A stretch of DNA of 64,000 nucleotides, taken from contig NZ_JAPFQM010000001.1 of the NCBI RefSeq assembly GCF_026241205.1, forward strand, positions 1,116,001 to 1,180,000, written 5' to 3'. Shown here in pieces: positions 1-64,000 of this stretch. How positions within the stretch are numbered: position 1 is the stretch's first letter; each line of letters opens with the position of its first letter. Under the pieces are notes generated by a model. The model did no database searches, had not been told where the DNA came from, and saw only the letters and a list, made by a program, of their open reading frames with translations. The position numbers were made by a program, and so were the translations under genes. Source of the stretch: Thermomicrobium sp. 4228-Ro (GTDB lineage Bacteria > Chloroflexota > Chloroflexia > Thermomicrobiales > Thermomicrobiaceae).

Positions 1-1
1 T

Positions 2-742
2 ATCCGGGCTCTCTCGCCGCATGCCCAGGTCGGCATCGCGCTCAACCTCTCGCCGGTCGTTCCGGCATCCGATTCCGACAGCGATCGAGCAGCTGCCCAG
101 GCCTACGACGGTATCCTCAATCGCTGGTTCCTCGACCCGCTCTTCGGGCGAGGCTATCCACGGGATACCCGCCAGCTTTTGGCCCGGTTCTTCGAACCGC
201 CGGAATCCGACTGCGATACCATCGCGGAGCCGCTCGACTTTCTGGGCGTGAACTACTACACGCCAGCGTTCGTCACCGCAGCACCGGAGGGCTCTCCTCA
301 GGGCATTGGCCTGCGTCTGCTCTCGCCCGAGGAACTGCGGGCTCGCGGATACGAGCTGACCGATATGGGCTGGGCGATCGTTCCCGATGGTCTCGAGCAG
401 CTCCTCGTCCGCCTGCAACGCGAGTACCGGCCGCCGGCGATCGTCATCACGGAGAACGGGGCTGCCTTCCCGGACGAGCCGGTCGATGGTCGAGTCCAGG
501 ACGATCAGCGGATCGCGTACCTCGCGGCGCACGTCGCTGCCGTGCACCGAGCCCTGGAAGCCGGCGTACCGGTTGGCGGCTATTTCGTCTGGTCACTCCT
601 CGACAATTTCGAATGGGCTCATGGGTACAGCAAGCGGTTCGGCATCGTCTACGTGGACTACACGACGCTCGCCCGCGTGCCCAAGGCAAGCTTCGACTGG
701 TACCGGACGGTGATCGCGAACAGAGCATTGCCGGACGGTTGA
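2..742 (+). CDS. GH1 family beta-glucosidase, C-terminal part (gene begins upstream of window)
   Basis: C-terminal 246 residues of a family 1 glycoside hydrolase, a retaining beta-glycosidase that releases terminal beta-linked sugars; whole enzymes are about 450 residues. The frame is open from base 2, so the start lies outside the window. Family landmarks are FLGVNYYTP near visible residue 80, the nucleophile motif VITENGAAF near residue 148 (its Glu is the catalytic nucleophile), and the late blocks YFVWSLLDNFEWAHGY and KRFGIVYVDY that shape the aglycone and -1 sites. No signal peptide can be judged because the N-terminus is missing. The acid/base NEP motif also lies upstream of the window. 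It ends 45 bases before gatC and is probably a separate transcription unit. Exact substrate cannot be told from this part. Confidence 0.95.
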   Translation: MRALSPHAQVGIALNLSPVVPASDSDSDRAAAQAYDGILNRWFLDPLFGRGYPRDTRQLLARFFEPPESDCDTIAEPLDFLGVNYYTPAFVTAAPEGSPQGIGLRLLSPEELRARGYELTDMGWAIVPDGLEQLLVRLQREYRPPAIVITENGAAFPDEPVDGRVQDDQRIAYLAAHVAAVHRALEAGVPVGGYFVWSLLDNFEWAHGYSKRFGIVYVDYTTLARVPKASFDWYRTVIANRALPDG

Positions 743-751
743 GTCACGACG

Positions 752-760
752 TGCTACACT
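752..760 (+). promoter_or_regulatory. Extended -10 promoter for gatC
   Basis: TGCTACACT is a TG-N extended -10 element (hexamer TACACT, 755-760) with no convincing -35. A start near 767 would give a leader of about 20 bases ending in the GAGGGGAGGAG ribosome site before the gatC ATG at 788. The call rests on motif fit alone. Confidence 0.45.
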
Positions 761-787
761 GCGGCCCGGCAGAGGGGAGGAGTCGCG

Positions 788-1081
788 ATGCGGCTGAGCC
801 GGGAGATCGTTGACCATGTGGCGATGCTCGCCCGACTCGGGTTGACGGAAGAAGAGCGCGAGCTCATGCGCGAGCAGCTTTCCTCGATCCTCGAACATGT
901 AAGTCGTATCCAGGAACTGGACACCGAAGCGATCCCGCCGACGGCGCAAGTGATCACGCTGCAGAACGTGTGGCGTGACGACGAAGTTCGTCCCTCTCTG
1001 CCGGTCGAGGCGGTGCTGGCGAACGCTCCGGAGAGCGAGGACGGTTTCTTCCGCGTGCATGCGGTGCTCGAGCAGAGCTGA
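788..1081 (+). CDS. gatC: Asp-tRNA(Asn)/Glu-tRNA(Gln) amidotransferase subunit C
   Basis: GatC, 97 aa (usual length about 95), the small subunit that wraps around GatA and stabilises the GatCAB amidotransferase. The complex converts Glu-tRNA(Gln) or Asp-tRNA(Asn) to the correct amide forms in the cytoplasm. The N-terminal helix pattern [19 protein letters not shown] and the later [11 protein letters not shown] segment match the family. The start at 788 follows GAGGGGAGGAG at good spacing. gatA begins 12 bases downstream, so the two are one operon; gatB is not in the window. A second route to Gln-tRNA fits with the gltX at 37527, which would be non-discriminating if no glnS exists. Confidence 0.96.
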
Positions 1082-1093
1082 AGGGGTGACGCG

Positions 1094-2563
1094 GTGACGA
1101 GCGAACTCATCCGTCTGACTGTGGCGCAAGCCCGGGTCTTGCTCGATCAGCGCGAGGTGAGCGCGGTCGAGCTTCTCGAGGCGCATCTGGCCCAGATCGA
1201 GCGGCTCGAGCCGCAGCTCCATGCCTTCATCACGCTGACCCCCGACATCGCTCGCCGGCAGGCTGAGGAAGCCGACCGACGTATCGCCCGCGGTGAGGCT
1301 GCTCCCCTGACCGGGATTCCGATCGGGCTCAAGGACAATCTGTGCACGGTCGATGCCCCGACGACGGCTGGCTCCCGCATTCTCCAGGGGTTCCTGTCGC
1401 CGTACGACGCGACGGTCGTCGCGCGACTCCGCGAGCAGGGAGCGGTCTTCCTCGGCAAGACCAATACCGACGAGTTCGCGATGGGTTCCTCCACCGAGAA
1501 CTCGGCCTATGGGCCGACCCGGAATCCGTGGGATCGGGAGCGCGTTCCCGGTGGCTCGAGCGGCGGCTCAGCTGCAGCCGTTGCCGCTGGGGAAGCCATG
1601 CTCGCGCTGGGTTCCGATACTGGCGGCTCGATCCGGCAGCCGGCTGGATTCTGCGGTATCGTCGGTCTCAAGCCGACCTACGGTCGCGTGTCCCGGTACG
1701 GGCTCATCGCATTCGCTTCCAGCCTCGACCAGATCGGGCCGTTCGGCCGGACGGTCGAAGACGTCGCCGTTCTCCTGCAGGTGATCGCTGGGTACGATCC
1801 GGCCGATTCCACATCGGTTCCGGTACCGGTACCGGACTACCGTGCCGCTCTCACTGGCGACATCCGCGGTCTGCGCATTGGCATCCCGGCCGAGTATCGG
1901 GTTGCCGGGATGGATCCGGCTGTCGAGCAGGTCATCGACCAGGCGCTGGCAACCCTGCAGGAGCTGGGCGCCGAGTTGGTTCCGGTTTCGCTCCCCCACA
2001 CCGAATACGCGCTCGCGACCTACTACATCATCGCACCGTCCGAGGCGAGTGCGAACCTCGCGCGCTACGACGGGATCAAGTACGGGTTGAGCCTACCTGG
2101 CGAGACCCTCCTGGAACGCTACCTCCGAACGCGCGGGGAAGGGTTCGGTCCCGAGGTCAAGCGCCGCATCATGCTCGGTACCTATGCGCTCAGCGCTGGG
2201 TACTACGACGCGTACTACGTCAAGGCGCAAAAGGTGCGGACGCTCATCAAGCGGGATTTCGATCAGGCGTTCGAGCGGGTCGACGTCATCGCTGCGCCGA
2301 CGTCACCGACCGTCGCTTTCCGTCTGGGTGAACGGACTGCTGACCCGCTGCAGATGTATCTCTCCGATGTCTTCACCATTCCGGCGAACATGGCAGGGCT
2401 TCCCGCCATCGCTGTCCCGTGCGGCTTCGCGCACGGGTTGCCAGTGAGTCTGCAATTCATGGGACGCCCGTTCGACGAGCCGACTCTGCTGCGTGTTGCG
2501 GACGCGTACGAGCGAGCGACTCCCTGGCATACGGAGTGGCCGAAGCTCGCAGTCGAGGCCTGA
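1094..2563 (+). CDS. gatA: Asp-tRNA(Asn)/Glu-tRNA(Gln) amidotransferase subunit A
   Basis: GatA, 489 aa (typical 480-490), the glutaminase subunit of GatCAB. It frees ammonia from glutamine or asparagine for transamidation on GatB. The amidase-signature Ser-cisSer-Lys triad is visible: Lys in GIPIGLKDN near residue 79, then the Gly/Ser-rich [12 protein letters not shown] and [16 protein letters not shown] around residues 154-180, followed by [14 protein letters not shown]. The GTG start follows AGGGGTGACGCG and sits 12 bases after gatC. The stop is followed after 3 bases by the FtsB-like gene, so all three are probably co-transcribed. Confidence 0.97.
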
Positions 2564-2566
2564 GCG

Positions 2567-2962
2567 ATGGTCTCTTCACTCGCCTGGCTCCGCAATGCGC
2601 TCGTCGTCGCGATCGCCTTCGCGATCGCCCTCTACTTCGTCGTCGCCTTCGGTCAGCAGGCCTGGCGGGCGCGGCAGCTCGAGGCGCAGGTCGCCGAGCG
2701 GCGGCAGGCACTGGCGGCGCTGGTGGCCGAACGGGACGAACTCGCCCGGCAGCTCGCCGATCTCGAGGGTGACCGCTATCGTGCGTACGTCGAGCGTACA
2801 GCGCGCCGGGAGCTCAATCTTACCTATCCCGGCGAAACAGTGCTCCTCGTCGAGTGGCAGGATGCTCCGCGCCCTGTCACAGAGCCGACCGTCGTCCCGA
2901 CGCCGACACCGCAGCCGAACTGGGCAAGGTGGCTGGAGCGACTCCGCTTGCCTGAACCGTGA
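2567..2962 (+). CDS. FtsB/DivIC-like septum formation initiator
   Basis: 131 aa bitopic membrane protein with one N-terminal transmembrane helix (about residues 8-29, VVAIAFAIALYFVVAF core) followed by a heptad-rich coiled coil (about 35-75, rich in A/E/R/L), then a short domain with YVERTARRELNLTYPGE and a Pro/Thr-rich tail. That order is typical of the FtsB/DivIC family, which bridges FtsL and FtsQ/DivIB in the divisome at the inner face of the outer leaflet. The YVE-ARRELN motif close to the end of the coil supports the family. It starts 3 bases after gatA and so is translationally close to it. The C-terminal PTPTPQPN stretch is probably disordered. Family assignment is good; a division role is inferred. 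Confidence 0.8.
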   Translation: MVSSLAWLRNALVVAIAFAIALYFVVAFGQQAWRARQLEAQVAERRQALAALVAERDELARQLADLEGDRYRAYVERTARRELNLTYPGETVLLVEWQDAPRPVTEPTVVPTPTPQPNWARWLERLRLPEP

Positions 2963-2965
2963 CGC

Positions 2966-3706
2966 TCAGGCGTCAGTGGCCGACCGATGGTCGAACAGGA
3001 ACGGCTGCTGCAGCACGCCGTTGGCGAGTGCGAAGATCGCCGCTTGCGTCCGATCCTTGACACCGAGCTTGTCGAACAGCAGCGAGAGGCGATTCTTCAC
3101 CGTGCTCTCGGCCAGGCAGAGCGCCTCGGCGATCTCCTTGTTGCTGAGTCCGGAGGCGACGAGCTGCAAGAGCTGCGTTTCCCGGCGCGTGAGCCGCACG
3201 CCTGGTTGGGTCTCCTGAAGGACACTCCAGCGCTGCACCTCGCGCAAGAGGAGACCGCTGTAGCTCGCGCTGGCGTAACTCTCACCCCGGAGTACGGCAC
3301 GCAGGGCCTCGATCAGCTCGTGCACGCTCGCTTCTGATGCGACCAGTGCATCCACCCCTGCCCGAGCCAGCGCGAGAACGTACTCCTTGTCCCCGCCGAG
3401 CCCGTAGACCACGATCTTCGGCGATGGGCGGCCGTCTACAGTGGGCACCTGTGGAATGCGTCGGATCGCTCGGACGAAGCGGACCAGTGGCGCGCCGAAG
3501 TGGGCCGATACGAGAACCACCTCCGGGTGCTGCCAATCGACGAGGCTCGCAAGGCGGGCCAGCTCACCGACTTCCGCGACGACACGCAATCCTTCCGTCG
3601 CTTCCAGGAAGTGGCGCAGGCTCTGGCGTACCGCGGCCTGTGGGTCCGCTACGACCAGCGCCGGAGTCGGTTTGCGTTGTTCCTTCCGATTCGTGCTCGC
3701 CGCCAA
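2966..3706 (-). CDS. LuxR-type transcriptional regulator with degenerate receiver domain
   Basis: 246 aa, NarL/FixJ layout: an N-terminal receiver-like domain (about 15-150) and a C-terminal LuxR helix-turn-helix (about 175-240; LTRRETQLLQLVASGLSNKE, then AESTVKNRLS). A TTG start at 3706 is chosen because GGAAGG lies 8 bases upstream and the receiver fold begins just after (PALVVADPQAAV); the frame stays open to 3940 but that extension is not protein-like. The receiver lacks the expected residues: the phospho-acceptor position reads VVLVSAHFGAP rather than VLLDxxMP, the acidic pocket reads VADPQ, and the switch Lys is absent (LVASEAS). It probably works without phosphorylation. Divergent from the sigma factor gene with 232 bases between, so it may control that promoter region; this is inference. 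Confidence 0.85.
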   Translation of the reverse strand: MAASTNRKEQRKPTPALVVADPQAAVRQSLRHFLEATEGLRVVAEVGELARLASLVDWQHPEVVLVSAHFGAPLVRFVRAIRRIPQVPTVDGRPSPKIVVYGLGGDKEYVLALARAGVDALVASEASVHELIEALRAVLRGESYASASYSGLLLREVQRWSVLQETQPGVRLTRRETQLLQLVASGLSNKEIAEALCLAESTVKNRLSLLFDKLGVKDRTQAAIFALANGVLQQPFLFDHRSATDA

Positions 3707-3938
3707 AAGCGAATACCTTCCAACAGATGTCCGATCCCTCCTTCTGGTGTAACGGCCCGTTCGTGAGAAGCTTACATAGGACTTTCGGTCTACTCGCGAG
3801 ACTGGAGGGGTGGGCAGCACGGCGCGCTGGTGCGGAGTCGTCCACGCGGCTCCGACGCACACGCTGCCCCGCATGCTGCTGGACAGCCCGCTCCGCTGTC
3901 GGGTACCGTTCCGGCAACGAGAGGATGGCTGCGGTCCC

Positions 3939-4565
3939 ATGGTCGCGAGCGATCCCGATGCGACACTGGTCGCAGCGGCGCAAGCCGGTGACCAGACGGC
4001 ATTCGCGACACTGGTGCGGCGCTACCAGGGCCTCGTCTTCGCTCTGTGCGTCCGTCTCCTCGGTGATCGTGATGCAGCTGAGGACATCACACAGGAAGCG
4101 TTCATCCGTGCCTATCTCTCACTGGATCGCTTCCGGGGTACGAACTTCCGTGCCTGGATCTTGCGGATCGCTCACAACGCTGCGCTGGATCATCTGCGCG
4201 CTGCTCGCCGTCATCCTCATCTCCCGCTGGAGCGAGCCCCGGAACACCCGAGCCAAAACGAGCCGGCGTTGCAGGTCGAGCAACACGGGCTGGTCGCTGC
4301 GCTGGAGGCGGCACTCGCCGCACTACCGACCGAGCAACGGGCGGTCGTGGTGCTCGTCGATGTCGAGGGGCTTTCGTACGAGGAAGCAGCGGACGTGCTC
4401 GACGTTCCAGTCGGAACAGTGAAGTCGCGGCTCGCCCGGGCACGGGTGCGGCTCCGTGCCTCGCTGGAGGCTGACCCGCGCGCGAGGGAACTGCTCGTGC
4501 TTACGGGACGTCCTCCTCATGACGTCGGGTCAGCAGGGCAGAATCCGGCGTCGGATGCAGAATGA
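3939..4565 (+). CDS. ECF-family RNA polymerase sigma factor (sigma-70 family)
   Basis: 208 aa sigma factor with regions 2 and 4 only. Region 2 (about residues 20-90) contains FATLVRRYQGLVFALCVRLL and DAAEDITQEAFIRAY, the core-binding segment, then FRAWILRIAHNAALDHLRA, the -10 recognition part. Region 4 (about 125-175) has LPTEQRAVVVLVDVEGLSYE and the helix-turn-helix VPVGTVKSRLARARVRLR. The ATG at 3939 is chosen because the family N-terminus (DPDATLVAAAQAGD) follows at once; the open frame before it is Cys/Arg-rich and not coding in character. The anti-sigma factor gene starts 12 bases downstream, the usual regulator pairing for this class. Target promoters cannot be inferred. Confidence 0.94.
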   Translation: MVASDPDATLVAAAQAGDQTAFATLVRRYQGLVFALCVRLLGDRDAAEDITQEAFIRAYLSLDRFRGTNFRAWILRIAHNAALDHLRAARRHPHLPLERAPEHPSQNEPALQVEQHGLVAALEAALAALPTEQRAVVVLVDVEGLSYEEAADVLDVPVGTVKSRLARARVRLRASLEADPRARELLVLTGRPPHDVGSAGQNPASDAE

Positions 4566-4577
4566 GGTGGGTTGACG

Positions 4578-5264
4578 ATGACGCTCGGAACCAACCATCT
4601 CTCCGACGAACAACTGGCACTCCTGGCGACCGACGTACCGGAACCGGCGCTCGCTACTCACCTCGAGTCATGCGCCGCATGCCGCGCACGCTTGGAGCAG
4701 TACCAGGCCCTCGTGAGTGCGCTGCGGACGCTTCCGCGACCAGCGTTGCCACGCGATTTCGTGTTCGACCCGCAGTCAGTAGCCAGGCTCCGCTCCGCGC
4801 CCTGGTGGTGGCGCTATCGTTTCCCGATCCGGGTAGCGACCCTGCTCGCTGCCACGTTTCTCCTCCTGCTCGTCACCAGTGCAGTCGTGCTCGTTCCATC
4901 GGGTACGCCGTCGAACGAACGCGTCGCGATCGAGGAGCGTTCGCCGGCAGCAGCCGCAACGGACGTGGGGTCGACACCGACCCTCACCGAGGCAGGTGCT
5001 GGCGAGGAAGTCGCACCTGCGATTCAGGCGCTTGCAGCTTCTCCGACAGCGTCGAGTGAGCGGACTGCGACAGTGCAGACGAAGGTGCCCTCAGCTACTC
5101 CGCCTCTCGATGAACACGAGACGAGCGTGCTGCTCGGAGCGTTCGGCCACCTGCTCCTGTACGGTGCGATCGGTGCCCTGGCGATCGTCACGATCCTCGG
5201 CTTCGTCATCGGTTTCGTGCTTCCGCTCGTGCGGCGACCGCCGCAGTCGTTTCGGCTGCCGTGA
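4578..5264 (+). CDS. Membrane anti-sigma factor with zinc-binding HxxxCxxC motif
   Basis: 228 aa. Residues 1-50 form a cytoplasmic anti-sigma domain of the ZAS/zf-HC2 type with the motif THLESCAACRARLE (His-x3-Cys-x2-Cys). A transmembrane helix follows near 85-107 (IRVATLLAATFLLLLVTSAV), then a Ser/Thr/Ala-rich extracytoplasmic stretch, and a second hydrophobic segment near 190-215 (FGHLLLYGAIGALAIVTILG). Co-transcribed with the ECF sigma at 3939, which it should hold at the membrane until a signal releases it. ATG at 4578 is preferred over a TTG at 4572 because GAGGTGG sits 7 bases upstream of the ATG. A second membrane span is less common in this class; the signal is unknown. Confidence 0.85.
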   Translation: MTLGTNHLSDEQLALLATDVPEPALATHLESCAACRARLEQYQALVSALRTLPRPALPRDFVFDPQSVARLRSAPWWWRYRFPIRVATLLAATFLLLLVTSAVVLVPSGTPSNERVAIEERSPAAAATDVGSTPTLTEAGAGEEVAPAIQALAASPTASSERTATVQTKVPSATPPLDEHETSVLLGAFGHLLLYGAIGALAIVTILGFVIGFVLPLVRRPPQSFRLP

Positions 5265-5342
5265 CCCGATCGGAACCGAGAGGAGCTCTCGGACGTCTTT
5301 CTCTCGGAACAGGAACGGAGTCGTTTCGAGAGGATGGCAGGT

Positions 5343-6074
5343 ATGACACGAAGGTGGCTCGCTGGTATCGTCGCGCTCGTATCGCTGGCTGTGCTCGGGT
5401 TGGTTCTCAACGTCTTCAGCTCCTTGCCGGCGACGGACGGAGCGGCTGCCCAGGGAACCGCGACGAACGAGCGCGTGATCAGTGTTTCGGGTGAGGGGAG
5501 GGTGACGGTCGCACCGGACATCGCGACGCTCACGCTTGGCGTGGAGGTGTTCGACAGGGACGCGGCCGTTGCGCAACAGGCCGTGGCTGACCGGATGACC
5601 GCTGTGCTTGCGGTGTTCCGGCAGGCCGGAATTCCGGACAACTCGGTCAAGACTGTCCTCTACACGATCTCGGTCGAGCGCGACTGGCAGCAACCCGCTG
5701 CACCGGTCACCGGCTATCGCGTCACGCAGCTCATCGAAGTCCAGGTGCGACCGATCGATCGGGTGGGCCCACTCTTGACGGAGGCAGTCCAGGCTGGGGC
5801 GAACGTGGTGCAGCAGGTGAGCTTTTCGCTCGCGAACCCAGCTGCTGCGCTCCGTCAGGCTCGCGAACTCGCTGTCCGTGACGCGCACGACAAGGCAGCG
5901 CAGCTCGCTCAGCTGACGGGTGTCGGTTTGGGCGAGCCGGTACGGATCGTCGAGTCGGCGGCGGCGCCGCCAGTTCCCGTGCCGGCTGCCCGGGAAGCGC
6001 CGGGGGCTGCTCCGGTTCCTGCCGGTGAGGCGGTGGTCACGGTCTCGGTCTCGATCGACTACGCGATCCGCTGA
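5343..6074 (+). CDS. Secreted SIMPL (DUF541) domain protein
   Basis: 243 aa exported protein with a signal peptide or anchor (MTRRWLAGIVALVSLAVLGL) and one SIMPL/DUF541 domain (about 40-240). The family start is visible as ISVSGEGRVTVAPDIATL, followed by the helix with AVAQQAVADRMTAV and the YTISVERDW strand, then GYRVTQLIEVQVRPID. Members such as the oxidative-stress protein YggE and the eukaryotic SIMPL share this fold; a precise biochemical role is not known. ATG 5343 is preferred over ATG 5334 because GAGAGG ends only at the earlier ATG. It follows the anti-sigma gene by 78 bases and could be a target of, or co-transcribed with, the sigma operon. Confidence 0.85.
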   Translation: MTRRWLAGIVALVSLAVLGLVLNVFSSLPATDGAAAQGTATNERVISVSGEGRVTVAPDIATLTLGVEVFDRDAAVAQQAVADRMTAVLAVFRQAGIPDNSVKTVLYTISVERDWQQPAAPVTGYRVTQLIEVQVRPIDRVGPLLTEAVQAGANVVQQVSFSLANPAAALRQARELAVRDAHDKAAQLAQLTGVGLGEPVRIVESAAAPPVPVPAAREAPGAAPVPAGEAVVTVSVSIDYAIR

Positions 6075-6164
6075 ACGCTCCGGGTAGGATTGAGCGGGCG
6101 ACGAGCGGAACGAGCCGCTCTCGCCCCATCGCGTGCTGGACTGTTCCGGTGAACTGGAGCGGCG

Positions 6165-7100
6165 ATGCAGCTGACGCGGCGCTCGTTCCTATTCGGGATC
6201 GGTGGGCTCATCGTGGGTGGCTGTCGGCGTCGTGTCGCTGCTGTGTCGCTGGCGCCGGCGGCGACTTACCCAGGTGGCCGGTATCTCATCGAAGTCAGTG
6301 AACTCCGCGATCGTCTCGGTGAACCGGGGCTGATCGTCCTGGATGCGAGTCCGTTGCGTGACTTTCTCGCCGGCCACGTACCCGGTGCTCGTCACGTCTG
6401 GTGGCAGGACACGGTCGAAGTGCACAACGAGGTCTATGGGATGCTGGTCGGCGAACCGCGACGCAGTCAGCTCTTGCACGAGATCGGTCTGGATGCGACC
6501 GACGAGGTCGTCGTCTACGAGCGGGGAGATGGTCGTGGTGCCTGTCGCTGGTTCTGGTTCCTGCATGCGGTCGGCTTCGGCCGCGTCCGGTTGCTCCATG
6601 GTGGCTTCGCTGCCTGGGTCGCGGCAGGCTTGCCGGTCTCGCGCCGTCTCCCACCCCGTGCACCGGCCGGGACGTTCCAGGCTACGCTCCGCTATGAGGT
6701 GCTGGCTGAACTTCCCGATGTCCTCGCTGCACTCGAGGATCCAGCAGCTCGGATCCTGGACAACCGGAGCGAGACGGAGCAGGCGGAGACGTGGCAGGGG
6801 CGCTTGCGACGTGGGCGTATTCCTGGGTCGGTCTCCGTTCCCTGGCCGTCGTTGCTTGCCGGTGACCCGCCGGTCGCGTTTCGCCCACCGGAGGAACTCG
6901 CCGCGCTGTATCAGGCAGCTGGTCTCCAGCACGAGCAACGCGTTCTGGTGACCGGTCTCCACAGTCCCAATGCGGCGATCAGTTACGTGTCGTTGCGCCT
7001 GCTCGATGTTCCGAACGTTCGGGTCTACGACGGATCGTGGGCACAATGGGGTGCGATCAACGACCTGCCGATCGAGCCGCTGACTGCCTCGAGGCCGTGA
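6165..7100 (+). CDS. Two-domain rhodanese-like sulfurtransferase homologue, Tat/lipoprotein signal, active-site Cys missing
   Basis: 311 aa. The N-terminus has a twin-arginine motif and lipobox (TRRSFLFGIGGLIVGGC), so it is probably a Tat-exported lipoprotein. Two rhodanese domains follow (about 45-165 and 175-305). The C-terminal domain, catalytic in thiosulfate and mercaptopyruvate sulfurtransferases, should carry a CRxGxR/T loop; here the loop is VLVTGLHSPNAAIS, with Gly where Cys is expected. The surrounding family signature VRVYDGSWAQWG is intact, so the fold is kept but sulfur transfer by the usual persulfide mechanism is unlikely. The last codons overlap the GTG of the pyrophosphatase by four bases, which suggests translational coupling. 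Confidence 0.9.
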   Translation: MQLTRRSFLFGIGGLIVGGCRRRVAAVSLAPAATYPGGRYLIEVSELRDRLGEPGLIVLDASPLRDFLAGHVPGARHVWWQDTVEVHNEVYGMLVGEPRRSQLLHEIGLDATDEVVVYERGDGRGACRWFWFLHAVGFGRVRLLHGGFAAWVAAGLPVSRRLPPRAPAGTFQATLRYEVLAELPDVLAALEDPAARILDNRSETEQAETWQGRLRRGRIPGSVSVPWPSLLAGDPPVAFRPPEELAALYQAAGLQHEQRVLVTGLHSPNAAISYVSLRLLDVPNVRVYDGSWAQWGAINDLPIEPLTASRP

Positions 7101-7525
7101 TCGAAGATCCAGCCGGTTCGCTCGTCCGGCACATGTACGATCCGGCCAGCGGGACGTGGCGCACGTTCCCGCATCCGCACGCGAGGCGTCCCTGGCCGGC
7201 GAACTATGGCTACCTCGTGGGCACGTACAATCCTTCCGACGATGACGCGCTGGATGTCATCGTCCTCGCCGGTGAGCCGCTACCGACTGGAACGCGGGTG
7301 ACCGTCCGACCGGTCGGACTGCTCCGGCGGGCCAGTGGCGATGACAAGATCGTCGCTGTACGGTGCGACGATCCACGGTATGGCTCGGTGCGGCGACTCG
7401 CTGAGGTACCAGCTGAAGATCTCGACCGCATTCTGGGCTGGTTCGCAGATTGGGAGCAGCCACCGCCGGAGCTGGCCGACGAACAGGCTGCCTGGGCGAC
7501 CATCGAGGCCGCACGCTGCTCGTGA
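7097..7525 (+). CDS. Family I inorganic pyrophosphatase-like protein
   Basis: 142 aa, short for soluble family I pyrophosphatase (about 170-180), which hydrolyses PPi to phosphate in the cytoplasm. Matching segments are FPHPHARRPWPANYGYLVGT (the P-x-NYG-x3-T block), the metal-binding DDDALDVIVL (canonical D-x-D-P-x-D-V; the Pro is Ala here), TVRPVGLLR and the GDDKIVAVRCDDPRY block. The N-terminal KYE motif and the C-terminal YK motif of standard enzymes are absent. The GTG at 7097 overlaps the rhodanese stop as GTGA and is preferred to the in-frame ATG at 7037 inside that gene. Probably an active but divergent PPase; another phosphoanhydride substrate is possible. Confidence 0.8.
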   Translation: MIEDPAGSLVRHMYDPASGTWRTFPHPHARRPWPANYGYLVGTYNPSDDDALDVIVLAGEPLPTGTRVTVRPVGLLRRASGDDKIVAVRCDDPRYGSVRRLAEVPAEDLDRILGWFADWEQPPPELADEQAAWATIEAARCS

Positions 7526-7540
7526 GGAGGAGATCGCAGG

Positions 7541-8527
7541 ATGTCGTCCTTCAGAGTCCTCGTAACGGGTGGAGCTGGGTACGTCGGCTCCTTCACCGTG
7601 CGGGCGCTTCAGGAGGCCGGGTACGAGGTCATCGTCTACGACAACCTCCAGCAAGGCCACCGCGCGGCCGTCTGCGCGCCGCTCGTCGTCGGCGAACTCG
7701 TCGACCGGGAAGCGGTGTTCGCCTGTTTCCGACGCTGGCGCTTCGATGCGGTGGTGCACCTGGCTGCCTACACCTCGGTGCGCGAGTCAGTGGAAAACCC
7801 CAAGAAGTACGTCGTCCACAACGTCGGTGGATCGATCGTCTTGCTCGATGCCTGCCTCGCTCATGACGTCCCATACGTCGTGTTTTCGTCGACTTCGGAA
7901 GTCTACGGCGAGGCGCGCTACTTGCCGCTGGACGAGGATCATCCGACCGAGCCGACGAACCCCTACGGTGCGACGAAGCTCCAGGTAGAGCAGTATCTGC
8001 GTTGGTACGATGCTGCGTATGGCCTGCGCTCGATCAGCTTGCGCTACTTCAATGCCGCTGGAGCTGCGCTCGATGGTTCGATGGGCGAAGACCACCGGCC
8101 GGAGGAACACCTGATCCCGAATGCGATCCGCGGTGCACTCGGCTTGCAGCCATTTCGCCTCACTTCCGCGCCAGTCGAGACACCCGACGGCACCACGATC
8201 CGCGACTACGTCCACGTCCTCGATCTCGCCGAAGCGCATGTCCGAGCGCTCGAGGCGCTCCGTCGGGGCTATCCGACGGACGTGATCAATCTCGGGAGCG
8301 GTGTCGGCTATTCCACGCGCCAGATCGTCGAGCTGGTGCAGGAGTTGACCGGTGTCCGCTTCCCGATCGAGCGGGGCGAGCCGCGTCCGGGGGAGCCCCC
8401 CGTCAAGTACGCGAGTTTCGCCAAGGCGGAACGGGTGCTCGGCTGGCGACCCCGTTACGGGATCGAGGAGATCATCGCCTCAGCGGTTCGCTGGCACACC
8501 CGCTTCCCCACCGGATATCCCGATTGA
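7541..8527 (+). CDS. galE: UDP-glucose 4-epimerase
   Basis: 328 aa extended short-chain dehydrogenase that interconverts UDP-glucose and UDP-galactose (or their N-acetyl forms) using tightly bound NAD. The Rossmann motif VTGGAGYVGS (residues 8-17), DNLQQGH, the SSTSEVYGE block with the catalytic Ser/Thr, and the YGATKLQVE motif (catalytic Tyr-x3-Lys, near 146-150) are all present, with SLRYFNAAGA and DGTTIRDYVHVLDLA downstream. Strong ribosome site GAGGAGGA lies upstream of the ATG. smc follows after 14 bases. Role is probably in surface polysaccharide precursor supply. Confidence 0.95.
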   Translation: MSSFRVLVTGGAGYVGSFTVRALQEAGYEVIVYDNLQQGHRAAVCAPLVVGELVDREAVFACFRRWRFDAVVHLAAYTSVRESVENPKKYVVHNVGGSIVLLDACLAHDVPYVVFSSTSEVYGEARYLPLDEDHPTEPTNPYGATKLQVEQYLRWYDAAYGLRSISLRYFNAAGAALDGSMGEDHRPEEHLIPNAIRGALGLQPFRLTSAPVETPDGTTIRDYVHVLDLAEAHVRALEALRRGYPTDVINLGSGVGYSTRQIVELVQELTGVRFPIERGEPRPGEPPVKYASFAKAERVLGWRPRYGIEEIIASAVRWHTRFPTGYPD

Positions 8528-8541
8528 GCGGTGAGCGACCG

Positions 8542-11500
8542 ATGGGCATCCGTCTGACCCGTTTATCCGTCATCGGGTTCAAGAGTTTCGCTGATCCGCT
8601 CGAGCTGGTCTTCGATCCCGGTATCACCGCGATCGTCGGCCCCAACGGATCCGGCAAATCGAATCTGGCCGAGGCGATCGCTTGGGTACTGGGCGAGCAG
8701 AGCAGTGCGGCTGTCCGCAGTCGCCGGGCCGAGGACGTCATCTTCGCTGGTGGCCCGGGACGGGCTCCGCTCGGTATGGCCGAGGTAACGCTCGTGCTCG
8801 AGCAGGACAACGAGGAACTGGGCCTGCCCTTCCGCGAGGTCAGCCTGACCCGTCGAGTGTTCCGCGATGGGGAAAGCCAGTATCTCATTAACGGGGCACG
8901 TGCTCGCTTGCGTGACGTCCTCCGTATCGCTGCGACGCTTCGCGCCGACTGGATCATCGTGCGGCAAGGTGCGGTCGATGCGCTGCTCGACCAACGGCCG
9001 GCGGAACGCCGCGACTACCTGGAACACGCAGCAGGCCTCTCGGCTCTCCGCTTGCGTCAGGCCGAGGCGCGCCAGCAGCTCAGCGAGGCCGAGCAGCACG
9101 CCCGGCGACTGGAGGATCTCCTGCACGAACTCGAGCCGCACGTGCAGGCCCTGGCCACAGCTGCTGAGCGAGCACGCGAGGCGCTCGCACTCCGCGACAC
9201 GCTGCGCGAGACGACTCTCCGCCTGTTCGCAGCCCGCTGGCGGCATGTGCAGCGCGAGATGGAGCACCTGCGCGAGCGCCTCGCAGAACTGGAAGAGCAA
9301 CGGCGCGCGTTGCAGCCCCTGCTCGAGGATCGAACACGTTCCCTGGCTGCCCACCGTGCCGAGTGCGAGACGCTCCGGATGCGATACGACGAGATCGCTC
9401 GACTCCGGCACGAGCGCGAGCGTGCCGTGGAGATGCTCCAGCACCGGGCGCAACTGGCCCGAACGCGAGCGGCGGCGCTCGCCGCACAGCTTCAGACACT
9501 CGCCGGCGATCGTGATCGGGTGGCTGAAGAGCTGGAGATGCTCCGTGCGGAAACGCAGCGGCTCGAGGCCCTGTCGCGCACGATCGGCGACGATATTTCC
9601 CGAGTGCAGGATGCGCTCGATCGGCAGGAACAGCTTCTCGCTGAGCGACGAGAACGAGCCCGCGTGGTCCGTGCTGAGCTGGCGGCACTCGAGCAGGAGT
9701 TGCGACGGGCTGCCGTGGCCCGCGAGCAGTGTGCCCGCGAGCAGGCTGCGCTCGTCGCGGCAAGTGAGGCTCGCCGCCAGGAGCTGGCGCGGCTCGAGGC
9801 GCTGCACCGGCAACTCGAGGAGGAATGGTCAGCTCGAGAACGGGAACGGACCGAGCTGGCGAACCGCTCGGCGGTGCTCGAGGCGCGTCTGTCCGCCGCA
9901 CGTGCCGACGTCGAACGCTGGTCAGCACAGGTGGCGCAGCGCCGCACGGAACGCGAACAGCGACAGCAAGTGGTGCAGGAGCTGGAGCGGGAGCTGACGG
10001 TCACGCGAACCAGGCTCGAGGCACTCGTGCATGCGCTGGAACACGAGCTCGTCGCCCACTCGACACGGGCGGTGCTCTCGGCAGCGAAACGCGGCCAGCT
10101 GACCGGCGTCGTGGGCACGCTTGGCGCGCTCCTGGACGTTCCGGCCGAGCTGGAACAGGCGATCGAAGCCGTGCTCGGTGGCCATCTTTCTGACCTCGTC
10201 GTCGAGCGCTGGGCCGATGCTGAAGCTGCCATCGCCTTCCTCAAGGAGAACCGGGCTGGTCGTGCGACCTTCCACCCGCTCGATACCGTACGCGCCGTTC
10301 CACCCGGCCGCGCGCCGCTCGTGCTCGGTGAACCCGGGGTCATCGGTGTCGCTGCGGAACTGGTGTCGGCGTCGCCCGAACTCGGCCCGATCGTCCAGTC
10401 GTTGCTCGGGCGGGTGCTCGTGGTCACCGACCTCGCGACGGCGCGGCGGGTGCTTCATGACCTACCACCTGGCTGGGTAGTCGTGACGCGCGAAGGCGAG
10501 CTCGCTCGCCCGACTGGCGCAGTAACCGGCGGGGCTGGCCGGCCTCGCGACCGTGGCGTACTCGCGTCGGCGCGCGAGCGCCGTGCGTTGACTGCCCGCA
10601 TCGATCGCCTCGCGGCGCACCTCGCTGAGGCCCAACGCGAGGCCGAGTCGGCTGACGACGCGTACGAGCACGCCCGTGCGTGCGCGGCGTCGGCCGAGGA
10701 TACCCTCCGTGCCCTCGAGCACGAGTACCGCGAGCTACTCGCGCAACGGGAGCGTCTGGAGCGGGAGCAGCGCGCCTTCTGCGAGCCTCTCCGGCAGCAG
10801 GAACAGACGATCGAGGAACTGCGCACGGTCGTCGAGCGAGAGACACAACGGATCGCCGAACTGGCTGAAGAGGAAGCGGCGCTCGTTGCAGCGCTCGAGG
10901 CGCTGGAGAGCCGGCAACGTTCCCTGACTGCCGAGCTGCAGGCTGTCGAGGCGCCGGATCCCGACCGAGAGCGACTCGCTGCGACACTCGTGACACTGCG
11001 CGAACGCCTGGAAGCTGTGACGCGCGAGCATGCCCAGATCGACCGGCAGATCGCTCGCCTCGAGGCGACGGTCGCTGAATACGAAGCGCGTGCTGCTGTA
11101 CTGGTGCGCGAGCATCTGGCGGCGCTCACCGAGGCGGAGCGAGCGGAAGAAGAGGCGTCCGCGCTCGCGGGCGAACTCGCTCAACTCGAACTCCGCTCCG
11201 CGGCACTCGGGGACGCACTGCGCCAGTACGAGCAGGAACGCGCCGCGCTCGCGACGGCATGCAGCCAGCTCGAGCACCAGCTTCGCACGGTCGAAAGCGA
11301 GCTCGCCCAGACGCAGGCGGCCTACGAGCGCGCGGCCGAAGCCGAACGGGTCGTTTTGGAGAATGCAGCGTGGGAGCTTTCCTGGAGCGAGGATCGCTCG
11401 CGCCTCGCCGATGAACTCCGCGCAGTCGCGGCATCGGTGATCGATCCGCCCGAACGCCTGGAGCGGCGCATCACCGAACTCCGGCGACGCTGGCAAGAAC

Positions 11501-12111
11501 TCAGCCGCTTCGGTGAAGCGGCGATCGCGCACTACGAACGAGAACGCGCTCGCCATGACCGACTCCGGGCCGAACTCGATGATGTTCGCACGACGATCCG
11601 GACACTGCGCAAACTCTCAGCCGATCTCGACCAGCAGATCGAACGGGGCTTCGCCCGCTCGCTCCGCGCACTCGACCGGGCACTGGAGAAGACTTTCGGG
11701 GAACTCTTCGGTGGCGGGCGAGCCCACCTCGTTGCGCGGGACGGCACCGGTGCGATCGAAGGCGTGGAGCTGGTCGTCCAACCGGCCGGCAAGCGCGTGC
11801 GCTCGGTCCAGCAACTCAGCGGTGGCGAGCGAGCCCTGACAGCGATCGCCCTGCGATTCGCATTGCTCGAACTCGATCCCCTGCCGTTCTGTGTCCTCGA
11901 CGAGGTGGATGCGGCGCTCGACGAAGCGAACGTCCTCCGCTTCCGCAGCGTGCTCGAGCGGCTGGCCACGCGTACGCAGTTCCTCGTCATCACGCACAAC
12001 CGGGCGACGATCGAGGCTGCGGGTACGCTCTACGGCGTGACGATGGGAGATGACGGCGTTTCCCGGGTCGTTGCCCTGCGGCTCGCCGATTATGTCCAAC
12101 CCGATCGTTAG
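8542..12111 (+). CDS. smc: Chromosome segregation protein SMC
   Basis: 1189 aa, the usual length for bacterial SMC, the ATPase that with ScpA/ScpB loads at parS sites and compacts and separates sister chromosomes. N-terminal head: IGFKSFADPLEL and Walker A GPNGSGKSNLAEA near residues 32-44. A long Arg/Glu/Ala-rich coiled coil follows, the hinge lies at about 515-640 (LTGVVGTLGALLDVP, GGHLSDLVVE), then the returning coil. The C-terminal head has the signature QQLSGGERALTAIAL and Walker B FCVLDEVDAALDEAN, ending with ITHN. ATG 8542 starts the family N-terminus MGIRLTRLSVIGFKSF. scpA and scpB are not adjacent. Its last four bases overlap the convergent M81 gene. Confidence 0.98.
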   Translation: MGIRLTRLSVIGFKSFADPLELVFDPGITAIVGPNGSGKSNLAEAIAWVLGEQSSAAVRSRRAEDVIFAGGPGRAPLGMAEVTLVLEQDNEELGLPFREVSLTRRVFRDGESQYLINGARARLRDVLRIAATLRADWIIVRQGAVDALLDQRPAERRDYLEHAAGLSALRLRQAEARQQLSEAEQHARRLEDLLHELEPHVQALATAAERAREALALRDTLRETTLRLFAARWRHVQREMEHLRERLAELEEQRRALQPLLEDRTRSLAAHRAECETLRMRYDEIARLRHERERAVEMLQHRAQLARTRAAALAAQLQTLAGDRDRVAEELEMLRAETQRLEALSRTIGDDISRVQDALDRQEQLLAERRERARVVRAELAALEQELRRAAVAREQCAREQAALVAASEARRQELARLEALHRQLEEEWSARERERTELANRSAVLEARLSAARADVERWSAQVAQRRTEREQRQQVVQELERELTVTRTRLEALVHALEHELVAHSTRAVLSAAKRGQLTGVVGTLGALLDVPAELEQAIEAVLGGHLSDLVVERWADAEAAIAFLKENRAGRATFHPLDTVRAVPPGRAPLVLGEPGVIGVAAELVSASPELGPIVQSLLGRVLVVTDLATARRVLHDLPPGWVVVTREGELARPTGAVTGGAGRPRDRGVLASARERRALTARIDRLAAHLAEAQREAESADDAYEHARACAASAEDTLRALEHEYRELLAQRERLEREQRAFCEPLRQQEQTIEELRTVVERETQRIAELAEEEAALVAALEALESRQRSLTAELQAVEAPDPDRERLAATLVTLRERLEAVTREHAQIDRQIARLEATVAEYEARAAVLVREHLAALTEAERAEEEASALAGELAQLELRSAALGDALRQYEQERAALATACSQLEHQLRTVESELAQTQAAYERAAEAERVVLENAAWELSWSEDRSRLADELRAVAASVIDPPERLERRITELRRRWQELSRFGEAAIAHYERERARHDRLRAELDDVRTTIRTLRKLSADLDQQIERGFARSLRALDRALEKTFGELFGGGRAHLVARDGTGAIEGVELVVQPAGKRVRSVQQLSGGERALTAIALRFALLELDPLPFCVLDEVDAALDEANVLRFRSVLERLATRTQFLVITHNRATIEAAGTLYGVTMGDDGVSRVVALRLADYVQPDR

Positions 12112-13583
12112 GCCAAATCGAGTGGCCAGATCGGGCGGCGAATATGCCGGAACGGAAGACGACGGAGATCGCTTCCGGTGATTCCCGGACCCTCGACGAG
12201 AACGATCCGTTCGGCGATCGGCTCGAAAGCGGCCCGAAAGTGCCCCTTCCCCTTGAGCGCCACCACGCGTTGCTCGGTCGGCTCGATCCCGTGGGCGCGG
12301 AAAACGTTGAGGTCGATCGGCGACTCGGCTCGCTCGGTTACCAGGACGTCGATGCCGTCGACCCGGAGGACGACGGTGCGGCCGAGATCGACGGTGACTC
12401 CTGCATGCATCGGCCCAGCGTTGACGTAGCGACCATCCGAGAGCAGCTGAATCGTGCCTCGTACTGCGAGCGGCGGACCGTGCAAGTCGTCTGTTTTACC
12501 TCCGAGCGAGACCTCGACGGTTGCGCCGACACCAGCGCGGTAGCACTGCTCGACGACTTCGGGATCCCGCACGAGGGCGAGCGCCGCTGGCCGCACACCT
12601 TCCCGTAGCAGGAAACGGAGGAGTTCGACACTGTCGCCGGGGCCGCCGCTCCATGGGTTGTCGGCGATATCGACCAGGACGAGTGGCCCGCGCCGGATCG
12701 ATCGGATCGCGTCGGCTGCTTCCTCCCAGCTCGCGACACCCCCGAGAAAGCCGGATCGGAGTTCCCACGCTAGCGCAGCGAGTTCTTCAGCGAGCTGCCT
12801 GGCTAGAATCGGATCGTCATCGGTCGTGATGAGAACGCTCAATCCGGCTTCCGGTACGTCGGCTGGCGGGAACCCTCCAGCAATCGTCACGTCGAGGACA
12901 CGACGGTCCCGTTCCAGCTCCGCGGCGCGTTCCATGAGCGTCCGCATCGGTGGCTGGTCGGTCGTCATCCGCTGCGAGGTGGGCAGCATCGGCGGCTTGA
13001 CGAGCGCAGCGGTGGGCCGGATCGTTCCGTGCAGGAGGCGAACCAGGAGATGCCCGGCTTGCCGGCCACGCTCCCGTTGGTCCAGATGCGGATACGTGTG
13101 GTACCCGATGAGGATATCGGCCTGCTCGACCATGAGTGGGCTGATGTTCGCATGCAGGTCGAGGACAGCGAGGACTGGAACGTGCGGACCGACCGTCGCC
13201 CGCACGCGGCGCAACAGCTCGCCATCCGCATCGAGGACGTGTTCCGCGACCATCGCTCCGTGGAGCGAAAGCAATACTCCATCGATCGATGCGGCTGTGT
13301 GCAGTCCCGCGATGAGTTCACCGACGAGCGTTTCGTACGCTTCCTGAGTGACCACACCGGCCGGAGTGATCCAGACGGCCAGGAGCGGGACGAGTTCGAA
13401 GCCCAGCTCCTCGGCGGCATCGATGAACCCGGCAACCACCGTCGCGGTCTCCCGTGCGCGTGCGATCACCGCAGGACCACGTACGATCCCGCAGCGTTCG
13501 GCGAAAGCGAGATCGACCCGTTGTGCTGCGAACGCGTTCGTCTCGTGCGAGAGCTCAGCGATGGCGATGCGTGGGCGCGGCAT
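12108..13583 (-). CDS. M81 family metallopeptidase (MlrC-like)
   Basis: 491 aa, the full length of the M81/MlrC family, whose founding member opens linearised microcystin peptides; most members act on unknown small amide or peptide substrates. The N-terminus RIAIAELSHETNAFA is typical. Candidate zinc ligands sit in DLHANIS (near 140) and GYHTYPHLDQRERG (near 160), with LSLHGAM just before. The C-terminal MlrC domain includes VLVDIADNPWSGGPGD and the DLGRTVVLRVDG region. The gene follows the BKACE-like gene (6 bases) on the same strand, so a shared catabolic pathway is likely. Its stop overlaps the stop of smc by four bases. Confidence 0.9.
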   Translation of the reverse strand: MPRPRIAIAELSHETNAFAAQRVDLAFAERCGIVRGPAVIARARETATVVAGFIDAAEELGFELVPLLAVWITPAGVVTQEAYETLVGELIAGLHTAASIDGVLLSLHGAMVAEHVLDADGELLRRVRATVGPHVPVLAVLDLHANISPLMVEQADILIGYHTYPHLDQRERGRQAGHLLVRLLHGTIRPTAALVKPPMLPTSQRMTTDQPPMRTLMERAAELERDRRVLDVTIAGGFPPADVPEAGLSVLITTDDDPILARQLAEELAALAWELRSGFLGGVASWEEAADAIRSIRRGPLVLVDIADNPWSGGPGDSVELLRFLLREGVRPAALALVRDPEVVEQCYRAGVGATVEVSLGGKTDDLHGPPLAVRGTIQLLSDGRYVNAGPMHAGVTVDLGRTVVLRVDGIDVLVTERAESPIDLNVFRAHGIEPTEQRVVALKGKGHFRAAFEPIAERIVLVEGPGITGSDLRRLPFRHIRRPIWPLDLA

Positions 13584-13589
13584 CTCCTG

Positions 13590-14420
13590 TTATCCCTGGA
13601 AAGGCGGCAGACCGAGGAGCGCGCGTGCCTCGCTGGGTGAGGCCGGTTCGCGGCCCAGTTCGCGCGCGATGCGAACGATCCGGGCGACGAGCGGCGCGTT
13701 CCCTTCGGCGAGGACACGGTAGGAGTAGTAAATGTTGTCTTCGAGTCCGGTTCGCACGTGGCCACCCATGACGAGCGCCGCGACGTTCATCGGGAGCTGA
13801 TGGCGACCGATGGCGCAGACGGACCAGAGCGACCCGGCTGGAAGCTGGCGCACCATGTGGACGAGCTGCTCGACGGTCGCTGGCGCACCGCCCCGGACGC
13901 CCAATACCATCTGGAACCAGTATGGAGGCTGGATGAGTCCTCGCTCGATGAAGCGCTTGGCCGTTTCGATGAAGCTGCTGTCGAAGCACTCGATCTCGGG
14001 CTTCACACCGTGAGTCTGCATCTCCCGTGCCAGTGCCTCGAGGAACTGCGGTGAGTTCGCGAAGACCCGGTCGCCGAAATTGAGGGAACCGGCATCGAAC
14101 GACGCGATCTCCGGGTGCAGGCGAACCGGAGCGATCCGCTCCTCGTCCGGAACGATCCCGGCACCACCGCCAGTCGAGAAGTTCAGGATGATGTCGCAGC
14201 CCTGTTCCCGGATGAGGTCGCGGACGCGCGCGTAGCGTGCTGGGTCGCTGGTGACGCGCCCCTGCTCGTCGCGGACATGGATGTGGACGATCGCCGCCCC
14301 CTCACGCCAACAGCGGATCGCTTCGGCAGCGATCTCTTCTTCAGTGATCGGGACGTATGGCGTCTGTTCACGTGTCGTCCAGCTCCCGGTCGTCGCAACC
14401 GACACGATGACTTTCTCCAT
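13590..14420 (-). CDS. BKACE-family beta-keto acid cleavage enzyme (DUF849)
   Basis: 276 aa TIM-barrel protein of the family that includes 3-keto-5-aminohexanoate cleavage enzyme (Kce). Members condense a beta-keto acid with acetyl-CoA and split it to acetoacetate and a new CoA ester, using a metal held by His and Glu residues. The N-terminus VIVSVATTGSWTT with TPYVPITEEEIAAEA and IVHIHVRDEQGR (metal His pair) is diagnostic, as are NFSTGGG and the FQMVLGVRGGAPAT segment. ATG at 14420 follows GAGGGAG. It lies between the C45 and M81 genes in one run of minus-strand genes. The true substrate is unknown; lysine fermentation is not implied. Confidence 0.92.
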   Translation of the reverse strand: MEKVIVSVATTGSWTTREQTPYVPITEEEIAAEAIRCWREGAAIVHIHVRDEQGRVTSDPARYARVRDLIREQGCDIILNFSTGGGAGIVPDEERIAPVRLHPEIASFDAGSLNFGDRVFANSPQFLEALAREMQTHGVKPEIECFDSSFIETAKRFIERGLIQPPYWFQMVLGVRGGAPATVEQLVHMVRQLPAGSLWSVCAIGRHQLPMNVAALVMGGHVRTGLEDNIYYSYRVLAEGNAPLVARIVRIARELGREPASPSEARALLGLPPFQG

Positions 14421-14430
14421 CGCTCCCTCC

Positions 14431-15483
14431 TCAGCTGAGGGAAAACCGTTCGAAGGGCTGACGGCACGGTTGACCGGCAGCGACCCAGATCTCCCGCTCC
14501 GTCACGTTCACGATCAGCGCAGCAATGGTCCGCGTGGTCATCCCGTTACCCTCTGGATCGAGGTGCTTACAGATCGAGTTGGGGCTGTTGGCGTGGTCAG
14601 TGAGGATCTTTTTCACCGTCTCGACCGAATGCTGGCCGATCCCGAGTTCGAGAAGCCGCTGCGCACGGTTGCGGCGGAGCTGGGAGTCGAGCGTATCGCC
14701 TTCCTCGATCTGCCGGAGCTCCGGGGCGAGCACGTGGTTCGTGTGGGCGAACGGCTGGTTCCCGATGTATTGGAGCGCGGCGTGTCGGCCGGAGACTTCG
14801 ACGTCGTAGATCTCTCCCTCGGCAGTCGCGATGAGATGGTTGTTCCCGTTCGCTCGTTCCGGGAGCATGGTCGCCCGAATCGCTCCAGCCAGCGAGGTAG
14901 CGCGTAACACTTCGCGGTAGAGAAAGAGCTTCGGGACACCGATACGGATATCGTTCCAGAGCAGCGCGTTCCCTGTCGAGCCGATACCGAGCTCGTTGAC
15001 GCCTTGATACAGGAAGAGCCCGCCGTAAGCGAACGCCACGAAGGCGGGCTCGCCGGCCGGCCGGCAGCGCACGACGTAGACCTGCTCGTGGCGGTTCGGG
15101 AGTGCGTCCTCGTTGTGCGCGAGCAGGATGCTTCCATCAGTCGTGGTTGCTGCCGGGAGCGCCAGGCTCGTGCATCCCTCCGCGAGCGGAAGCCGTCGTG
15201 CGAGAAACAGTATTTCCTGCAGCGCGTTCAGACTGACCAGCGCATCGACGTCGATGGCTGCAGCGCGAGCGACGGCGTGCATCTCCTCCGCGGTGCGCGG
15301 CAAGGCCTCTTCCAGATCGGCCCGACAGCGGCGCGCGATATCGAGTGCGAGTTCCCACGCGATACCCTGTGTCTCTAGGTAGCGACGGTGTCGCGCCACT
15401 GCCTCCGGAAGGATCGGGCGCAGTGCCTGACCGATCGTTTCCCCGATCGCGCTCGCTGACCCGCTCGCCTCGATCAGGAGCAT
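14431..15483 (-). CDS. C45 family autoproteolytic acyltransferase/hydrolase
   Basis: About 350 aa, homologous to acyl-CoA:6-aminopenicillanate acyltransferase and related Ntn hydrolases that cut themselves to expose an N-terminal Cys. The nucleophile is in EGCTSLALPAATT (near residue 105), followed by LLAHNEDALPN, the AFAYGGLFLYQGVNELGI core and HLIATAEGEIYDVE. ATG 15483 is preferred because GAGG is 9 bases upstream; ATG 15492 in the same frame is possible but abuts that site. It starts within 12 bases of the serS stop, so it is read as part of the serS transcript. Substrate unknown; amide bond hydrolysis of a small molecule is likely, in keeping with its peptidase and BKACE neighbours. Confidence 0.85.
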   Translation of the reverse strand: MLLIEASGSASAIGETIGQALRPILPEAVARHRRYLETQGIAWELALDIARRCRADLEEALPRTAEEMHAVARAAAIDVDALVSLNALQEILFLARRLPLAEGCTSLALPAATTTDGSILLAHNEDALPNRHEQVYVVRCRPAGEPAFVAFAYGGLFLYQGVNELGIGSTGNALLWNDIRIGVPKLFLYREVLRATSLAGAIRATMLPERANGNNHLIATAEGEIYDVEVSGRHAALQYIGNQPFAHTNHVLAPELRQIEEGDTLDSQLRRNRAQRLLELGIGQHSVETVKKILTDHANSPNSICKHLDPEGNGMTTRTIAALIVNVTEREIWVAAGQPCRQPFERFSLS

Positions 15484-15494
15484 CGGTGCCATCC

Positions 15495-16832
15495 TCAGCC
15501 GTCTCCGCGGAGCGCTCGTTCGCGAGCGCGTCGTGCTTGGGCGGGTTCCCAGTAAGCGGGTTGTGGCCCGATCCGTTCCTGCCCTCCCATGTACGGGCGC
15601 AGGACTGCCGGAATCTCGATGGTTCCGTCCGGTTGCTGGTAGTTCTCGATGATCGCGATGAGGGTTCGCGGGAGCGCCAGGCCCGATCCGTTCAAGGTGT
15701 GGACGTACTGCGGTCGTGCGCCCTCGCTGGGTCGGAAGCGGATATTCGCGCGTCGGGCCTGGAAGTCGCGGAAGTTCGAGCAGGACGAGACCTCGAGCCA
15801 CTCCTGAGAACCGGGTGCCCAGACTTCTAGGTCGAACTTCTTGGCTGCAGTGAAGGACAGGTCACCCGTACACATCTGGACGACCCGGTAGGGGAGGTCG
15901 AGCCGACGCAGCACGTCTTCAGCATCAGCTACCAGGCGTTGCAGTTCCTCGTCGGAGCGATCTGGCTCGACGAACTTCACCATCTCGACCTTTTCGAACT
16001 GGTGTACCCGCTTGATGCCGCGCACGTCGCGACCAGCCGACACTTTTTCTTTCCGGAAGCAGGGTGTCGCGGCGACGAGATAGATCGGGAGGGAGCCTGG
16101 TGGGAGGATCTCGTCGCGGAACAAGTTGGTCACTGGCACCTCGGCGGTCGGAATCAACCACAGATCGGTTTCCTCGTCGTGGTAGAGGTTGTCCCCGAAC
16201 TTGGGGAGGTTGCCAGTGCCGATCATCGCCTCGCGCCGGACGAGGAAGGGAGGATAGACCTCGAAGTAGCCGTGTTCGTTCACGTGCAGGTCGATCATCC
16301 AGGTGATGAGTGCCCGCTGGAGCCGGACGAGGTCGCCGCGCAGCACATAGAACCGGCTGCCGGCGATCTTGACGCCGCGCGCGAAGTCGATGAGTCCCAG
16401 TTCTTCGGCGATCTCCCAGTGCGGCTTGACAGGAAAGTCGAACTGACGCGGTTCGCCCCAATGCCGGACGACGACGTTGCCGCTCTCGTCGGGGCCGACC
16501 GGAACGTCGGGATCGGGCAGGTTAGGAACCTCGAGCAGCAGTGCCTGGAGCGGCTCTTCGACTGCAGCGAGTTCGCGGTCGAGTTCCTCGATGCGGTCGC
16601 CGAGTTGACGCATCGCGGCGATCGCCGCCTCCCGTTCGGGTCCCGGCGGCATCTGACCGATCCGCTTCGATTCGGTATTGCGTTGGGCTTTGAGCCGTTC
16701 GACCTCGGCGACCAGCTGCCGTCGCCGTTCGTCGAGTTCGAGGATTTCGTCGATCGGCGCCTCGGTATTGAGCTTGCGCAGTGCTTCACGGACGAGATCC
16801 GGTTGTTCGCGAATCAGCCTCAGGTCGAGCAT
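15495..16832 (-). CDS. serS: Seryl-tRNA synthetase
   Basis: 445 aa class II synthetase that charges tRNA(Ser) and tRNA(Sec) with serine in the cytoplasm. The N-terminal coiled-coil arm (about 30-100; [19 protein letters not shown]) that reaches the long variable arm of tRNA(Ser) is clear. The class II motifs follow: [34 protein letters not shown], then motif 2 ATPCFRKE with the HQFEKVEMV block, and motif 3 [23 protein letters not shown] 16832 follows GGGGAGAG. No T-box leader is visible in the 62 bases before the upstream HNH gene. The C45, BKACE and M81 genes follow closely. Confidence 0.98.
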
Positions 16833-16894
16833 CTCTCCCCCTACGGCAACGAACGAGTGAACGGTGCACCGGGCGGGCGCACTGTCGGAACGAG

Positions 16895-17584
16895 TTATCG
16901 ACTGCGGCGACTCGTGACGTCAAGCTCTGGCAGGAATTTGAGCCAGCTCTCGTGCACCGGCGTCCGGAGCAAACGCTCGACGAGGTAGTATCGCCCCGGC
17001 CGCGGCTCGAACGGCTGTCGCAACAGGTGCATCCGTGCTTCGGCCAGGGATTTGCCCCCTTTGCGGTGGTTGCAGGCCCGGCAGGCACTGACCACGTTCT
17101 CCCACGTATGCGGGCCACCACGCGAACGGGGAATCACGTGATCGATCGTCAGGTCGTGTGTGCGGATCCCGCAGTACTGGCACGTGTAGTTATCGCGTGC
17201 GAACACCTCGCGCCGCGTCAGGCGAACGCGAACCGGCGGACGCTTGACGAGCGTGAAGAGACGGATGACTGATGGCGCTGGGAAGCGCTGGTGTGTCGAA
17301 GCGACGTCCTGGTCGTAGGTCTCGAGAATTTCGGCTTTCCCGGCGAGCCATAATACCAGCGCCCGACGCACGGTCGCGACATGCAACGGCTCATAGTTCT
17401 GGTTGAGAACGAGCACCGGACGGTGGCCATTGTGGGACGCCAGAGACCCGTTGGATGCTCCGTCCAAGGTGAAGTGACCGTTGTGGCGTTGGAGAGGATC
17501 GGTATCGAGCACGGTCGTGCAACCTATCGCTTCCTCACAGAGCAGTGGCGAGTTGCCACCCCCTGACAGTTCTCCGGATCGCAT
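16895..17584 (-). CDS. HNH endonuclease-fold protein
   Basis: Up to 229 aa. The C-terminal half has a full HNH fold: [19 protein letters not shown], then [13 protein letters not shown] (the DH of the HNH core) and [17 protein letters not shown], giving two CxxC zinc pairs and the catalytic His. The preceding part [20 protein letters not shown] and [11 protein letters not shown] is the usual N-terminal lead of this widespread chromosomal HNH family. The start is uncertain: no good ribosome site precedes the ATG at 17584, and a GTG or TTG about 75-115 bases further in is possible. These proteins are common housekeeping HNH nucleases of unknown target and are not restriction enzymes as such. Upstream of serS by 62 bases. 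Confidence 0.85.
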
Positions 17585-17793
17585 TCAATGATACCGCTTA
17601 CCGTGTGCATGCTACCACGACAACGGGGGAGCTTAGGCGCTCGCTTCGCCTCCCTACGGCGTTTCGTGTCTGGACAAACCATGCGGGGCCATCGAGTCCA
17701 ACCCCCCATCGATCGGCGGAAAAGCGCTTTCTGCAGTGACTGCTGGTTTCGTTCGCCGAGGACGTGTCCCCGAGTGCGCTGGGGCAGAAGTGC

Positions 17794-20688
17794 TCAGCCA
17801 ACGGAGATCGCGGGGGTCGCTCGTTGCAAAACCCGTCGTAAAGCTTGTCCCGTGTAGGAATGCTCGATCGCGGCGATCTCTTCCGGCGTGCCGGTAGCGA
17901 TCACGTATCCACCGGCTGCGCCACCCTCGGGGCCGAGGTCGATGACGTAGTCAGCGCACTTGATCACGTCGAGGTTGTGCTCGATCACGATCACCGTGTT
18001 ACCGGCATCGGTCAACCGCTGCAGCACAGCCAGTAACCGCTCGATGTCGGCGAAGTGCAAGCCGGTGGTCGGCTCGTCGAGGATGTAGAGCGTGCGTCCG
18101 GTGGCGCGCCGGCTGAGTTCCGTCGCCAGCTTCACGCGCTGTGCCTCGCCACCCGAGAGCGTCGTCGCCGGTTGCCCTAGCTTGATGTAGCCGAGGCCGA
18201 CGTCGGAGAGCGTCTGCAGTTTCGCTCGGATCGCCGGGAAAGCGTCGAAGAACTCGAGTGCCTCGTCGACGGTCATCTCGAGCACGTCGGCGATGCTCTT
18301 CCCGCGGTAGGTGATCTCGAGCGCCTCGCGGTTGTAGCGTCGCCCGTGGCAGACCTCGCACGGTACGTAGACATCGGGGAGGAACTGCATCGAGATCTGG
18401 ATGACGCCCTGCCCCTCGCAGGCCTCGCACCGGCCACCCTTGACGTTGAACGAGAAGCGTCCCGGCGCATATCCCCGTGCCTTGGCCTCCGGAAGCGAAG
18501 CGAAGAGCTCGCGGATCGGCGTGAACACGCCGGTGTAGGTCGCCGGGTTGGAACGGGGTGTCCGGCCGATCGGGCTCTGGTCGATGTTGATCACCTTGTC
18601 GATGTGCTCGATCCCCTCGATCACGTCGTGCGCCCCGGGACGCTCCTTGGCCCGGTAGAAGAGTTGAGCGAGACGCCGGTAGAGCGTATCGACCACCAGC
18701 GTGCTCTTGCCCGATCCGGAGACGCCCGTCACGCAGACGAAGCAGCCGAGCGGGAAGGCGACGTCGATGTTCTTGAGGTTGTTTTCCCGAGCACCCCGGA
18801 CGACGAGCCACTTGCCGTTTCCTGCTCGTCGTCGCTCCGGTACCGGAATGCTGCGGGCGCCGCTGAGATACTGGCCGGTCAGCGAGTCGGGCGCGCGGAC
18901 GATCGCCTCGAGCGGCCCAGCAGCCACCACCCGGCCACCGTGCTCGCCGGCACCCGGGCCGATATCGATGATCCAGTCGGCGGCACGGATCGTCTCCTCG
19001 TCGTGCTCCACCACGATCACCGTGTTGCCGAGGTCGCGCAAGCGCAGGAGCGTGCGGATGAGGCGCTGGTTGTCGCGCGGGTGCAACCCGATGCTCGGTT
19101 CGTCGAGCACGTAGAGGACGCCCATGAGACGACTGCCGATCTGCGTCGCCAGCCGGATCCGCTGGGCCTCGCCACCCGAGAGCGTCGCCGTCGGGCGGTC
19201 GAGCGTCAGGTAGTCGAGCCCGACGTCGACGAGGAAACCCAGGCGCTCGCGGATCTCCTTGAGGATCTGGTGGGCGATCCGCCGCTCCCGCTCGCTGAGC
19301 GGTGTCCGCGCTTCGTCGGCAAGCATGTCGAAGAACGCGAGTGCTTCGCCGATCGACAGTCGCGTGACCTCGACGATCGAACGACCGGCGACCGTTACGG
19401 CCCGGCTTTCCCGGCGCAACCGCGAACCGCCGCAGTCCGGGCACGGGTGCGCCGACATGTATTGCTCGATCTCGGCCCGCACGTAGTCGGAGTTCGTACT
19501 CTCGTAGCGGCGACGCAGGCTCGGGATCACCCCCTCGAAGGTGACGAGATAGGAGCGCTCGCGTCCGCTGCGTCCGGCGTAGCGCAGCGTGACGGAGCGG
19601 CCTCCGTCGCCGTAGAGGATGAGCTGCTTGACGCGCTCCGGCAGCTCGCGCCAGGGAACGTCGGTACGGAACCCCTCGGCTCGCGCCAGGGCACGCAGCA
19701 TGGCCAGGTACCAGGCGCTGCTCTCTCGTCCCTCCTTGAACCAGGGGGCGATCGCTCCCTCCTCGAGCGACCGGTCAGGGTCGGGCACGATGAGGTCGGG
19801 GTCGAATTCCATCCGGCTACCGAGCCCGTCGCAGGTCGGGCACGCTCCGTGCGGGCTATTGAAGGAGAAGCTGCGCGGCTCGAGTTCCGGCAGGCTGATC
19901 CCGCAGTGGACGCACGCGTTCTTTTCCGAGAAAACGATCGGTTCGCCCTCCAGCGGCTGGACGACGGCGAGTCCGCCACCCAGCTTGACCGCCGTCTCGA
20001 GTGCCTCGACGACACGCAGATGGAACGCGTGGCTCTCCTCGTCGTCGCGCGCCCGCACCACCAGGCGGTCGACCACTACCTCGATCGTGTGGCGCTTGTT
20101 CTTGGCCAGCGCGATCGGCTCGTCGAGCTCGCGGAGTTCACCGTCGATCCGGACGCGGGTGAAGCCAGCGCGCCGGAGTTCTTCGAGGATGCCCTGGTGC
20201 TCTCCCTTGCGGTCCTTGACGACCGGCGCCAGGATGTAGAGTCGCGTTCCCACCGGGAGGGCCTCGACCTGCTCGGCCATCTGCTGCACGGTCTGGGCCT
20301 GGATCGGACGGCCGCACTCCGGGCAGTGCGGTTGACCGATCCGCGCGTAGAGGAGGCGGAGGTAATCGTAGATCTCGGTCTGCGTACCGACCGTGGAGCG
20401 CGGGTTGTGACTGGCTGCCTTCTGGTCGATCGAGATCGCTGGGGAGAGCCCCTCGATCTGGTCGACGTCGGGCTTTTCCATCAAGCCGAGGAACTGCCGC
20501 GCGTAGGCTGAGAGCGACTCCACGTAGCGCCGTTGCCCTTCGGCGTAGATCGTGTCGAACGCGAGGCTCGACTTCCCCGAACCGGACAAGCCGGTGATGA
20601 CGACCAGCTTGTCGCGTGGGATCTCGACGTCGATGTTCTTGAGGTTGTGCTCGCGGGCGCCGCGGACGACGATCTTGTCGCTGGCCAT
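17794..20688 (-). CDS. uvrA: Excinuclease ABC subunit A
   Basis: 964 aa UvrA, the damage-sensing ATPase of nucleotide excision repair, which loads UvrB at bulky lesions. Two ABC modules are seen: Walker [15 protein letters not shown] near residue 32 and [15 protein letters not shown] near 640, signatures [18 protein letters not shown] and [17 protein letters not shown], and the Walker B segments [16 protein letters not shown] and [15 protein letters not shown]. Zinc-binding pairs include [18 protein letters not shown] and [20 protein letters not shown] 20688 is preceded by AGGGGAG and begins [20 protein letters not shown]; the in-frame extension upstream is not conserved in character. A palindrome and a -10 element lie just upstream. 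Confidence 0.98.
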
Positions 20689-20703
20689 GGAACTCCCCTG
20701 CCC

Positions 20704-20733
20704 GTGTCCGGACACAGGCACCGGACTATTGTA
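20704..20733 (-). promoter_or_regulatory. uvrA -10 element with downstream palindromic operator candidate
   Basis: On the minus strand TACAAT (20733-20728) is a good -10 hexamer; the -35 region 17 bases further up is weak. A perfect 12-base palindrome GTGTCCGGACAC lies at 20704-20715, starting about 6 bases after the expected transcript start and ahead of the uvrA ribosome site. Its position would suit repression, and uvrA is often under SOS control, but whether this is a LexA site is unknown. Confidence 0.45.
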
Positions 20734-21085
20734 GCAACCGGGCGCGGCTGGTTGACTCGCTGGCACGGGCTGACGGGAGACGGAGGCGCGTGTGTTCCTC
20801 GATCGATCCGTTCTGTGCGGTCACTGCGAGCTTGTAACGAGCGTACCCCCACTCGGCTACTCGTCCAGCTCCGCGCCATACTCACTCGCTCTCTTGTCAG
20901 TGCGGCCCCGGTCTCAGCGACCGGGGCACGGGCAGTCGATCGGCCGAGACGAGGCCGAGCACCCTCCAGGATCACGGTCGTCCGTTGCTCTCCTCCGGAC
21001 CGCTTGCCGTACTCCGGGATGAACTCGCCCTTCCACGCTGGGGGACGGGGCCGGAGGCGAGTGCCGCGGGGTAGTTGGACGATCG
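20734..21085. other. Non-coding stretch between uvrA and the secreted repeat protein
   Basis: About 350 bases with no protein-like frame and no tRNA fold that I can see. It holds the far upstream region of uvrA and GC-rich short repeats such as CCGGTCTCAGCGACCGG (a small hairpin near 20908-20926). The flanking 3' end carries the hairpin at 21086-21124. Confidence 0.5.
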
Positions 21086-21124
21086 GAGACCGGGGAACCC
21101 GAGTGCTTCGAGTTCCCCGGTCTC
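21086..21124 (-). terminator. Long perfect hairpin after the secreted repeat protein gene
   Basis: A 13-bp perfect stem (21086-21098 with 21112-21124) around a 13-base loop, 19 bases past the stop of the 697-aa gene read on the minus strand. There is no clear T run after it, so it may act as a transcript-end or stability hairpin rather than a classic intrinsic terminator. Confidence 0.55.
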
Positions 21125-21142
21125 GCTCGGTCGCAGTGACGC

Positions 21143-23236
21143 TTACGGGGCCCAGCTCATCGACTGGCTCACCTGGGGCTCGCCGGGGTCGCACAAGGTA
21201 TTCAGGTTCAGGTCCCAGCAGACTGTCACCGGGACCGTCGTATTCGTTCCCCAGAGCTCGATCGTGGCGACCCCGAACAGCGTCGTCGTGACGGTCTGCG
21301 GGCTCGGCCCGCCGTTGATCGTCAACCCAGGGCCAGTGACGATGAGCTGTTGCGCTGGCATCTGCACACCGTTCTCGTCGACCGTCTGGGCCACGATGAA
21401 GGTGTGGACACCGTTCTTGAAGCCTGGGCCGGGGCCGTAGTCGACGCGCAGTGCCCGACCAGCCGTGCCGACGTTGTAGGCGGACGAGCCGTCAGCCTGC
21501 ACGTCGTAGTTCACGTTGTTGGTGATCGCCACCATTTGACCGCTCCCCGGTGCATGCGTGACGCGCACCTGACCCTGGAAATCGCTCGGCAGGGTCCCCT
21601 GGCTCGGCGCATACACGGTGATGGCTCCCCGCGGCGCGATACCAGCGAGCGTCAGCGGCGAGGGCGGCTGCGCGGTGCCGGTCGCGTCATAGAACTCGAC
21701 CGTGACCGTCGCGGCGGTGGTGGTGCTCGTGTTGAAGAGCTGGACACCGCTGTTGTCGTTCCCGCTCACCCCCGCCTTCTGATAGAGCGGGACGCGCAGG
21801 ACGGGCGCAGTGACCGGTGCGTTGATCCCCATCGAGGTCAGGGCCTGCCCGACGTCCTGCCCACCGCCGGTGTACTTGACGGCGTCGACCGAGACGATGA
21901 CCGGCTGGCTGCTGCTGAGCACTGCCTGGGCGAGCTGGCCGCCGCTCCCGCTGAGGTAGTCGAAGTTCATGCCGTTCTGCGGTACGGAGAGGCTCTTGGT
22001 CGTGATCAGGCTCCCGTTCGGGGCATAGTAGTCGATCGTCACCGTCGCCGGTCCCCCACCGACGTTCGTGATGGCGATACCAGTGTTCCAGTCGAAGTAC
22101 GCCTGGAAGACCAGCGGGACGTAGACCGTGTTGCTCAGCACCGCGCATGGCAACGCGAGGTTGGTCAGCGCCATGTTGACCGGCGTACCCCACGGCTGCG
22201 ATGGCTTGATCCGGTCGACCGAGGCAGCGAGGAAGCAGCCGGGACCCTGGATACGCGCGGTGCCGAGCCAGTTCTGCGGGAGACCAGCTCCGACCAGGTC
22301 CAAGTTCCACGTCCCGCCGGCCGCGATCGTCTGCGTGAGGCTGTGCGTCTGGGCGCCGCTCGGATGCTGGTAGAACAGGGCCGTCGCCGGACACGAGCTC
22401 CCGCCGAAGTTCGTGATGTGCAGGACCGTCTTCCAGCCGTTGTAGTCGGCTTGCGCGATCGGCACCGCCAGGTCATTGGCGAGCGCCTGCTGCTGCCCGA
22501 GCCCGCTGTACCCGCTCACCATCAGGTGGCTGGAGCTGGTGCGCCCGTTGCTCGAGGGGGCTGGCGCGACCAGCTTGACGGCGACGCTGAGGCGGGCTGG
22601 CCGGCAGGGGAAATCGTAGGCGACGATGACCTGGTAGTTGGAGTTGACCGCTGGTTCCGCTCCGGCAGGGGACCAGTTGACGTTCAAGGTCGTCCCGACC
22701 TGGTTCCAGTTGTAGACGCCAGGTGCGTACCACGTCGTACCCTGGCTGACCGAGACGTTGGTGACGTTGATCCCAGCCGGTACGCTGAGCGAGACCGTGT
22801 CAGCAGAGTTGATCGGAGCGTTTCGCTTCACCGTGTACGACTGCACAGCTTGGCTGGCGCAGGCGCCGGTCTCGCGTCCGAAGATCAGGAGGCCTCCACC
22901 CGGATTGCTGCCGAAGAGCGCCGCGGCGGCGATCGCGGTGGTGCCGTTCCCCGCGATGTTGACCGAGGTGATGGGCGTCCCGTCCGCTTTGGCGATATCG
23001 GCTGCGATCGGGAACTGGCTCGCGTTGGCGATCTGGACGACGCCGTGCCAGGGGCCGGTGCCGGCGATCGTCTCGTTGTTCGGGACATAGGGGACGACGA
23101 TCTGGTCATCGACTTGCCAGGTGCTGCTGACCGGAGTCAGGGCTGTCCACGTCGCGGTTACTGGGAGTCCCCATGCGAGGCTGCTCGCGACGATGAGGAT
23201 CATCGCAAGAAGGGTACGCCGGATTCGTCGTGGCAT
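21143..23236 (-). CDS. Large secreted protein with repeated beta-sandwich-like modules
   Basis: 697 aa with a clear signal peptide (RRTLLAMILIVASSLAWG, cleavage near 25-30) and no further membrane anchor. The mature part is rich in Gly, Thr, Asn, Val and low in charge, as in surface or S-layer-associated proteins. I see at least four related segments that pair an aromatic lead with an I-x-N strand: WHGVVQIANAS, WKTVLHITNFGGSS, NTGIAITNVGGGPATVTIDY and SGVQLFNTSTTTAATVTVEF, each followed by a strand-rich stretch and a Pro/Gly turn. This repeating pattern suggests a chain of beta-sandwich domains. Function is not recognised; adhesion or envelope structure is plausible. Preceded by a strong promoter and a leader of about 240 bases. 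Confidence 0.8.
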   Translation of the reverse strand: MPRRIRRTLLAMILIVASSLAWGLPVTATWTALTPVSSTWQVDDQIVVPYVPNNETIAGTGPWHGVVQIANASQFPIAADIAKADGTPITSVNIAGNGTTAIAAAALFGSNPGGGLLIFGRETGACASQAVQSYTVKRNAPINSADTVSLSVPAGINVTNVSVSQGTTWYAPGVYNWNQVGTTLNVNWSPAGAEPAVNSNYQVIVAYDFPCRPARLSVAVKLVAPAPSSNGRTSSSHLMVSGYSGLGQQQALANDLAVPIAQADYNGWKTVLHITNFGGSSCPATALFYQHPSGAQTHSLTQTIAAGGTWNLDLVGAGLPQNWLGTARIQGPGCFLAASVDRIKPSQPWGTPVNMALTNLALPCAVLSNTVYVPLVFQAYFDWNTGIAITNVGGGPATVTIDYYAPNGSLITTKSLSVPQNGMNFDYLSGSGGQLAQAVLSSSQPVIVSVDAVKYTGGGQDVGQALTSMGINAPVTAPVLRVPLYQKAGVSGNDNSGVQLFNTSTTTAATVTVEFYDATGTAQPPSPLTLAGIAPRGAITVYAPSQGTLPSDFQGQVRVTHAPGSGQMVAITNNVNYDVQADGSSAYNVGTAGRALRVDYGPGPGFKNGVHTFIVAQTVDENGVQMPAQQLIVTGPGLTINGGPSPQTVTTTLFGVATIELWGTNTTVPVTVCWDLNLNTLCDPGEPQVSQSMSWAP

Positions 23237-23475
23237 GGCCTGCTCCTCTCTACAGACTCTCGCACTTCCGAAGCGGGGTCGCTGCGGCGCAGGGTCTTGG
23301 ACCCACCCGGCGAGAAGCGCTGTTCTGGCTGGCTCTCCCTCCTCTCGCGGTCACCCGGGACCGCAAACTGGCGAGTCCTGCATCCTCACGAGATCAGGGA
23401 AGCCCTCCGGCTGTCGAACGGCTCGGAATCCCCAAGCCTGCGGCACTCGCCTCCTCGGCGCTGCGGTGGAGCGAT
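23237..23475 (-). other. Long 5' leader of the secreted repeat protein gene
   Basis: About 240 bases between the promoter start point and the ATG on the minus strand, with no protein-like frame. It contains a 7-bp long-range pair (GGCGAGT, 23451-23445, with ACTCGCC, 23376-23370) and directly after it a compact hairpin with stem GCGGTC/GACCGC (23364-23347). The spacing and pairing suggest a structured leader, but it fits no riboswitch class I can name. Confidence 0.4.
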
Positions 23476-23482
23476 ACCCCCA

Positions 23483-23511
23483 ACTGTACTCGAAGCGAGA
23501 CTCTCGGTCAA
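23483..23511 (-). promoter_or_regulatory. Promoter of the secreted repeat protein gene
   Basis: Minus-strand TTGACC (23511-23506), 17-base spacer, TACAGT (23488-23483): a good vegetative sigma match. Transcription would begin near 23476, leaving a leader of about 240 bases. Confidence 0.6.
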
Positions 23512-23598
23512 GCTCCAGTTTCGTTGAGCTGCCTCGAGCGCCGGTGCGCGCAGCTCGTTCGCAACCGGGTCGTTCCTGTCTCTCGTAAGACAACGGAC

Positions 23599-23635
23599 GA
23601 GCCCGCTCCGCGGTTACAACTCGGGGAGCGGGCTC
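23599..23635 (-). terminator. Hairpin after the pdhABC genes
   Basis: An 11-bp perfect GC stem (23599-23609 with 23625-23635) with a 15-base loop, located 24 bases past the E2 gene stop on the minus strand and followed by a weakly T-rich stretch (GTCCGTTGTCTT). It probably ends the E1alpha-E1beta-E2 transcript. Confidence 0.6.
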
Positions 23636-23658
23636 AGCCACCGTAGGCACGAGCCGGT

Positions 23659-24972
23659 TCAGCGAACCAGCAGGAGCATCGGGTGTTCGAGGAGGTGTCG
23701 CACCGTCTCGAGGAAGCGGGCGGCAGCGGCACCGTCGGCGACGCGGTGGTCGACCGAGAGGGTCAGGCGCAGGCGGCGGACCGGAACCGGCTCGTCGCTT
23801 CCCTCGCGATAGACCGGCTCGCGAAGGATGCTGCCGACGGCGAGGATCGCTGCCTGCGGCGGATTGATGATGGCGGTGAAGTGCTCGACCAGCCCGAACA
23901 TCCCGAGGTTCGAGATCGTGAAGGTGCCGCCCTGGTATTCCTCGGGACGCAGCTGCTCCTCGCGCGCCCGGGCGATCAGGTCTTTCGTCAGGCGAGCGAT
24001 CTCACCGAGCGGCTTGCGATCGGCGTCGGGGACGAACGGTGCGATCAGGCCGTGCTCGGTCGCGACCGCGATGTTGATGTCGATGCGCTTGTAGACGCGC
24101 AGCTGGTTGGGCGCGACGAAGCTCGCGTTGAGCGTCGGATGCTCGCGCAGCGCGAGTGCGCAGGCCTTGATCAGGAGATCGGTGACCGAAACACGCTCTT
24201 CCTCCGGCACCTGGGCGTTGATCTGCTCGCGCAACGCCAGAAGGTCGTCGATCTCGACGACTGTCGTGACGAAGAAGTGTGGGGCTTGCTGGAAGCTCTC
24301 GGCCATCCGCCGCGCGATCGTCTGACGCATCCGGCCGAGCTCCACCACCTCGAATTCCGGCAGGCCAGGCGGCGGTGGCGCGGGAGGAGCAACCGGTGCT
24401 ACCGCTGGAGCCGCTGGTGCTGCGGCAGGTGGAGGTGGTGCAGGCGGTGCCTCCGGTGCGCGTGGTGCGGTGATCAACGGCAGGATGTCCTCCTTCACGA
24501 TGCGCCCACCTGGCCCGCTCCCGCGGATCTTCGTGAGATCGATGCCGTGTTCGGCAGCCAGACGTCGCACGAGCGGAGAGGCACGCACGCGCTCTCCGGG
24601 CGGCGGCGCTTCCTCCTCGGGAGGAGCGCCCGGGGCGGCACCCGGGGGTGCCGACGGGGCTGCAGGCGCCGCTGGTGCAGCAGCCGCGCCCACGGTCGCT
24701 CCCGCTGGTACCGCTTCTTCCGCGAGCTTCTCACCCGGCTCGCCGATGAGCGCGATCGGCTGACCGACCGGTATCGTCTCGCCCTCTCTGGCGAGCAGTT
24801 TCAAGATCACGCCGGAGGCGAACGACTCGATCTCGATGTTGACCTTGTCCGTCTCGATCTCGGCGATCGGCTCGCCGCGCTCGACGTACTCCCCTTCGTG
24901 CTTCAGCCAGCGGAGAATCGTGCCCTCTTTCATGTCATACCCCATCTGGGGCATGACGAGTGGTCGCGCCAT
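23659..24972 (-). CDS. pdhC: 2-oxo acid dehydrogenase E2, dihydrolipoamide acyltransferase
   Basis: 437 aa E2 of a pyruvate-type (or acetoin/branched-chain) dehydrogenase complex; it passes the acyl group from E1 through a lipoyl-lysine to CoA. Domains: one lipoyl domain (1-80) with ETDKVNIEIES (lipoylated Lys near 41); an Ala/Pro-rich linker; a peripheral subunit-binding domain (about 125-160; ASPLVRRLAAEHGIDL); a second long Ala/Pro linker; and the catalytic domain (about 205-437) with the LSVDHRVADGAAAARFL active-site His motif near the end. ATG 24972 follows GGAGGG. It is the last gene of the E1alpha-E1beta-E2 operon; no E3 gene is present in the window. Substrate choice cannot be settled from sequence alone. 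Confidence 0.93.
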   Translation of the reverse strand: MARPLVMPQMGYDMKEGTILRWLKHEGEYVERGEPIAEIETDKVNIEIESFASGVILKLLAREGETIPVGQPIALIGEPGEKLAEEAVPAGATVGAAAAPAAPAAPSAPPGAAPGAPPEEEAPPPGERVRASPLVRRLAAEHGIDLTKIRGSGPGGRIVKEDILPLITAPRAPEAPPAPPPPAAAPAAPAVAPVAPPAPPPPGLPEFEVVELGRMRQTIARRMAESFQQAPHFFVTTVVEIDDLLALREQINAQVPEEERVSVTDLLIKACALALREHPTLNASFVAPNQLRVYKRIDINIAVATEHGLIAPFVPDADRKPLGEIARLTKDLIARAREEQLRPEEYQGGTFTISNLGMFGLVEHFTAIINPPQAAILAVGSILREPVYREGSDEPVPVRRLRLTLSVDHRVADGAAAARFLETVRHLLEHPMLLLVR

Positions 24973-25002
24973 AGCGATCCCTCCGTCCTCAGGCACCCGG
25001 CG

Positions 25003-26007
25003 CTAGCGAGCGACCGGTACGAGGGTGCGCTGGTAGAGCACCTCGCGTACCGCTTCGATCACCTTGTCCTTGTTCGGCACCACCAGGCGTTCCAAGTTAC
25101 GCGCATACGGCATCGGCACCTCGACGCTGGCCACCCGCGCGATCGGCGCGTCCAGATAGTCGATCGCACGCTCCTGGACGGATGCGGCGATCTCCGCGCC
25201 GACGCCGAAGGACTTCCATCCCTCCTCGACGATGACGAGGCGGTTCGTCTTCTGGACCGAGCGGACGATCGTCTCGATGTCGAGCGGTCGCAGGACGCGG
25301 AGGTCGATGACCTCGCACTCGATTCCTTCGCGGGCAAGCTCCTCGGCGGCACCGAGCGCGAGATAGTAGCCGCGCAGCCAGGAAACGATCGTCACATCGC
25401 GCCCCTCACGGCGGACTTCCGCGCCTTCCAAGGGCAAGAGGAAATCCTCGCCGTCCGGCACCTCACCGCGGTTCCGGTAGATGAGCGAGTGCTCGATGAA
25501 GATGACCGGATCGTTGCCCCGGATCGCTGCTTTCAAGAATCCCTTGGCGTCCTTCGGGACTGCCGGAGCCACGACCCGCAGGCCCGGCACGTAGGCGAAG
25601 TAGTTCTCGAAGAACTGCGAGTGCGTCGCCGCCAGCTGCCCGAATCCCTCGACCGTGCGGACGACGACTGGTGCCGTGAACTGTCCGTTGAACATGTAGT
25701 AGATCTTCGCCAGGTGGTTGACGATCTGGTCCATCGCGAGGAGCGAGAAGTTGATCGTCATCAGCTCGACGACCGGCCGAAGTCCGCCGATCGCAGCACC
25801 GATTCCCAGGCCGACGATACCGAGCTCAGCGATCGGTGTATCGCGGACGCGTTCCGGGCCGAATTCCTGCAGAAACCCGCGCGTGACGGCGTACGATCCA
25901 CCGTACGCGCCGATATCTTCACCCATCAAGAAGACGCGCTCGTCGCGATACATCTCCTCGCGCAGGGCCTCGCGCAACGCGTCGCGGTAGGTCAATTCAC
26001 GAGCCAT
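25003..26007 (-). CDS. pdhB: 2-oxo acid dehydrogenase E1 component, beta subunit
   Basis: 334 aa beta subunit of the heterotetrameric E1, which decarboxylates the 2-oxo acid on thiamine diphosphate. The family N-terminus LTYRDALREALREEMYRDE and VFLMGEDIGAYGG (Glu that activates the cofactor) are clear, followed by GFLQEFGPERVRDTPIAELG, NHLAKIYYMFNGQF and the C-terminal VIDLRVLRPLDIETI and VIVEEGWKSFG segments. It lies 18 bases after pdhA and 30 before pdhC, a compact operon. Typical length is 325-335. Confidence 0.95.
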   Translation of the reverse strand: MARELTYRDALREALREEMYRDERVFLMGEDIGAYGGSYAVTRGFLQEFGPERVRDTPIAELGIVGLGIGAAIGGLRPVVELMTINFSLLAMDQIVNHLAKIYYMFNGQFTAPVVVRTVEGFGQLAATHSQFFENYFAYVPGLRVVAPAVPKDAKGFLKAAIRGNDPVIFIEHSLIYRNRGEVPDGEDFLLPLEGAEVRREGRDVTIVSWLRGYYLALGAAEELAREGIECEVIDLRVLRPLDIETIVRSVQKTNRLVIVEEGWKSFGVGAEIAASVQERAIDYLDAPIARVASVEVPMPYARNLERLVVPNKDKVIEAVREVLYQRTLVPVAR

Positions 26008-26025
26008 TCTGGACCCTACCCCTCT

Positions 26026-27039
26026 CTAGCGCACGGTGATCGGGTCAGCGTAGGCGTACTGCGTCAGCGTCGCCGGATCCGGCTCCGGACTCTCCTCCGC
26101 GAAGCGGACTGCCTCGGCGACTGCTTCCTCGACCGCCTGATCGAGCGCCGCCAGTTCCTCCTCGGTCGCCACGGTGTGGGAGAGCAACTTCTGGCGGAAG
26201 AGCACGATCGGATCGCGCTGACGCCGCCACTCCTCGACTTCCTCTTTGGAACGGTAGGTCTCGGGATCGGCCATGGAGTGGCCGCGGTAGCGGTACGTCA
26301 GTGCCTCGATGAAGTAGGGGCCGTTCTCGCTCCGGCAGTGCTCGAGTGCGCGCTTCGTCACTTCGTAGACAGCGAGGACATCCTGGCCGTCGACCTGCTC
26401 GGCTGGGATATCGTAGGCGCAGGCCTTGCGGTACATCTCGCGCACTGCCGAGGCATGAGCAACCGCCGTACCCATACCGTACTGGTTGTTCTCGCACAGG
26501 AAGAGCACCGGGAGCTTCCAGAGAGCGGCGAAGTTGAGCGCCTCGTGGAACGCACCGTTGTTCGTCGCGCCATCGCCGAAGATCGCGACCGCGACGCGGC
26601 GCTGGTTCAGGTATTTGCTCGCCAGCCCCAGCCCGGCTGCGATCGGCAGGAGTCCAGCGACGATCGCATAACCGCCCCAGAAGTGCTTGGAGGCGTCGGC
26701 GAAGTGCATCGATCCACCGCGGCCGCCGACCAGCCCGGTCGCTTTGCCGAAGAGTTCGGCCATGCATCGGCGCGGGTCGAGCCCGAGCGCGAGGGCATAG
26801 CCGTGGTCGCGATAGTGCGTTACCAGGTGATCCTCGGGGTCCATCGCTCGGATCGCACCGACGGCGACTGCTTCTTCGCCGATGTACAGGTGCAGGAACC
26901 CAGCGATCTTCCCCAGCGCATACTGCTCAGCTGCCACTTCCTCGAAACGCCGGATCAGCACCATCAACCGGTACATCTCGAGGAGCTCGCTCTTGGTGAG
27001 CGCTACCCCAGGCAGCTGGCCATCGACTGTACTGGTCAT
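26026..27039 (-). CDS. pdhA: 2-oxo acid dehydrogenase E1 component, alpha subunit
   Basis: 337 aa alpha subunit carrying the thiamine diphosphate site: FGDGATNNGAFHEALNFAAL followed by CENNQYGMGT is the GDG...NN motif (about residues 165-205). LMVLIRRFEE and the GFLHLYIGEEAVAVG block near the start, HYRDHGYALALG and GGRGGSMHFAD in the middle, and the phosphorylation-loop-like RYRGHSMADPETYR are as in PDH and acetoin dehydrogenases. It is the first gene of the operon on the minus strand, 110 bases after the adenosine-specific kinase gene. Confidence 0.95.
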   Translation of the reverse strand: MTSTVDGQLPGVALTKSELLEMYRLMVLIRRFEEVAAEQYALGKIAGFLHLYIGEEAVAVGAIRAMDPEDHLVTHYRDHGYALALGLDPRRCMAELFGKATGLVGGRGGSMHFADASKHFWGGYAIVAGLLPIAAGLGLASKYLNQRRVAVAIFGDGATNNGAFHEALNFAALWKLPVLFLCENNQYGMGTAVAHASAVREMYRKACAYDIPAEQVDGQDVLAVYEVTKRALEHCRSENGPYFIEALTYRYRGHSMADPETYRSKEEVEEWRRQRDPIVLFRQKLLSHTVATEEELAALDQAVEEAVAEAVRFAEESPEPDPATLTQYAYADPITVR

Positions 27040-27149
27040 CGCAACCCTCCTGCCTCCAGTGGCTGGGTCACAGCTCGTCCCCTCTCCGAGGGATTCACGG
27101 CATCGTGAACGCTGCGACCTCCTGACGGTGACACCGGCACAACCAGCGC

Positions 27150-27653
27150 TTATGATACCCCAGGGCCGAGCTTATACCCAATCTGCCGCAGGAACTGCAT
27201 TCGCTTGGCGATATCCTCGTCCCCCTCGATGCCCAGCGGCTTGAAGCCGTCGGCGACGCCGAGGACCGCCCGCTGCTCCCCGAGATCGGCCAGGACGACC
27301 GTGACCGGGTTCGCTGTCGCGCAGAAGATGGTGCAGACCTCGACGACGTTGCGGACCGCGGGCAGGACGTTGATCGGGTACGCATTGCCGAGCATGATCA
27401 GGAAACAGTGCCCTGCGGCGATGGCGAGGACGTTGCGCCGGGCGAGTTCCACGAGCTCCGGATCGGTGCCGCTCCAGCGTACCAGGCGAGGTCCGGATGC
27501 CTCGCTGAAAGCGAGGCCGAACTTGATCCCCGGTACGGCATTGACGAGCGCTTCGTGCAAGTCCTCGACCGTCTTGATGAAATGACTGTGGCCGAAGATG
27601 ATGTTGACGTGATCGGGCTTCTCGATCGGCACAGTGACGAGTTCGATCGGCAT
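27150..27653 (-). CDS. Adenosine-specific kinase (DUF355 family)
   Basis: 167 aa, full length for the small family typified by archaeal adenosine-specific kinases, which phosphorylate adenosine to AMP and are unrelated to ribokinase. The family pattern is clear: IEKPDHVNIIFGHSHFIKTV, then EALVNAVPGIKFGLAFSEASG, AAGHCFLIMLGNAYPINVL and VCTIFCATANPVTVVL, ending with GVADGFKPLGIEGDEDI. ATG 27653 follows GGAAAGGAGGGG. It starts 23 bases after the truncated dehydrogenase gene and is likely on the same transcript. Confidence 0.9.
   Translation of the reverse strand: MPIELVTVPIEKPDHVNIIFGHSHFIKTVEDLHEALVNAVPGIKFGLAFSEASGPRLVRWSGTDPELVELARRNVLAIAAGHCFLIMLGNAYPINVLPAVRNVVEVCTIFCATANPVTVVLADLGEQRAVLGVADGFKPLGIEGDEDIAKRMQFLRQIGYKLGPGVS
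27152..27181 (-). promoter_or_regulatory. Possible promoter of the pdhABC operon
   Basis: Minus-strand TTGGGT (27181-27176), 18-base spacer and TATCAT (27157-27152), overlapping the last codons of the upstream kinase gene. The leader to the pdhA ATG would be about 105 bases. The -10 is good, the -35 is moderate. Confidence 0.35.
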
Positions 27654-27676
27654 CGATCCCCTCCTTTCCGACACCT

Positions 27677-28078
27677 TCACGGCACGATGACCGCTCGCCC
27701 CTCGATGCGACCATCGCGCAGATCACGGAATGCCTGATCGATCTGCGCGAGCGGATAGTAGGACACCGTCAGCTTGATCCGGCCATCGGCAACGAGTTCC
27801 ATGAGTTCCACCAGTTCCGCGTACGTCCCGACCAGGTTCCCGACGATCGCCTTCTCCTGGTCGACTAGCTCGATCGTCGACACGTCCAGTCGTCCGCCAT
27901 AGCCGATGCGGAACTGCCCCTCGACGATCCGGAGGTCGGTCCGGCAGACATCAGCACCCTCGATCCGGACGATCACATCGTCGGGTTCGTGGATCTCGGG
28001 ATCCGGTACGTCCTCCAGTACCAGATGCTCCGGACCTGCCAGCGTCGTGTCGTATCCGTGCAAGCGCGCAGCGCGCAT
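27677..28078 (-). pseudogene. Zinc-type alcohol dehydrogenase with a large in-frame internal deletion
   Basis: 133 aa where about 340-350 are expected. Residues 1-57 match the start of MDR zinc alcohol dehydrogenases (LVLEDVPDPEIHEPDDVIVR and GADVCRTDLRIVEGQF, which keeps the first zinc-ligand Cys). Residues 58-133 match the C-terminal end (IGYGGRLDVSTIELVDQEKA, GNLVGTYAELVELMELVADG, YPLAQIDQAFRDLRDGRIEG). The middle, with the GHExxG motif, structural zinc site and Rossmann GxGxxG, is absent, yet the frame is unbroken. The ribosome site AGGGATGTGAGGAA and start are intact. It is probably an inactive remnant formed by a single deletion; a new role as a small protein cannot be excluded. Confidence 0.85.
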
Positions 28079-28187
28079 CGATTCCTCACATCCTTCCCTC
28101 GATCCGATACGCCGGTAACGGTTGTGATCCTAGCACGCTTGCCCGCCTGGAGCACCAGTGGTGCACACTCGCCGGGTACCGGTGGGA

Positions 28188-28217
28188 TTGCATGCGACCA
28201 TGGATCACCACTATCCT
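28188..28217 (+). promoter_or_regulatory. Promoter of the pyruvate kinase gene
   Basis: TTGCAT (28188-28193), 18-base spacer, TATCCT (28212-28217). Start near 28224 gives a leader of about 38 bases with the ribosome site GAGGAGGG before the GTG at 28262. Confidence 0.5.
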
Positions 28218-28261
28218 CGTCTGCTCGTTCGAGGGCCGGAAGTCTCCGAGGAGGGAAAACG

Positions 28262-29701
28262 GTGCGAGAGCGAACCAGCGTCCAGTGGCACCGTCGAGCG
28301 AAGATCGTCGCGACGGTCGGTCCAGCTTCGTGGGACGAGTCGATCCTCGGGCAGCTCATCGCTGCTGGAGTCGATGTCTTCCGCGTCAACGCAGCCCACA
28401 ACACACCCGAAGAGCGCGGACCGATCGTGGCGCGCCTGCGTGCCGCGGCGAGTCGCGTCCAGCGTCCGATCGCGATCCTGCAAGACTTGGCCAGCTGGAA
28501 ACCGCGCACTGGTCCGCTGGCGGGCGAGCCGTTCCGACTCATCCGCGAGACGCGCGTGCGGCTGGTGCCCGGCAGCGAGCCGATCACACCGGAGCGGATC
28601 AGTATCGACGATGCAGAGCTCGTCGCGCAGCTCGAGCCTGGACATCGGGTTTTGATCAGCGATGGATTGATCGAACTGGCGGTGGAAGCGCGCGAGGGTG
28701 CCGAGCTGGTCGCACGCGTCCTGCGTGGTGGAGAGCTGCGCGGGCGCCAGGGGGTGGCTGTCCCCGGTGTGCTCGGCCGACCGTTCCAGTTGAGCGACCG
28801 CGATCGCGCTGACATCGCATTCGCTGTGGAGCACGAACTGGAGTACATCGGGGTGAGTTTCGTCACCAAGCCGGAGGACGTCCAGGCAGTGCGACAGGTC
28901 GTGCAGGAGTGCGGCGGGCGAGCGCGCCTGGTCGCCAAGATCGAGCGGCCGGAGGCGCTGGCAGCGATCCGCGAGATCGCGCGGCTGAGCGATGCCATCA
29001 TGGTCGCGCGAGGCGACCTGGGCGTCCAGTTGTCTCCGGAAGAAGTCCCGATCGCGCAAAAGCGCATCATCGCGGCGGCTCGCGCGGCCGGGATTCCCTG
29101 CATCATCGCCACCCAGATGCTGGAATCGATGACGACACAGCCGATTCCGACGCGCGCCGAAGTGAGCGATGTCGCGAATGCGGTGCTGGAAGGTGCGGAT
29201 GCGCTGATGCTGAGTGCCGAGACAGCGACCGGCCAGTATCCGGCCGAGGCGGTGGCGATGATGCATCGCATCATCGTCGCGACCGAGCAACAGCTCAGCC
29301 CAGCGTCCGTACCGGAGAGTGACGAGCCGACGACGATCGCGGCGGCGATCGCCCGAACGGCGACCGACCTCGCGCGACGCTGGCGCGCTGTCCGGGCGAT
29401 TGTCGCGATCACGCGGAGCGGTTTCACTGCCCGGGAGGTCGCGCGCGAGCGGCCCGCGGTACCGATCATCGCCGTGACTTGCGACTCGTATATCGCTCGG
29501 CAGCTCGCGCTGGTGTGGGGTGTCTCCCCGCTCGCTCTTCCCTCGTTCGCCGAAACGAGTGAGGAGTTGATCGAACAGGCAGCACAAGCAGCGCACGCCA
29601 CAGGATTGGTCTGCCCGCAGGATCACGCCGTCTTCGTGGCGAGCCTCCGCTATTTCCCCGAGCCTGGCCATGCCGATACCTTGCATTTGCGTCAGCTGTG
29701 A
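28262..29701 (+). CDS. pyk: Pyruvate kinase, K+-independent type by active-site residue
   Basis: 479 aa. Converts phosphoenolpyruvate and ADP to pyruvate and ATP, the last step of glycolysis. The GTG at 28262 follows GAGGAGGG, and the family start RRAKIVATVGPASWD comes at once. VAKIERPEAL (catalytic Lys), IMVARGDLGVQL, and CIIATQMLESM with its Thr are intact. Two segments differ from standard: VNAAHNTPEER replaces NFSHG, and the DTKGPEIR loop reads DLASWKPR. The Leu after Asp and the Lys at the usual Glu position are the pattern known for K+-independent enzymes. B-domain and C-terminal domain (about 340-479) are present. Activity is likely but the loop changes are unusual. Confidence 0.9.
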   Translation: MRERTSVQWHRRAKIVATVGPASWDESILGQLIAAGVDVFRVNAAHNTPEERGPIVARLRAAASRVQRPIAILQDLASWKPRTGPLAGEPFRLIRETRVRLVPGSEPITPERISIDDAELVAQLEPGHRVLISDGLIELAVEAREGAELVARVLRGGELRGRQGVAVPGVLGRPFQLSDRDRADIAFAVEHELEYIGVSFVTKPEDVQAVRQVVQECGGRARLVAKIERPEALAAIREIARLSDAIMVARGDLGVQLSPEEVPIAQKRIIAAARAAGIPCIIATQMLESMTTQPIPTRAEVSDVANAVLEGADALMLSAETATGQYPAEAVAMMHRIIVATEQQLSPASVPESDEPTTIAAAIARTATDLARRWRAVRAIVAITRSGFTAREVARERPAVPIIAVTCDSYIARQLALVWGVSPLALPSFAETSEELIEQAAQAAHATGLVCPQDHAVFVASLRYFPEPGHADTLHLRQL

Positions 29702-29806
29702 GTGCGGAGGTGGGGGCCGGAGGAGGTGCGGATGCAGCCTGGCCCGCGGGTAACCCGGCCCCGGTGGAAGTGCCCAGCCCGCCGCTGCTCGGATAGCGGG
29801 ACGCTC

Positions 29807-29835
29807 TTGCTTCGGGCCCCGCGGTGTGTTATATT
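29807..29835 (+). promoter_or_regulatory. Strong promoter of the zinc-ribbon protein gene
   Basis: TTGCTT (29807-29812), 17-base spacer, TATATT (29830-29835). Start near 29842 gives a leader of about 155 bases. The leader contains a hairpin with stem GGTGGCG/CGCCACC (29945-29951 with 29963-29969) 12 bases upstream of the TAAGGAG ribosome site. Confidence 0.65.
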
Positions 29836-29996
29836 GGAATCAATAGCCAAGGGTACCGCGCGCGTGGTCGAGGTGACAGAGAGGGCCTGTCTCCCCGGAC
29901 TCATCTCAGCGGCGAATCCCCAAGGCTAGAGCGAGTACTGGTCCGGTGGCGGACGTTCGGTTCGCCACCTCGAGAGATCCTAAGGAGACCCACGAG

Positions 29997-30344
29997 ATGA
30001 GTTTCGGGTTCGTTGACAAGGTCCTGACTTGCCGCGACTGCGGCACGCAGTTCGTCTTCACCGCGGGCGAGCAGCAGTTCTACGCTGACAAGGGGTTCAC
30101 GAACGAGCCGTCGCGCTGCCCCACCTGTCGTGCGGCTGCGCGTTCCCGGCGTTCGGCGCGTGGCGAGGGCGGTTCGTACCGGAGCCGCGAGCCGCGCGAG
30201 TCCCGGCAGGATCGCCCCATGTATCCGGCGATCTGTAGCGACTGCGGTCGGGAGACGATGGTTCCGTTCCTGCCCCGGCAGGATCGTCCCGTCTATTGCT
30301 CCGACTGCTTCCGCGCCCGGCGTCAGGTTTCGTCCAGCTACTGA
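29997..30344 (+). CDS. Small zinc-ribbon protein (zf-trcl type) with a second CxxC module
   Basis: 115 aa. N-terminal zinc ribbon: DKVLTCRDCGTQFVFTAGEQ then FYADKGFTNEPSRCPTCR, the pattern of the zf-trcl family. After a Ser/Arg/Glu-rich linker comes a second module, ICSDCGRETMVPFLPRQDRP followed by VYCSDCF, with two more CxxC pairs. The Arg-rich linker suggests nucleic acid contact. ATG 29997 follows TAAGGAG. It has its own promoter, a long leader and a strong terminator, so it is a monocistronic, probably well-expressed gene. Such proteins are common in Chloroflexota; function is unknown. Confidence 0.85.
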   Translation: MSFGFVDKVLTCRDCGTQFVFTAGEQQFYADKGFTNEPSRCPTCRAAARSRRSARGEGGSYRSREPRESRQDRPMYPAICSDCGRETMVPFLPRQDRPVYCSDCFRARRQVSSSY

Positions 30345-30367
30345 TCGCCTGCACCGGTGAAAACGGA

Positions 30368-30400
30368 CGCCGCCCGGTTGCCCTCGCTGGGCGGCGTTTT
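30368..30400 (+). terminator. Intrinsic terminator of the zinc-ribbon gene
   Basis: An 8-bp GC stem (30368-30375 with 30389-30396) with a 13-base loop followed directly by TTTT (30397-30400), 23 bases after the stop codon. The T run touches the stop codon of the convergent FHA gene. Confidence 0.8.
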
Positions 30401-30981
30401 CATCGGCGACGGAGCGGCACCCCACCGCGGTTCAGGGCCTCGAGTGTCTTCGACCCCTCCAGATAGTGCACCGTGATCGCCCCGAGCGTGATCTGATCGC
30501 CGTCCTTGAGAATCGCTTGCCGGACCGGCGTGCCGTTGATCCGCGTCCCGTTCCGGCTCTCCCGATCGATGAGTTCATAGCGCCCGTCCGGTCGGCGGAC
30601 GAGTTCCGCATGATAGGCAGAAACCGTCGGGTGGTCGATGACAATATCGTTGTTCGGATAGCGACCGATGCGGATGCGTTCCTGCTCGAGCGGTACCGTT
30701 CGCCCAGGCATCACCAACCGCGGACTGCTCCGTCGCCGTTCGCGGGCACGGGCATCGAGCGGCCGGACGAGCGCAGCCCAGAGGTCACCGACCCGTTCCA
30801 CGAGACCTGGTGCGAACACGGTGAGTGGGGCCGCGAGGACGAAGAAGATCGCTGCTCCCGAAACCAGGTGGAGTACGTCATGGCCCCGCTCCTCAGCTCT
30901 CCGCGCGATCCAGTAAAGTTCACCGAGCCAGACCACGACGAGCACGAGGAAGACGATGCCGAGCCACACCTGCGTGCTCAT
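30400..30981 (-). CDS. Membrane-anchored FHA domain protein
   Basis: 193 aa with two N-terminal membrane helices (about 5-25, LGIVFLVLVVVWLGELYWI, and about 42-62, VSGAAIFFVLAAPLTVFAPG) and a C-terminal forkhead-associated domain (about 95-180). The phosphothreonine-binding signature is whole: IRIGRYPNNDIVIDHPTVS, then AYHAELVRR and the DRESRNGTRING loop. It should read Thr phosphorylation by a Ser/Thr kinase at the inner face of the membrane; no kinase gene lies nearby. ATG 30981 follows GGAGGGG. Confidence 0.9.
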   Translation of the reverse strand: MSTQVWLGIVFLVLVVVWLGELYWIARRAEERGHDVLHLVSGAAIFFVLAAPLTVFAPGLVERVGDLWAALVRPLDARARERRRSSPRLVMPGRTVPLEQERIRIGRYPNNDIVIDHPTVSAYHAELVRRPDGRYELIDRESRNGTRINGTPVRQAILKDGDQITLGAITVHYLEGSKTLEALNRGGVPLRRR

Positions 30982-31103
30982 CGCTGCCCCTCCACTCCCA
31001 CCATGCGGGAGGCAGCGCGCGGTCGCCAGCGTACCTCGCCCTGCTCCCGGGCCGCTACTCAGGTGTCTCTCAGTATAGCGTTCCCTTCTTCCCGTGCAGG
31101 TCG

Positions 31104-31604
31104 TCATTCCAGCACTTCGAGGATCGCTGCGATGACGTCCACTCCCGGTACATCGCTCGCTTCCAGGCGACGGATGGTCTGGAGCAACTCGCCACGCAGT
31201 GACGCCCGGCGGAGTTCGGGCGCGAGGATAGGCTGGCTCGCGTGCCAGGCGAGCGCCAGGCTCTCCAACACAGTGCGTGCATGAGCCGGTGCGAGTTCCT
31301 CGGTGATCGCGAGGAGGAGCGTGCGGCTCGCTTCACGCGCTTTCGGCGAATGACTGACCAGCACGGAGATCGCGAGCAATGCCGGGACGCCGAGCATCGC
31401 CGGAACACGATCGACCAGAAGGGCTGCCACGTCGTCGACCAGTTGCCCGGCCATCGCCGGCGCGAGTCCGGTGAGCCGTGCCAGTTCGATCCGGTACGCT
31501 GCTGCCGAGCGATCCCCTTGGAACCAGCGTTCCCACTCCACGGTGCGCTGGTGTCGCTGATGAGCCGGAGCTGCTCGACGCAACGGACGAGGCACGGTTC
31601 TCAC
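31104..31604 (-). CDS. Conserved-looking alpha-helical protein, function unknown
   Basis: 166 aa, not recognised. The GTG start overlaps the stop of the MFS gene as GTGA, which implies translational coupling, and the codon usage resembles its neighbours. Apart from an Arg-rich N-terminus it is predicted mainly helical, with the amphipathic or hydrophobic stretch VPAMLGVPALLAISVLVSHS near residues 68-87 and a Leu-rich C-terminus (ELLQTIRRLEASD, VIAAILEVLE). No catalytic motif is seen. Its link to the upstream transporter suggests a related function, but this is inference only. Confidence 0.6.
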   Translation of the reverse strand: MRTVPRPLRRAAPAHQRHQRTVEWERWFQGDRSAAAYRIELARLTGLAPAMAGQLVDDVAALLVDRVPAMLGVPALLAISVLVSHSPKAREASRTLLLAITEELAPAHARTVLESLALAWHASQPILAPELRRASLRGELLQTIRRLEASDVPGVDVIAAILEVLE

Positions 31605-32800
31605 CGCAGCGGTCTCGCGAGTGGCATCGCACGATCAGTGCTGCGTTGGACGAGCCGCGTTGCGACTACCACGACAGCAGTGCAGGCGAGTCCCGTGACG
31701 ATGGGTAGACGCGTGTCGAACTCGTACAGGATGCCCGCGAGGAAGGGGGCGATCGTCGATCCGAGTCCGCCGAGAATCTCCGCGACAGCGAACACGCGTG
31801 ACCGCAGCTGCTCAGGTGTGATGAGCCCGAATACTGCGTAGAACGCCGACCAGGCGACCAGGAAACCGCCACGAAGGAGATACGCGAGAACGAAGATAGC
31901 GAAGTGATTCCCGATCAGCAGCAGGAGAAACCCAGCGACCACGGCGCCAGTGGCGACGAGCAGCGTGTTGAAGGGGTGCTGTAACCACCGGTTGCGACTG
32001 ACCGCCAGGCTCAAGACGGTGCTCCCAACTGCCGCGATCGAGCCGAGCCAACCGATCTGCTCGAGACTCAGGCTGTGCACCTCCTGGAGATAGTTCGGTG
32101 CCAGCACCCAGCCGAGCATGATGCCACCGATCGTTCCGACCATGAGTATCGCCGAGAGCGCAATCGGGCGAATGGTCAGGAGTTCGCGATACGATCCTTC
32201 TCCCCGGGTGGTAGCCAGATCAGTAGGAAGACGAATCGTCCAGAAGATGAGCGCTGCCGAGGCGGTCGCCGCACTCGCGGCGACCAGCGTTGCCCGCAGT
32301 CCCCAGTGCTCGGCCAGCCAACCCGCAGCCGCCGGTGTCACGATCGTGGCGATCGAGGGGGCGACCGTGTAGATCAGTGTGAAATAGCGTGTCCGTGCTT
32401 CGCCTTCACTGGCGAGTCCGGCGATCAGGGTGCTCAATGCGGGGAAGGCCACGACACCCAGGCTGATCGCGACGACGCCGGGGAAGAGCTGCCACCACTC
32501 CCGCGCGAGCGCGCACAAGGCGAACCCGAAAGCGGCAACGGCACGCATCCCGGCAATCAGGAGGCGCAAAGGGAGACGGTCAACCAGCCAGCCTGATGGG
32601 AGCAAGAAGAGCAGCCGCAGGATCCCGGCTGTCCCGATGACGAGCCCGATCTCGGATGGTGCCGCGCCGAGCGAAGCGATGTACAGAGGCCAGAGCGTGA
32701 AAAAGAAACCGATCGCTCCCTCGTTGAGGAGCGATCCGACGAAGAGACGCCACGCTGTCCGCTGGACAGCTCCGTTTGCCTGGATCGATTCGTCTCCCAT
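31601..32800 (-). CDS. Major facilitator superfamily transporter
   Basis: 399 aa with about 12 hydrophobic segments. The loop 2-3 MFS motif is recognisable as PSGWLVDRLPLRLLIAG, and EGEARTRYFTLIYTVAPSIA follows in helix 4-5. The C-terminal half repeats the 6-helix unit (LAYLLRGGFLVAWSAFYAVF). It should be a proton-coupled inner-membrane exporter or importer of a small compound; nothing in the sequence shows which. It opens a two-gene unit with the 166-aa protein that starts on its stop codon. Confidence 0.88.
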   Translation of the reverse strand: MGDESIQANGAVQRTAWRLFVGSLLNEGAIGFFFTLWPLYIASLGAAPSEIGLVIGTAGILRLLFLLPSGWLVDRLPLRLLIAGMRAVAAFGFALCALAREWWQLFPGVVAISLGVVAFPALSTLIAGLASEGEARTRYFTLIYTVAPSIATIVTPAAAGWLAEHWGLRATLVAASAATASAALIFWTIRLPTDLATTRGEGSYRELLTIRPIALSAILMVGTIGGIMLGWVLAPNYLQEVHSLSLEQIGWLGSIAAVGSTVLSLAVSRNRWLQHPFNTLLVATGAVVAGFLLLLIGNHFAIFVLAYLLRGGFLVAWSAFYAVFGLITPEQLRSRVFAVAEILGGLGSTIAPFLAGILYEFDTRLPIVTGLACTAVVVVATRLVQRSTDRAMPLARPLR

Positions 32801-32987
32801 CCCGCCCCCAGCCCATCGCGGCTAGTATACGGGGAACCTGTCGATTCCGCGCCGAGCCCGAGCTGCATCGTCGTGAATGGCTCTGGCGAGCATGTTGTCG
32901 CGCTACTCGCTAGCTTCGTCCGATAATGGGTAGCGTGCGGTATCGGGTTGCCGCGCAGCGAGGGCGAAGTAAGGAGCGAGTGCAGGA

Positions 32988-34025
32988 ATGATCGATCTCA
33001 TCAGCGATACCGTCACGCGTCCCACTCCCGAAATGCGGCGGGTCATGGCGGAAGCGGAAGTCGGCGACGAGCAACTCGGCGAAGACCCATCGGTCAACCG
33101 TCTCCAGGAGATGGTCGCTGAACTGACCGGTAAGGAGGCCGCGCTGTTCTTGCCCTCCGGCACGATGTGCAACTTGATCGGCATCAAGGTGCATACGCAG
33201 CCAGGTGATCGGATCATCATCGAGCGAACGGCACATCCGGTGACCTCGGAGGCTGGCGGGCCGGGGCTCGTCTGTGGTGTCCTCACCTATCTCGTCGACG
33301 GGGTGCGTGGTGTCTTCGAGCCGGAGCAGGTCGAGGCGGCTGCTGACCCAGGCGATGGTGTCCATACGCCGCCGACGACGCTCGTTTGCATCGAGAACAC
33401 GCACAATCGTGGCGGCGGAAAGATCTGGCCCCTGGAGACGCTCGAGGCCGTCTGTGAGGTGGCCCACCGGCTCGGGCTCAAGGTTCATATGGACGGGGCG
33501 CGTCTCTTGAACGCGGTAGTCGCTACCGGCATACCGGCTGCGGTCTGGTGTCGCAAAGTGGACACGGTCTGGATCGACCTCTCGAAAGGGTTAGGTTGCC
33601 CGGTTGGCGCCGTGCTGGCTGGTGACCGGGAAACCATCCGGCTTGCGCGCCGGTACAAGCAGATGTTCGGTGGCGCGATGCGGCAGGCGGGCATCCTCGC
33701 TGCGGCTGGCATCTACGCGCTGGAGCATCATGTCGACCGGCTGGCTGAGGACCATGCCAATGCGCGTCTCCTCGCCGAGGGACTCGCCGAGACACCCGGT
33801 ATCGGTCTCGACCCCACCGAGGTCGAGACGAACCTGGTCTACTTCGACGTGCGGGATACCGGGATGACCGCACGCGCGTTCACCCAGGCGCTTCTTTCTG
33901 AAGGAGTCCGGATGGGTGCAGTCGGCACGTATCGCGTCCGGGCGGTGACGCATCTCGACGTGACGCGACACGATATCGAACGGGCGATCGCTGCCGTCCG
34001 GCGGGTCGTCCTCGCTCGGCGGTAA
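32988..34025 (+). CDS. Low-specificity threonine aldolase
   Basis: 345 aa, fold-type I PLP enzyme of the LtaE/GntG group that splits threonine or allo-threonine to glycine and acetaldehyde. The N-terminus [20 protein letters not shown] with [19 protein letters not shown] is diagnostic. [23 protein letters not shown], and [11 protein letters not shown] lead to the PLP lysine in [16 protein letters not shown] near residue 200. ATG 32988 follows AAGGAGCGAGTGCAGGA. The gene stands alone between divergent and convergent neighbours. A role in glycine supply or beta-hydroxy amino acid breakdown is likely. Confidence 0.94.
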
Positions 34026-34034
34026 AGCAGGTTT

Positions 34035-34511
34035 TCAGCGCCTGATGCCGACAAACTGCCAGACATCCAGCGGTGGGAGCGGTGCACCGAACTGGGTAAA
34101 GAGCGTCGCCAGTTGCGAGCGGTGGTCGCACCCGTGAACGACGAGCTGGGAGAAGATCACCCAGGCGGGAGCCGACACGTCACCGAACGTGGGTGAGCGG
34201 TACGAGATCACCCGGTCGGCTGGGATGCTCTTGGCGAGCTCGATCAACGCCTGTCCAGTGCGCTCGAGCGAGGCAGCGATCTGGTCGAGGTCGGCATCGG
34301 GTGGGAGCCGCTGAGGTTCCTCGCCGCGCAGGCGTGCAGTGTAGGCGGCTTCCGCCGAGGCGATGTGGGCGAGCGTGGCCCGTATCGATCCGTACACCCC
34401 AGCCGGAGGGGCCGCATCGAGAAGTGCCGGGTCGACCGACCGGCAGTGACGCACGAGCGTCTGGTTCGCCCACCGGTTGTACGCCAGCAACGGTTCCAGC
34501 GACTGGAGCAT
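34035..34511 (-). CDS. DinB-family metal-binding four-helix protein
   Basis: 158 aa, normal length for DinB/YfiT-like proteins. The typical start LEPLLAYNRWANQTLVRHCR (W-A-N) is present. The three metal-binding His are likely in ATLAHIASAEAAY and in the C-terminal LVVHGCDHRSQLATLF (H-x3-H). Members often act as thiol S-transferases (bacillithiol or mycothiol) or as small hydrolases. The gene stop lies 9 bases from the threonine aldolase stop, convergent. Substrate unknown. Confidence 0.88.
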   Translation of the reverse strand: MLQSLEPLLAYNRWANQTLVRHCRSVDPALLDAAPPAGVYGSIRATLAHIASAEAAYTARLRGEEPQRLPPDADLDQIAASLERTGQALIELAKSIPADRVISYRSPTFGDVSAPAWVIFSQLVVHGCDHRSQLATLFTQFGAPLPPLDVWQFVGIRR

Positions 34512-34545
34512 CGCGACCTCCTTCCATCGAGGACGAGTCCTCGCC

Positions 34546-36159
34546 TCAGCGTGCCGGTGCCCAAACGGTCACGTCGTTGTTCCGGTCGAGGCCGAGGGCG
34601 ACGAACGTCAGCCAGGACAACTCGATCACCCAACGGCTGCGCCAACTGGCCACATGACCGGCAGCGACCGTGTCCCCGATCGTACACCAGAGTGCGGTGC
34701 CGTTGGCGACCAGCAAGAGCCGTTCACCAGGACGGAAATCCGGATGCACGCAGTAGAAGCCGTTGGGGTCAGGGGCGGCACCAGCGACAGCTCCACCCCA
34801 ATCGGCGTAGGCAGCCAGCGTTCGCTCCCACCAGGCGGTGCTGTAGCTCGGATCATAGTAGGCGGCGTGACCGCGACCGATCTCGACGAGGGGACGGTCA
34901 CGCAGCGGATGCGTTCCGGCGGGAAAGCGCTGGCGGAGAGCATCCGCTGCTTGCCGGACGGCCTCGCCCGATGTACCGCGACCGGTCGCTGTCAGATAGG
35001 CTGCGAGTCCCGCCTCGGTTCCGTGTTGGGCGACGAGCGAGGCCAGGTAGGCCGCCGCTCGCTCCGCGTTGCGCGTCGGATCGAACGGATATGGTTCCCC
35101 AGCTAGTGCTGCGCGTGGTGCGAGCAAGAGGCCGCGCCCAGACAGTGTCTCGGCGAGCGGATCGAAGTGACTCGTCACAGCGGCCACTGCAGCGAACAGA
35201 TACGGGTCGAGCCCATGGGCGCGAGCAGCTCGGACCAGGACTTCGCCAAAAGGAACGCCGCTCGCCAGAGCGAGATCGTCCGGCTGGATCGGTGCAGTCA
35301 GTCCGCGCCACACGCGGTAGTGGAGACCGGCATTACCCCATTCGACGCGCCAGCCGTCCGGATTCTGCGGATCGTAGGTAAGGACACGCCGTTCGAACGC
35401 CTGCACGAGGACGAGTCGTTCCTGCCCCTCGACGCGAGTCCGCACCCAGTACGGCTCGCTGATCGGGCGGCCAGTGAGTACCAGCCACGGCAGCGGTTGC
35501 GCCTGGAACCATTGCCAGAAGATCCCCGGAATGTTGTGGCCACTGTCGGTGTCGTACGTCTCGATGCGGACTGACGAGTCGCGCACCGCGTCGGGGAAGA
35601 CACTCCCGTCGCGGGCAAGAAGCGCAGTGACTGGCTGGCCGATGCGTGCTGGTGCCCGGCGCGCTTCAGCCTGCGTGCCGATGGTCGCGAGCCTGTGGAG
35701 CGAGGCGTACGTCGGCGCATGCTCGTTGTTCTCCAAATCGCCGGCCAACGGAATCTCGGCTGGCGCGACCGGTACGAAGCGGTCGTCACCCACCTGAATA
35801 ACGCCCAGCACCATATCGCGGACGAGAAGCCCGAGTGTCAACCCGTGACGCGGATCGCTGGTCGTCGGATCGGCGACTTCGACGCGCGCCTTGTCGAAAT
35901 AATAGACGGTGCGGGTGCCATTCTGAGCGTCCGCGTAGGGTTCGGTTGCCACCGCGCGGATCGCGGGGCCGAGGATCCAAGACCGGCCAGCTTCCTGGTA
36001 GCGGACCCCACCATCGAGTGTCACCCAGAGCGCAGCGACGGCTGGCTGGGCGGTGGTCGGGTCGAAGGTGTCGGTACCTACCTGCGCGGCGAGCGCAGCA
36101 GGGGGCTGCAGAACGAGAAAAACTCCTAAAACGAGCAGCCGTATCGGCAATGCTCGCAT
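34546..36159 (-). CDS. Secreted protein with degenerate lytic-transglycosylase-like domain
   Basis: 537 aa with a signal peptide (IRLLVLGVFLVLQPPAALAA). The middle part (about 40-310) is of unknown type, with repeated Trp/Tyr strands such as IFWQWFQAQPLPWLVLTGRP. Residues about 325-430 resemble an SLT domain: AARAHGLDPYLFAAVAAVTS, HFDPLAET, RNAERAAAYLASLVAQHG, then AYLTATGRG. In true SLT enzymes the position in AAVTSHF is a catalytic Glu (xxESxF); here it is Thr, and the later GLMQ motif reads GLLLAP. It is therefore probably a non-catalytic binder of cell-wall or other sugar polymers. ATG 36159 follows GGGAGGGAAGGG. A near-consensus promoter precedes it. Confidence 0.78.
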   Translation of the reverse strand: MRALPIRLLVLGVFLVLQPPAALAAQVGTDTFDPTTAQPAVAALWVTLDGGVRYQEAGRSWILGPAIRAVATEPYADAQNGTRTVYYFDKARVEVADPTTSDPRHGLTLGLLVRDMVLGVIQVGDDRFVPVAPAEIPLAGDLENNEHAPTYASLHRLATIGTQAEARRAPARIGQPVTALLARDGSVFPDAVRDSSVRIETYDTDSGHNIPGIFWQWFQAQPLPWLVLTGRPISEPYWVRTRVEGQERLVLVQAFERRVLTYDPQNPDGWRVEWGNAGLHYRVWRGLTAPIQPDDLALASGVPFGEVLVRAARAHGLDPYLFAAVAAVTSHFDPLAETLSGRGLLLAPRAALAGEPYPFDPTRNAERAAAYLASLVAQHGTEAGLAAYLTATGRGTSGEAVRQAADALRQRFPAGTHPLRDRPLVEIGRGHAAYYDPSYSTAWWERTLAAYADWGGAVAGAAPDPNGFYCVHPDFRPGERLLLVANGTALWCTIGDTVAAGHVASWRSRWVIELSWLTFVALGLDRNNDVTVWAPAR

Positions 36160-36212
36160 CCCTTCCCTCCCTGTTCCAGTCACTTTGCACCGATCGCACG
36201 AGGCGATCGGCT

Positions 36213-36273
36213 GTGTGCGCGAGCAGTCGCACACACGGCGGCGGAGTATACGCGCACGAGCGGGAGATGTCAA
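36213..36273 (-). promoter_or_regulatory. Near-consensus promoter and leader hairpin of the SLT-like gene
   Basis: Minus strand: TTGACA (36273-36268), 17-base spacer, TATACT (36250-36245), one of the best promoter matches in the window. Start near 36238. The leader begins with a hairpin of stem GTGTGCG/CGCACAC (36213-36219 with 36228-36234), within the first 25 bases of the transcript, which may stabilise the mRNA or serve as an operator. Confidence 0.65.
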
Positions 36274-36475
36274 ATTCGTTGCGCGAGTAGAGGATTTCTG
36301 TGTACGGTAGTGGGTGCGAGCGCGCACGATCGTGCACGGGCCAATCGGTCGTTCGACGACCGTTCAAATGAAGAAAGAGCTCTCTATCAGAATAGACAAA
36401 GAGTAGTGCTACTTTCGGTACGATCGCTTCGCGCTACAATCGGTCGTGTTGGGTTGGCACAGGACGGGAGGCTGT

Positions 36476-36766
36476 ATGCCGAAGCTCGACGACGTGGCGA
36501 TCGCTCGCGCGCTCCAGGAGTTGCCCGGGTGGCAGCGCCAAGGAGAGACGCTGGTTCGGGACTTCAAGTTCAAGAACTTCCGCGAAGCGATGACGTTCGT
36601 GAACCGGGTAGCCGAACTCGCTGAAGAGCGGCGTCATCACCCGGACATCACGATCCGGTACAACCGCGTGCAGCTCGCGCTGAGTACGCACGAGGCCGGG
36701 GGAATTACCGAACGGGACGTGGAGCTGGCCCGCGCGATCGATGCACTGGTCGCTCAGTCGTCCTGA
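36476..36766 (+). CDS. 4a-hydroxytetrahydrobiopterin dehydratase (PCD/DCoH family)
   Basis: 96 aa, normal length for pterin-4a-carbinolamine dehydratases. The family signature is present: LPGWQRQGETLVRDFKFKNF, then FVNRVAELAEERRHHPDITI (catalytic His pair) and YNRVQLALSTHEAGGITERD. The enzyme removes water from 4a-hydroxytetrahydropterin, usually to recycle the cofactor of an aromatic amino acid hydroxylase, or supports molybdopterin synthesis. ATG 36476 follows GGGAGG; TACAAT at 36435-36440 could be its -10. Its stop overlaps the convergent HAD gene by 13 bases. No hydroxylase is in the window. Confidence 0.93.
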   Translation: MPKLDDVAIARALQELPGWQRQGETLVRDFKFKNFREAMTFVNRVAELAEERRHHPDITIRYNRVQLALSTHEAGGITERDVELARAIDALVAQSS

Positions 36767-37425
36767 GCGAGCAGCGCAGCGACCGCATCCCAGCCGAGCC
36801 GGTGCACGACGCGGTCGGCTCGGGCGAGTTCTGGGAAAGGACGGCGGGCGACAGCCAGGACACGGAGTCCAGCTGCTCGACCTGCCGTGACCCCAGCTGG
36901 TGAGTCCTCGATCGCGATGCTCTGCTGCGGCGCTGTCCCCAGGCGCGTGCAGCCGAGGAGATACGGCTCGGGATCGGGCTTGCCGCGGGTGACGTCCTCT
37001 GCGCTCACGAGCACTGGGACGCGCTCGCGTACGCCAGCTGCCCGGAGCGCCCACTCCGCTTCGTCGGCCAGCGCACCGGTGACGACCGCGACCGGGTACC
37101 CGTGGCGGAGCGCTGCCTCGAGCGTGGCCAGTCCGTCCTCGAGAAGCTCGACTGCACCGGCGCGCACGAGTTCACGGTAAAACCGGGCTTTGGCCTCGAG
37201 CAGCGGCTCGAGCTCGTGGAGGGGGATCGCCAGTGCAGCCAGGCCAGCGGCGATCGCTTCGCGGTCGGGGCGCCCGAGCATGAGCGCCTGGTACAACTCT
37301 GCGGACAGCTCGGGCAACTGGCGCTCGCTGAATGCCAGGCGGGTCGCTTCGTAGTGCGCGTGCTCGCTATCGATGAGAACCCCGTCCAGGTCGAAGAGAA
37401 TTCCAGCTTGCCGTTCGCTCTGCAC
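36754..37425 (-). CDS. HAD-superfamily phosphatase/phosphoglucomutase-like hydrolase
   Basis: 223 aa HAD hydrolase of subfamily I. Motif I FDLDGVLIDSE holds the nucleophile Asp and the acid/base Asp; the cap domain (about 25-90) is helical; motif II is VAVVTGALAD, motif III Lys is in RGKPDPEPYLLG and motif IV is IAIEDSPAGVTAG. This is the pattern of beta-phosphoglucomutase, phosphoglycolate phosphatase and sugar-phosphate phosphatases. The GTG at 37425 is chosen because GAGGGAG is about 10 bases upstream and motif I follows; the longer open frame overlaps the gltX promoter region. Substrate cannot be assigned. Confidence 0.9.
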   Translation of the reverse strand: MQSERQAGILFDLDGVLIDSEHAHYEATRLAFSERQLPELSAELYQALMLGRPDREAIAAGLAALAIPLHELEPLLEAKARFYRELVRAGAVELLEDGLATLEAALRHGYPVAVVTGALADEAEWALRAAGVRERVPVLVSAEDVTRGKPDPEPYLLGCTRLGTAPQQSIAIEDSPAGVTAGRAAGLRVLAVARRPFPELARADRVVHRLGWDAVAALLAQDD

Positions 37426-37526
37426 CGCTCGTACCGCTCCCTCGTGCTTTCCAGCTCTTCCCGTACCAGCGTTGCATACTTTGTTGCGGTGCGGCGAGGC
37501 CGCTCCGGGAAGCGAGGGTGAAAACG

Positions 37527-39047
37527 ATGGCCGAAACGCGTGTGCGTGTCCGTTTCGCACCGAGTCCGACCGGAGACCTGCATGTCGGTGGCGCACGGAC
37601 TGCGTTGTTCAACTGGCTCTTCGCCCAGCAGCACGGTGGTGCCTTCATCCTGCGCATCGAAGATACCGACCAGGCACGGCTGGTCGGGCAGAGCATCGAA
37701 GGGATCATCGAAGGGTTGAAGTGGCTCGGCCTGGAGTGGGACGAAGGGCCCGATATCGGGGGCCCCTATGGACCCTACATCCAAAGCCAACGGCTCTCGC
37801 TGTACCAGGAGCATGCCCGCTGGCTGGTCGAGCATGGTTATGCCTACTACTGTTTCTGCACGCCGGAGCGGCTCGAGCGGGTGCGCCAGGAGCAGCGGGC
37901 TCGCGGCGAGCCGCCCGGGTACGACCGGCACTGTCGCTTCTTGCCGCCCGAAGAAGTCCAAGCGCGGCTGGCACGCGGTGAGCCAGCGGTGATTCGCTTC
38001 AAGATGCCGCTCGAGGGCGAGACGACGATCGTCGATCTCCTGCGCGGCGAGATCACCTACGAGAACCGGTTGCTGCAGGACCTCGTCCTGCTCAAGTCGG
38101 ACGGGTTCCCAACCTACCATCTGGCCAACGTGGTCGATGACCATTACATGGAAATCTCGCACATCCTGCGAGCCGAAGAGTGGATTCCCTCGGCACCGCT
38201 CCATGCTCAACTCTATCGTGCTTTCGGTTGGGAGATGCCGGTGCTCTGCCACCTCCCGCTCATCCTGAGCCCGGACGGGAAAGGAAAGCTTTCCAAGCGA
38301 CACGGTGCGACGGGTGTCCTGGAGTTCAAGCGGCTCGGTTATCTGCCCGAGGCGATGATCAACTATCTGGCGCTCCTCGGCTGGGCCTACGATGCCGAGC
38401 GGGAGATCTTCTCCCGCGAGGAATTGCTTCAGCTCTTCCGGCTGGAGGAGGTGAACCCGCATCCGGCTCGCTTCAACTTCGAGAAGCTCTTGTGGATGAA
38501 CCAGTACTACATCAATCACATCCTCTCGCTCGACGACTTCGCGCAGCGGTGCGTGCCGTTCCTCCGCGAGGCAGGACTCGTCGGTCCGGAAGCAGAGGAT
38601 CCAGCCAGCCCTGCCTTCGCCTACGTGCGCGAGGTGGTGGCGCTGGTCAAAGACCGCGCCAAGCTCTTGAGCGAAGTTCCGGAATTGACGCGCTTCTTCT
38701 TTACCGACGTCGAGGACTACGATCCGGAACTCCTGCTCCAGCGGAAAGTCGAGCCGGAGACGGTTCTCCACGCGCTCGAGCGCACACTCGCGGTGCTCGA
38801 GGAAGCCGACTTCGCCGACGAGGCGGATCTCGAGCGACGGCTGCGCGCGCTCGCTGAGGAGTTGGGTTTGAAGACTGGACAGCTCTTCATGCCGATCCGG
38901 GTGGCAGTGACGGGTCGGACAGTTTCGCCAGGACTCTTCGAGACGCTGCGCGTGCTCGGTCGTGAACGCTCGCTGGAGCGACTCGCTCGGGCCCGTGAGA
39001 AGCTAGCGAACTATCTCACCGAGCGTGCCGCCAGTACAGCTGGCTGA
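37527..39047 (+). CDS. gltX: Glutamyl-tRNA synthetase
   Basis: 506 aa class I synthetase. VRFAPSPTGDLHVGGARTAL contains the HIGH-like motif, and the KMSKS-like loop is KLSKRHGAT near residue 255. FILRIEDTDQARL, YYCFCTPERLERVR and the C-terminal helical anticodon-binding domain (about 330-506) are present. ATG 37527 follows GCGAGGG at 8 bases; a GTG at 37518 lies within that site. With gatCA in the same genome the enzyme may also charge tRNA(Gln) with glutamate for later amidation. A small membrane protein gene follows after 11 bases. Confidence 0.97.
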   Translation: MAETRVRVRFAPSPTGDLHVGGARTALFNWLFAQQHGGAFILRIEDTDQARLVGQSIEGIIEGLKWLGLEWDEGPDIGGPYGPYIQSQRLSLYQEHARWLVEHGYAYYCFCTPERLERVRQEQRARGEPPGYDRHCRFLPPEEVQARLARGEPAVIRFKMPLEGETTIVDLLRGEITYENRLLQDLVLLKSDGFPTYHLANVVDDHYMEISHILRAEEWIPSAPLHAQLYRAFGWEMPVLCHLPLILSPDGKGKLSKRHGATGVLEFKRLGYLPEAMINYLALLGWAYDAEREIFSREELLQLFRLEEVNPHPARFNFEKLLWMNQYYINHILSLDDFAQRCVPFLREAGLVGPEAEDPASPAFAYVREVVALVKDRAKLLSEVPELTRFFFTDVEDYDPELLLQRKVEPETVLHALERTLAVLEEADFADEADLERRLRALAEELGLKTGQLFMPIRVAVTGRTVSPGLFETLRVLGRERSLERLARAREKLANYLTERAASTAG

Positions 39048-39058
39048 CGAACGAGACG

Positions 39059-39310
39059 ATGACTCGACAGGATCGCGAGCGACGGTACGACGAGGCGACT
39101 GCGACCTCGGCAGCCGCGAAGCGTCGCGGTCTTTTCGCCGCGCTCGCGGTCGTTGCCGTGGGTATCGCTCTGCAACTTGCCGTGGTACTCCTTTCCGACC
39201 GTACCGTCGGGTTGCTCGAGATCAGTCTCGCGTTCCTGGCGCTGGCACCGCTGGCTGTTGCCGTCGCCGGTGTGCTGTGGCTGATTCGACGTTTCCGTTC
39301 CGGGAGTTGA
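39059..39310 (+). CDS. Small two-helix membrane protein
   Basis: 83 aa: a charged N-terminus (TRQDRERRYDEAT) followed by two transmembrane helices (about 26-46, FAALAVVAVGIALQLAVVLL, and about 53-77, LEISLAFLALAPLAVAVAGV) and a basic end (IRRFRSGS). It follows gltX by 11 bases and is probably on the same transcript. The ribosome site is weak. Not recognised; a membrane location is all that can be said. Confidence 0.5.
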   Translation: MTRQDRERRYDEATATSAAAKRRGLFAALAVVAVGIALQLAVVLLSDRTVGLLEISLAFLALAPLAVAVAGVLWLIRRFRSGS

Positions 39311-39374
39311 AGGCTCGCGAAGACCGGTATCGTAGGACCAGCGAAATTGTTGCGATTTTGTAACGCCTCTCCTC

Positions 39375-39402
39375 TTGCATTCGCCTCATCAGCTGGTATG
39401 CT
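39375..39402 (+). promoter_or_regulatory. Promoter whose start point coincides with a structured RNA
   Basis: TTGCAT (39375-39380), 16-base spacer, TATGCT (39397-39402). Transcription would begin at 39409-39410, which is exactly the first base of the 13-bp stem described next. Confidence 0.55.
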
Positions 39403-39408
39403 CATACT

Positions 39409-39486
39409 AGGCCCCGACGATTCGAGGCCGGGAATCCGAGACCCGAAAGGGGAGTAGGAAACCCGAACCGAGGATCGTCGGGGTCT
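39409..39486 (+). ncRNA. 78-nt structured RNA with a Mn-riboswitch-like internal loop
   Basis: A 13-bp closing stem (39409-39421 with 39474-39486, one G-U pair) encloses a nested helix: GCCGGG...CCCG, then GGA/TCC, then an internal loop, then CCC-GAAA-GGG as a capped end (core about 39434-39460). The internal loop has strands GAGA (5' side) and GAGTA (3' side) flanked by C-G pairs. These are the same strands as loop L1 of the yybP-ykoY aptamer at 58832-58925, but there the helix next to L1 is open-ended and here it is closed by GAAA. No second docking arm is obvious. There is no T run after it. Real structured RNA is likely; its ligand, if any, is unknown. Confidence 0.6.
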
Positions 39487-40031
39487 GTGCATCTGCTTCG
39501 CTTCGAAATCACGAAGCACACACGGCAGTGCTCCTCGTGCTCCGGCGCTCGCTGCGTTCCGTTGCGTCGACTCGCCAGGTACCTGCAGTCGTGGAGTGTT
39601 CGATTGCGCTCCGCGGACGATTCGACGCAGACCCACTGCTGGATCGTCTGCTCCGTGTTGCGTTCCGGCGGAGATACGGAGCGTCGGTCAGCAGCTGTGT
39701 CGACGTCGCGCTTGCTGATGACGACGGTTCCAGCCGCTGGCGGGATCACCTCCCTGCTGTCGGCAAAAGGGACTCGATCGACCAATCCGATCAGCGAGTA
39801 GTTGCCCGCCTGATCCGCTTGCTTCTCATCCCTGGCTGCCTGCTCCGGTAGGCTGCGGCTCGTTGCGCTGGTACGACGGCGATCAGCGAGCAGCTGCTGC
39901 TGTGATCCTCGCGAAATGGGACCGATGGGCTAGGAGAACGGTGTGAGAATGAGGCGATATCATAGACAAAGCCTGCAGATCTCGATGAGTAGGTGACGGA
40001 AGGCCGTTCACGGTGAGTAGGTAGGGGAACG
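39487..40031. other. Gene-poor stretch between the small RNA and the GGDEF-EAL gene
   Basis: About 545 bases without a convincing gene on either strand: frames up to about 105 codons exist but lack ribosome sites and protein-like composition. A 7-bp hairpin TGCTTCG/CGAAGCA lies just after the RNA (39493-39518 region). The last 100 bases contain TATCAT, a possible -10 for the downstream gene. It might be a long leader or decayed sequence. Confidence 0.45.
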
Positions 40032-42731
40032 GTGGAGAATTCAGCCGAATCGTCTCTCCCGGCTTCCGTAGCCGCTGGCACGTCGGCGGAGCAGGAGATC
40101 GCGACCCGGCTCGTTGCGCTCGCTCAGGTAGCGCTCATCCTGAATCGAGAAACGGATTTCAATCGAGCGCTGGCTCGAGTGCTCCCGCTCTTGGTTGAAG
40201 CTTTCGGGGCGGCAGCGGGGTGGATCACCATGCGAGTCGGCGATACCTTCGAGCTGGTCGCGACGACAGCGCTGCCGCCCGGCCTCGCGGCCGACAATCA
40301 GCAGGAGCTCCGTTGGTTTCCCTGCCGCTGTCAGCGACTCGCGCTGTCCGGTGAACTGACGGAAACCGCCGTAGTCATCGCATGCGAGCGGCTCGCCCGG
40401 CTACACGAGCGCAGTGCTGATCCAGCGGTGACCGGTGGGCTCACCTACCACCTGTCTGTGCCGCTCCGCCAACCGAACGGAAAGGTGCTCGGTCTCCTGA
40501 ATTTAGCCTATCGTAGCACTTCCCATTTAACCGAGAGCGAAAAGACGTTGCTGAATCTGGTCGGCCAATTGCTGGCGAGCGCATTGGAGCGTGCGCTCCT
40601 CGCTGAAGAAGTAGCTCGGCTGCACGCTGCCGAACGCACCCAGGCGTTGCGACTAGCGCAGAGACTGATGAGTCAGCGGAGCGTCGTCGCTGTGGCGGAT
40701 ACGGTGTTCGCTGCACTCGAGCCGATCCTTCGCCCGGACGCTCAGAGCCTTCTCACGGTCGATCCGACTGGACGGTTTCTCGTCCTCCGTGCCGGCCGGG
40801 GATGGTCGGCCGACCGGGTCGGTCGTCTCTGGCTCCCGCTGGAACCGCCATCCCACAATGGACCGGCGTGGGCACTTCACGTGGGTCATGCGTTCGCTCT
40901 ACGGCTCGACCACCTCGCCCGCCCCTTTCACGTTCCGGAGCCGGTTCTGCAGGCTGGTGTCAAGTTTTCGGCCTTCTTTCCGCTCTACAGTGGTGAGCAA
41001 CCGGTGGGGGTCGTTGTCGCGAACTTCTTCGAGGTCCGTGAATTGAGCGAGGAGCAGCTTCGTTTTGCAGAACTCCTGTGCGGAATCGGTGCGCTGGCGA
41101 TCGCTCGTGCGCTCGAGCAGGAACAGAGCGAGGCCTTGATCAGCGAGCTCCCGGTCGGTGTCTTCCAGGCCAACGGGCAAGGGGCGATCCAGCGAGCGAA
41201 CCGGGCACTCGCGCGCTTATTGGGGTGGGAGAGAAGCGAAGAACTCGAAGGCCGCGTGCTCGATGATTTCTTCGTCGAGCGAGTCGAGGCACGACGCCTG
41301 TTCGGAATCTTGCAGCGCGGCGACGTGCTGGCTGGAGGAGAGTACCGTTGGCTCCGACGTGACGGGAGACCCATCTGGGTGCGTGTTTCGGCCCGGCCCG
41401 TACTCGGCCCAGGCGGGCAGCTGCTGCTCGTCGAGGGGGTGGTCGAGGATGTCAGCGATCGTAAGAGCGTCGAAGAGCACCTCGCCTATCTGGCCCGGCA
41501 CGACTCCCTGACTGGGATCGCGAATCGGCATACACTGTTCGATGCCCTGCAAGAGCGAATCGCCCGCTCCATGCGTCGTGGCCAATCCGGTGCGCTCGTG
41601 CTCCTCGATCTGGACAACTTCAAGCTGGTGAACGACCAACTCGGCCATGCTGCCGGTGATTCCGTTCTGCGTGCTGTAGCGAACCGTCTCGTCAGCGTGC
41701 TCCGGACTGGCGAACTCGTCGCTCGCCTTGGCGGAGACGAGTTCGCGGCGGTGCTCTATCCGGTTACCCGTGAGGCTGCCGAGCGCATCGCAGCCCGCTT
41801 GCTCTCGGCGATCGCTCAGGTGACGGTCTCTTTGCCCTCTCGTATGTTGCGGCTCGGCGCGAGTTGCGGCGTCGCGCTCTTCCCAGAGCACGGTGTGACG
41901 GTCGAGGAGGTACTGATCGCGGCCGACCGCGCGCTCTATACGGCCAAATATTCCGGGCGTGGCCGGGTCCAAGTCTACGAAGCATCGCGGTCGTCGCACG
42001 AGCGAGCGGTTACGATGCCGGTCGAGTTCCTGGAGTCGGTACTGGCGAGCGAACGGTTGATCCTCTTCGCTCAGCCGATCCTCGACCTGCATACTGCTCG
42101 TGTGGTTGGCTACGAATTGCTGCTCCGTCTCCGCGAGGGGGAGCGCGTGGTCGACCCTGACATGTTTCTCCCACTCGCAGAGCGACTCAACCTCATGCCA
42201 CGACTCGATCTTTGGGTCGTCGAGCAACTCGTGCAGTCCGCTCACGTGCACCACGGTCGCGTGCATGTCAATCTCTCGGCGCAGACGTTGCGCGATGTCG
42301 ACTCCTTTCGCCCGCTCGGTGAGCTCCTGGAGCGCATTCCCTTTCCTGCTGGGCGCCTCGTGTTCGAGGTCACGGAATCAGCTGCGTTGACCGATTTGGT
42401 TTGGGCACGCGAGCGACTGCAAGCGCTGCGTGATCGAGGCTGTCTCATCGCTCTCGACGATTTCGGCGTGGGCTACTCGTCCTTCTACCAACTCCGTTCC
42501 CTCCCGTTTGACTTCCTCAAGATCGATGGCAATCTCATCGTCGATCTCGCCAGTGATGGAGTCAACCGCAGTATCGTCCGAGCGATCGTCGAGTTGGCCC
42601 GAGCGCTCGGCGCTCGGACGATCGCGGAGTGGGTGGAACAGGAGGATCTTCTCCCACTACTCGGCGATCTCGGCGTCGACGAAGCCCAAGGGTATGCGAT
42701 CGGCAGTCCGCAGCCGCTCGATGCGCTCTAA
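40032..42731 (+). CDS. GAF-GAF-PAS-GGDEF-EAL cyclic di-GMP signalling protein
   Basis: 899 aa cytoplasmic sensor without membrane helices. Two GAF-type domains (about 20-190 and 205-360), a PAS domain (about 365-480; LPVGVFQANGQGAIQRANRA, ending DRKSVEEHL), a GGDEF domain (about 485-650; HDSLTGIANRHTLFDALQER, ALVLLDLDNFKLVND, and RLGGDEFAAVLYP) and an EAL domain (about 665-899). The GGDEF core is whole, with an R-x-x-E in place of the RxxD inhibitory site. The EAL residues are kept too: YELLLR, VHVNLSAQTL, FEVTESA, LDDFGVGYSS, FLKIDGN and IAEWVEQ. It may thus both make and degrade c-di-GMP. The GTG start follows TAGGGGAAC. Confidence 0.95.
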   Translation: MENSAESSLPASVAAGTSAEQEIATRLVALAQVALILNRETDFNRALARVLPLLVEAFGAAAGWITMRVGDTFELVATTALPPGLAADNQQELRWFPCRCQRLALSGELTETAVVIACERLARLHERSADPAVTGGLTYHLSVPLRQPNGKVLGLLNLAYRSTSHLTESEKTLLNLVGQLLASALERALLAEEVARLHAAERTQALRLAQRLMSQRSVVAVADTVFAALEPILRPDAQSLLTVDPTGRFLVLRAGRGWSADRVGRLWLPLEPPSHNGPAWALHVGHAFALRLDHLARPFHVPEPVLQAGVKFSAFFPLYSGEQPVGVVVANFFEVRELSEEQLRFAELLCGIGALAIARALEQEQSEALISELPVGVFQANGQGAIQRANRALARLLGWERSEELEGRVLDDFFVERVEARRLFGILQRGDVLAGGEYRWLRRDGRPIWVRVSARPVLGPGGQLLLVEGVVEDVSDRKSVEEHLAYLARHDSLTGIANRHTLFDALQERIARSMRRGQSGALVLLDLDNFKLVNDQLGHAAGDSVLRAVANRLVSVLRTGELVARLGGDEFAAVLYPVTREAAERIAARLLSAIAQVTVSLPSRMLRLGASCGVALFPEHGVTVEEVLIAADRALYTAKYSGRGRVQVYEASRSSHERAVTMPVEFLESVLASERLILFAQPILDLHTARVVGYELLLRLREGERVVDPDMFLPLAERLNLMPRLDLWVVEQLVQSAHVHHGRVHVNLSAQTLRDVDSFRPLGELLERIPFPAGRLVFEVTESAALTDLVWARERLQALRDRGCLIALDDFGVGYSSFYQLRSLPFDFLKIDGNLIVDLASDGVNRSIVRAIVELARALGARTIAEWVEQEDLLPLLGDLGVDEAQGYAIGSPQPLDAL

Positions 42732-42788
42732 TCCCCAGCGGGCTACACTCATTCGAGGATTCGACGGACTCGCGCAAGGAGGATACCG

Positions 42789-43499
42789 ATGACGAGCGAA
42801 GCGCCGGTCGCTCTCGTTACCGGTGGAACCGGTCAGGTCGGCTCGGTCGTCGTGCGTTTCTTCGCCGAGCGAGGAGCGCGCGTCTTCGTCCCGTATCGTA
42901 CTCTGGCGCACTGGGAGGCATTGCGCGCTTCGCTCGGTCCGCTCGCCGGTTCGGTCGCCGGAGCACAGCTCGACCTCGGCTCAGCGGATGACGCCGAGCG
43001 TGCCGTGACCTCGGCGATCGAGCGATACGGCCGGCTCGACTGGGTGCTCTGCCTCGCCGGTGGCTACCGGCCGGGGCGGATCGCCGAGACCGATCCGGCG
43101 CTCTGGGAAGAACTGCTCGCCATGAACCTCTGGCCGACGGCCAACGTCCTGCGGGCGGCTGTTCCGCGGCTGCTCGAGCGCGGCACCGGACGGATCGTGA
43201 CTGTCGGGGCTCGCGCGGCACTCGATCCTGGAGCCGGCTCGGTCGCTTACGCAGCGGTCAAGCAGGCGGTCATGACGATGACGCTCGCGGTGGCACGCGA
43301 GGTCCGGGGCACGGGGGTCACGGCCAACTGTATCGCGCCGGCGACGATCGATACACCAGCGAACCGGGAAGCGATGCCGAATGCGGACTATTCCAAGTGG
43401 GTACCGCGTGAGCAGGTGGCTGCCCTGCTCTGGTACCTCTGCTCACCCGAGGCTGCTGCGCTCAATGGGGCGATTATCCCGATCGCGGGCGGGCAGTGA
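42789..43499 (+). CDS. SDR-family oxidoreductase, catalytic Ser replaced
   Basis: 236 aa classical short-chain dehydrogenase. The coenzyme site is VTGGTGQVGSVV (residues 10-21), with LDLGSADDAERA next and the structural LCLAGGY (NAG-like). The catalytic Tyr and Lys are in YAAVKQAVM. The Ser normally 13 residues before the Tyr falls in IVTVGARAALDPG, where Ala is found instead. TGVTANCIAPATIDTPANRE and the C-terminal LNGAIIPIAGGQ are typical. ATG 42789 follows GCAAGGAGGA. It may be a slow or specialised enzyme; substrate unknown. Confidence 0.9.
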   Translation: MTSEAPVALVTGGTGQVGSVVVRFFAERGARVFVPYRTLAHWEALRASLGPLAGSVAGAQLDLGSADDAERAVTSAIERYGRLDWVLCLAGGYRPGRIAETDPALWEELLAMNLWPTANVLRAAVPRLLERGTGRIVTVGARAALDPGAGSVAYAAVKQAVMTMTLAVAREVRGTGVTANCIAPATIDTPANREAMPNADYSKWVPREQVAALLWYLCSPEAAALNGAIIPIAGGQ

Positions 43500-43502
43500 G
43501 CC

Positions 43503-45218
43503 CTAGCGTGGGAACACTGCGTGCGTCGGCATGTCGCCGTGCGGCTGGCCGTCCCAGGTCGCTCCGTACAGGTGCCAGCGGAACGCCTCCTCGAGCGAGC
43601 GGAGCGTCGCGGAGATCGCTTCCGGAATCGGCTGACCATCTGGCGTGAACCACGGGCCGACCGGTTCCGGTGGGAGCAGCTGCGAACCATGCGTCGGCAC
43701 TTCCGGATGTGCTGCGCCGTCCCAACTGATGCCCCAGAGGTGCCAGCGGAACGCTTCGACGAGCGCGCGGAGCGTGGCTTCGGTCGTGGCACGGTCGAAC
43801 CCGTTCGCCGTTACCAGGACCGGCACCGGTTCCCCGGGTTGGAGGCGCTCAGCGTGCGTCGGCATGTCCCCGCGGTGGTCGCGGCCGTCCCAGCTCATGC
43901 CGTAGAGATGCCAGCGGAACGCTTCGACGAGCGCGCGAGCAGTTGCGTTGATCGCCTCTGCATTCGGACGTCCCTGGCTATCGAACCAGACTCCGTCCGC
44001 GAGGTCCCAGCTCACGACGATGTCCCACATGGTGACGAGGCGATTTCCAGCGACATCGCGTGCTCGCGCGGTTACCGTATAGCGCCCAGGGTCGAGCCAG
44101 GCGTCGAGCGTCACGGTCGGGGTGCTGCTGCGTGCCTCTTGGCCAGCGACCTGCAGGACGACTTCTGCGAGCGGCTGTTGTGCCGCGATGGTCGCACTGA
44201 TCCGTACCTGTCCCGGAAGAACCGTCGACCAGCGAGCAGGCTGGACGTCGACGAACGTGATCGGTCGCTCAGGGCGAGGCTGCAGCGGTGGTTCCTGCGG
44301 TTTCTCAGGAGTCGGTGTCTCGGGCGGAGCCGGTTGACCTGGTACCAGAGTCCGAACCTGGCACCCGATCTCCTGGCAGAACGACTGGGCGAAGGCGACG
44401 ACGTTCGCGTCGACCCGGCGTGCGAAGTTGCTGAAGGGACTTTCGGCGCTGGCGATGCCGAAAATGCCTGCGTCCTCGGTGACCAGCAGCGGGCCCCCGC
44501 TCATCCCGATGACGAGGTCCGCCTGTAGCCCGAGGACTTCCGGTGTGACCATCCTGACTCCGCGTCCTGGCGCTCGCCACTGCGTGCCGAACGGCTTGTC
44601 GCCCGGATAGCCGGCAGCGACGTAGGAGAAGTTGCTGTCCTGGATCAGCTGATCGTCGAGCAGCACGAGTGGCAGCGTTCCGGACTGGTTACCGACCGGT
44701 CGGTCGAGGCTCGCCAGACCGAAGTCGAAGCGCGCATCCCCGTCACGAGCGATCCAACCGCGCGGAACGGTCCCGTCGACCGCTTCGGTGACTCCGAACG
44801 GGCTGACCATGCCTTCGAGCGTTCGGTCGGCGCCGGGCACGACGAGGAGCCGATCGAACCAACCACCGAACTCCGCGCTGTAGAGACAGTGTGCCGCGGT
44901 CAGAACGACCGACGGTGCAATGAGCGTTCCCGAGCAGGAGTACACGGTTCCGTCCGGGAAGCGGCCGACGAGGAGCGCGATCGCCGAAGCTGGGAGCGAC
45001 AGCGTCGGGGTCACCCGCTCGCGCTCGTCGGGCGGGAAGACGCGGAAGTACGTCGCCCGCTCGGTACCCAGCGCAGCGAAAAGATCGTCGGTAGCCGATG
45101 CGGCCGTGACTCGGTGAGGAACCGGGAGGTACAGGTCTTCCCCGATCGCCCGAGCGAGCGGAGCCGGAAGCGTCGCAGCGAGGAGCACGATGGCGAGTAC
45201 CGCACCGAGCGAGCGCAT
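43503..45218 (-). CDS. Secreted trypsin-like serine protease with three C-terminal tandem repeats
   Basis: 571 aa. Signal peptide (SLGAVLAIVLLAATLPAPLA), then an S1-type protease domain (about 60-275): His in VVLTAAHCLYS, Asp in ARFDFGLASL, Ser in LVIGMSGGPLLVTED (G-x-SGGP, as in glutamyl endopeptidase/V8-like enzymes). A Pro-rich linker (about 285-315), a beta-sandwich-like domain (about 315-415) and three repeats follow, each containing ALVEAFRWHLYGMSWDG or close to it and ending in MPTH or VPTH (about 430-571). ATG 45218 follows GGAGGAGGG. The repeats probably bind a ligand outside the cell. Confidence 0.9.
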   Translation of the reverse strand: MRSLGAVLAIVLLAATLPAPLARAIGEDLYLPVPHRVTAASATDDLFAALGTERATYFRVFPPDERERVTPTLSLPASAIALLVGRFPDGTVYSCSGTLIAPSVVLTAAHCLYSAEFGGWFDRLLVVPGADRTLEGMVSPFGVTEAVDGTVPRGWIARDGDARFDFGLASLDRPVGNQSGTLPLVLLDDQLIQDSNFSYVAAGYPGDKPFGTQWRAPGRGVRMVTPEVLGLQADLVIGMSGGPLLVTEDAGIFGIASAESPFSNFARRVDANVVAFAQSFCQEIGCQVRTLVPGQPAPPETPTPEKPQEPPLQPRPERPITFVDVQPARWSTVLPGQVRISATIAAQQPLAEVVLQVAGQEARSSTPTVTLDAWLDPGRYTVTARARDVAGNRLVTMWDIVVSWDLADGVWFDSQGRPNAEAINATARALVEAFRWHLYGMSWDGRDHRGDMPTHAERLQPGEPVPVLVTANGFDRATTEATLRALVEAFRWHLWGISWDGAAHPEVPTHGSQLLPPEPVGPWFTPDGQPIPEAISATLRSLEEAFRWHLYGATWDGQPHGDMPTHAVFPR

Positions 45219-45372
45219 CGACTGCCCTCCTCCGAAATCCAGCACCAGAGCCCATCCCAACTCTAGGTGTCGGCAGCGCACGCAGCAAGGATGAGCACAT
45301 GCTAGAGTGACCGGTGCCGAAGGCGTGGCGGTTCCCGCCGCAGCGCGATCGGATAGCGGAAGGAGCAAGCGA

Positions 45373-46119
45373 ATGACGGACGAAAAGCGGGCGTTGGTGA
45401 TCGTCGCACACCCGGACGATATGGAAATCGGTTGTGGTGGAACAGTTGCACGGTGGGCCGAGGAAGGTTGGTCGGTCTGGCTCGTCGTCGTGACCGACGG
45501 CGGTGGGGGTGGACCGGACGATGCGAGCGACGTCAGCCCGGAGGCCCGCCGGCGCGTCAGCGAGACGCGCAAAGCGGAGCAGCGCGAAGCTGCGCGCATC
45601 CTGGGGCTCCGCGGTGTCGAGTTTCTCGACTACCCGGACGGCCGGGTGGAACCGACGCTCGAGCTCCGGCGCGATCTGGTGCGGGCGATTCGCCGGTATC
45701 GCCCGCAGATCCTCGTGATCCCCTCTCCGGATCGCAACTGGGTGCCGGCCTATCAAGTCGGGCGCTATCACCCCGATCACCTCGCGGTCGGGCAGGCAGC
45801 CCTGGCGGCTGCGTACCCGGCTGCCGGGAATGCCTGGGACTTTCCGGAACTCCTCGTCGAAGGGCTCGCGCCGCACCACGTGCAGGAGATCTGGGTGATC
45901 AATGCCCCGGTCTTGAACCATGCAGTCGATATCTCGACGACGATCGAGCGGAAGCTCGCTGCGCTCGAAGCCCACCGCAGCCAGTTCGGCGATCGCTTCC
46001 CGCTCCTCGAGCGCTGGCTCCGGCAAGCAGCGATGGAGCGTGGTGTGCGACACGGTCTCCAGTATGCAGAGGAGTTTCATCGCATCCGCGTGCGCGAGCC
46101 GTTCCCCTTCCGGCGCTGA
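45373..46119 (+). CDS. PIG-L family N-deacetylase
   Basis: 248 aa zinc-dependent deacetylase of the LmbE/PIG-L family, whose members remove acetyl groups from GlcNAc conjugates (bacillithiol, mycothiol or glycolipid precursors). The zinc and catalytic motif VIVAHPDDMEIGCGGTVARW starts at residue 9; the third ligand is in GRYHPDHLAVGQAAL. WLVVVTDGGGGG and the FLDYPDGRVEPTLELR region are usual. ATG 45373 follows GGAAGGAG. It stands alone and divergent from the protease gene; the DinB protein at 34035 could belong to the same thiol system, but that is speculation. Confidence 0.93.
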   Translation: MTDEKRALVIVAHPDDMEIGCGGTVARWAEEGWSVWLVVVTDGGGGGPDDASDVSPEARRRVSETRKAEQREAARILGLRGVEFLDYPDGRVEPTLELRRDLVRAIRRYRPQILVIPSPDRNWVPAYQVGRYHPDHLAVGQAALAAAYPAAGNAWDFPELLVEGLAPHHVQEIWVINAPVLNHAVDISTTIERKLAALEAHRSQFGDRFPLLERWLRQAAMERGVRHGLQYAEEFHRIRVREPFPFRR

Positions 46120-46206
46120 GCCCGATGGAGAGTGAACCGCCGCCGACACGCACCGCCGCGCTCCGCCGGCTCCAGCATCCGCGTTCTCGTCGTCCTCCCA
46201 CGGTCG

Positions 46207-46974
46207 TCATGGGCGGCTCGCTCGTACCGGCTCCTCGATCGCCTGCTCGTCGAGTGCCGCCAGGATGCGTGCGCGTAAGGCAGCAAGCCGCGCATCGCCA
46301 CGGTCGCGTGGTCGCGGAATGTCTACCATGAATTGGTTTTGCGCCCTTGCCGGCTTCCCACCGAGCAGGATCACTCGGTCAGCGAGATACACCGCTTCGT
46401 CAACGTCATGCGTGACGAGAATCGCCGTGAAACCGAACCGCTCCCACAGTTCGAGCAAGTAGTCCTGCAAGCGCAAGCGGGTCAGCACGTCGACAGCGCT
46501 GAATGGCTCATCGAGGAGTAGCAGATCCGGCTCGGTGACCAGCGCTCGAGCCAGCGCGACCCGTTGGGCCATACCGCCCGAGAGCTGGCGCGGCCAGGCA
46601 GTGAAAGCGCGTTCGGGCAAGTGGACGGCCGCGAGCGCAGCCTCGGCGCGCTGGCGGCGCTCGGCAGCCGAGACTCCTGGCGCGACCAGCGCGATGTTTT
46701 CCCAGGTGCGGAGCCACGGGAGCAAGCGGGGCTCCTGGAAGACGAAGGCGATCTGCGGGGTCGAACCATCGTCCGGACGTTCGAGCCGAATCTGGCCTGC
46801 GTGCGCCGGAACGGTACCAGCGAGGAGGCGGAGCAGCGTCGTCTTTCCCACGCCGCTCGGGCCGACGATGGCGACGAACGAACCAGCCGGAATGTCGAGG
46901 GACAGGTCGGTCGGGACGGTGTGGCCACCGAGGTCGATCGCGATCGCTTCCAGCCGGACACGTGCGCCGCTCAT
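46207..46974 (-). CDS. ABC transporter ATPase, nitrate/sulfonate/taurine (SsuB) type
   Basis: 255 aa. Walker A VGPSGVGKTTLLRLLAG near residue 35, Q-loop VFQEPRLLPWLRTWENI, signature LSGGMAQRVALARALV and Walker B LLLLDEPFSAVD, then the H-loop VTHDVDEAVYLADRVI. The EPRLLPW sequence and length are typical of the SsuB/TauB/NrtD group that drives uptake of sulfonates, nitrate or related small molecules. Its ATG overlaps the permease stop by four bases, so the genes are coupled. Confidence 0.94.
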   Translation of the reverse strand: MSGARVRLEAIAIDLGGHTVPTDLSLDIPAGSFVAIVGPSGVGKTTLLRLLAGTVPAHAGQIRLERPDDGSTPQIAFVFQEPRLLPWLRTWENIALVAPGVSAAERRQRAEAALAAVHLPERAFTAWPRQLSGGMAQRVALARALVTEPDLLLLDEPFSAVDVLTRLRLQDYLLELWERFGFTAILVTHDVDEAVYLADRVILLGGKPARAQNQFMVDIPRPRDRGDARLAALRARILAALDEQAIEEPVRASRP

Positions 46975-47837
46975 GGCGTTCCCTCCCCGTCTTGAACGCT
47001 GGCGATCGTCTCGCGCCAGACGAGCAGCGCTCGTTCCAACCGGGCGAGGAGCGTGTCGGACAGCTTCCCGAGAAGGCCGAACGAGAGCAGGGCGACGAGG
47101 ACGCGGTCCGGTCGCATCGTCGACTGTCCCTCGACCAAGAGGAAGCCGAGTCCACTGCTCGCGGCGATGAGTTCAGCGGCGACGACGAACATCCAGCCCA
47201 GGCTCAGACCGGCCCGCAGACCGGTCAGGACACCGGGCAGTGCCCCGGGAATGATGACGTGACGGAACGTTCGCCAGCGTCCCAGCCGGTAGATGCGGGC
47301 GAATTCGATGAGGCGCCAGTCGATGCCGCCCACAGCGGCGAGCACGTTGAAATAGACCGGGAGAAAGACCCCGAGGGCGATGAGGAGAATGCGGGATGTC
47401 TCGCCGATGCCGAACCACAGGAGGAACAGCGGCACCCAGGCGAGCGAGGGAATGGCGCGTAAACCTTGAACGGTCGGATCGAGTGCCCGGCGCAGCCAGG
47501 GAGCCAGGCCGGTCAGGGCACCCAGCACGATACCCGGGGCGCTGCCGAGCAGGTATCCCCAGGCCAACCGTTGGAGTGTCGCGACTAGGTGGGTGACGAG
47601 TTCACCGCGCTCGGCCATCTCGCGCGCTGTTGCCACGATGGTCTGCGGTGGCGGCAGCTGGTAGGAGGCAATCAAGCCGGCGGTGACGATCCCCCACCAA
47701 CCGGCAACGATGAGGGCCGGAACGATCCAGGGGACGAGCCAGCCAGCGACGCGCCGCACCAGCGGCCGTGCCTGGTATGTCGCTGCCTGGCTTCGGCTTC
47801 GTTCAGTCGGTCTGGACAGTTCGCGCACAACCATCAC
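46971..47837 (-). CDS. ABC transporter permease, SsuC type
   Basis: 288 aa inner-membrane permease with about 6 helices and the EAA loop FARIYRLGRWRTFRHVIIPG followed by ALPGVLTGLRAGLSLGW. Typical lead ATAREMAERGELVTHLVATLQR. An SsuC/TauC-type subunit that should take substrate from a periplasmic or lipoprotein binding protein. ATG 47837 overlaps the stop of the remnant binding-protein gene as ATGA. With that binding protein gone, import by this unit depends on another binding protein or is lost. Confidence 0.93.
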   Translation of the reverse strand: MMVVRELSRPTERSRSQAATYQARPLVRRVAGWLVPWIVPALIVAGWWGIVTAGLIASYQLPPPQTIVATAREMAERGELVTHLVATLQRLAWGYLLGSAPGIVLGALTGLAPWLRRALDPTVQGLRAIPSLAWVPLFLLWFGIGETSRILLIALGVFLPVYFNVLAAVGGIDWRLIEFARIYRLGRWRTFRHVIIPGALPGVLTGLRAGLSLGWMFVVAAELIAASSGLGFLLVEGQSTMRPDRVLVALLSFGLLGKLSDTLLARLERALLVWRETIASVQDGEGTP

Positions 47838-48169
47838 GCTCCCCCGTTTGCGAGTACTCGTTCGGCCAGACTCGGTTCGAGCAGCGTTTGCAGTGCCCCA
47901 TCGAGATCAGCCGACGACGGCACGAGATTTTCCTTTCGGATGAGGGGGACGATCTCGCTCAGCGTGCTGTGCAGCGCCTCGCCCGGTACCGGATCGGGGA
48001 AGGAAACCCGCTCGCTGAGCACTTTCCGCGCGATCTCGAGGTCAAGCTTGGCGGCCTCGCTCAGAATCTGGGCAAGTTCGTCAGGATGTTGCAGCGCCCA
48101 CTGGCGCCCACGCTCATAGAGGGCGAGGACGCGCTCGACGACATCTACTGTTCGAGCGGCCGAAATCGA
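47834..48169 (-). pseudogene. C-terminal remnant of the SsuA-type substrate-binding protein
   Basis: An open stretch of about 111 codons whose translation (RTVDVVERVLALYERGRQWA, then LQHPDELAQILSEAAKLD and ADLDGALQTLLEPSLAERVL) matches the C-terminal lobe of aliphatic sulfonate binding proteins of 310-340 residues. An in-frame TGA at 48172-48170 closes the 5' end, and no signal peptide or N-terminal lobe can be found upstream. A GTG at 48022 could start a 62-aa piece, but this would not be functional. The stop overlaps the permease start, so operon order SBP-permease-ATPase was the original one. Confidence 0.75.
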
Positions 48170-48501
48170 TCAGGGAATCAGCACTGGGGGATCACTGGCA
48201 GCGGGAACACTCACCGATTCGCGGCCAGAAGGCGAAGACAGCGACCATCGCTGGGCACGGGGGAACCGGTACCGGTCGGTACTGCTCGGTGTTGGAACTC
48301 CGCGCCATCGCTCGCATCCTGGCCACAACAACATACCGGCAGTGTTGAACGGTGCTACCAGTGAGTGGAAGGAACAGTTTGCCGCTCGTCAACGATCGAT
48401 GCCGGTGTCGAAAGAACCGTGCACACCGATGGAATCAGAGGTGATCGTGTCTTCGGAGCTTCGGCTTTTGCCGCCAACAGCCGCTGCGGGAAGCGGAGCG
48501 T
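48170..48501. other. Non-coding stretch between the transporter remnant and the DprA-like gene
   Basis: About 330 bases with no supported gene. The missing 5' two thirds of the binding-protein gene should have been here and beyond, so this is a deletion or replacement junction next to the PRTase/DprA-like pair. No direct repeats or insertion-sequence ends were seen at the edges. Confidence 0.5.
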
Positions 48502-49554
48502 CTACTCCGAGCGTCGTTCCGCTCCTGTGTCGTCGCTTCTTTCGTCCTTTTGCCTTGCGGCAACCCCTTCGCACGTCCCGGGAAGTGCCGCTTGCTGGTA
48601 GTGAGCCTTGTCTGTCGCTCCCCCTGTTCGTTCCCCAGGATTCCGTATCGGCTGCGTCGTGCATAGGGGAGCCGGTGAGCAGGCATGAGAGACTGGGGAC
48701 GGGTCGCCAACCGGAGTCCTGAATGCAGATTCGGTGACCAGCAGAGCGTCAGAACGGACGGCATTGCTTCCACTCATGAGTCGTTCGAGCTCCGAGAGGT
48801 CCTCTGCCCACGCAACGGCGAGTCGTCGTTCGACGAGTTCCTGGCTATGGTCAACGGATAGAGAAGACTGCGGCACGATAACATGGCGGCGGATTTCATT
48901 CGCCTTCCTGACCGCGTGCCATGTCCCGCTCTTGCGTGGGCGATTCGACTGCTCGCGCGGGGTCTCTTCCGGACCGGCTTGCCCGACGATGACGATGTTG
49001 GCGAGAGCCACGATGAGCAAATTCCTGAGCATCGCGTTCTTGCCGGACCAGGGAGTGGACGGAGAAAATGGGCTCACGATGAGAACGCGTGACCGATATC
49101 TCGGGTCTCGCTGGATATCCCGAAGCCGACGCGGCAATCGCTGCCAATCGATCCCCTCAGCCAGGACAGCGATCGTCCTTCCGGTCTCGCTGTCCAGGGC
49201 ACCCTCGAATGCGGCCCGGTCGATGCCGGGGGCGAATCCGGACACGATCACGTATCCTCGTTCGGCGATCTTTCGAGCGAGCCGGCGAATGTGCTCCTCG
49301 ATATCAGGTCTGGGGTGACGAGTTCCGATAATCGCGATCTTTGGAGTGTCGGGATGCAACAGGTTCGCTGGCCCCATGAGCCAGAGGCAGCGCAGGTTCT
49401 CTCCGGTACGTTTCCCGACGTCGTCGTTCACCTGCCCGGACGGGCGGTTAGAAGAAAATGGCCAGCGCCGAAACGGCCATTCCAAGAATGGCCAGAGCGG
49501 ATCGTTATTTGTCAACAGCTTCCACGGTTCTCGTCGTTCCGCTTCTCGCTTCAT
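48502..49554 (-). CDS. DprA/SLOG-fold protein, ShosA-like partner
   Basis: 350 aa. The central part (about 55-270) is a DprA-type Rossmann domain: CLWLMGPANLLHPDTPKIAI, IGTRHPRP, YVIVSGFAPGIDRAAFEGAL, TIAVLAEGID and SPWSGKNAML-like segments (SPFSPSTPWSGKNAMLRNLL) map onto the RG-L, GSR, SGxARGID-x2-AH and GxFPxRNRIIA motifs of DprA, in altered form. The DprA winged-helix is missing; the last 80 residues are low-complexity. Start ATG 49554 is 4 bases after the PRTase stop, with GAGG just upstream. A natural-transformation DprA is less likely because of the changed motifs and the tight PRTase pairing, which is that of ShosTA. Confidence 0.75.
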   Translation of the reverse strand: MKREAERREPWKLLTNNDPLWPFLEWPFRRWPFSSNRPSGQVNDDVGKRTGENLRCLWLMGPANLLHPDTPKIAIIGTRHPRPDIEEHIRRLARKIAERGYVIVSGFAPGIDRAAFEGALDSETGRTIAVLAEGIDWQRLPRRLRDIQRDPRYRSRVLIVSPFSPSTPWSGKNAMLRNLLIVALANIVIVGQAGPEETPREQSNRPRKSGTWHAVRKANEIRRHVIVPQSSLSVDHSQELVERRLAVAWAEDLSELERLMSGSNAVRSDALLVTESAFRTPVGDPSPVSHACSPAPLCTTQPIRNPGERTGGATDKAHYQQAALPGTCEGVAARQKDERSDDTGAERRSE

Positions 49555-49558
49555 GTCC

Positions 49559-50119
49559 TCAGTCCGTTGGGCGGGTACGTGTTCGTGTAACGACCAAAGC
49601 ATACACCCGCGACACGTGCCCCTGCTCCTTGAGTGTCTTCGTCGCTGCGCCGAGAGTCGCACCGGTCTGGTACAGATCATCGAAAAGCAGCACCCAGGCG
49701 CCAGCCAGACGGTACGGATCACGGAGGTCGAAGACCCCTTCCAGTTCCTGCCGTCGTCCTGTAGCGCTCTCGATGTTCTTCAACATCGGCGTCGGCTTCA
49801 CTTTGACGAGGTAGTCCTCGACAAGGGAGATGCCGGTGAGCTGGGCCAGGCAGCGAGCGAGCTCGAGGACGGGTTGGAAGGGACGTTCGGTGTTGGAGGG
49901 TGGTATCGGGACGATCGCGTGTAACCGCGGCCGAACGATTCGAGTGGAGAGTGCTTCGGCGAGTGTACGAGCGAGCGGCTCGATTTGCGATCGGTCGTAC
50001 CGGTACTTGAGCAGGTAGAGGCGCTCCCCGATACTCGTGCGCGAGCCCGCGCTTACCGTATGCCAGTCGAGTGCCCAGCCAGCATCATACGGCCCCGTCG
50101 GTAGCCAGAGCAGCTCCAT
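49559..50119 (-). CDS. ComF-like phosphoribosyltransferase, ShosT-like
   Basis: 186 aa type I PRTase fold. The PRPP-binding loop is WVLLFDDLYQTGATLGAA (canonical VxxVDDVxTTGxT) near residue 140. The N-terminal LYLLKYRYDRSQIEPLARTL and AIVPIPPSNTERPFQPVLEL match ComF-type proteins, but the ComF zinc ribbon is absent. It is the first gene of a two-gene operon with the DprA-like gene, spacing 4 bases. PRTase plus DprA-domain pairs are the hallmark of the ShosTA toxin-antitoxin defence system. ATG 50119 follows GGAGACACC. The preceding 60 bases are AT-rich (CAAAATTTGT), which stands out against the GC-rich surroundings. Confidence 0.82.
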   Translation of the reverse strand: MELLWLPTGPYDAGWALDWHTVSAGSRTSIGERLYLLKYRYDRSQIEPLARTLAEALSTRIVRPRLHAIVPIPPSNTERPFQPVLELARCLAQLTGISLVEDYLVKVKPTPMLKNIESATGRRQELEGVFDLRDPYRLAGAWVLLFDDLYQTGATLGAATKTLKEQGHVSRVYALVVTRTRTRPTD

Positions 50120-50362
50120 GGTGTCTCCAGTACTGAGATGTCGGTCATCAGAAGTCTACAAATTTTGTCGCAATTCAGTGAAGCGAAGTCGATCCGCGCG
50201 GTGTTGCAGCCAAATCCGGAGCAAGCTGGAGTCAGCCCGCTAGCGGTTCGTGCTCGCGCTTCTTTCCCGATCGGGGCGACTGTGCCAAACTGACGGCAGC
50301 ATCGCCGCTCTGGGCACTACGTAGAGTGGGCGAGCGATCGGCGAGGGAGGAGGGTAGTAACG

Positions 50363-53551
<3,189 letters not shown>

Positions 53552-53571
53552 GCGCTCGAGCGGGGCGAGCT

Positions 53572-53604
53572 GGCCGCCGTACCGGGTGTCCCGGTACGGC
53601 GGCC
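53572..53604. terminator. Bidirectional-looking 15-bp hairpin
   Basis: A perfect 15-bp stem (53572-53586 with 53590-53604) with a TGT loop, 20 bases after the BNR gene stop and 38 bases after the convergent HIT gene stop. There is no long T run on either side, but its place between two convergent genes suits transcript termination for both. Confidence 0.7.
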
Positions 53605-53642
53605 GCCTCGTTACCCTGCGATGTCTGCGTTCGCGAGCGCAC

Positions 53643-53990
53643 TCAACCGAGCGGGAGCCGCAGCGGGTTCCCGCCGAGCAGATGGAAATGCAGGTGGAAG
53701 ACGCTCTGGCCAGCGTGCGGCCCGACGTTGGTGACGACGCGGTAACCCGTCTCGGCGATTCCCTGCTCGCGGGCGACCTTCGCCGCCACCTGCAGGCAGC
53801 GTCCGAGCAGTGCCGGATCGACGTCCTCCGCTTCGGCGAGCGAGCGGATATGCTGGTTGGGGACGATCAGGAGGTGGATACGCGCCTGCGGGTGAATGTC
53901 CCAGAAAACGGTCACGGTCTCGTCCTGGTAAACGGTGCGGGCTGGCTGGCGGCCCGCGACGATCGCGCAGAAGATACAGGAGTCGGTCAT
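53643..53990 (-). CDS. HIT family nucleotide hydrolase/transferase
   Basis: 115 aa histidine triad protein. Typical features: N-terminal CIFCAIVAGRQPARTVYQDE (zinc-like CxxC), FWDIHPQARIHLLIVPNQHI, and the triad QSVFHLHFHLLGG (HxHxH). HIT proteins cleave nucleoside phosphoramidates or Ap4A-like compounds in the cytoplasm. ATG 53990 follows GGAAGGGATG. It is divergent from fpg with 29 bases between. Confidence 0.95.
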   Translation of the reverse strand: MTDSCIFCAIVAGRQPARTVYQDETVTVFWDIHPQARIHLLIVPNQHIRSLAEAEDVDPALLGRCLQVAAKVAREQGIAETGYRVVTNVGPHAGQSVFHLHFHLLGGNPLRLPLG

Positions 53991-54019
53991 CCCTTCCCTC
54001 CTCGTTCCGTGAGGTCGCT

Positions 54020-54889
54020 ATGCCGGAACTCCCAGAAGTCGAAACTGTCCGACGGACGCTCGCCCCGGTACTGGTCGGGGCGACGGTCGTTGCTGCCGTT
54101 CGGGGCGCGCACCCCGACGATATTCTGCTCGATCCCTGGCCAGTCTTCGCACGGTCCGTCCGTGGCCGGGAGATCGAGTCTCTCGAACGGCGCGGCAAGT
54201 ATCTGGCTTTTCGCTTGCGTGGCGAGTACCGGCTCGTCGTCCATCTCGGCATGACCGGTGAGTTGCGCCTGAGCCACCCGGCGGCCCCGGTGAGTCCGCA
54301 CTGCCACCTGGCACTGGTCTTGCGGAGCGCGCATCCGCTGCCGCCAATCCTGGTCGATCCTCGCCAGCGTTTCCTCCTCCGCTATCACGACATCCGGCGC
54401 TTCGGCCGGATCGCCCTGCTTGACCCGGCCGGCTGGGAAATGCTCTCGGCGCGGCTCGGTCCCGAACCGCTCGATCCAGCACTCACTGCGTTGGCGCTGT
54501 GGGAGCGGTTACACGAGCGGCGGAGCCCGATCAAGTCCGCCCTGCTCGATCAGGCGCTCATCGCGGGCGTCGGGAACATCTACGCCGATGAAGCGCTCTT
54601 CCGCGCGGGTATCCATCCGGAACGCCACTGCACGACCCTACGACCGGATGAGGTCGAGCGACTGCTCGCTGCGCTGCGTGCGGTGCTGACGGAGGCGATC
54701 GCCAGTGCGGGGACGACGATCCGCGATTACCGCGACGGAACCGGTCGAGCGGGCTCCTATCAGTTCCAGCTGCAGGTTTACGGCAAGGAACCGGGAACCC
54801 CCTGCCCGCGGTGCGGGGCACCGCTCGAACGGGTACGGATCGCGGGGCGGAGCAGCACGTTCTGTCCACGGTGCCAGCCGCTACGCTGA
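54020..54889 (+). CDS. fpg: Formamidopyrimidine-DNA glycosylase
   Basis: 289 aa (usual 270-290). Removes 8-oxoguanine and formamidopyrimidines and cuts the strand by beta,delta elimination. The N-terminal catalytic PELPEVETVRRTL (Pro2 and Glu3) and ERRGKYLAFRL (Lys near 58), the helix-two-turn-helix region (about 150-215; ALIAGVGNIYADEALFRAGI) and the C-terminal zinc finger CPRCGAPL...TFCPRC are complete. ATG 54020 begins MPELPEVET, so the start is certain. It sits 22 bases before the convergent thrC. Confidence 0.98.
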   Translation: MPELPEVETVRRTLAPVLVGATVVAAVRGAHPDDILLDPWPVFARSVRGREIESLERRGKYLAFRLRGEYRLVVHLGMTGELRLSHPAAPVSPHCHLALVLRSAHPLPPILVDPRQRFLLRYHDIRRFGRIALLDPAGWEMLSARLGPEPLDPALTALALWERLHERRSPIKSALLDQALIAGVGNIYADEALFRAGIHPERHCTTLRPDEVERLLAALRAVLTEAIASAGTTIRDYRDGTGRAGSYQFQLQVYGKEPGTPCPRCGAPLERVRIAGRSSTFCPRCQPLR

Positions 54890-54911
54890 AGCGAGCGGGA
54901 TGGTGCATCGC

Positions 54912-56165
54912 TCATGGGTGCTCGGTCTCGCTCGCGACCACGCGTTCCAGCGAGCGCGGATCGTCTGGATCGAGGACCGGCACCTGGTCATCGGTGGGGA
55001 GGAGTTCCGGGTGCTTGAGCCCGCTGCCGGTGAGGAACAGCACGACCTCCTCGGCTCCGGAAAGCCAGCCTGACTCGCGCAGCCGTCGCAGCGCTGCAGC
55101 CGTCGCGCCGGCTTCCGGTGAAACGAGGAGGCCTTCGGTGCGAGCGAGGAAATGCATGCCGTCGAGGATCTCCCGGTCGCTCACCGTGACCGCTGTCCCG
55201 CGACTCGCGCGGACAGCCTGGAGCACCAGCGCGTCGCCGATCGTTGCTGGGACGCGCAAGCCCGGCGCGACCGTCGTCGCTCCTTCCCACGGTTCTGCTC
55301 GCTCCGCGCCCGAGTGGAACGCGCGGACGAGCGGTGCGCACCCCTCCGGCTGGACGATGACGAAGCGCGGCCGTTCGGGCCCGACGAGGCCGAGTGCCTC
55401 GAGTTCTGCGAACGCTTTCCACATGCCCACGATACCGGTTCCCCCACCGGTCGGGTAGATGATGACGTCAGGCAGACGCCAACCGAGTTGCTCGGCGAGC
55501 TCGATTCCCATCGTCTTCTTGCCTTCGGCCCGGTACGGCTCGCGCAGCGTCGAGAGGTCCGCCCAGCCGCGTTCTCTGGCCAGCTGGCGGACGATGCGGC
55601 CACAGTCGGTGATCAGCCCCCGGACCCGGTAGACGCGGGCGCCGTAGGCCAGGCACTCCCGCACGATCGTCGGTGGCGTATCGGCGGGGACGAACACATA
55701 GGCCGGAACTCCCGCACGTGCAGCATAGGCACTCAGTGCAGCCGCCGCGTTGCCGGCCGAGGGGAGCGCGACGGCGTGGGCACCGAGCTCGACAGCCCGG
55801 CTGACGGCGACAGCCAGGCCGCGTGCCTTGAAGCTGCCGGTCGGATTCCGGCTTTCGTCTTTGAGCCAGAGCGTTCGGAGACCGAGCTCGCGTGCCAAGC
55901 GTGTCGCCGCCAGCAACGGCGTTCCGCCTTCGCCGAGCGTGAGCCGGTAAACAGGATCGCGTACCGGCAGCAGTTCGGCATAGCGCCAGAGGTTCCAGGA
56001 GCGATCGCGCAGTGCCTCGGGACGAAAGGAGCGTCGGGCGTGATCGAGGTCGTATTGGGCGAGGAGCACACCGCCGCAGGCTGGGCAGGTGTTCCACAGC
56101 GCATCGGCTTCGAGCCGCTGGCAGCACTGCGAACAGGCGAGCGAAACGAGCGCACTCTCACCCAT
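54912..56165 (-). CDS. thrC: Threonine synthase
   Basis: 417 aa PLP enzyme of fold type II that converts O-phosphohomoserine to threonine. A zinc-finger-like N-terminus (LACSQCCQRLEADALWNTCP) is followed by LTLGEGGTPLLAATRLA and the PLP lysine motif LKDESRNPTGSFKARGLAVA near residue 105. GGGTGIVGMWKAF and the Ser/Gly end FLTGSGLKHPELL are usual. ATG 56165 follows AGGGGAGAAGG. It is divergent from the glycosyltransferase gene. Threonine synthase is more likely than threonine dehydratase because of the zinc-like N-terminus. Confidence 0.95.
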   Translation of the reverse strand: MGESALVSLACSQCCQRLEADALWNTCPACGGVLLAQYDLDHARRSFRPEALRDRSWNLWRYAELLPVRDPVYRLTLGEGGTPLLAATRLARELGLRTLWLKDESRNPTGSFKARGLAVAVSRAVELGAHAVALPSAGNAAAALSAYAARAGVPAYVFVPADTPPTIVRECLAYGARVYRVRGLITDCGRIVRQLARERGWADLSTLREPYRAEGKKTMGIELAEQLGWRLPDVIIYPTGGGTGIVGMWKAFAELEALGLVGPERPRFVIVQPEGCAPLVRAFHSGAERAEPWEGATTVAPGLRVPATIGDALVLQAVRASRGTAVTVSDREILDGMHFLARTEGLLVSPEAGATAAALRRLRESGWLSGAEEVVLFLTGSGLKHPELLPTDDQVPVLDPDDPRSLERVVASETEHP

Positions 56166-56219
56166 CGGCCTTCTCCCCTTTCGTCGCATTCTAGCCCGTC
56201 CCCCTGCAGGAATGTCTGC

Positions 56220-56268
56220 GTCAAGTTGTTGGTACCTCTTGACACGAGAGGACTCAATGCATTATGTT
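56220..56268 (+). promoter_or_regulatory. Strong promoter with overlapping inverted repeat
   Basis: TTGACA (56239-56244, perfect), 18-base spacer, TATGTT (56263-56268), start near 56275, 81 bases before the glycosyltransferase ATG. The inverted repeat GTCAAG (56220-56225) / CTTGAC (56238-56243) overlaps the -35 and could be a repressor site. Confidence 0.6.
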
Positions 56269-56355
56269 CCCTTGGGTCGGCCCGCGAATGTCGGGTACCG
56301 AACCCTCTTCCGCGCAACATTGCTTTCGATCGGGTCAGGGACGGAGGGAAGCGCC

Positions 56356-57537
56356 ATGCGGATCGCGCAGATCGCGCCGCTCTTCGAAGCCGTACCGCCC
56401 AAGCTGTATGGTGGGACGGAACGTGTCGTGTACGCGCTCGTCGAGGAACTGGTTCGACGCGGGCACGACGTGACGCTCTTCGCGACGGCCGATTCGCAGA
56501 CCAGCGCGCGCCTGGTGCCGATGGCCGAAGGGGGGCTGCGTCTCCTCGGCACCAAGGATCCGATCGCGCTCCACGTGGCGATGCTCGAGGAGGTGTACTC
56601 CCAGGCCGACGAGTTCGACATCATTCACTCGCACGTCGATTACCTGACCTTTCCCTTCGCGCGTGGAGTGGCGACGCCGACGGTCACCACGCTCCATGGG
56701 CGGCTGGACATGCCGGAGACTCGCCGGGTGCTGGGTCGGTTCACCGACCAGCGCCTGATCAGCATCAGCTGGAGCCAGCGTGCGCCCCTGGCTGATCTGC
56801 CGCTGCGCTGGGTCGGCACGGTCTACAACGGTGTGCGGCTCGAACATTTCCCGTTCCGCCCGGAGCCGGCCGATCCGCCGTACCTCGCGTTCGTCGGGCG
56901 CATTTCGCCCGAGAAGCGCCCGGACTGGGCGATCGAGGTCGCCCGTCGAGTCAGGCTGCCGCTGAAGATCGGGGCGAAGATCGACCCAGCGGACCGCGAG
57001 TGGGCGGAGCAGCACTTCCTGCCGTTACTGGACACACCCGGCGTCGAGTATCTCGGCGAGGTGGACGAGCAACAGAAGGCTGAGCTCTTGGGTGGTGCGC
57101 TCGCCTTGCTCTTCCCGATCGACTGGCCGGAGCCGTTCGGATTAGTCCTCGCTGAGGCGATGGCCTGCGGGACACCGGTGATCGCGTTCCCGGGTGGTGC
57201 CGTGGAAGAGATCGTCGTCGACGGTGTCACCGGCTTCATCTGCCGCACGCGGACACTGGACGAGATGGTCGAGGCGGTACGCCGCGTGGACCAGCTCGAC
57301 CGGGCGGCGTGCCGACGCCACGTCGAGCGGCACTTCTCCAGCGTCGCGATGGCAGACGCCTACGAGGCGATCTACCGCCAAGTGCTGCTCGAACAGGCTG
57401 TGCCGGTGGCTCTAGGCTCCGATGGGCGTCTCCCGCTCACGATGCTCGGCGAGGACCGCGCGGTTCCGCATCTCGGCAGTCGGGCGGGGCAAGCGGTTGC
57501 CGGCGGATTCACGACTCCGGTCGCGCTGGAGCGCTGA
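56356..57537 (+). CDS. GT4-like glycosyltransferase
   Basis: 393 aa, GT-B fold. N-terminal MRIAQIAPLFEAVPPKLYGG with GGTERVVYALVEELVRRGHD is typical of GT4 family retaining transferases. The donor site includes PYLAFVGRISPEKRPD and the E-x7-E motif EPFGLVLAEAMACGTPVIAF near residue 260, which contacts the nucleotide sugar. A short C-terminal tail (after about 350) is Gly/Ala-rich. ATG 56356 follows CGGAGGGAA. No acceptor can be assigned. Its 3' end overlaps the convergent LLM gene by 29 bases. Confidence 0.92.
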   Translation: MRIAQIAPLFEAVPPKLYGGTERVVYALVEELVRRGHDVTLFATADSQTSARLVPMAEGGLRLLGTKDPIALHVAMLEEVYSQADEFDIIHSHVDYLTFPFARGVATPTVTTLHGRLDMPETRRVLGRFTDQRLISISWSQRAPLADLPLRWVGTVYNGVRLEHFPFRPEPADPPYLAFVGRISPEKRPDWAIEVARRVRLPLKIGAKIDPADREWAEQHFLPLLDTPGVEYLGEVDEQQKAELLGGALALLFPIDWPEPFGLVLAEAMACGTPVIAFPGGAVEEIVVDGVTGFICRTRTLDEMVEAVRRVDQLDRAACRRHVERHFSSVAMADAYEAIYRQVLLEQAVPVALGSDGRLPLTMLGEDRAVPHLGSRAGQAVAGGFTTPVALER

Positions 57538-58600
57538 CGAGTGTCTCGACGAGCGTGCGGTACGCGGCAGGATCGGGTTCGGGCAACGCCCGGACGAACA
57601 CGTGCGTGACCCCGATTGCGGCGAGGCGAGCGAGGCGCGCCCGCAGCTGGTCAGCGGGGCCGATGAGGCAGAGCTGCGCGATGAGCTCCGTCGGGACGAG
57701 CTGACGGATCCGATCTGGGTCAGCCGCGCGCCGGATGTCGTGCCAGGGGCGTCCAGCCTGGAGTTGCTCCTCGATCCGCAGCAGCTGGCGCAGCTCTGCG
57801 ACGAGCCGTTCGACGTCGAAACCGGGGACGATGACCTGCTGGCTCATGCCGGGGAGTGTCGCGAGGAGTGCGAACGCTAGCTTTCGTTCCTCCAGGGCTG
57901 GCTCCGGGTTATCGGTCAGCACGAGGTTGGTGCGGACGAAGACTGCAAACCGGTTCGGATCGCGGCCGGCTGCAGCGAGTTGAGCGCGCAGTTCGGGCAG
58001 GATTGCGGCGAGGAACGGCTCGCTGGCGAAGTCGGCGATCAGGATACCGTCGGCGAGCTCGGCAGCGAGCTGCCGGGCCTTCGGCCCCAGCGCAGCCAGG
58101 TAGATCGGAACCGGTCGTTGCAACGGGGTGATACTGAGTGGCCAATCGTGCACGACGAAGTGCGTACCGGCGAGTGTGGCGCGGTGTGGCGGTCGCCACC
58201 ACTGGCGGAGCAACTCGACCGTCTCACGAACGGCGGTGAGCGGGCGGCGTACCGGTATGCCGAGCCCGTGCGCGTAGAACTCCGGTTGTCCACGACCGAG
58301 GCCGAGAAATGCGCGGCCACTGGACAACCGGTCGAGTGTGGCGATTGCCATCGCGATCTGGACGGGGTGACGCAGGAATGGGTTCGTGACACCGGTACCG
58401 ATGCGTATCCGCTCCGTTCGCACCGCAGCGGCTGCTGCCACGGCGATCGCGTCCCAGCCGTCCGGATCCTCGCTCAACCAGACCGAGTGCAGTCCAGCGC
58501 GGTCGGCTGCAGCGACCGTCTCGAGCGTCCACTCGGTAGCCTGGCGAGGATCGTTGGCCCGAGCCCAGCGGTGATGCGAGAGGTCGAGGCAGAACTCCAC
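57509..58600 (-). CDS. LLM-class flavin-dependent oxidoreductase
   Basis: 363 aa luciferase-like TIM-barrel enzyme using FMN or F420. Typical blocks are TLETVAAADRAGLHSVWLSE, RIRIGTGVTNPFLRHPVQIA, MAIATLDRLSSGRAFLGLGR, then PIYLAALGPKARQLAAELAD. RPDSGVTN-like ends resemble 5,10-methylenetetrahydromethanopterin reductase and F420-dependent enzymes. The GTG at 58600 follows GAGGAG and precedes MEFCLDLSHHRWA; the further open frame is Arg/Ser-rich and not coding. The last 29 bases overlap the glycosyltransferase gene. Cofactor choice is open. Confidence 0.9.
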   Translation of the reverse strand: MEFCLDLSHHRWARANDPRQATEWTLETVAAADRAGLHSVWLSEDPDGWDAIAVAAAAAVRTERIRIGTGVTNPFLRHPVQIAMAIATLDRLSSGRAFLGLGRGQPEFYAHGLGIPVRRPLTAVRETVELLRQWWRPPHRATLAGTHFVVHDWPLSITPLQRPVPIYLAALGPKARQLAAELADGILIADFASEPFLAAILPELRAQLAAAGRDPNRFAVFVRTNLVLTDNPEPALEERKLAFALLATLPGMSQQVIVPGFDVERLVAELRQLLRIEEQLQAGRPWHDIRRAADPDRIRQLVPTELIAQLCLIGPADQLRARLARLAAIGVTHVFVRALPEPDPAAYRTLVETLVSAPARPES

Positions 58601-58793
58601 AGCTGACTCCTCAACGGTGCAGGCTTGTGCTTGTCGTCGCATCGGCAATGAGGGCGATGGGCTCCTAGGGGATCGCCGTGCCGGTGCGAGGTGGAGGGCA
58701 GCATGTCGCACGCATCGCCCAGATGGCACTCTACCATGCCCTCGAGCGCTCGGTCAGGTGTGGAGTGGTCGACCGGGCCTTTCGAAGGCACGG

Positions 58794-58822
58794 TTGTCCC
58801 CGGTGCAATGTTGCAGTACACT
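58794..58822 (+). promoter_or_regulatory. Promoter of the riboswitch-terC transcript
   Basis: TTGTCC (58794-58799), 17-base spacer, TACACT (58817-58822). Start near 58829, just before the first helix of the aptamer. Confidence 0.65.
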
Positions 58823-58831
58823 CGCTGGGCG

Positions 58832-58979
58832 CGTGGGGAGTAGCCTCCCAGCGAAGCCGCTGGTTCGTCCGGTCGTCAGCACAGGGTCGATCCCTCGGTC
58901 GGACGTGCAGAGAGGCGAGACCACGACGGATCGATCCGATCCGTCTGGCTCGCCTCTCTGCATTCGTTCGGGGCGAGCC
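58832..58979 (+). ncRNA. yybP-ykoY manganese riboswitch with expression platform
   Basis: Aptamer 58832-58925. P1.1 is CGTGG (58832-58836) with CCACG (58921-58925); loop L1 has GGAGTA on the 5' strand and GAGA on the 3' strand; P1.2 is GCCTC (58843-58847) with GAGGC (58912-58916). P2 is CAGC-GAAGCC-GCTG; P3 is GTCCG...CGGAC enclosing GTCGTCAGCAC and a GGG-TCGA-TCCC hairpin. Both conserved strings GGGGAGTAGC and GGCGAGACC are exact. Downstream, CTCGCCTCTCT (58949-58959) can pair with AGAGAGGCGAG of the aptamer (58909-58919) or, through GGCTCGCC, with GGCGAGCC (58972-58979) near the ribosome site. Mn2+ binding would therefore choose between two folds and control terC. Confidence 0.9.
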
Positions 58980-59011
58980 GGACGGACGAACGGAGGGAGG
59001 TGACTGTTCCG

Positions 59012-59977
59012 ATGGTCGAAGTGCCGCCTTGGGGTTGGATCGCCTTTCTCGCGTTGATTCTCGCGCTCCTCGCGCTCGACCTTGGCGTCTTCCACCGGAA
59101 GGCACACGTTGTCGAGATGAAAGAGGCTGGGCTCTGGGTCGCCTTCTGGGTGAGCCTTTCGCTCCTATTCGGTGCATTCCTCTGGTCTATCGAAGGACAC
59201 GAGGCAGGGCTGCAGTACTTCACGGGGTACCTCATCGAGCTCTCGCTTTCCGCTGATAACATGTTCGTCTTCGTGTTGATCTTCACGGCGTTCGCGGTTC
59301 CGGCGCAGTACCAGCACCGGGTGCTCTATTACGGCATTCTCGGTGCGTTGATCATGCGCGGCATCATGATCCTCGGTGGTGCCTGGCTGATCAGCCAGTT
59401 TCACTGGATCCTCTACCTCTTCGGTGCCTTCCTCGTCTTCACCGGTATCCGGATGCTCTTGGAAAAGGAAGAACGTGAGGTCGATGTCGAGAACAACATC
59501 GCGATCCGGCTCGTCTCGCGCTTTGCACCGATCGTCCCGCGCTATTTCGAGCAGCGGTTCTTCGTCCGCATCGACGGCAAGCGGTACGCGACACCGCTCA
59601 TCGTGGTGCTCGTCCTGATCGAGATTACCGACCTGATGTTCGCGATCGACTCGATCCCGGCCATCTTCGCGGTAACCCGCGACCCCTTTATCGTCTTCTC
59701 CTCGAACGTCTTCGCGATCCTCGGCTTACGCTCGATGTATTTCCTCTTGGCCGGACTCATCCGGCGGCTGGCCTACCTGCGCTACGGGCTGGCGTTCATT
59801 TTGAGCTACATCGGCGTCAAGATGCTGATCCAGGACTTCTACAAAATTCCGACGGCGCTCTCGCTCGGTATCGTCATGGTGACGCTGGCGATCAGCATCG
59901 TGGTGTCGCTGCTCCTCGCGGAACGTCGGGCCGCGCGGTCGGCGACCGAGGTGCGTTCGACGCAAGAGTGGCGGTAG
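59012..59977 (+). CDS. TerC/Alx-family membrane protein, probable manganese exporter
   Basis: 321 aa polytopic membrane protein with about 9 helices. Family signatures: LDLGVFHRKAHVVEMKEA, YLIELSLSADNMFVFVLIF and VVLVLIEITDLMFAIDSIPA, FAVTRDPFIVFSSNVFAILG, LRSMYFLLAGLIRRLAYLRY. The conserved Asp residues in ADNMF and TDLMFAIDS line the metal path. TerC and Alx members export Mn2+, for secreted metalloproteins or to relieve toxicity. ATG 59012 is used because GGAGGGAGG ends 11 bases upstream; a GTG at 59000 falls in the ribosome site. The riboswitch before it gives direct support for manganese control. Confidence 0.95.
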   Translation: MVEVPPWGWIAFLALILALLALDLGVFHRKAHVVEMKEAGLWVAFWVSLSLLFGAFLWSIEGHEAGLQYFTGYLIELSLSADNMFVFVLIFTAFAVPAQYQHRVLYYGILGALIMRGIMILGGAWLISQFHWILYLFGAFLVFTGIRMLLEKEEREVDVENNIAIRLVSRFAPIVPRYFEQRFFVRIDGKRYATPLIVVLVLIEITDLMFAIDSIPAIFAVTRDPFIVFSSNVFAILGLRSMYFLLAGLIRRLAYLRYGLAFILSYIGVKMLIQDFYKIPTALSLGIVMVTLAISIVVSLLLAERRAARSATEVRSTQEWR

Positions 59978-59991
59978 TGGAGGGTGAAAAG

Positions 59992-60861
59992 GTGCCAACG
60001 CTCATCGTGCCCCTGGAATACGATCGGACGAAACCGCAACCGCACGGAGTCAGCGAGCTCGTCTTGCCCTGGGCGAGGGCGCTGGCCCGCCGTACCGGTG
60101 CGACAGTTGTTCTCGTCTCCGTCCTCGAAGTACCGGTCGGGTTGCGGTCGCTGCGGGAGCAAGAACTGCTGCGGGCATTGCTCGAGGACTGGCGACGCGA
60201 GTGTCGGGACTACCTCGATGGTGTAGCGCGAAGCTTGTCTGGCGCCTCAGCCGTGCATCTCGTCGTCGAGGAAGGTGACCCAGCGACGATCCTCTGTGAC
60301 CTCGCTCGAGCGTACCCCGATCCCCTCGTGGTCATGGCGGCGCACGGGCGAGCCGGCTGGCGTCGCCTCGTGCTCGGCTCGGTCACCGCACAGGTGATCG
60401 TCAGTGGTGTCGCCCCAGTGTTCGTTGTCCCAGCGCACCTTTCGCCTCCCGCAAAAGAGCCGGTGCTCGATCGCGCCCTGGTGCCGCTGGACGGCTCGCG
60501 CATCGCCGAGTCGGTTCTCGACGCGCTCCCGCTGCTGGGCACGACCGGTTGGCAGATCGTCCTCCTGCACGTGCGTGAAGCGCGAGCGCAGCGGATCGAG
60601 GCTGATGTTCCCGGTGACGACCCGACGGCGTATCTCGAGCAGGTCGCGCAACGGTTGACGCGCGCCGGCTATACGGTCGATATCGTGGTCGCGGACGGGA
60701 GGCCTGAGCGCGTCATCGTGGAAGTTGCTCAGCAACGCACGGTCGACCTCATTGCCATGGTCACCCATGGTCGGAGTGGTCTGCGCGATGTGGCGATGGG
60801 CTCGACGGCCGAACACGTGCTCGCTCACGCGCCGGTACCGGTCCTGATTCGTCGCCCGTGA
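59992..60861 (+). CDS. Tandem universal stress protein (UspA)
   Basis: 289 aa with two Usp domains (about 1-145 and 150-289). The nucleotide-binding G-x2-G-x9-G-S/T motif appears as AAHGRAGWRRLVLGSVTAQV in the first and VTHGRSGLRDVAMGSTAEHV in the second, so both may bind ATP. Start of domain 2 is DRALVPLDGSRIAESVLDAL. The GTG at 59992 follows GGAGGG. It lies 14 bases after terC and is likely co-transcribed with it, thus under the same riboswitch. It ends 5 bases from the convergent APC gene. Confidence 0.93.
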   Translation: MPTLIVPLEYDRTKPQPHGVSELVLPWARALARRTGATVVLVSVLEVPVGLRSLREQELLRALLEDWRRECRDYLDGVARSLSGASAVHLVVEEGDPATILCDLARAYPDPLVVMAAHGRAGWRRLVLGSVTAQVIVSGVAPVFVVPAHLSPPAKEPVLDRALVPLDGSRIAESVLDALPLLGTTGWQIVLLHVREARAQRIEADVPGDDPTAYLEQVAQRLTRAGYTVDIVVADGRPERVIVEVAQQRTVDLIAMVTHGRSGLRDVAMGSTAEHVLAHAPVPVLIRRP

Positions 60862-60866
60862 GCGGG

Positions 60867-62885
60867 CTACTCGCGAAGGTGATACGGAACCATCGTGATC
60901 GCCAAATCGGGGATCTGGACGAGTGTCCGGCGAAGCCGCCAGGCGGTCTGCGTGTGGAGCAAGCGCTCCCACCAGTGGGCGGTGACGAACTCGGGGATCA
61001 CGACGGTGATGAGCGGCGCACCCTTCTCGCGGTGGATTTTCTCGATGACCGCGACGAGCGGGCCGAGCAGTTCTCGGTACGGTGAGTCGACGATGATCAA
61101 CGGGATCGTCAGCCCAGCCTCCTGCCAGCGTCGCTGCAGTGCCTCGCCCGATTCCGGCTCGGTCGCGACATGGACAGCGACGATATCATCGGCGATCGAG
61201 CGCGCGTAGGTCAGTGCGGTGAGCGAGGCACGGTTGAGCGAAGCGACCGGGACGACGGCGACGCTGCGGCGGGGGACGAGCCGCAGACGACGGCGCGCTT
61301 CCTCAGGGGCGACACGCAGCTGCTCGGCGACCGAGACATAGTGACGGTGCACGGCCAGCATCATGCCGATCAGCAAGGGGATGAAGACGATGACCATCCA
61401 GGCACCATGCGTGAACTTGGTGACCACGATGACTCCGGTCACGATGCCGGTCACGAGTGCGCCGAAGCCGTTGATCACCAGGCTGTGCCAGGGAACCCGG
61501 AGCAAGTCGCCTCCCACATGCCGCCACCAGTGGACGACCATGCTCGATTGCGAGAGCGTGAAGGCAGTGAAGACGCCGACCGCATAGAGCGGGATGAGCG
61601 CCGAGACGCTGGCGTGACGGGCGATGACGAGCAAGCTGGTCAGGATGCCCAGGGTCAGAATGCCGGTCGAGAAGGCCAGTCGGTCGCCCTGGAAGCGGAA
61701 CTGGCGCGGCAGGAAGCGATCGCGTGCCAGGAAGTACGCGAGTCGCGGAAAGTCGGCGAAGGCGGTATTGGCTGCCAGGAACAGGATCAGCGCGGTCGCG
61801 GCTTGAATCACGTAGTAGAACGGTGAACCGTCGACGAGCGTCCGGGCCAGTTGCGAGACGATCGTCTCGCGCTCGCTCGGAACGAGGTGGAAGTGGTAAC
61901 TCAGGAGCGTGATCCCGCTGAAGAGGGATCCGAGGATGAGCCCCATGGCCAGGAGCGTCGTCCGTGCGTTGTCTGCTTGCGGTTCCTTGAACGCTGGCAC
62001 ACCATCAGCGATCGCCTCGACACCGGTCAACGCGGTGCTACCGGAAGCGAAAGCGCGCAGGATGAGGAATAGGGTGAGCGGACTCGTCGGCGGTGGTGCC
62101 TGGTAGCGGACGGGATGCGGATGTGGCCCGATGCCAGCGAGTGAGGCGAGGCCGAGCAGGATCAAGGCACCGACGCTCGCGATGAAGGCATAGGTGGGAA
62201 GCATGAAGATGGTAGCGCTCTCCCGCACACCGCGCAGGTTCGCGATCGTCAGCAGGACGATCGCTGCGACAGCGAGTTCGACTCGAAATGGATAGAGTGC
62301 GGGAAACGCCGAGGTGATCGCTGCGACACCTGCCGAGATGCTCACCGCGACGGTGAGGACATAGTCGCTCAGCAGTGCCGCGGCGGCGACCAGTGCTGGG
62401 CCGACACCCAGATTGTCTTTCGTCACGATGTACGTGCCGCCACCGTGCGGATAGGCCCGGATCGTCTGGCGGTAAGAGAACAGGACAATCGCGAGCAGGA
62501 GGACGATGGCCAGGCCGATCGGCAGCACGAACGCATAGGCTGCGCTGCCGGCCAGGATGAGTACACGCAAGATTTCCTCGGTGGCATACGCGGTCGACGA
62601 CAGCGCGTCCGAGGAGAAGACCGCGAGTGCCTGTGCCTTGCCGATTCGCTGGTGTGGTGCCTCGGCCGTGCGGAGCGGCCGTCCGATCAGTGTCCGCCGG
62701 AGGCGGTACCATGCCTTGCCAAGTGGGCTCGCTGGCTCGGTCAGTTCGGCGACGAAACGGCCAGGGGCGATCTCCCGAATCGGAAGGTCGCTGGAAGCGA
62801 CGCGGCGAATATACCGGTCTCCCGGGTGCGTGCCCGGGACACTCGTTCCGTTGCGGACTGACGAGCTCGACTCGCTCGTCTCCAT
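60867..62885 (-). CDS. APC-superfamily permease with cytoplasmic C-terminal domain (KimA/YdaO-like)
   Basis: 672 aa. Residues about 85-515 have 12 membrane helices of the APC fold. FSSDALSSTAYATEEILRVL, FSYRQTIRAYPHGGGTYIVT and LILRAFASGSTALTGVEAIA, GVPAFKEPQADNARTTL are family motifs. Residues 530-672 form a cytosolic Usp-like domain (VPRRSVAVVPVASLNRASL). Close relatives include the potassium importer KimA and several amino acid permeases. ATG 62885 follows GAGGTGGGAG; TATACT (62941-62936, minus) may be its -10. No c-di-AMP riboswitch is seen in the leader. Potassium import is a fair guess, not a proof. Confidence 0.88.
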   Translation of the reverse strand: METSESSSSVRNGTSVPGTHPGDRYIRRVASSDLPIREIAPGRFVAELTEPASPLGKAWYRLRRTLIGRPLRTAEAPHQRIGKAQALAVFSSDALSSTAYATEEILRVLILAGSAAYAFVLPIGLAIVLLLAIVLFSYRQTIRAYPHGGGTYIVTKDNLGVGPALVAAAALLSDYVLTVAVSISAGVAAITSAFPALYPFRVELAVAAIVLLTIANLRGVRESATIFMLPTYAFIASVGALILLGLASLAGIGPHPHPVRYQAPPPTSPLTLFLILRAFASGSTALTGVEAIADGVPAFKEPQADNARTTLLAMGLILGSLFSGITLLSYHFHLVPSERETIVSQLARTLVDGSPFYYVIQAATALILFLAANTAFADFPRLAYFLARDRFLPRQFRFQGDRLAFSTGILTLGILTSLLVIARHASVSALIPLYAVGVFTAFTLSQSSMVVHWWRHVGGDLLRVPWHSLVINGFGALVTGIVTGVIVVTKFTHGAWMVIVFIPLLIGMMLAVHRHYVSVAEQLRVAPEEARRRLRLVPRRSVAVVPVASLNRASLTALTYARSIADDIVAVHVATEPESGEALQRRWQEAGLTIPLIIVDSPYRELLGPLVAVIEKIHREKGAPLITVVIPEFVTAHWWERLLHTQTAWRLRRTLVQIPDLAITMVPYHLRE

Positions 62886-63027
62886 CTCCCACCTCGGCGA
62901 GCGGCGACAGTTGCCCCGCTCGCTACCGGCGCTCGAGTATACGCCCGCAGTGGATCGGCGGGGGAGGGCATGCTCAGAGTGATACGCTTGACGAGGAAAC
63001 GAGTGCGGTTCTGCGCGAGGTAGCCCG

Positions 63028-63891
63028 ATGTTTCTACCGGTTCTCCACGTTTGTCCGACCTGCCCGAGCGTGCTCGGGATCACGCTCTACCCGCCGGCGC
63101 TCCTGCTGGTCTTCGTCCCGGTACTCGCCTATACGCTCGCGCTGTGGCGCTTGCGGCAACTCGGCCGCATGGTTCCGTCGAGCTGGCCAGCCCTCTTTTA
63201 CGCGGGCATGCTGAGCGCGCTCGTCGCGCTGGCGGGGCCGCTGGACACCTGGAACGACGAACTCTTGACGATGCACATGGCGCAGCACCTGGTGCTCATC
63301 CAGATCACCGCCCCACTCATCCTGCTCGGCCGTCCGGTTCAGGTGATGCTGCGCGCGTTGCCGCCCCAGCGGGCAGGCGTGTTGACGCGCCTGTTGCTCC
63401 GTCCCGTCTGGATGCGCCGGCTGCTGACCGTGCTCACTGCCCCGCTGGTCGCCACTGCGCTGGCGAATCTCGCGCTCGTCGTGTGGCATTTTCCTGCGCT
63501 CTACGAGCAAGCTGTCCTGCGCCAGCCGGTGCACGACCTCCAGCACCTCAGCTTCTTTGGAACGGCGCTCCTGTTCTGGTGGCCGATCATCGATCCGGTC
63601 CCACGGCACCACCGCGTGAGCGGACTGTGGGCGAGCCTCATGGTCTTCATCACTGCCGTCGTGAGCACGATCATCGGTGCGATCCTCACCTTGGCGGACG
63701 AGGTGCTCTACGAGCCGTACCGCTCTGTGGCGATGCCATGGGGGTTCACTCCGCTCGTCGACCAGCAACTCGCTGGTCTCCTCATGTGGATCGGTGGCGG
63801 TACGCTCTATCTCATCATCATTCTGGCGCTGCTCGCCCGCTGGTTGCTCCGCGAAGAAGGGCAGCGCGTGGCTCGCGAGTCGACGGCGTGA
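63028..63891 (+). CDS. ctaG: CtaG-like cytochrome c oxidase assembly protein
   Basis: 287 aa with about 7 helices, the caa3_CtaG family found in Bacillus and Chloroflexota, needed for assembly of caa3-type oxidase (not the copper chaperone Cox11/CtaG of proteobacteria). Motifs: LLTMHMAQHLVLIQITAPLI, WHFPALYEQAVLRQPVHDLQ, HLSFFGTALLFWWPIIDPVP and a DQQLAGLLMWIGGG near the end, with several His that may bind metal. ATG 63028 follows GAGGT. It is divergent from the APC gene. No oxidase subunit genes follow within the remaining 109 bases. Confidence 0.93.
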   Translation: MFLPVLHVCPTCPSVLGITLYPPALLLVFVPVLAYTLALWRLRQLGRMVPSSWPALFYAGMLSALVALAGPLDTWNDELLTMHMAQHLVLIQITAPLILLGRPVQVMLRALPPQRAGVLTRLLLRPVWMRRLLTVLTAPLVATALANLALVVWHFPALYEQAVLRQPVHDLQHLSFFGTALLFWWPIIDPVPRHHRVSGLWASLMVFITAVVSTIIGAILTLADEVLYEPYRSVAMPWGFTPLVDQQLAGLLMWIGGGTLYLIIILALLARWLLREEGQRVARESTA

Positions 63892-64000
63892 GCTGCTCAG
63901 CAACACGTCGATGTTCCGACGGTCGAACGCGCCGTGTTCCCAGCGCAGCAAGGCTCTTCACTGCTCGACTGGTCGGTGCAGTCGGTCGGGCTCGGCACCG

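Follow-up and report, generated by a model that had tools for sequence, protein, structure and literature searches.

The locus analysed here lies within a 64,000-nucleotide stretch of the genome of Thermomicrobium sp. 4228-Ro (hereafter the window) and combines, on the same strand, a gene for a stand-alone phosphoribosyltransferase (PRTase) followed by a gene for a protein of DprA (SLOG) fold, whose features are collected in Table 1. The 4-base interval between the two genes, already noticed in the earlier note on this DNA, is confirmed.

Table 1. Features of the PRTase/DprA-like pair and of its immediate surroundings (positions in the window).
Feature	Position	Strand	Basis
NMT1-type substrate-binding gene remnant (3' part), neighbour outside the module	47834-48145	-	comparison with G005 and G001
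DprA-fold (SLOG) ORF, 350 aa, putative antitoxin/sensor; ATG at 49554	48502-49554	-	
C-terminal extension of the DprA-like protein, residues 266-350, unconserved, predicted disordered	48502-48759	-	no coding signature
Conserved part of the DprA-like protein, residues 56-262	48769-49389	-	alignment and codon-position differences to G001
Gap between the PRTase and DprA-like genes, 4 bp	49555-49558	-	
Stand-alone PRTase, 186 aa, ComF-like, putative toxin	49559-50119	-	ORF, tree, clade profile, model
PRPP-binding loop VLLFDDLYQTGAT, PRTase residues 143-155	49655-49693	-	alignment of family members
PRTase N-terminal signature AGWALDWHTVS...YLLKY, residues 13-39, where ComF has its zinc ribbon	50003-50083	-	
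Upstream region, AT-rich, 44% G+C, presumed promoter region	50120-50180	-	base composition

The PRTase begins with its own ATG, preceded by a Shine-Dalgarno-like GGAGA, and its upstream neighbour is a VPS10/BNR gene on the opposite strand. The AT-richness attributed to the upstream region is real: at most 0.1% of 61-bp windows have so low a G+C content. No sigma-70-type promoter match was found, and the pair itself stands at 61% G+C against 65.5% for comparison. The description of the protein as a ComF-like PRTase devoid of a zinc ribbon also holds: the Cys4 ribbon and the PVPLH...RGFNQ motif of ComF are both absent, and the PRPP loop is present, with two Asp residues that are invariant in an alignment of 25 family members. 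An insertion found in nearly all these relatives between HTxS and the RT/first helix is missing from the window protein. Its predicted structure (mean pLDDT 92.6) finds its best solved match in ComF of H. pylori (Z 17.4), followed by ShosT with phosphate or PRPP-Mg (Z 12.3 and 12.2).

The DprA-like protein is matched by Pfam DNA_processg_A over residues 56-237 (105 bits) and reaches 84 bits with TIGR00732, below the cut-off of 191; its altered motifs (SGFAPGID, AFEGAL) and the lack of a winged helix agree with the first description. The AlphaFold model, built from four sequences, can be relied on only over about residues 60-190; its core matches DprA structures (Z 20-21), then ShosA 8zva (Z 18.9), and LOG/PpnN folds are also among its matches. 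For both proteins, such matches between predicted and solved structures indicate the fold and not the membership of a given system. Compared with the same-site copy in the congener G001, the core shows differences of 0.31/0.23/0.49 at the three codon positions, a pattern that we read as past constraint, whereas in the last ~85 residues the corresponding values are 0.56/0.56/0.51. Since this tail has neither a coding signature nor conservation, nor any predicted structure, the functional protein probably ends, or once ended, near residue 265, and the extension is probably the read-through of a lost stop. At the other end, the alignment reveals a short N-terminus, from which the helical domain of the closest homologous partners (loci L166-L168, see below) is absent.

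The gene-neighbourhood survey of the genus confirms that the pair is not a core locus. At the same site, G001 carries a wrecked pair, with an in-frame stop, two small deletions or frameshifts and ~330 bp missing from the PRTase; G005, the closest relative by sequence (91% in the flank), has an intact transporter gene and no pair; G002, G004 and G006 have neither the transporter nor the pair. The PRTase/DprA-like module is accessory within the genus. If it was gained once before these lineages split, it would have been lost cleanly in G005 and would be decaying in G001. The acquisition suggested by the earlier note may plausibly have involved a mobile element. No boundary of such an element was found: the interval around 48100-50450 holds no informative direct or inverted repeats, and no tRNA stands beside the module. 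No defence gene was identified adjoining the pair.

These observations invite the reading that the window copy is a relic, that is, an ancestral working toxin-antitoxin or defence pair on its way to losing its function, its antitoxin trimmed and extended by a read-through tail. The wrecked copy in G001, the absence of the pair from the closer congener G005, the broken transporter gene next door and the two altered ends of the DprA-like protein all point that way, and the missing PRTase insertion, together with the missing N-terminal domain and the unconserved tail of the partner, could mean that the copy is eroding, which would count against an active defence role. Both reading frames are nevertheless open, the PRTase keeps every residue that is invariant across the 25 relatives, and the codon-position pattern of the DprA-like core bespeaks past constraint, so that we regard this reading as unlikely, though it deserves to be kept in view.

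The position of the pair among known proteins was given by phylogeny. In a tree of 83 PRTases, the window protein falls inside a clade of stand-alone PRTases of ~190-205 aa (support 100/98), beside the PRTases of L166-L168 (90/91), to which it is 46-50% identical and which are its nearest relatives; ComF, ShosT and the main RecQ-fused PsyrT group all lie apart. The nearest outgroup of the clade consists of the RecQ-fused PRTases of G062 and G075 (96/88). A profile built on the clade gives 198 bits to the window PRTase and 231-247 bits to two further PRTases of the phylum that likewise stand alone and have short SLOG partners, against 133-141 bits for four RecQ-fused PRTases, 77 for another and at most 89 for ComF. 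In the partner tree, the window DprA-like protein groups with PsyrA and the partners of L166-L168, apart from ShosA and from the host DprA (99/96); its branch is long, and it is not the sister of the L166-L168 partners, two of which (L166 and L168) score 185-190 bits with PsyrA and 125-140 with ShosA. The resemblance to PsyrTA/RqlHI extends to the gene order, the toxin gene coming first and that of a PsyrA/RqlI-type DprA-like protein directly downstream. The window PRTase differs from these systems in lacking the RecQ helicase fusion, in its size (186 aa against ~690) and in belonging to a separate, stand-alone clade.

Members of this clade share with the window PRTase their size, the WxxGxALDxHTxS...LKY signature and the PxPPS...QPV motif, and they are found on plasmids, viral contigs and chromosomes: stand-alone PRTases of this size were recovered from 53 plasmid records, most of these conjugative and the PRTases there mostly annotated as 'ComF family protein', from 79 loci in a collection with one genome per species and from 11 viral contigs. 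In the plasmid loci that were opened, the next gene is annotated as a hypothetical protein, an XRE regulator or an addiction module antidote. A SLOG-fold partner stands directly downstream, as in the window, in 87 of the 90 loci of the clade that were scanned, one of the three exceptions being interrupted by a contig edge. The partner is of a short type (~184 aa, sometimes with a fused HTH) in 84 of the 90; it is DprA-like, as in the window, in L166, L167 and L168 only (325-330 aa), where the two genes overlap by 4 bp. An hhalign comparison (probability 67, E 5e-5) aligns the two types of partner over the beginning of the SLOG fold, a result that is no more than suggestive. L167 and L168 adjoin MazEF-like pairs, and L168 also a putative DNA methyltransferase, named by eye. 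Elsewhere in the phylum, many DprA-like matches adjoin RecQ-PRTase fusions of ~680-1100 aa, of the PsyrTA/RqlHI type, and a few adjoin ShosT-like PRTases with fused or split HAD-like parts (HAD identified by eye); a search of the viral contigs for a DprA-like partner (query A3) found none. Our literature searches, whose coverage left out most subscription papers, returned no paper naming a stand-alone PRTase-SLOG pair, and no toxicity, binding or phage assay for any member of the clade was found in the literature searched.

The operons that associate a stand-alone PRTase with a short SLOG protein (L115-L121, L163-L165 on plasmids, and L166-L255) look like an unnamed toxin-antitoxin family, and PADLOC has no proper model for the short partner.

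SLOG proteins include the LOG/PpnN phosphoribohydrolases, which act on nucleotides made by PRTases. The pair could be conceived on this basis as a nucleotide-salvage or signalling couple in which the SLOG protein would process the product of the PRTase without any toxic role, and the LOG/PpnN folds among the matches of the partner model are in keeping with it. The conserved gene order, the tight, toxin-antitoxin-like spacing, the strictness with which the two genes are paired on plasmids and viral contigs and the occasional antidote-type HTH fusions fit addiction better and favour a toxin-antitoxin over a metabolic function, which we judge very unlikely.

The earlier note had proposed a divergent ShosTA or a sister system, and profile searches as one means of deciding. 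The PADLOC profiles do match both proteins, the DprA-like one with 104 bits for ShosA and 96 for PsyrA, the PRTase with 51.2 bits for PsyrT and 37.9 for ShosT. The host genome (3.07 Mb in 13 contigs), however, has at other loci its own ordinary DprA and its own zinc-ribbon ComF, and these score higher on the same profiles: 235 bits (ShosA) and 124 bits (PsyrA) for DprA, 53.2 bits (PsyrT) and 38.9 bits (ShosT) for ComF, the ShosT result being repeated in the genome scan. Matches to the ShosT, ShosA and PsyrT profiles consequently do not discriminate the window proteins from ComF and DprA, a different criterion is needed, and PADLOC scores were dropped as proof of ShosTA. The genome's third DprA match, L003, adjoins a release-factor gene and is an ordinary LOG-like protein.

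The same ambiguity affects the predicted structures, which match ShosT and ShosA but match ComF and DprA better. What ShosTA and the window pair have in common is the association of a PRTase with a DprA-fold protein; direct comparison with the P2 system separates them. The P2 ShosT, which scores 973 bits on PDLC03012, is a protein of 424 aa whose PRTase-matching region (166-366) lies behind an additional N-terminal part, and BLAST finds no similarity between it and the 186-aa window PRTase (E 0.95); the antitoxin gene precedes that of the toxin in P2 and follows it in the window; and both the PRTase and the partner trees place the window proteins outside the ShosTA groups. Membership of ShosTA was rejected on size, gene order and trees, and a true, divergent ShosTA system is, in spite of the profile and fold matches, highly improbable; of the initial alternative, it is the sister system that stands, as a relative of the stand-alone PRTase-SLOG pairs and of PsyrTA/RqlHI. 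That the two proteins would be competence-type ComF and DprA paralogues engaged in DNA uptake, with which they share superfamilies, folds and best solved structures, is barely credible, given that the zinc ribbon, the ComF motifs and the winged helix are all missing, that the trees and a clade-profile difference of more than 100 bits set the PRTase apart from ComF, and that the host possesses its own copies while the pair is patchy in the genus. As for the PRTase effectors of Type III-A retrons, single members of the clade show a weak PADLOC similarity to them, but neither a reverse transcriptase nor any further gene of a retron was seen next to the pair.

Two loci, L155 (G349) and L156 (G335), encode a HAD-like protein, a DprA-like protein and one or two PRTases in separate neighbouring genes, and look like ShosTA with its toxin split in two. 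Another DprA-like/SLOG protein occurs at L045, L046 and L047 (G016, G008 and G013 respectively, of the same family); in G008, whose copy has a stop, and in G013, it adjoins a protein of ~285-318 aa without a Pfam match, and this type is possibly a separate two-gene module.

Beside the gene content and order, the relationships, the predicted folds and the accessory distribution established here, the model we propose for the window pair is that of a two-gene module of toxin-antitoxin type involved in defence, which would form a helicase-less PsyrTA/RqlHI branch within the stand-alone PRTase-SLOG family; we consider this reading probable. The pair would resemble ShosTA and PsyrTA in its working; the features tested place it in neither system. 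By analogy with these systems, we infer the toxicity of the PRTase, its neutralisation by the partner, DNA sensing and phage defence. The free, PRPP-binding PRTase would harm the cell; the DprA-fold (SLOG) partner would bind it and keep it silent, and would probably release it when phage replication or DNA damage yields abnormal DNA, because DprA-fold proteins bind single-stranded DNA. The harm would most likely result from the consumption of PRPP or from altered purine nucleotides, ShosT being reported to act as both phosphoribosyltransferase and pyrophosphatase and to disturb purine metabolism, and ShosA to bind DNA (PMC12593503). The toxicity of RqlH requires its PRTase domain, which is not toxic alone, and is restrained by RqlI (PMC4670107). 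A DprA-PRTase pair from a P2 hotspot protects against T7 and lambda (PMC9122126).

On a broader scale, the stand-alone PRTase-SLOG pairs may constitute a widespread and uncharacterised toxin-antitoxin or defence family, present on chromosomes as well as in plasmids and viruses and reached by PADLOC solely through cross-hits of its PRTase, of which the window pair and L166-L168 would be the DprA-partnered branch, linking it to PsyrTA and making the helicase dispensable; we would argue for and against this proposal with equal conviction. Should a PRTase of ~190 aa prove toxic with neither a helicase nor another additional domain, and be kept silent by one SLOG protein, this minimal form of PRTase-DprA immunity would allow its toxic reaction and the sensing step to be studied separately. 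The plasmid and viral carriage of the family suggests an overlooked addiction or defence module. Surveys based on ShosT, ShosA and PsyrT profiles without a second criterion may miscount such systems, the housekeeping ComF and DprA being indistinguishable by them.

On the other side of the DprA-like gene, the transporter reported as broken is indeed so: compared with G005 and G001, ~850 bp of its NMT1-type substrate-binding gene are missing at ~48145-48157, and the permease and ATPase genes of this ABC transporter are still open. Between the remnant and the pair, a noncoding segment of ~140 bp (48185-48326, minus strand) is conserved at the corresponding site of G005 and G001 (82% identity); it has no Rfam match and folds only slightly better than its shuffles (z -1.56). 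This segment contains a conserved short leader peptide (48192-48248, minus strand), MVAVFAFWPRIGECSRCQ, also present at G000:C1:1830862-1830903. Its consensus, MxGV[FY][AS]FWPRIC[ED]C..R, has 18 matches, spread over 9 of 61 genomes from the order, and the reversed pattern, used as a control, matches nowhere; the copies differ by synonymous codon changes and stand before NMT1-type ABC transporter, MFS transporter and rhodanese genes. In the window, where the transporter is broken, one Cys of the peptide is changed. The peptide is a candidate attenuation leader responding to cysteine or sulfur.
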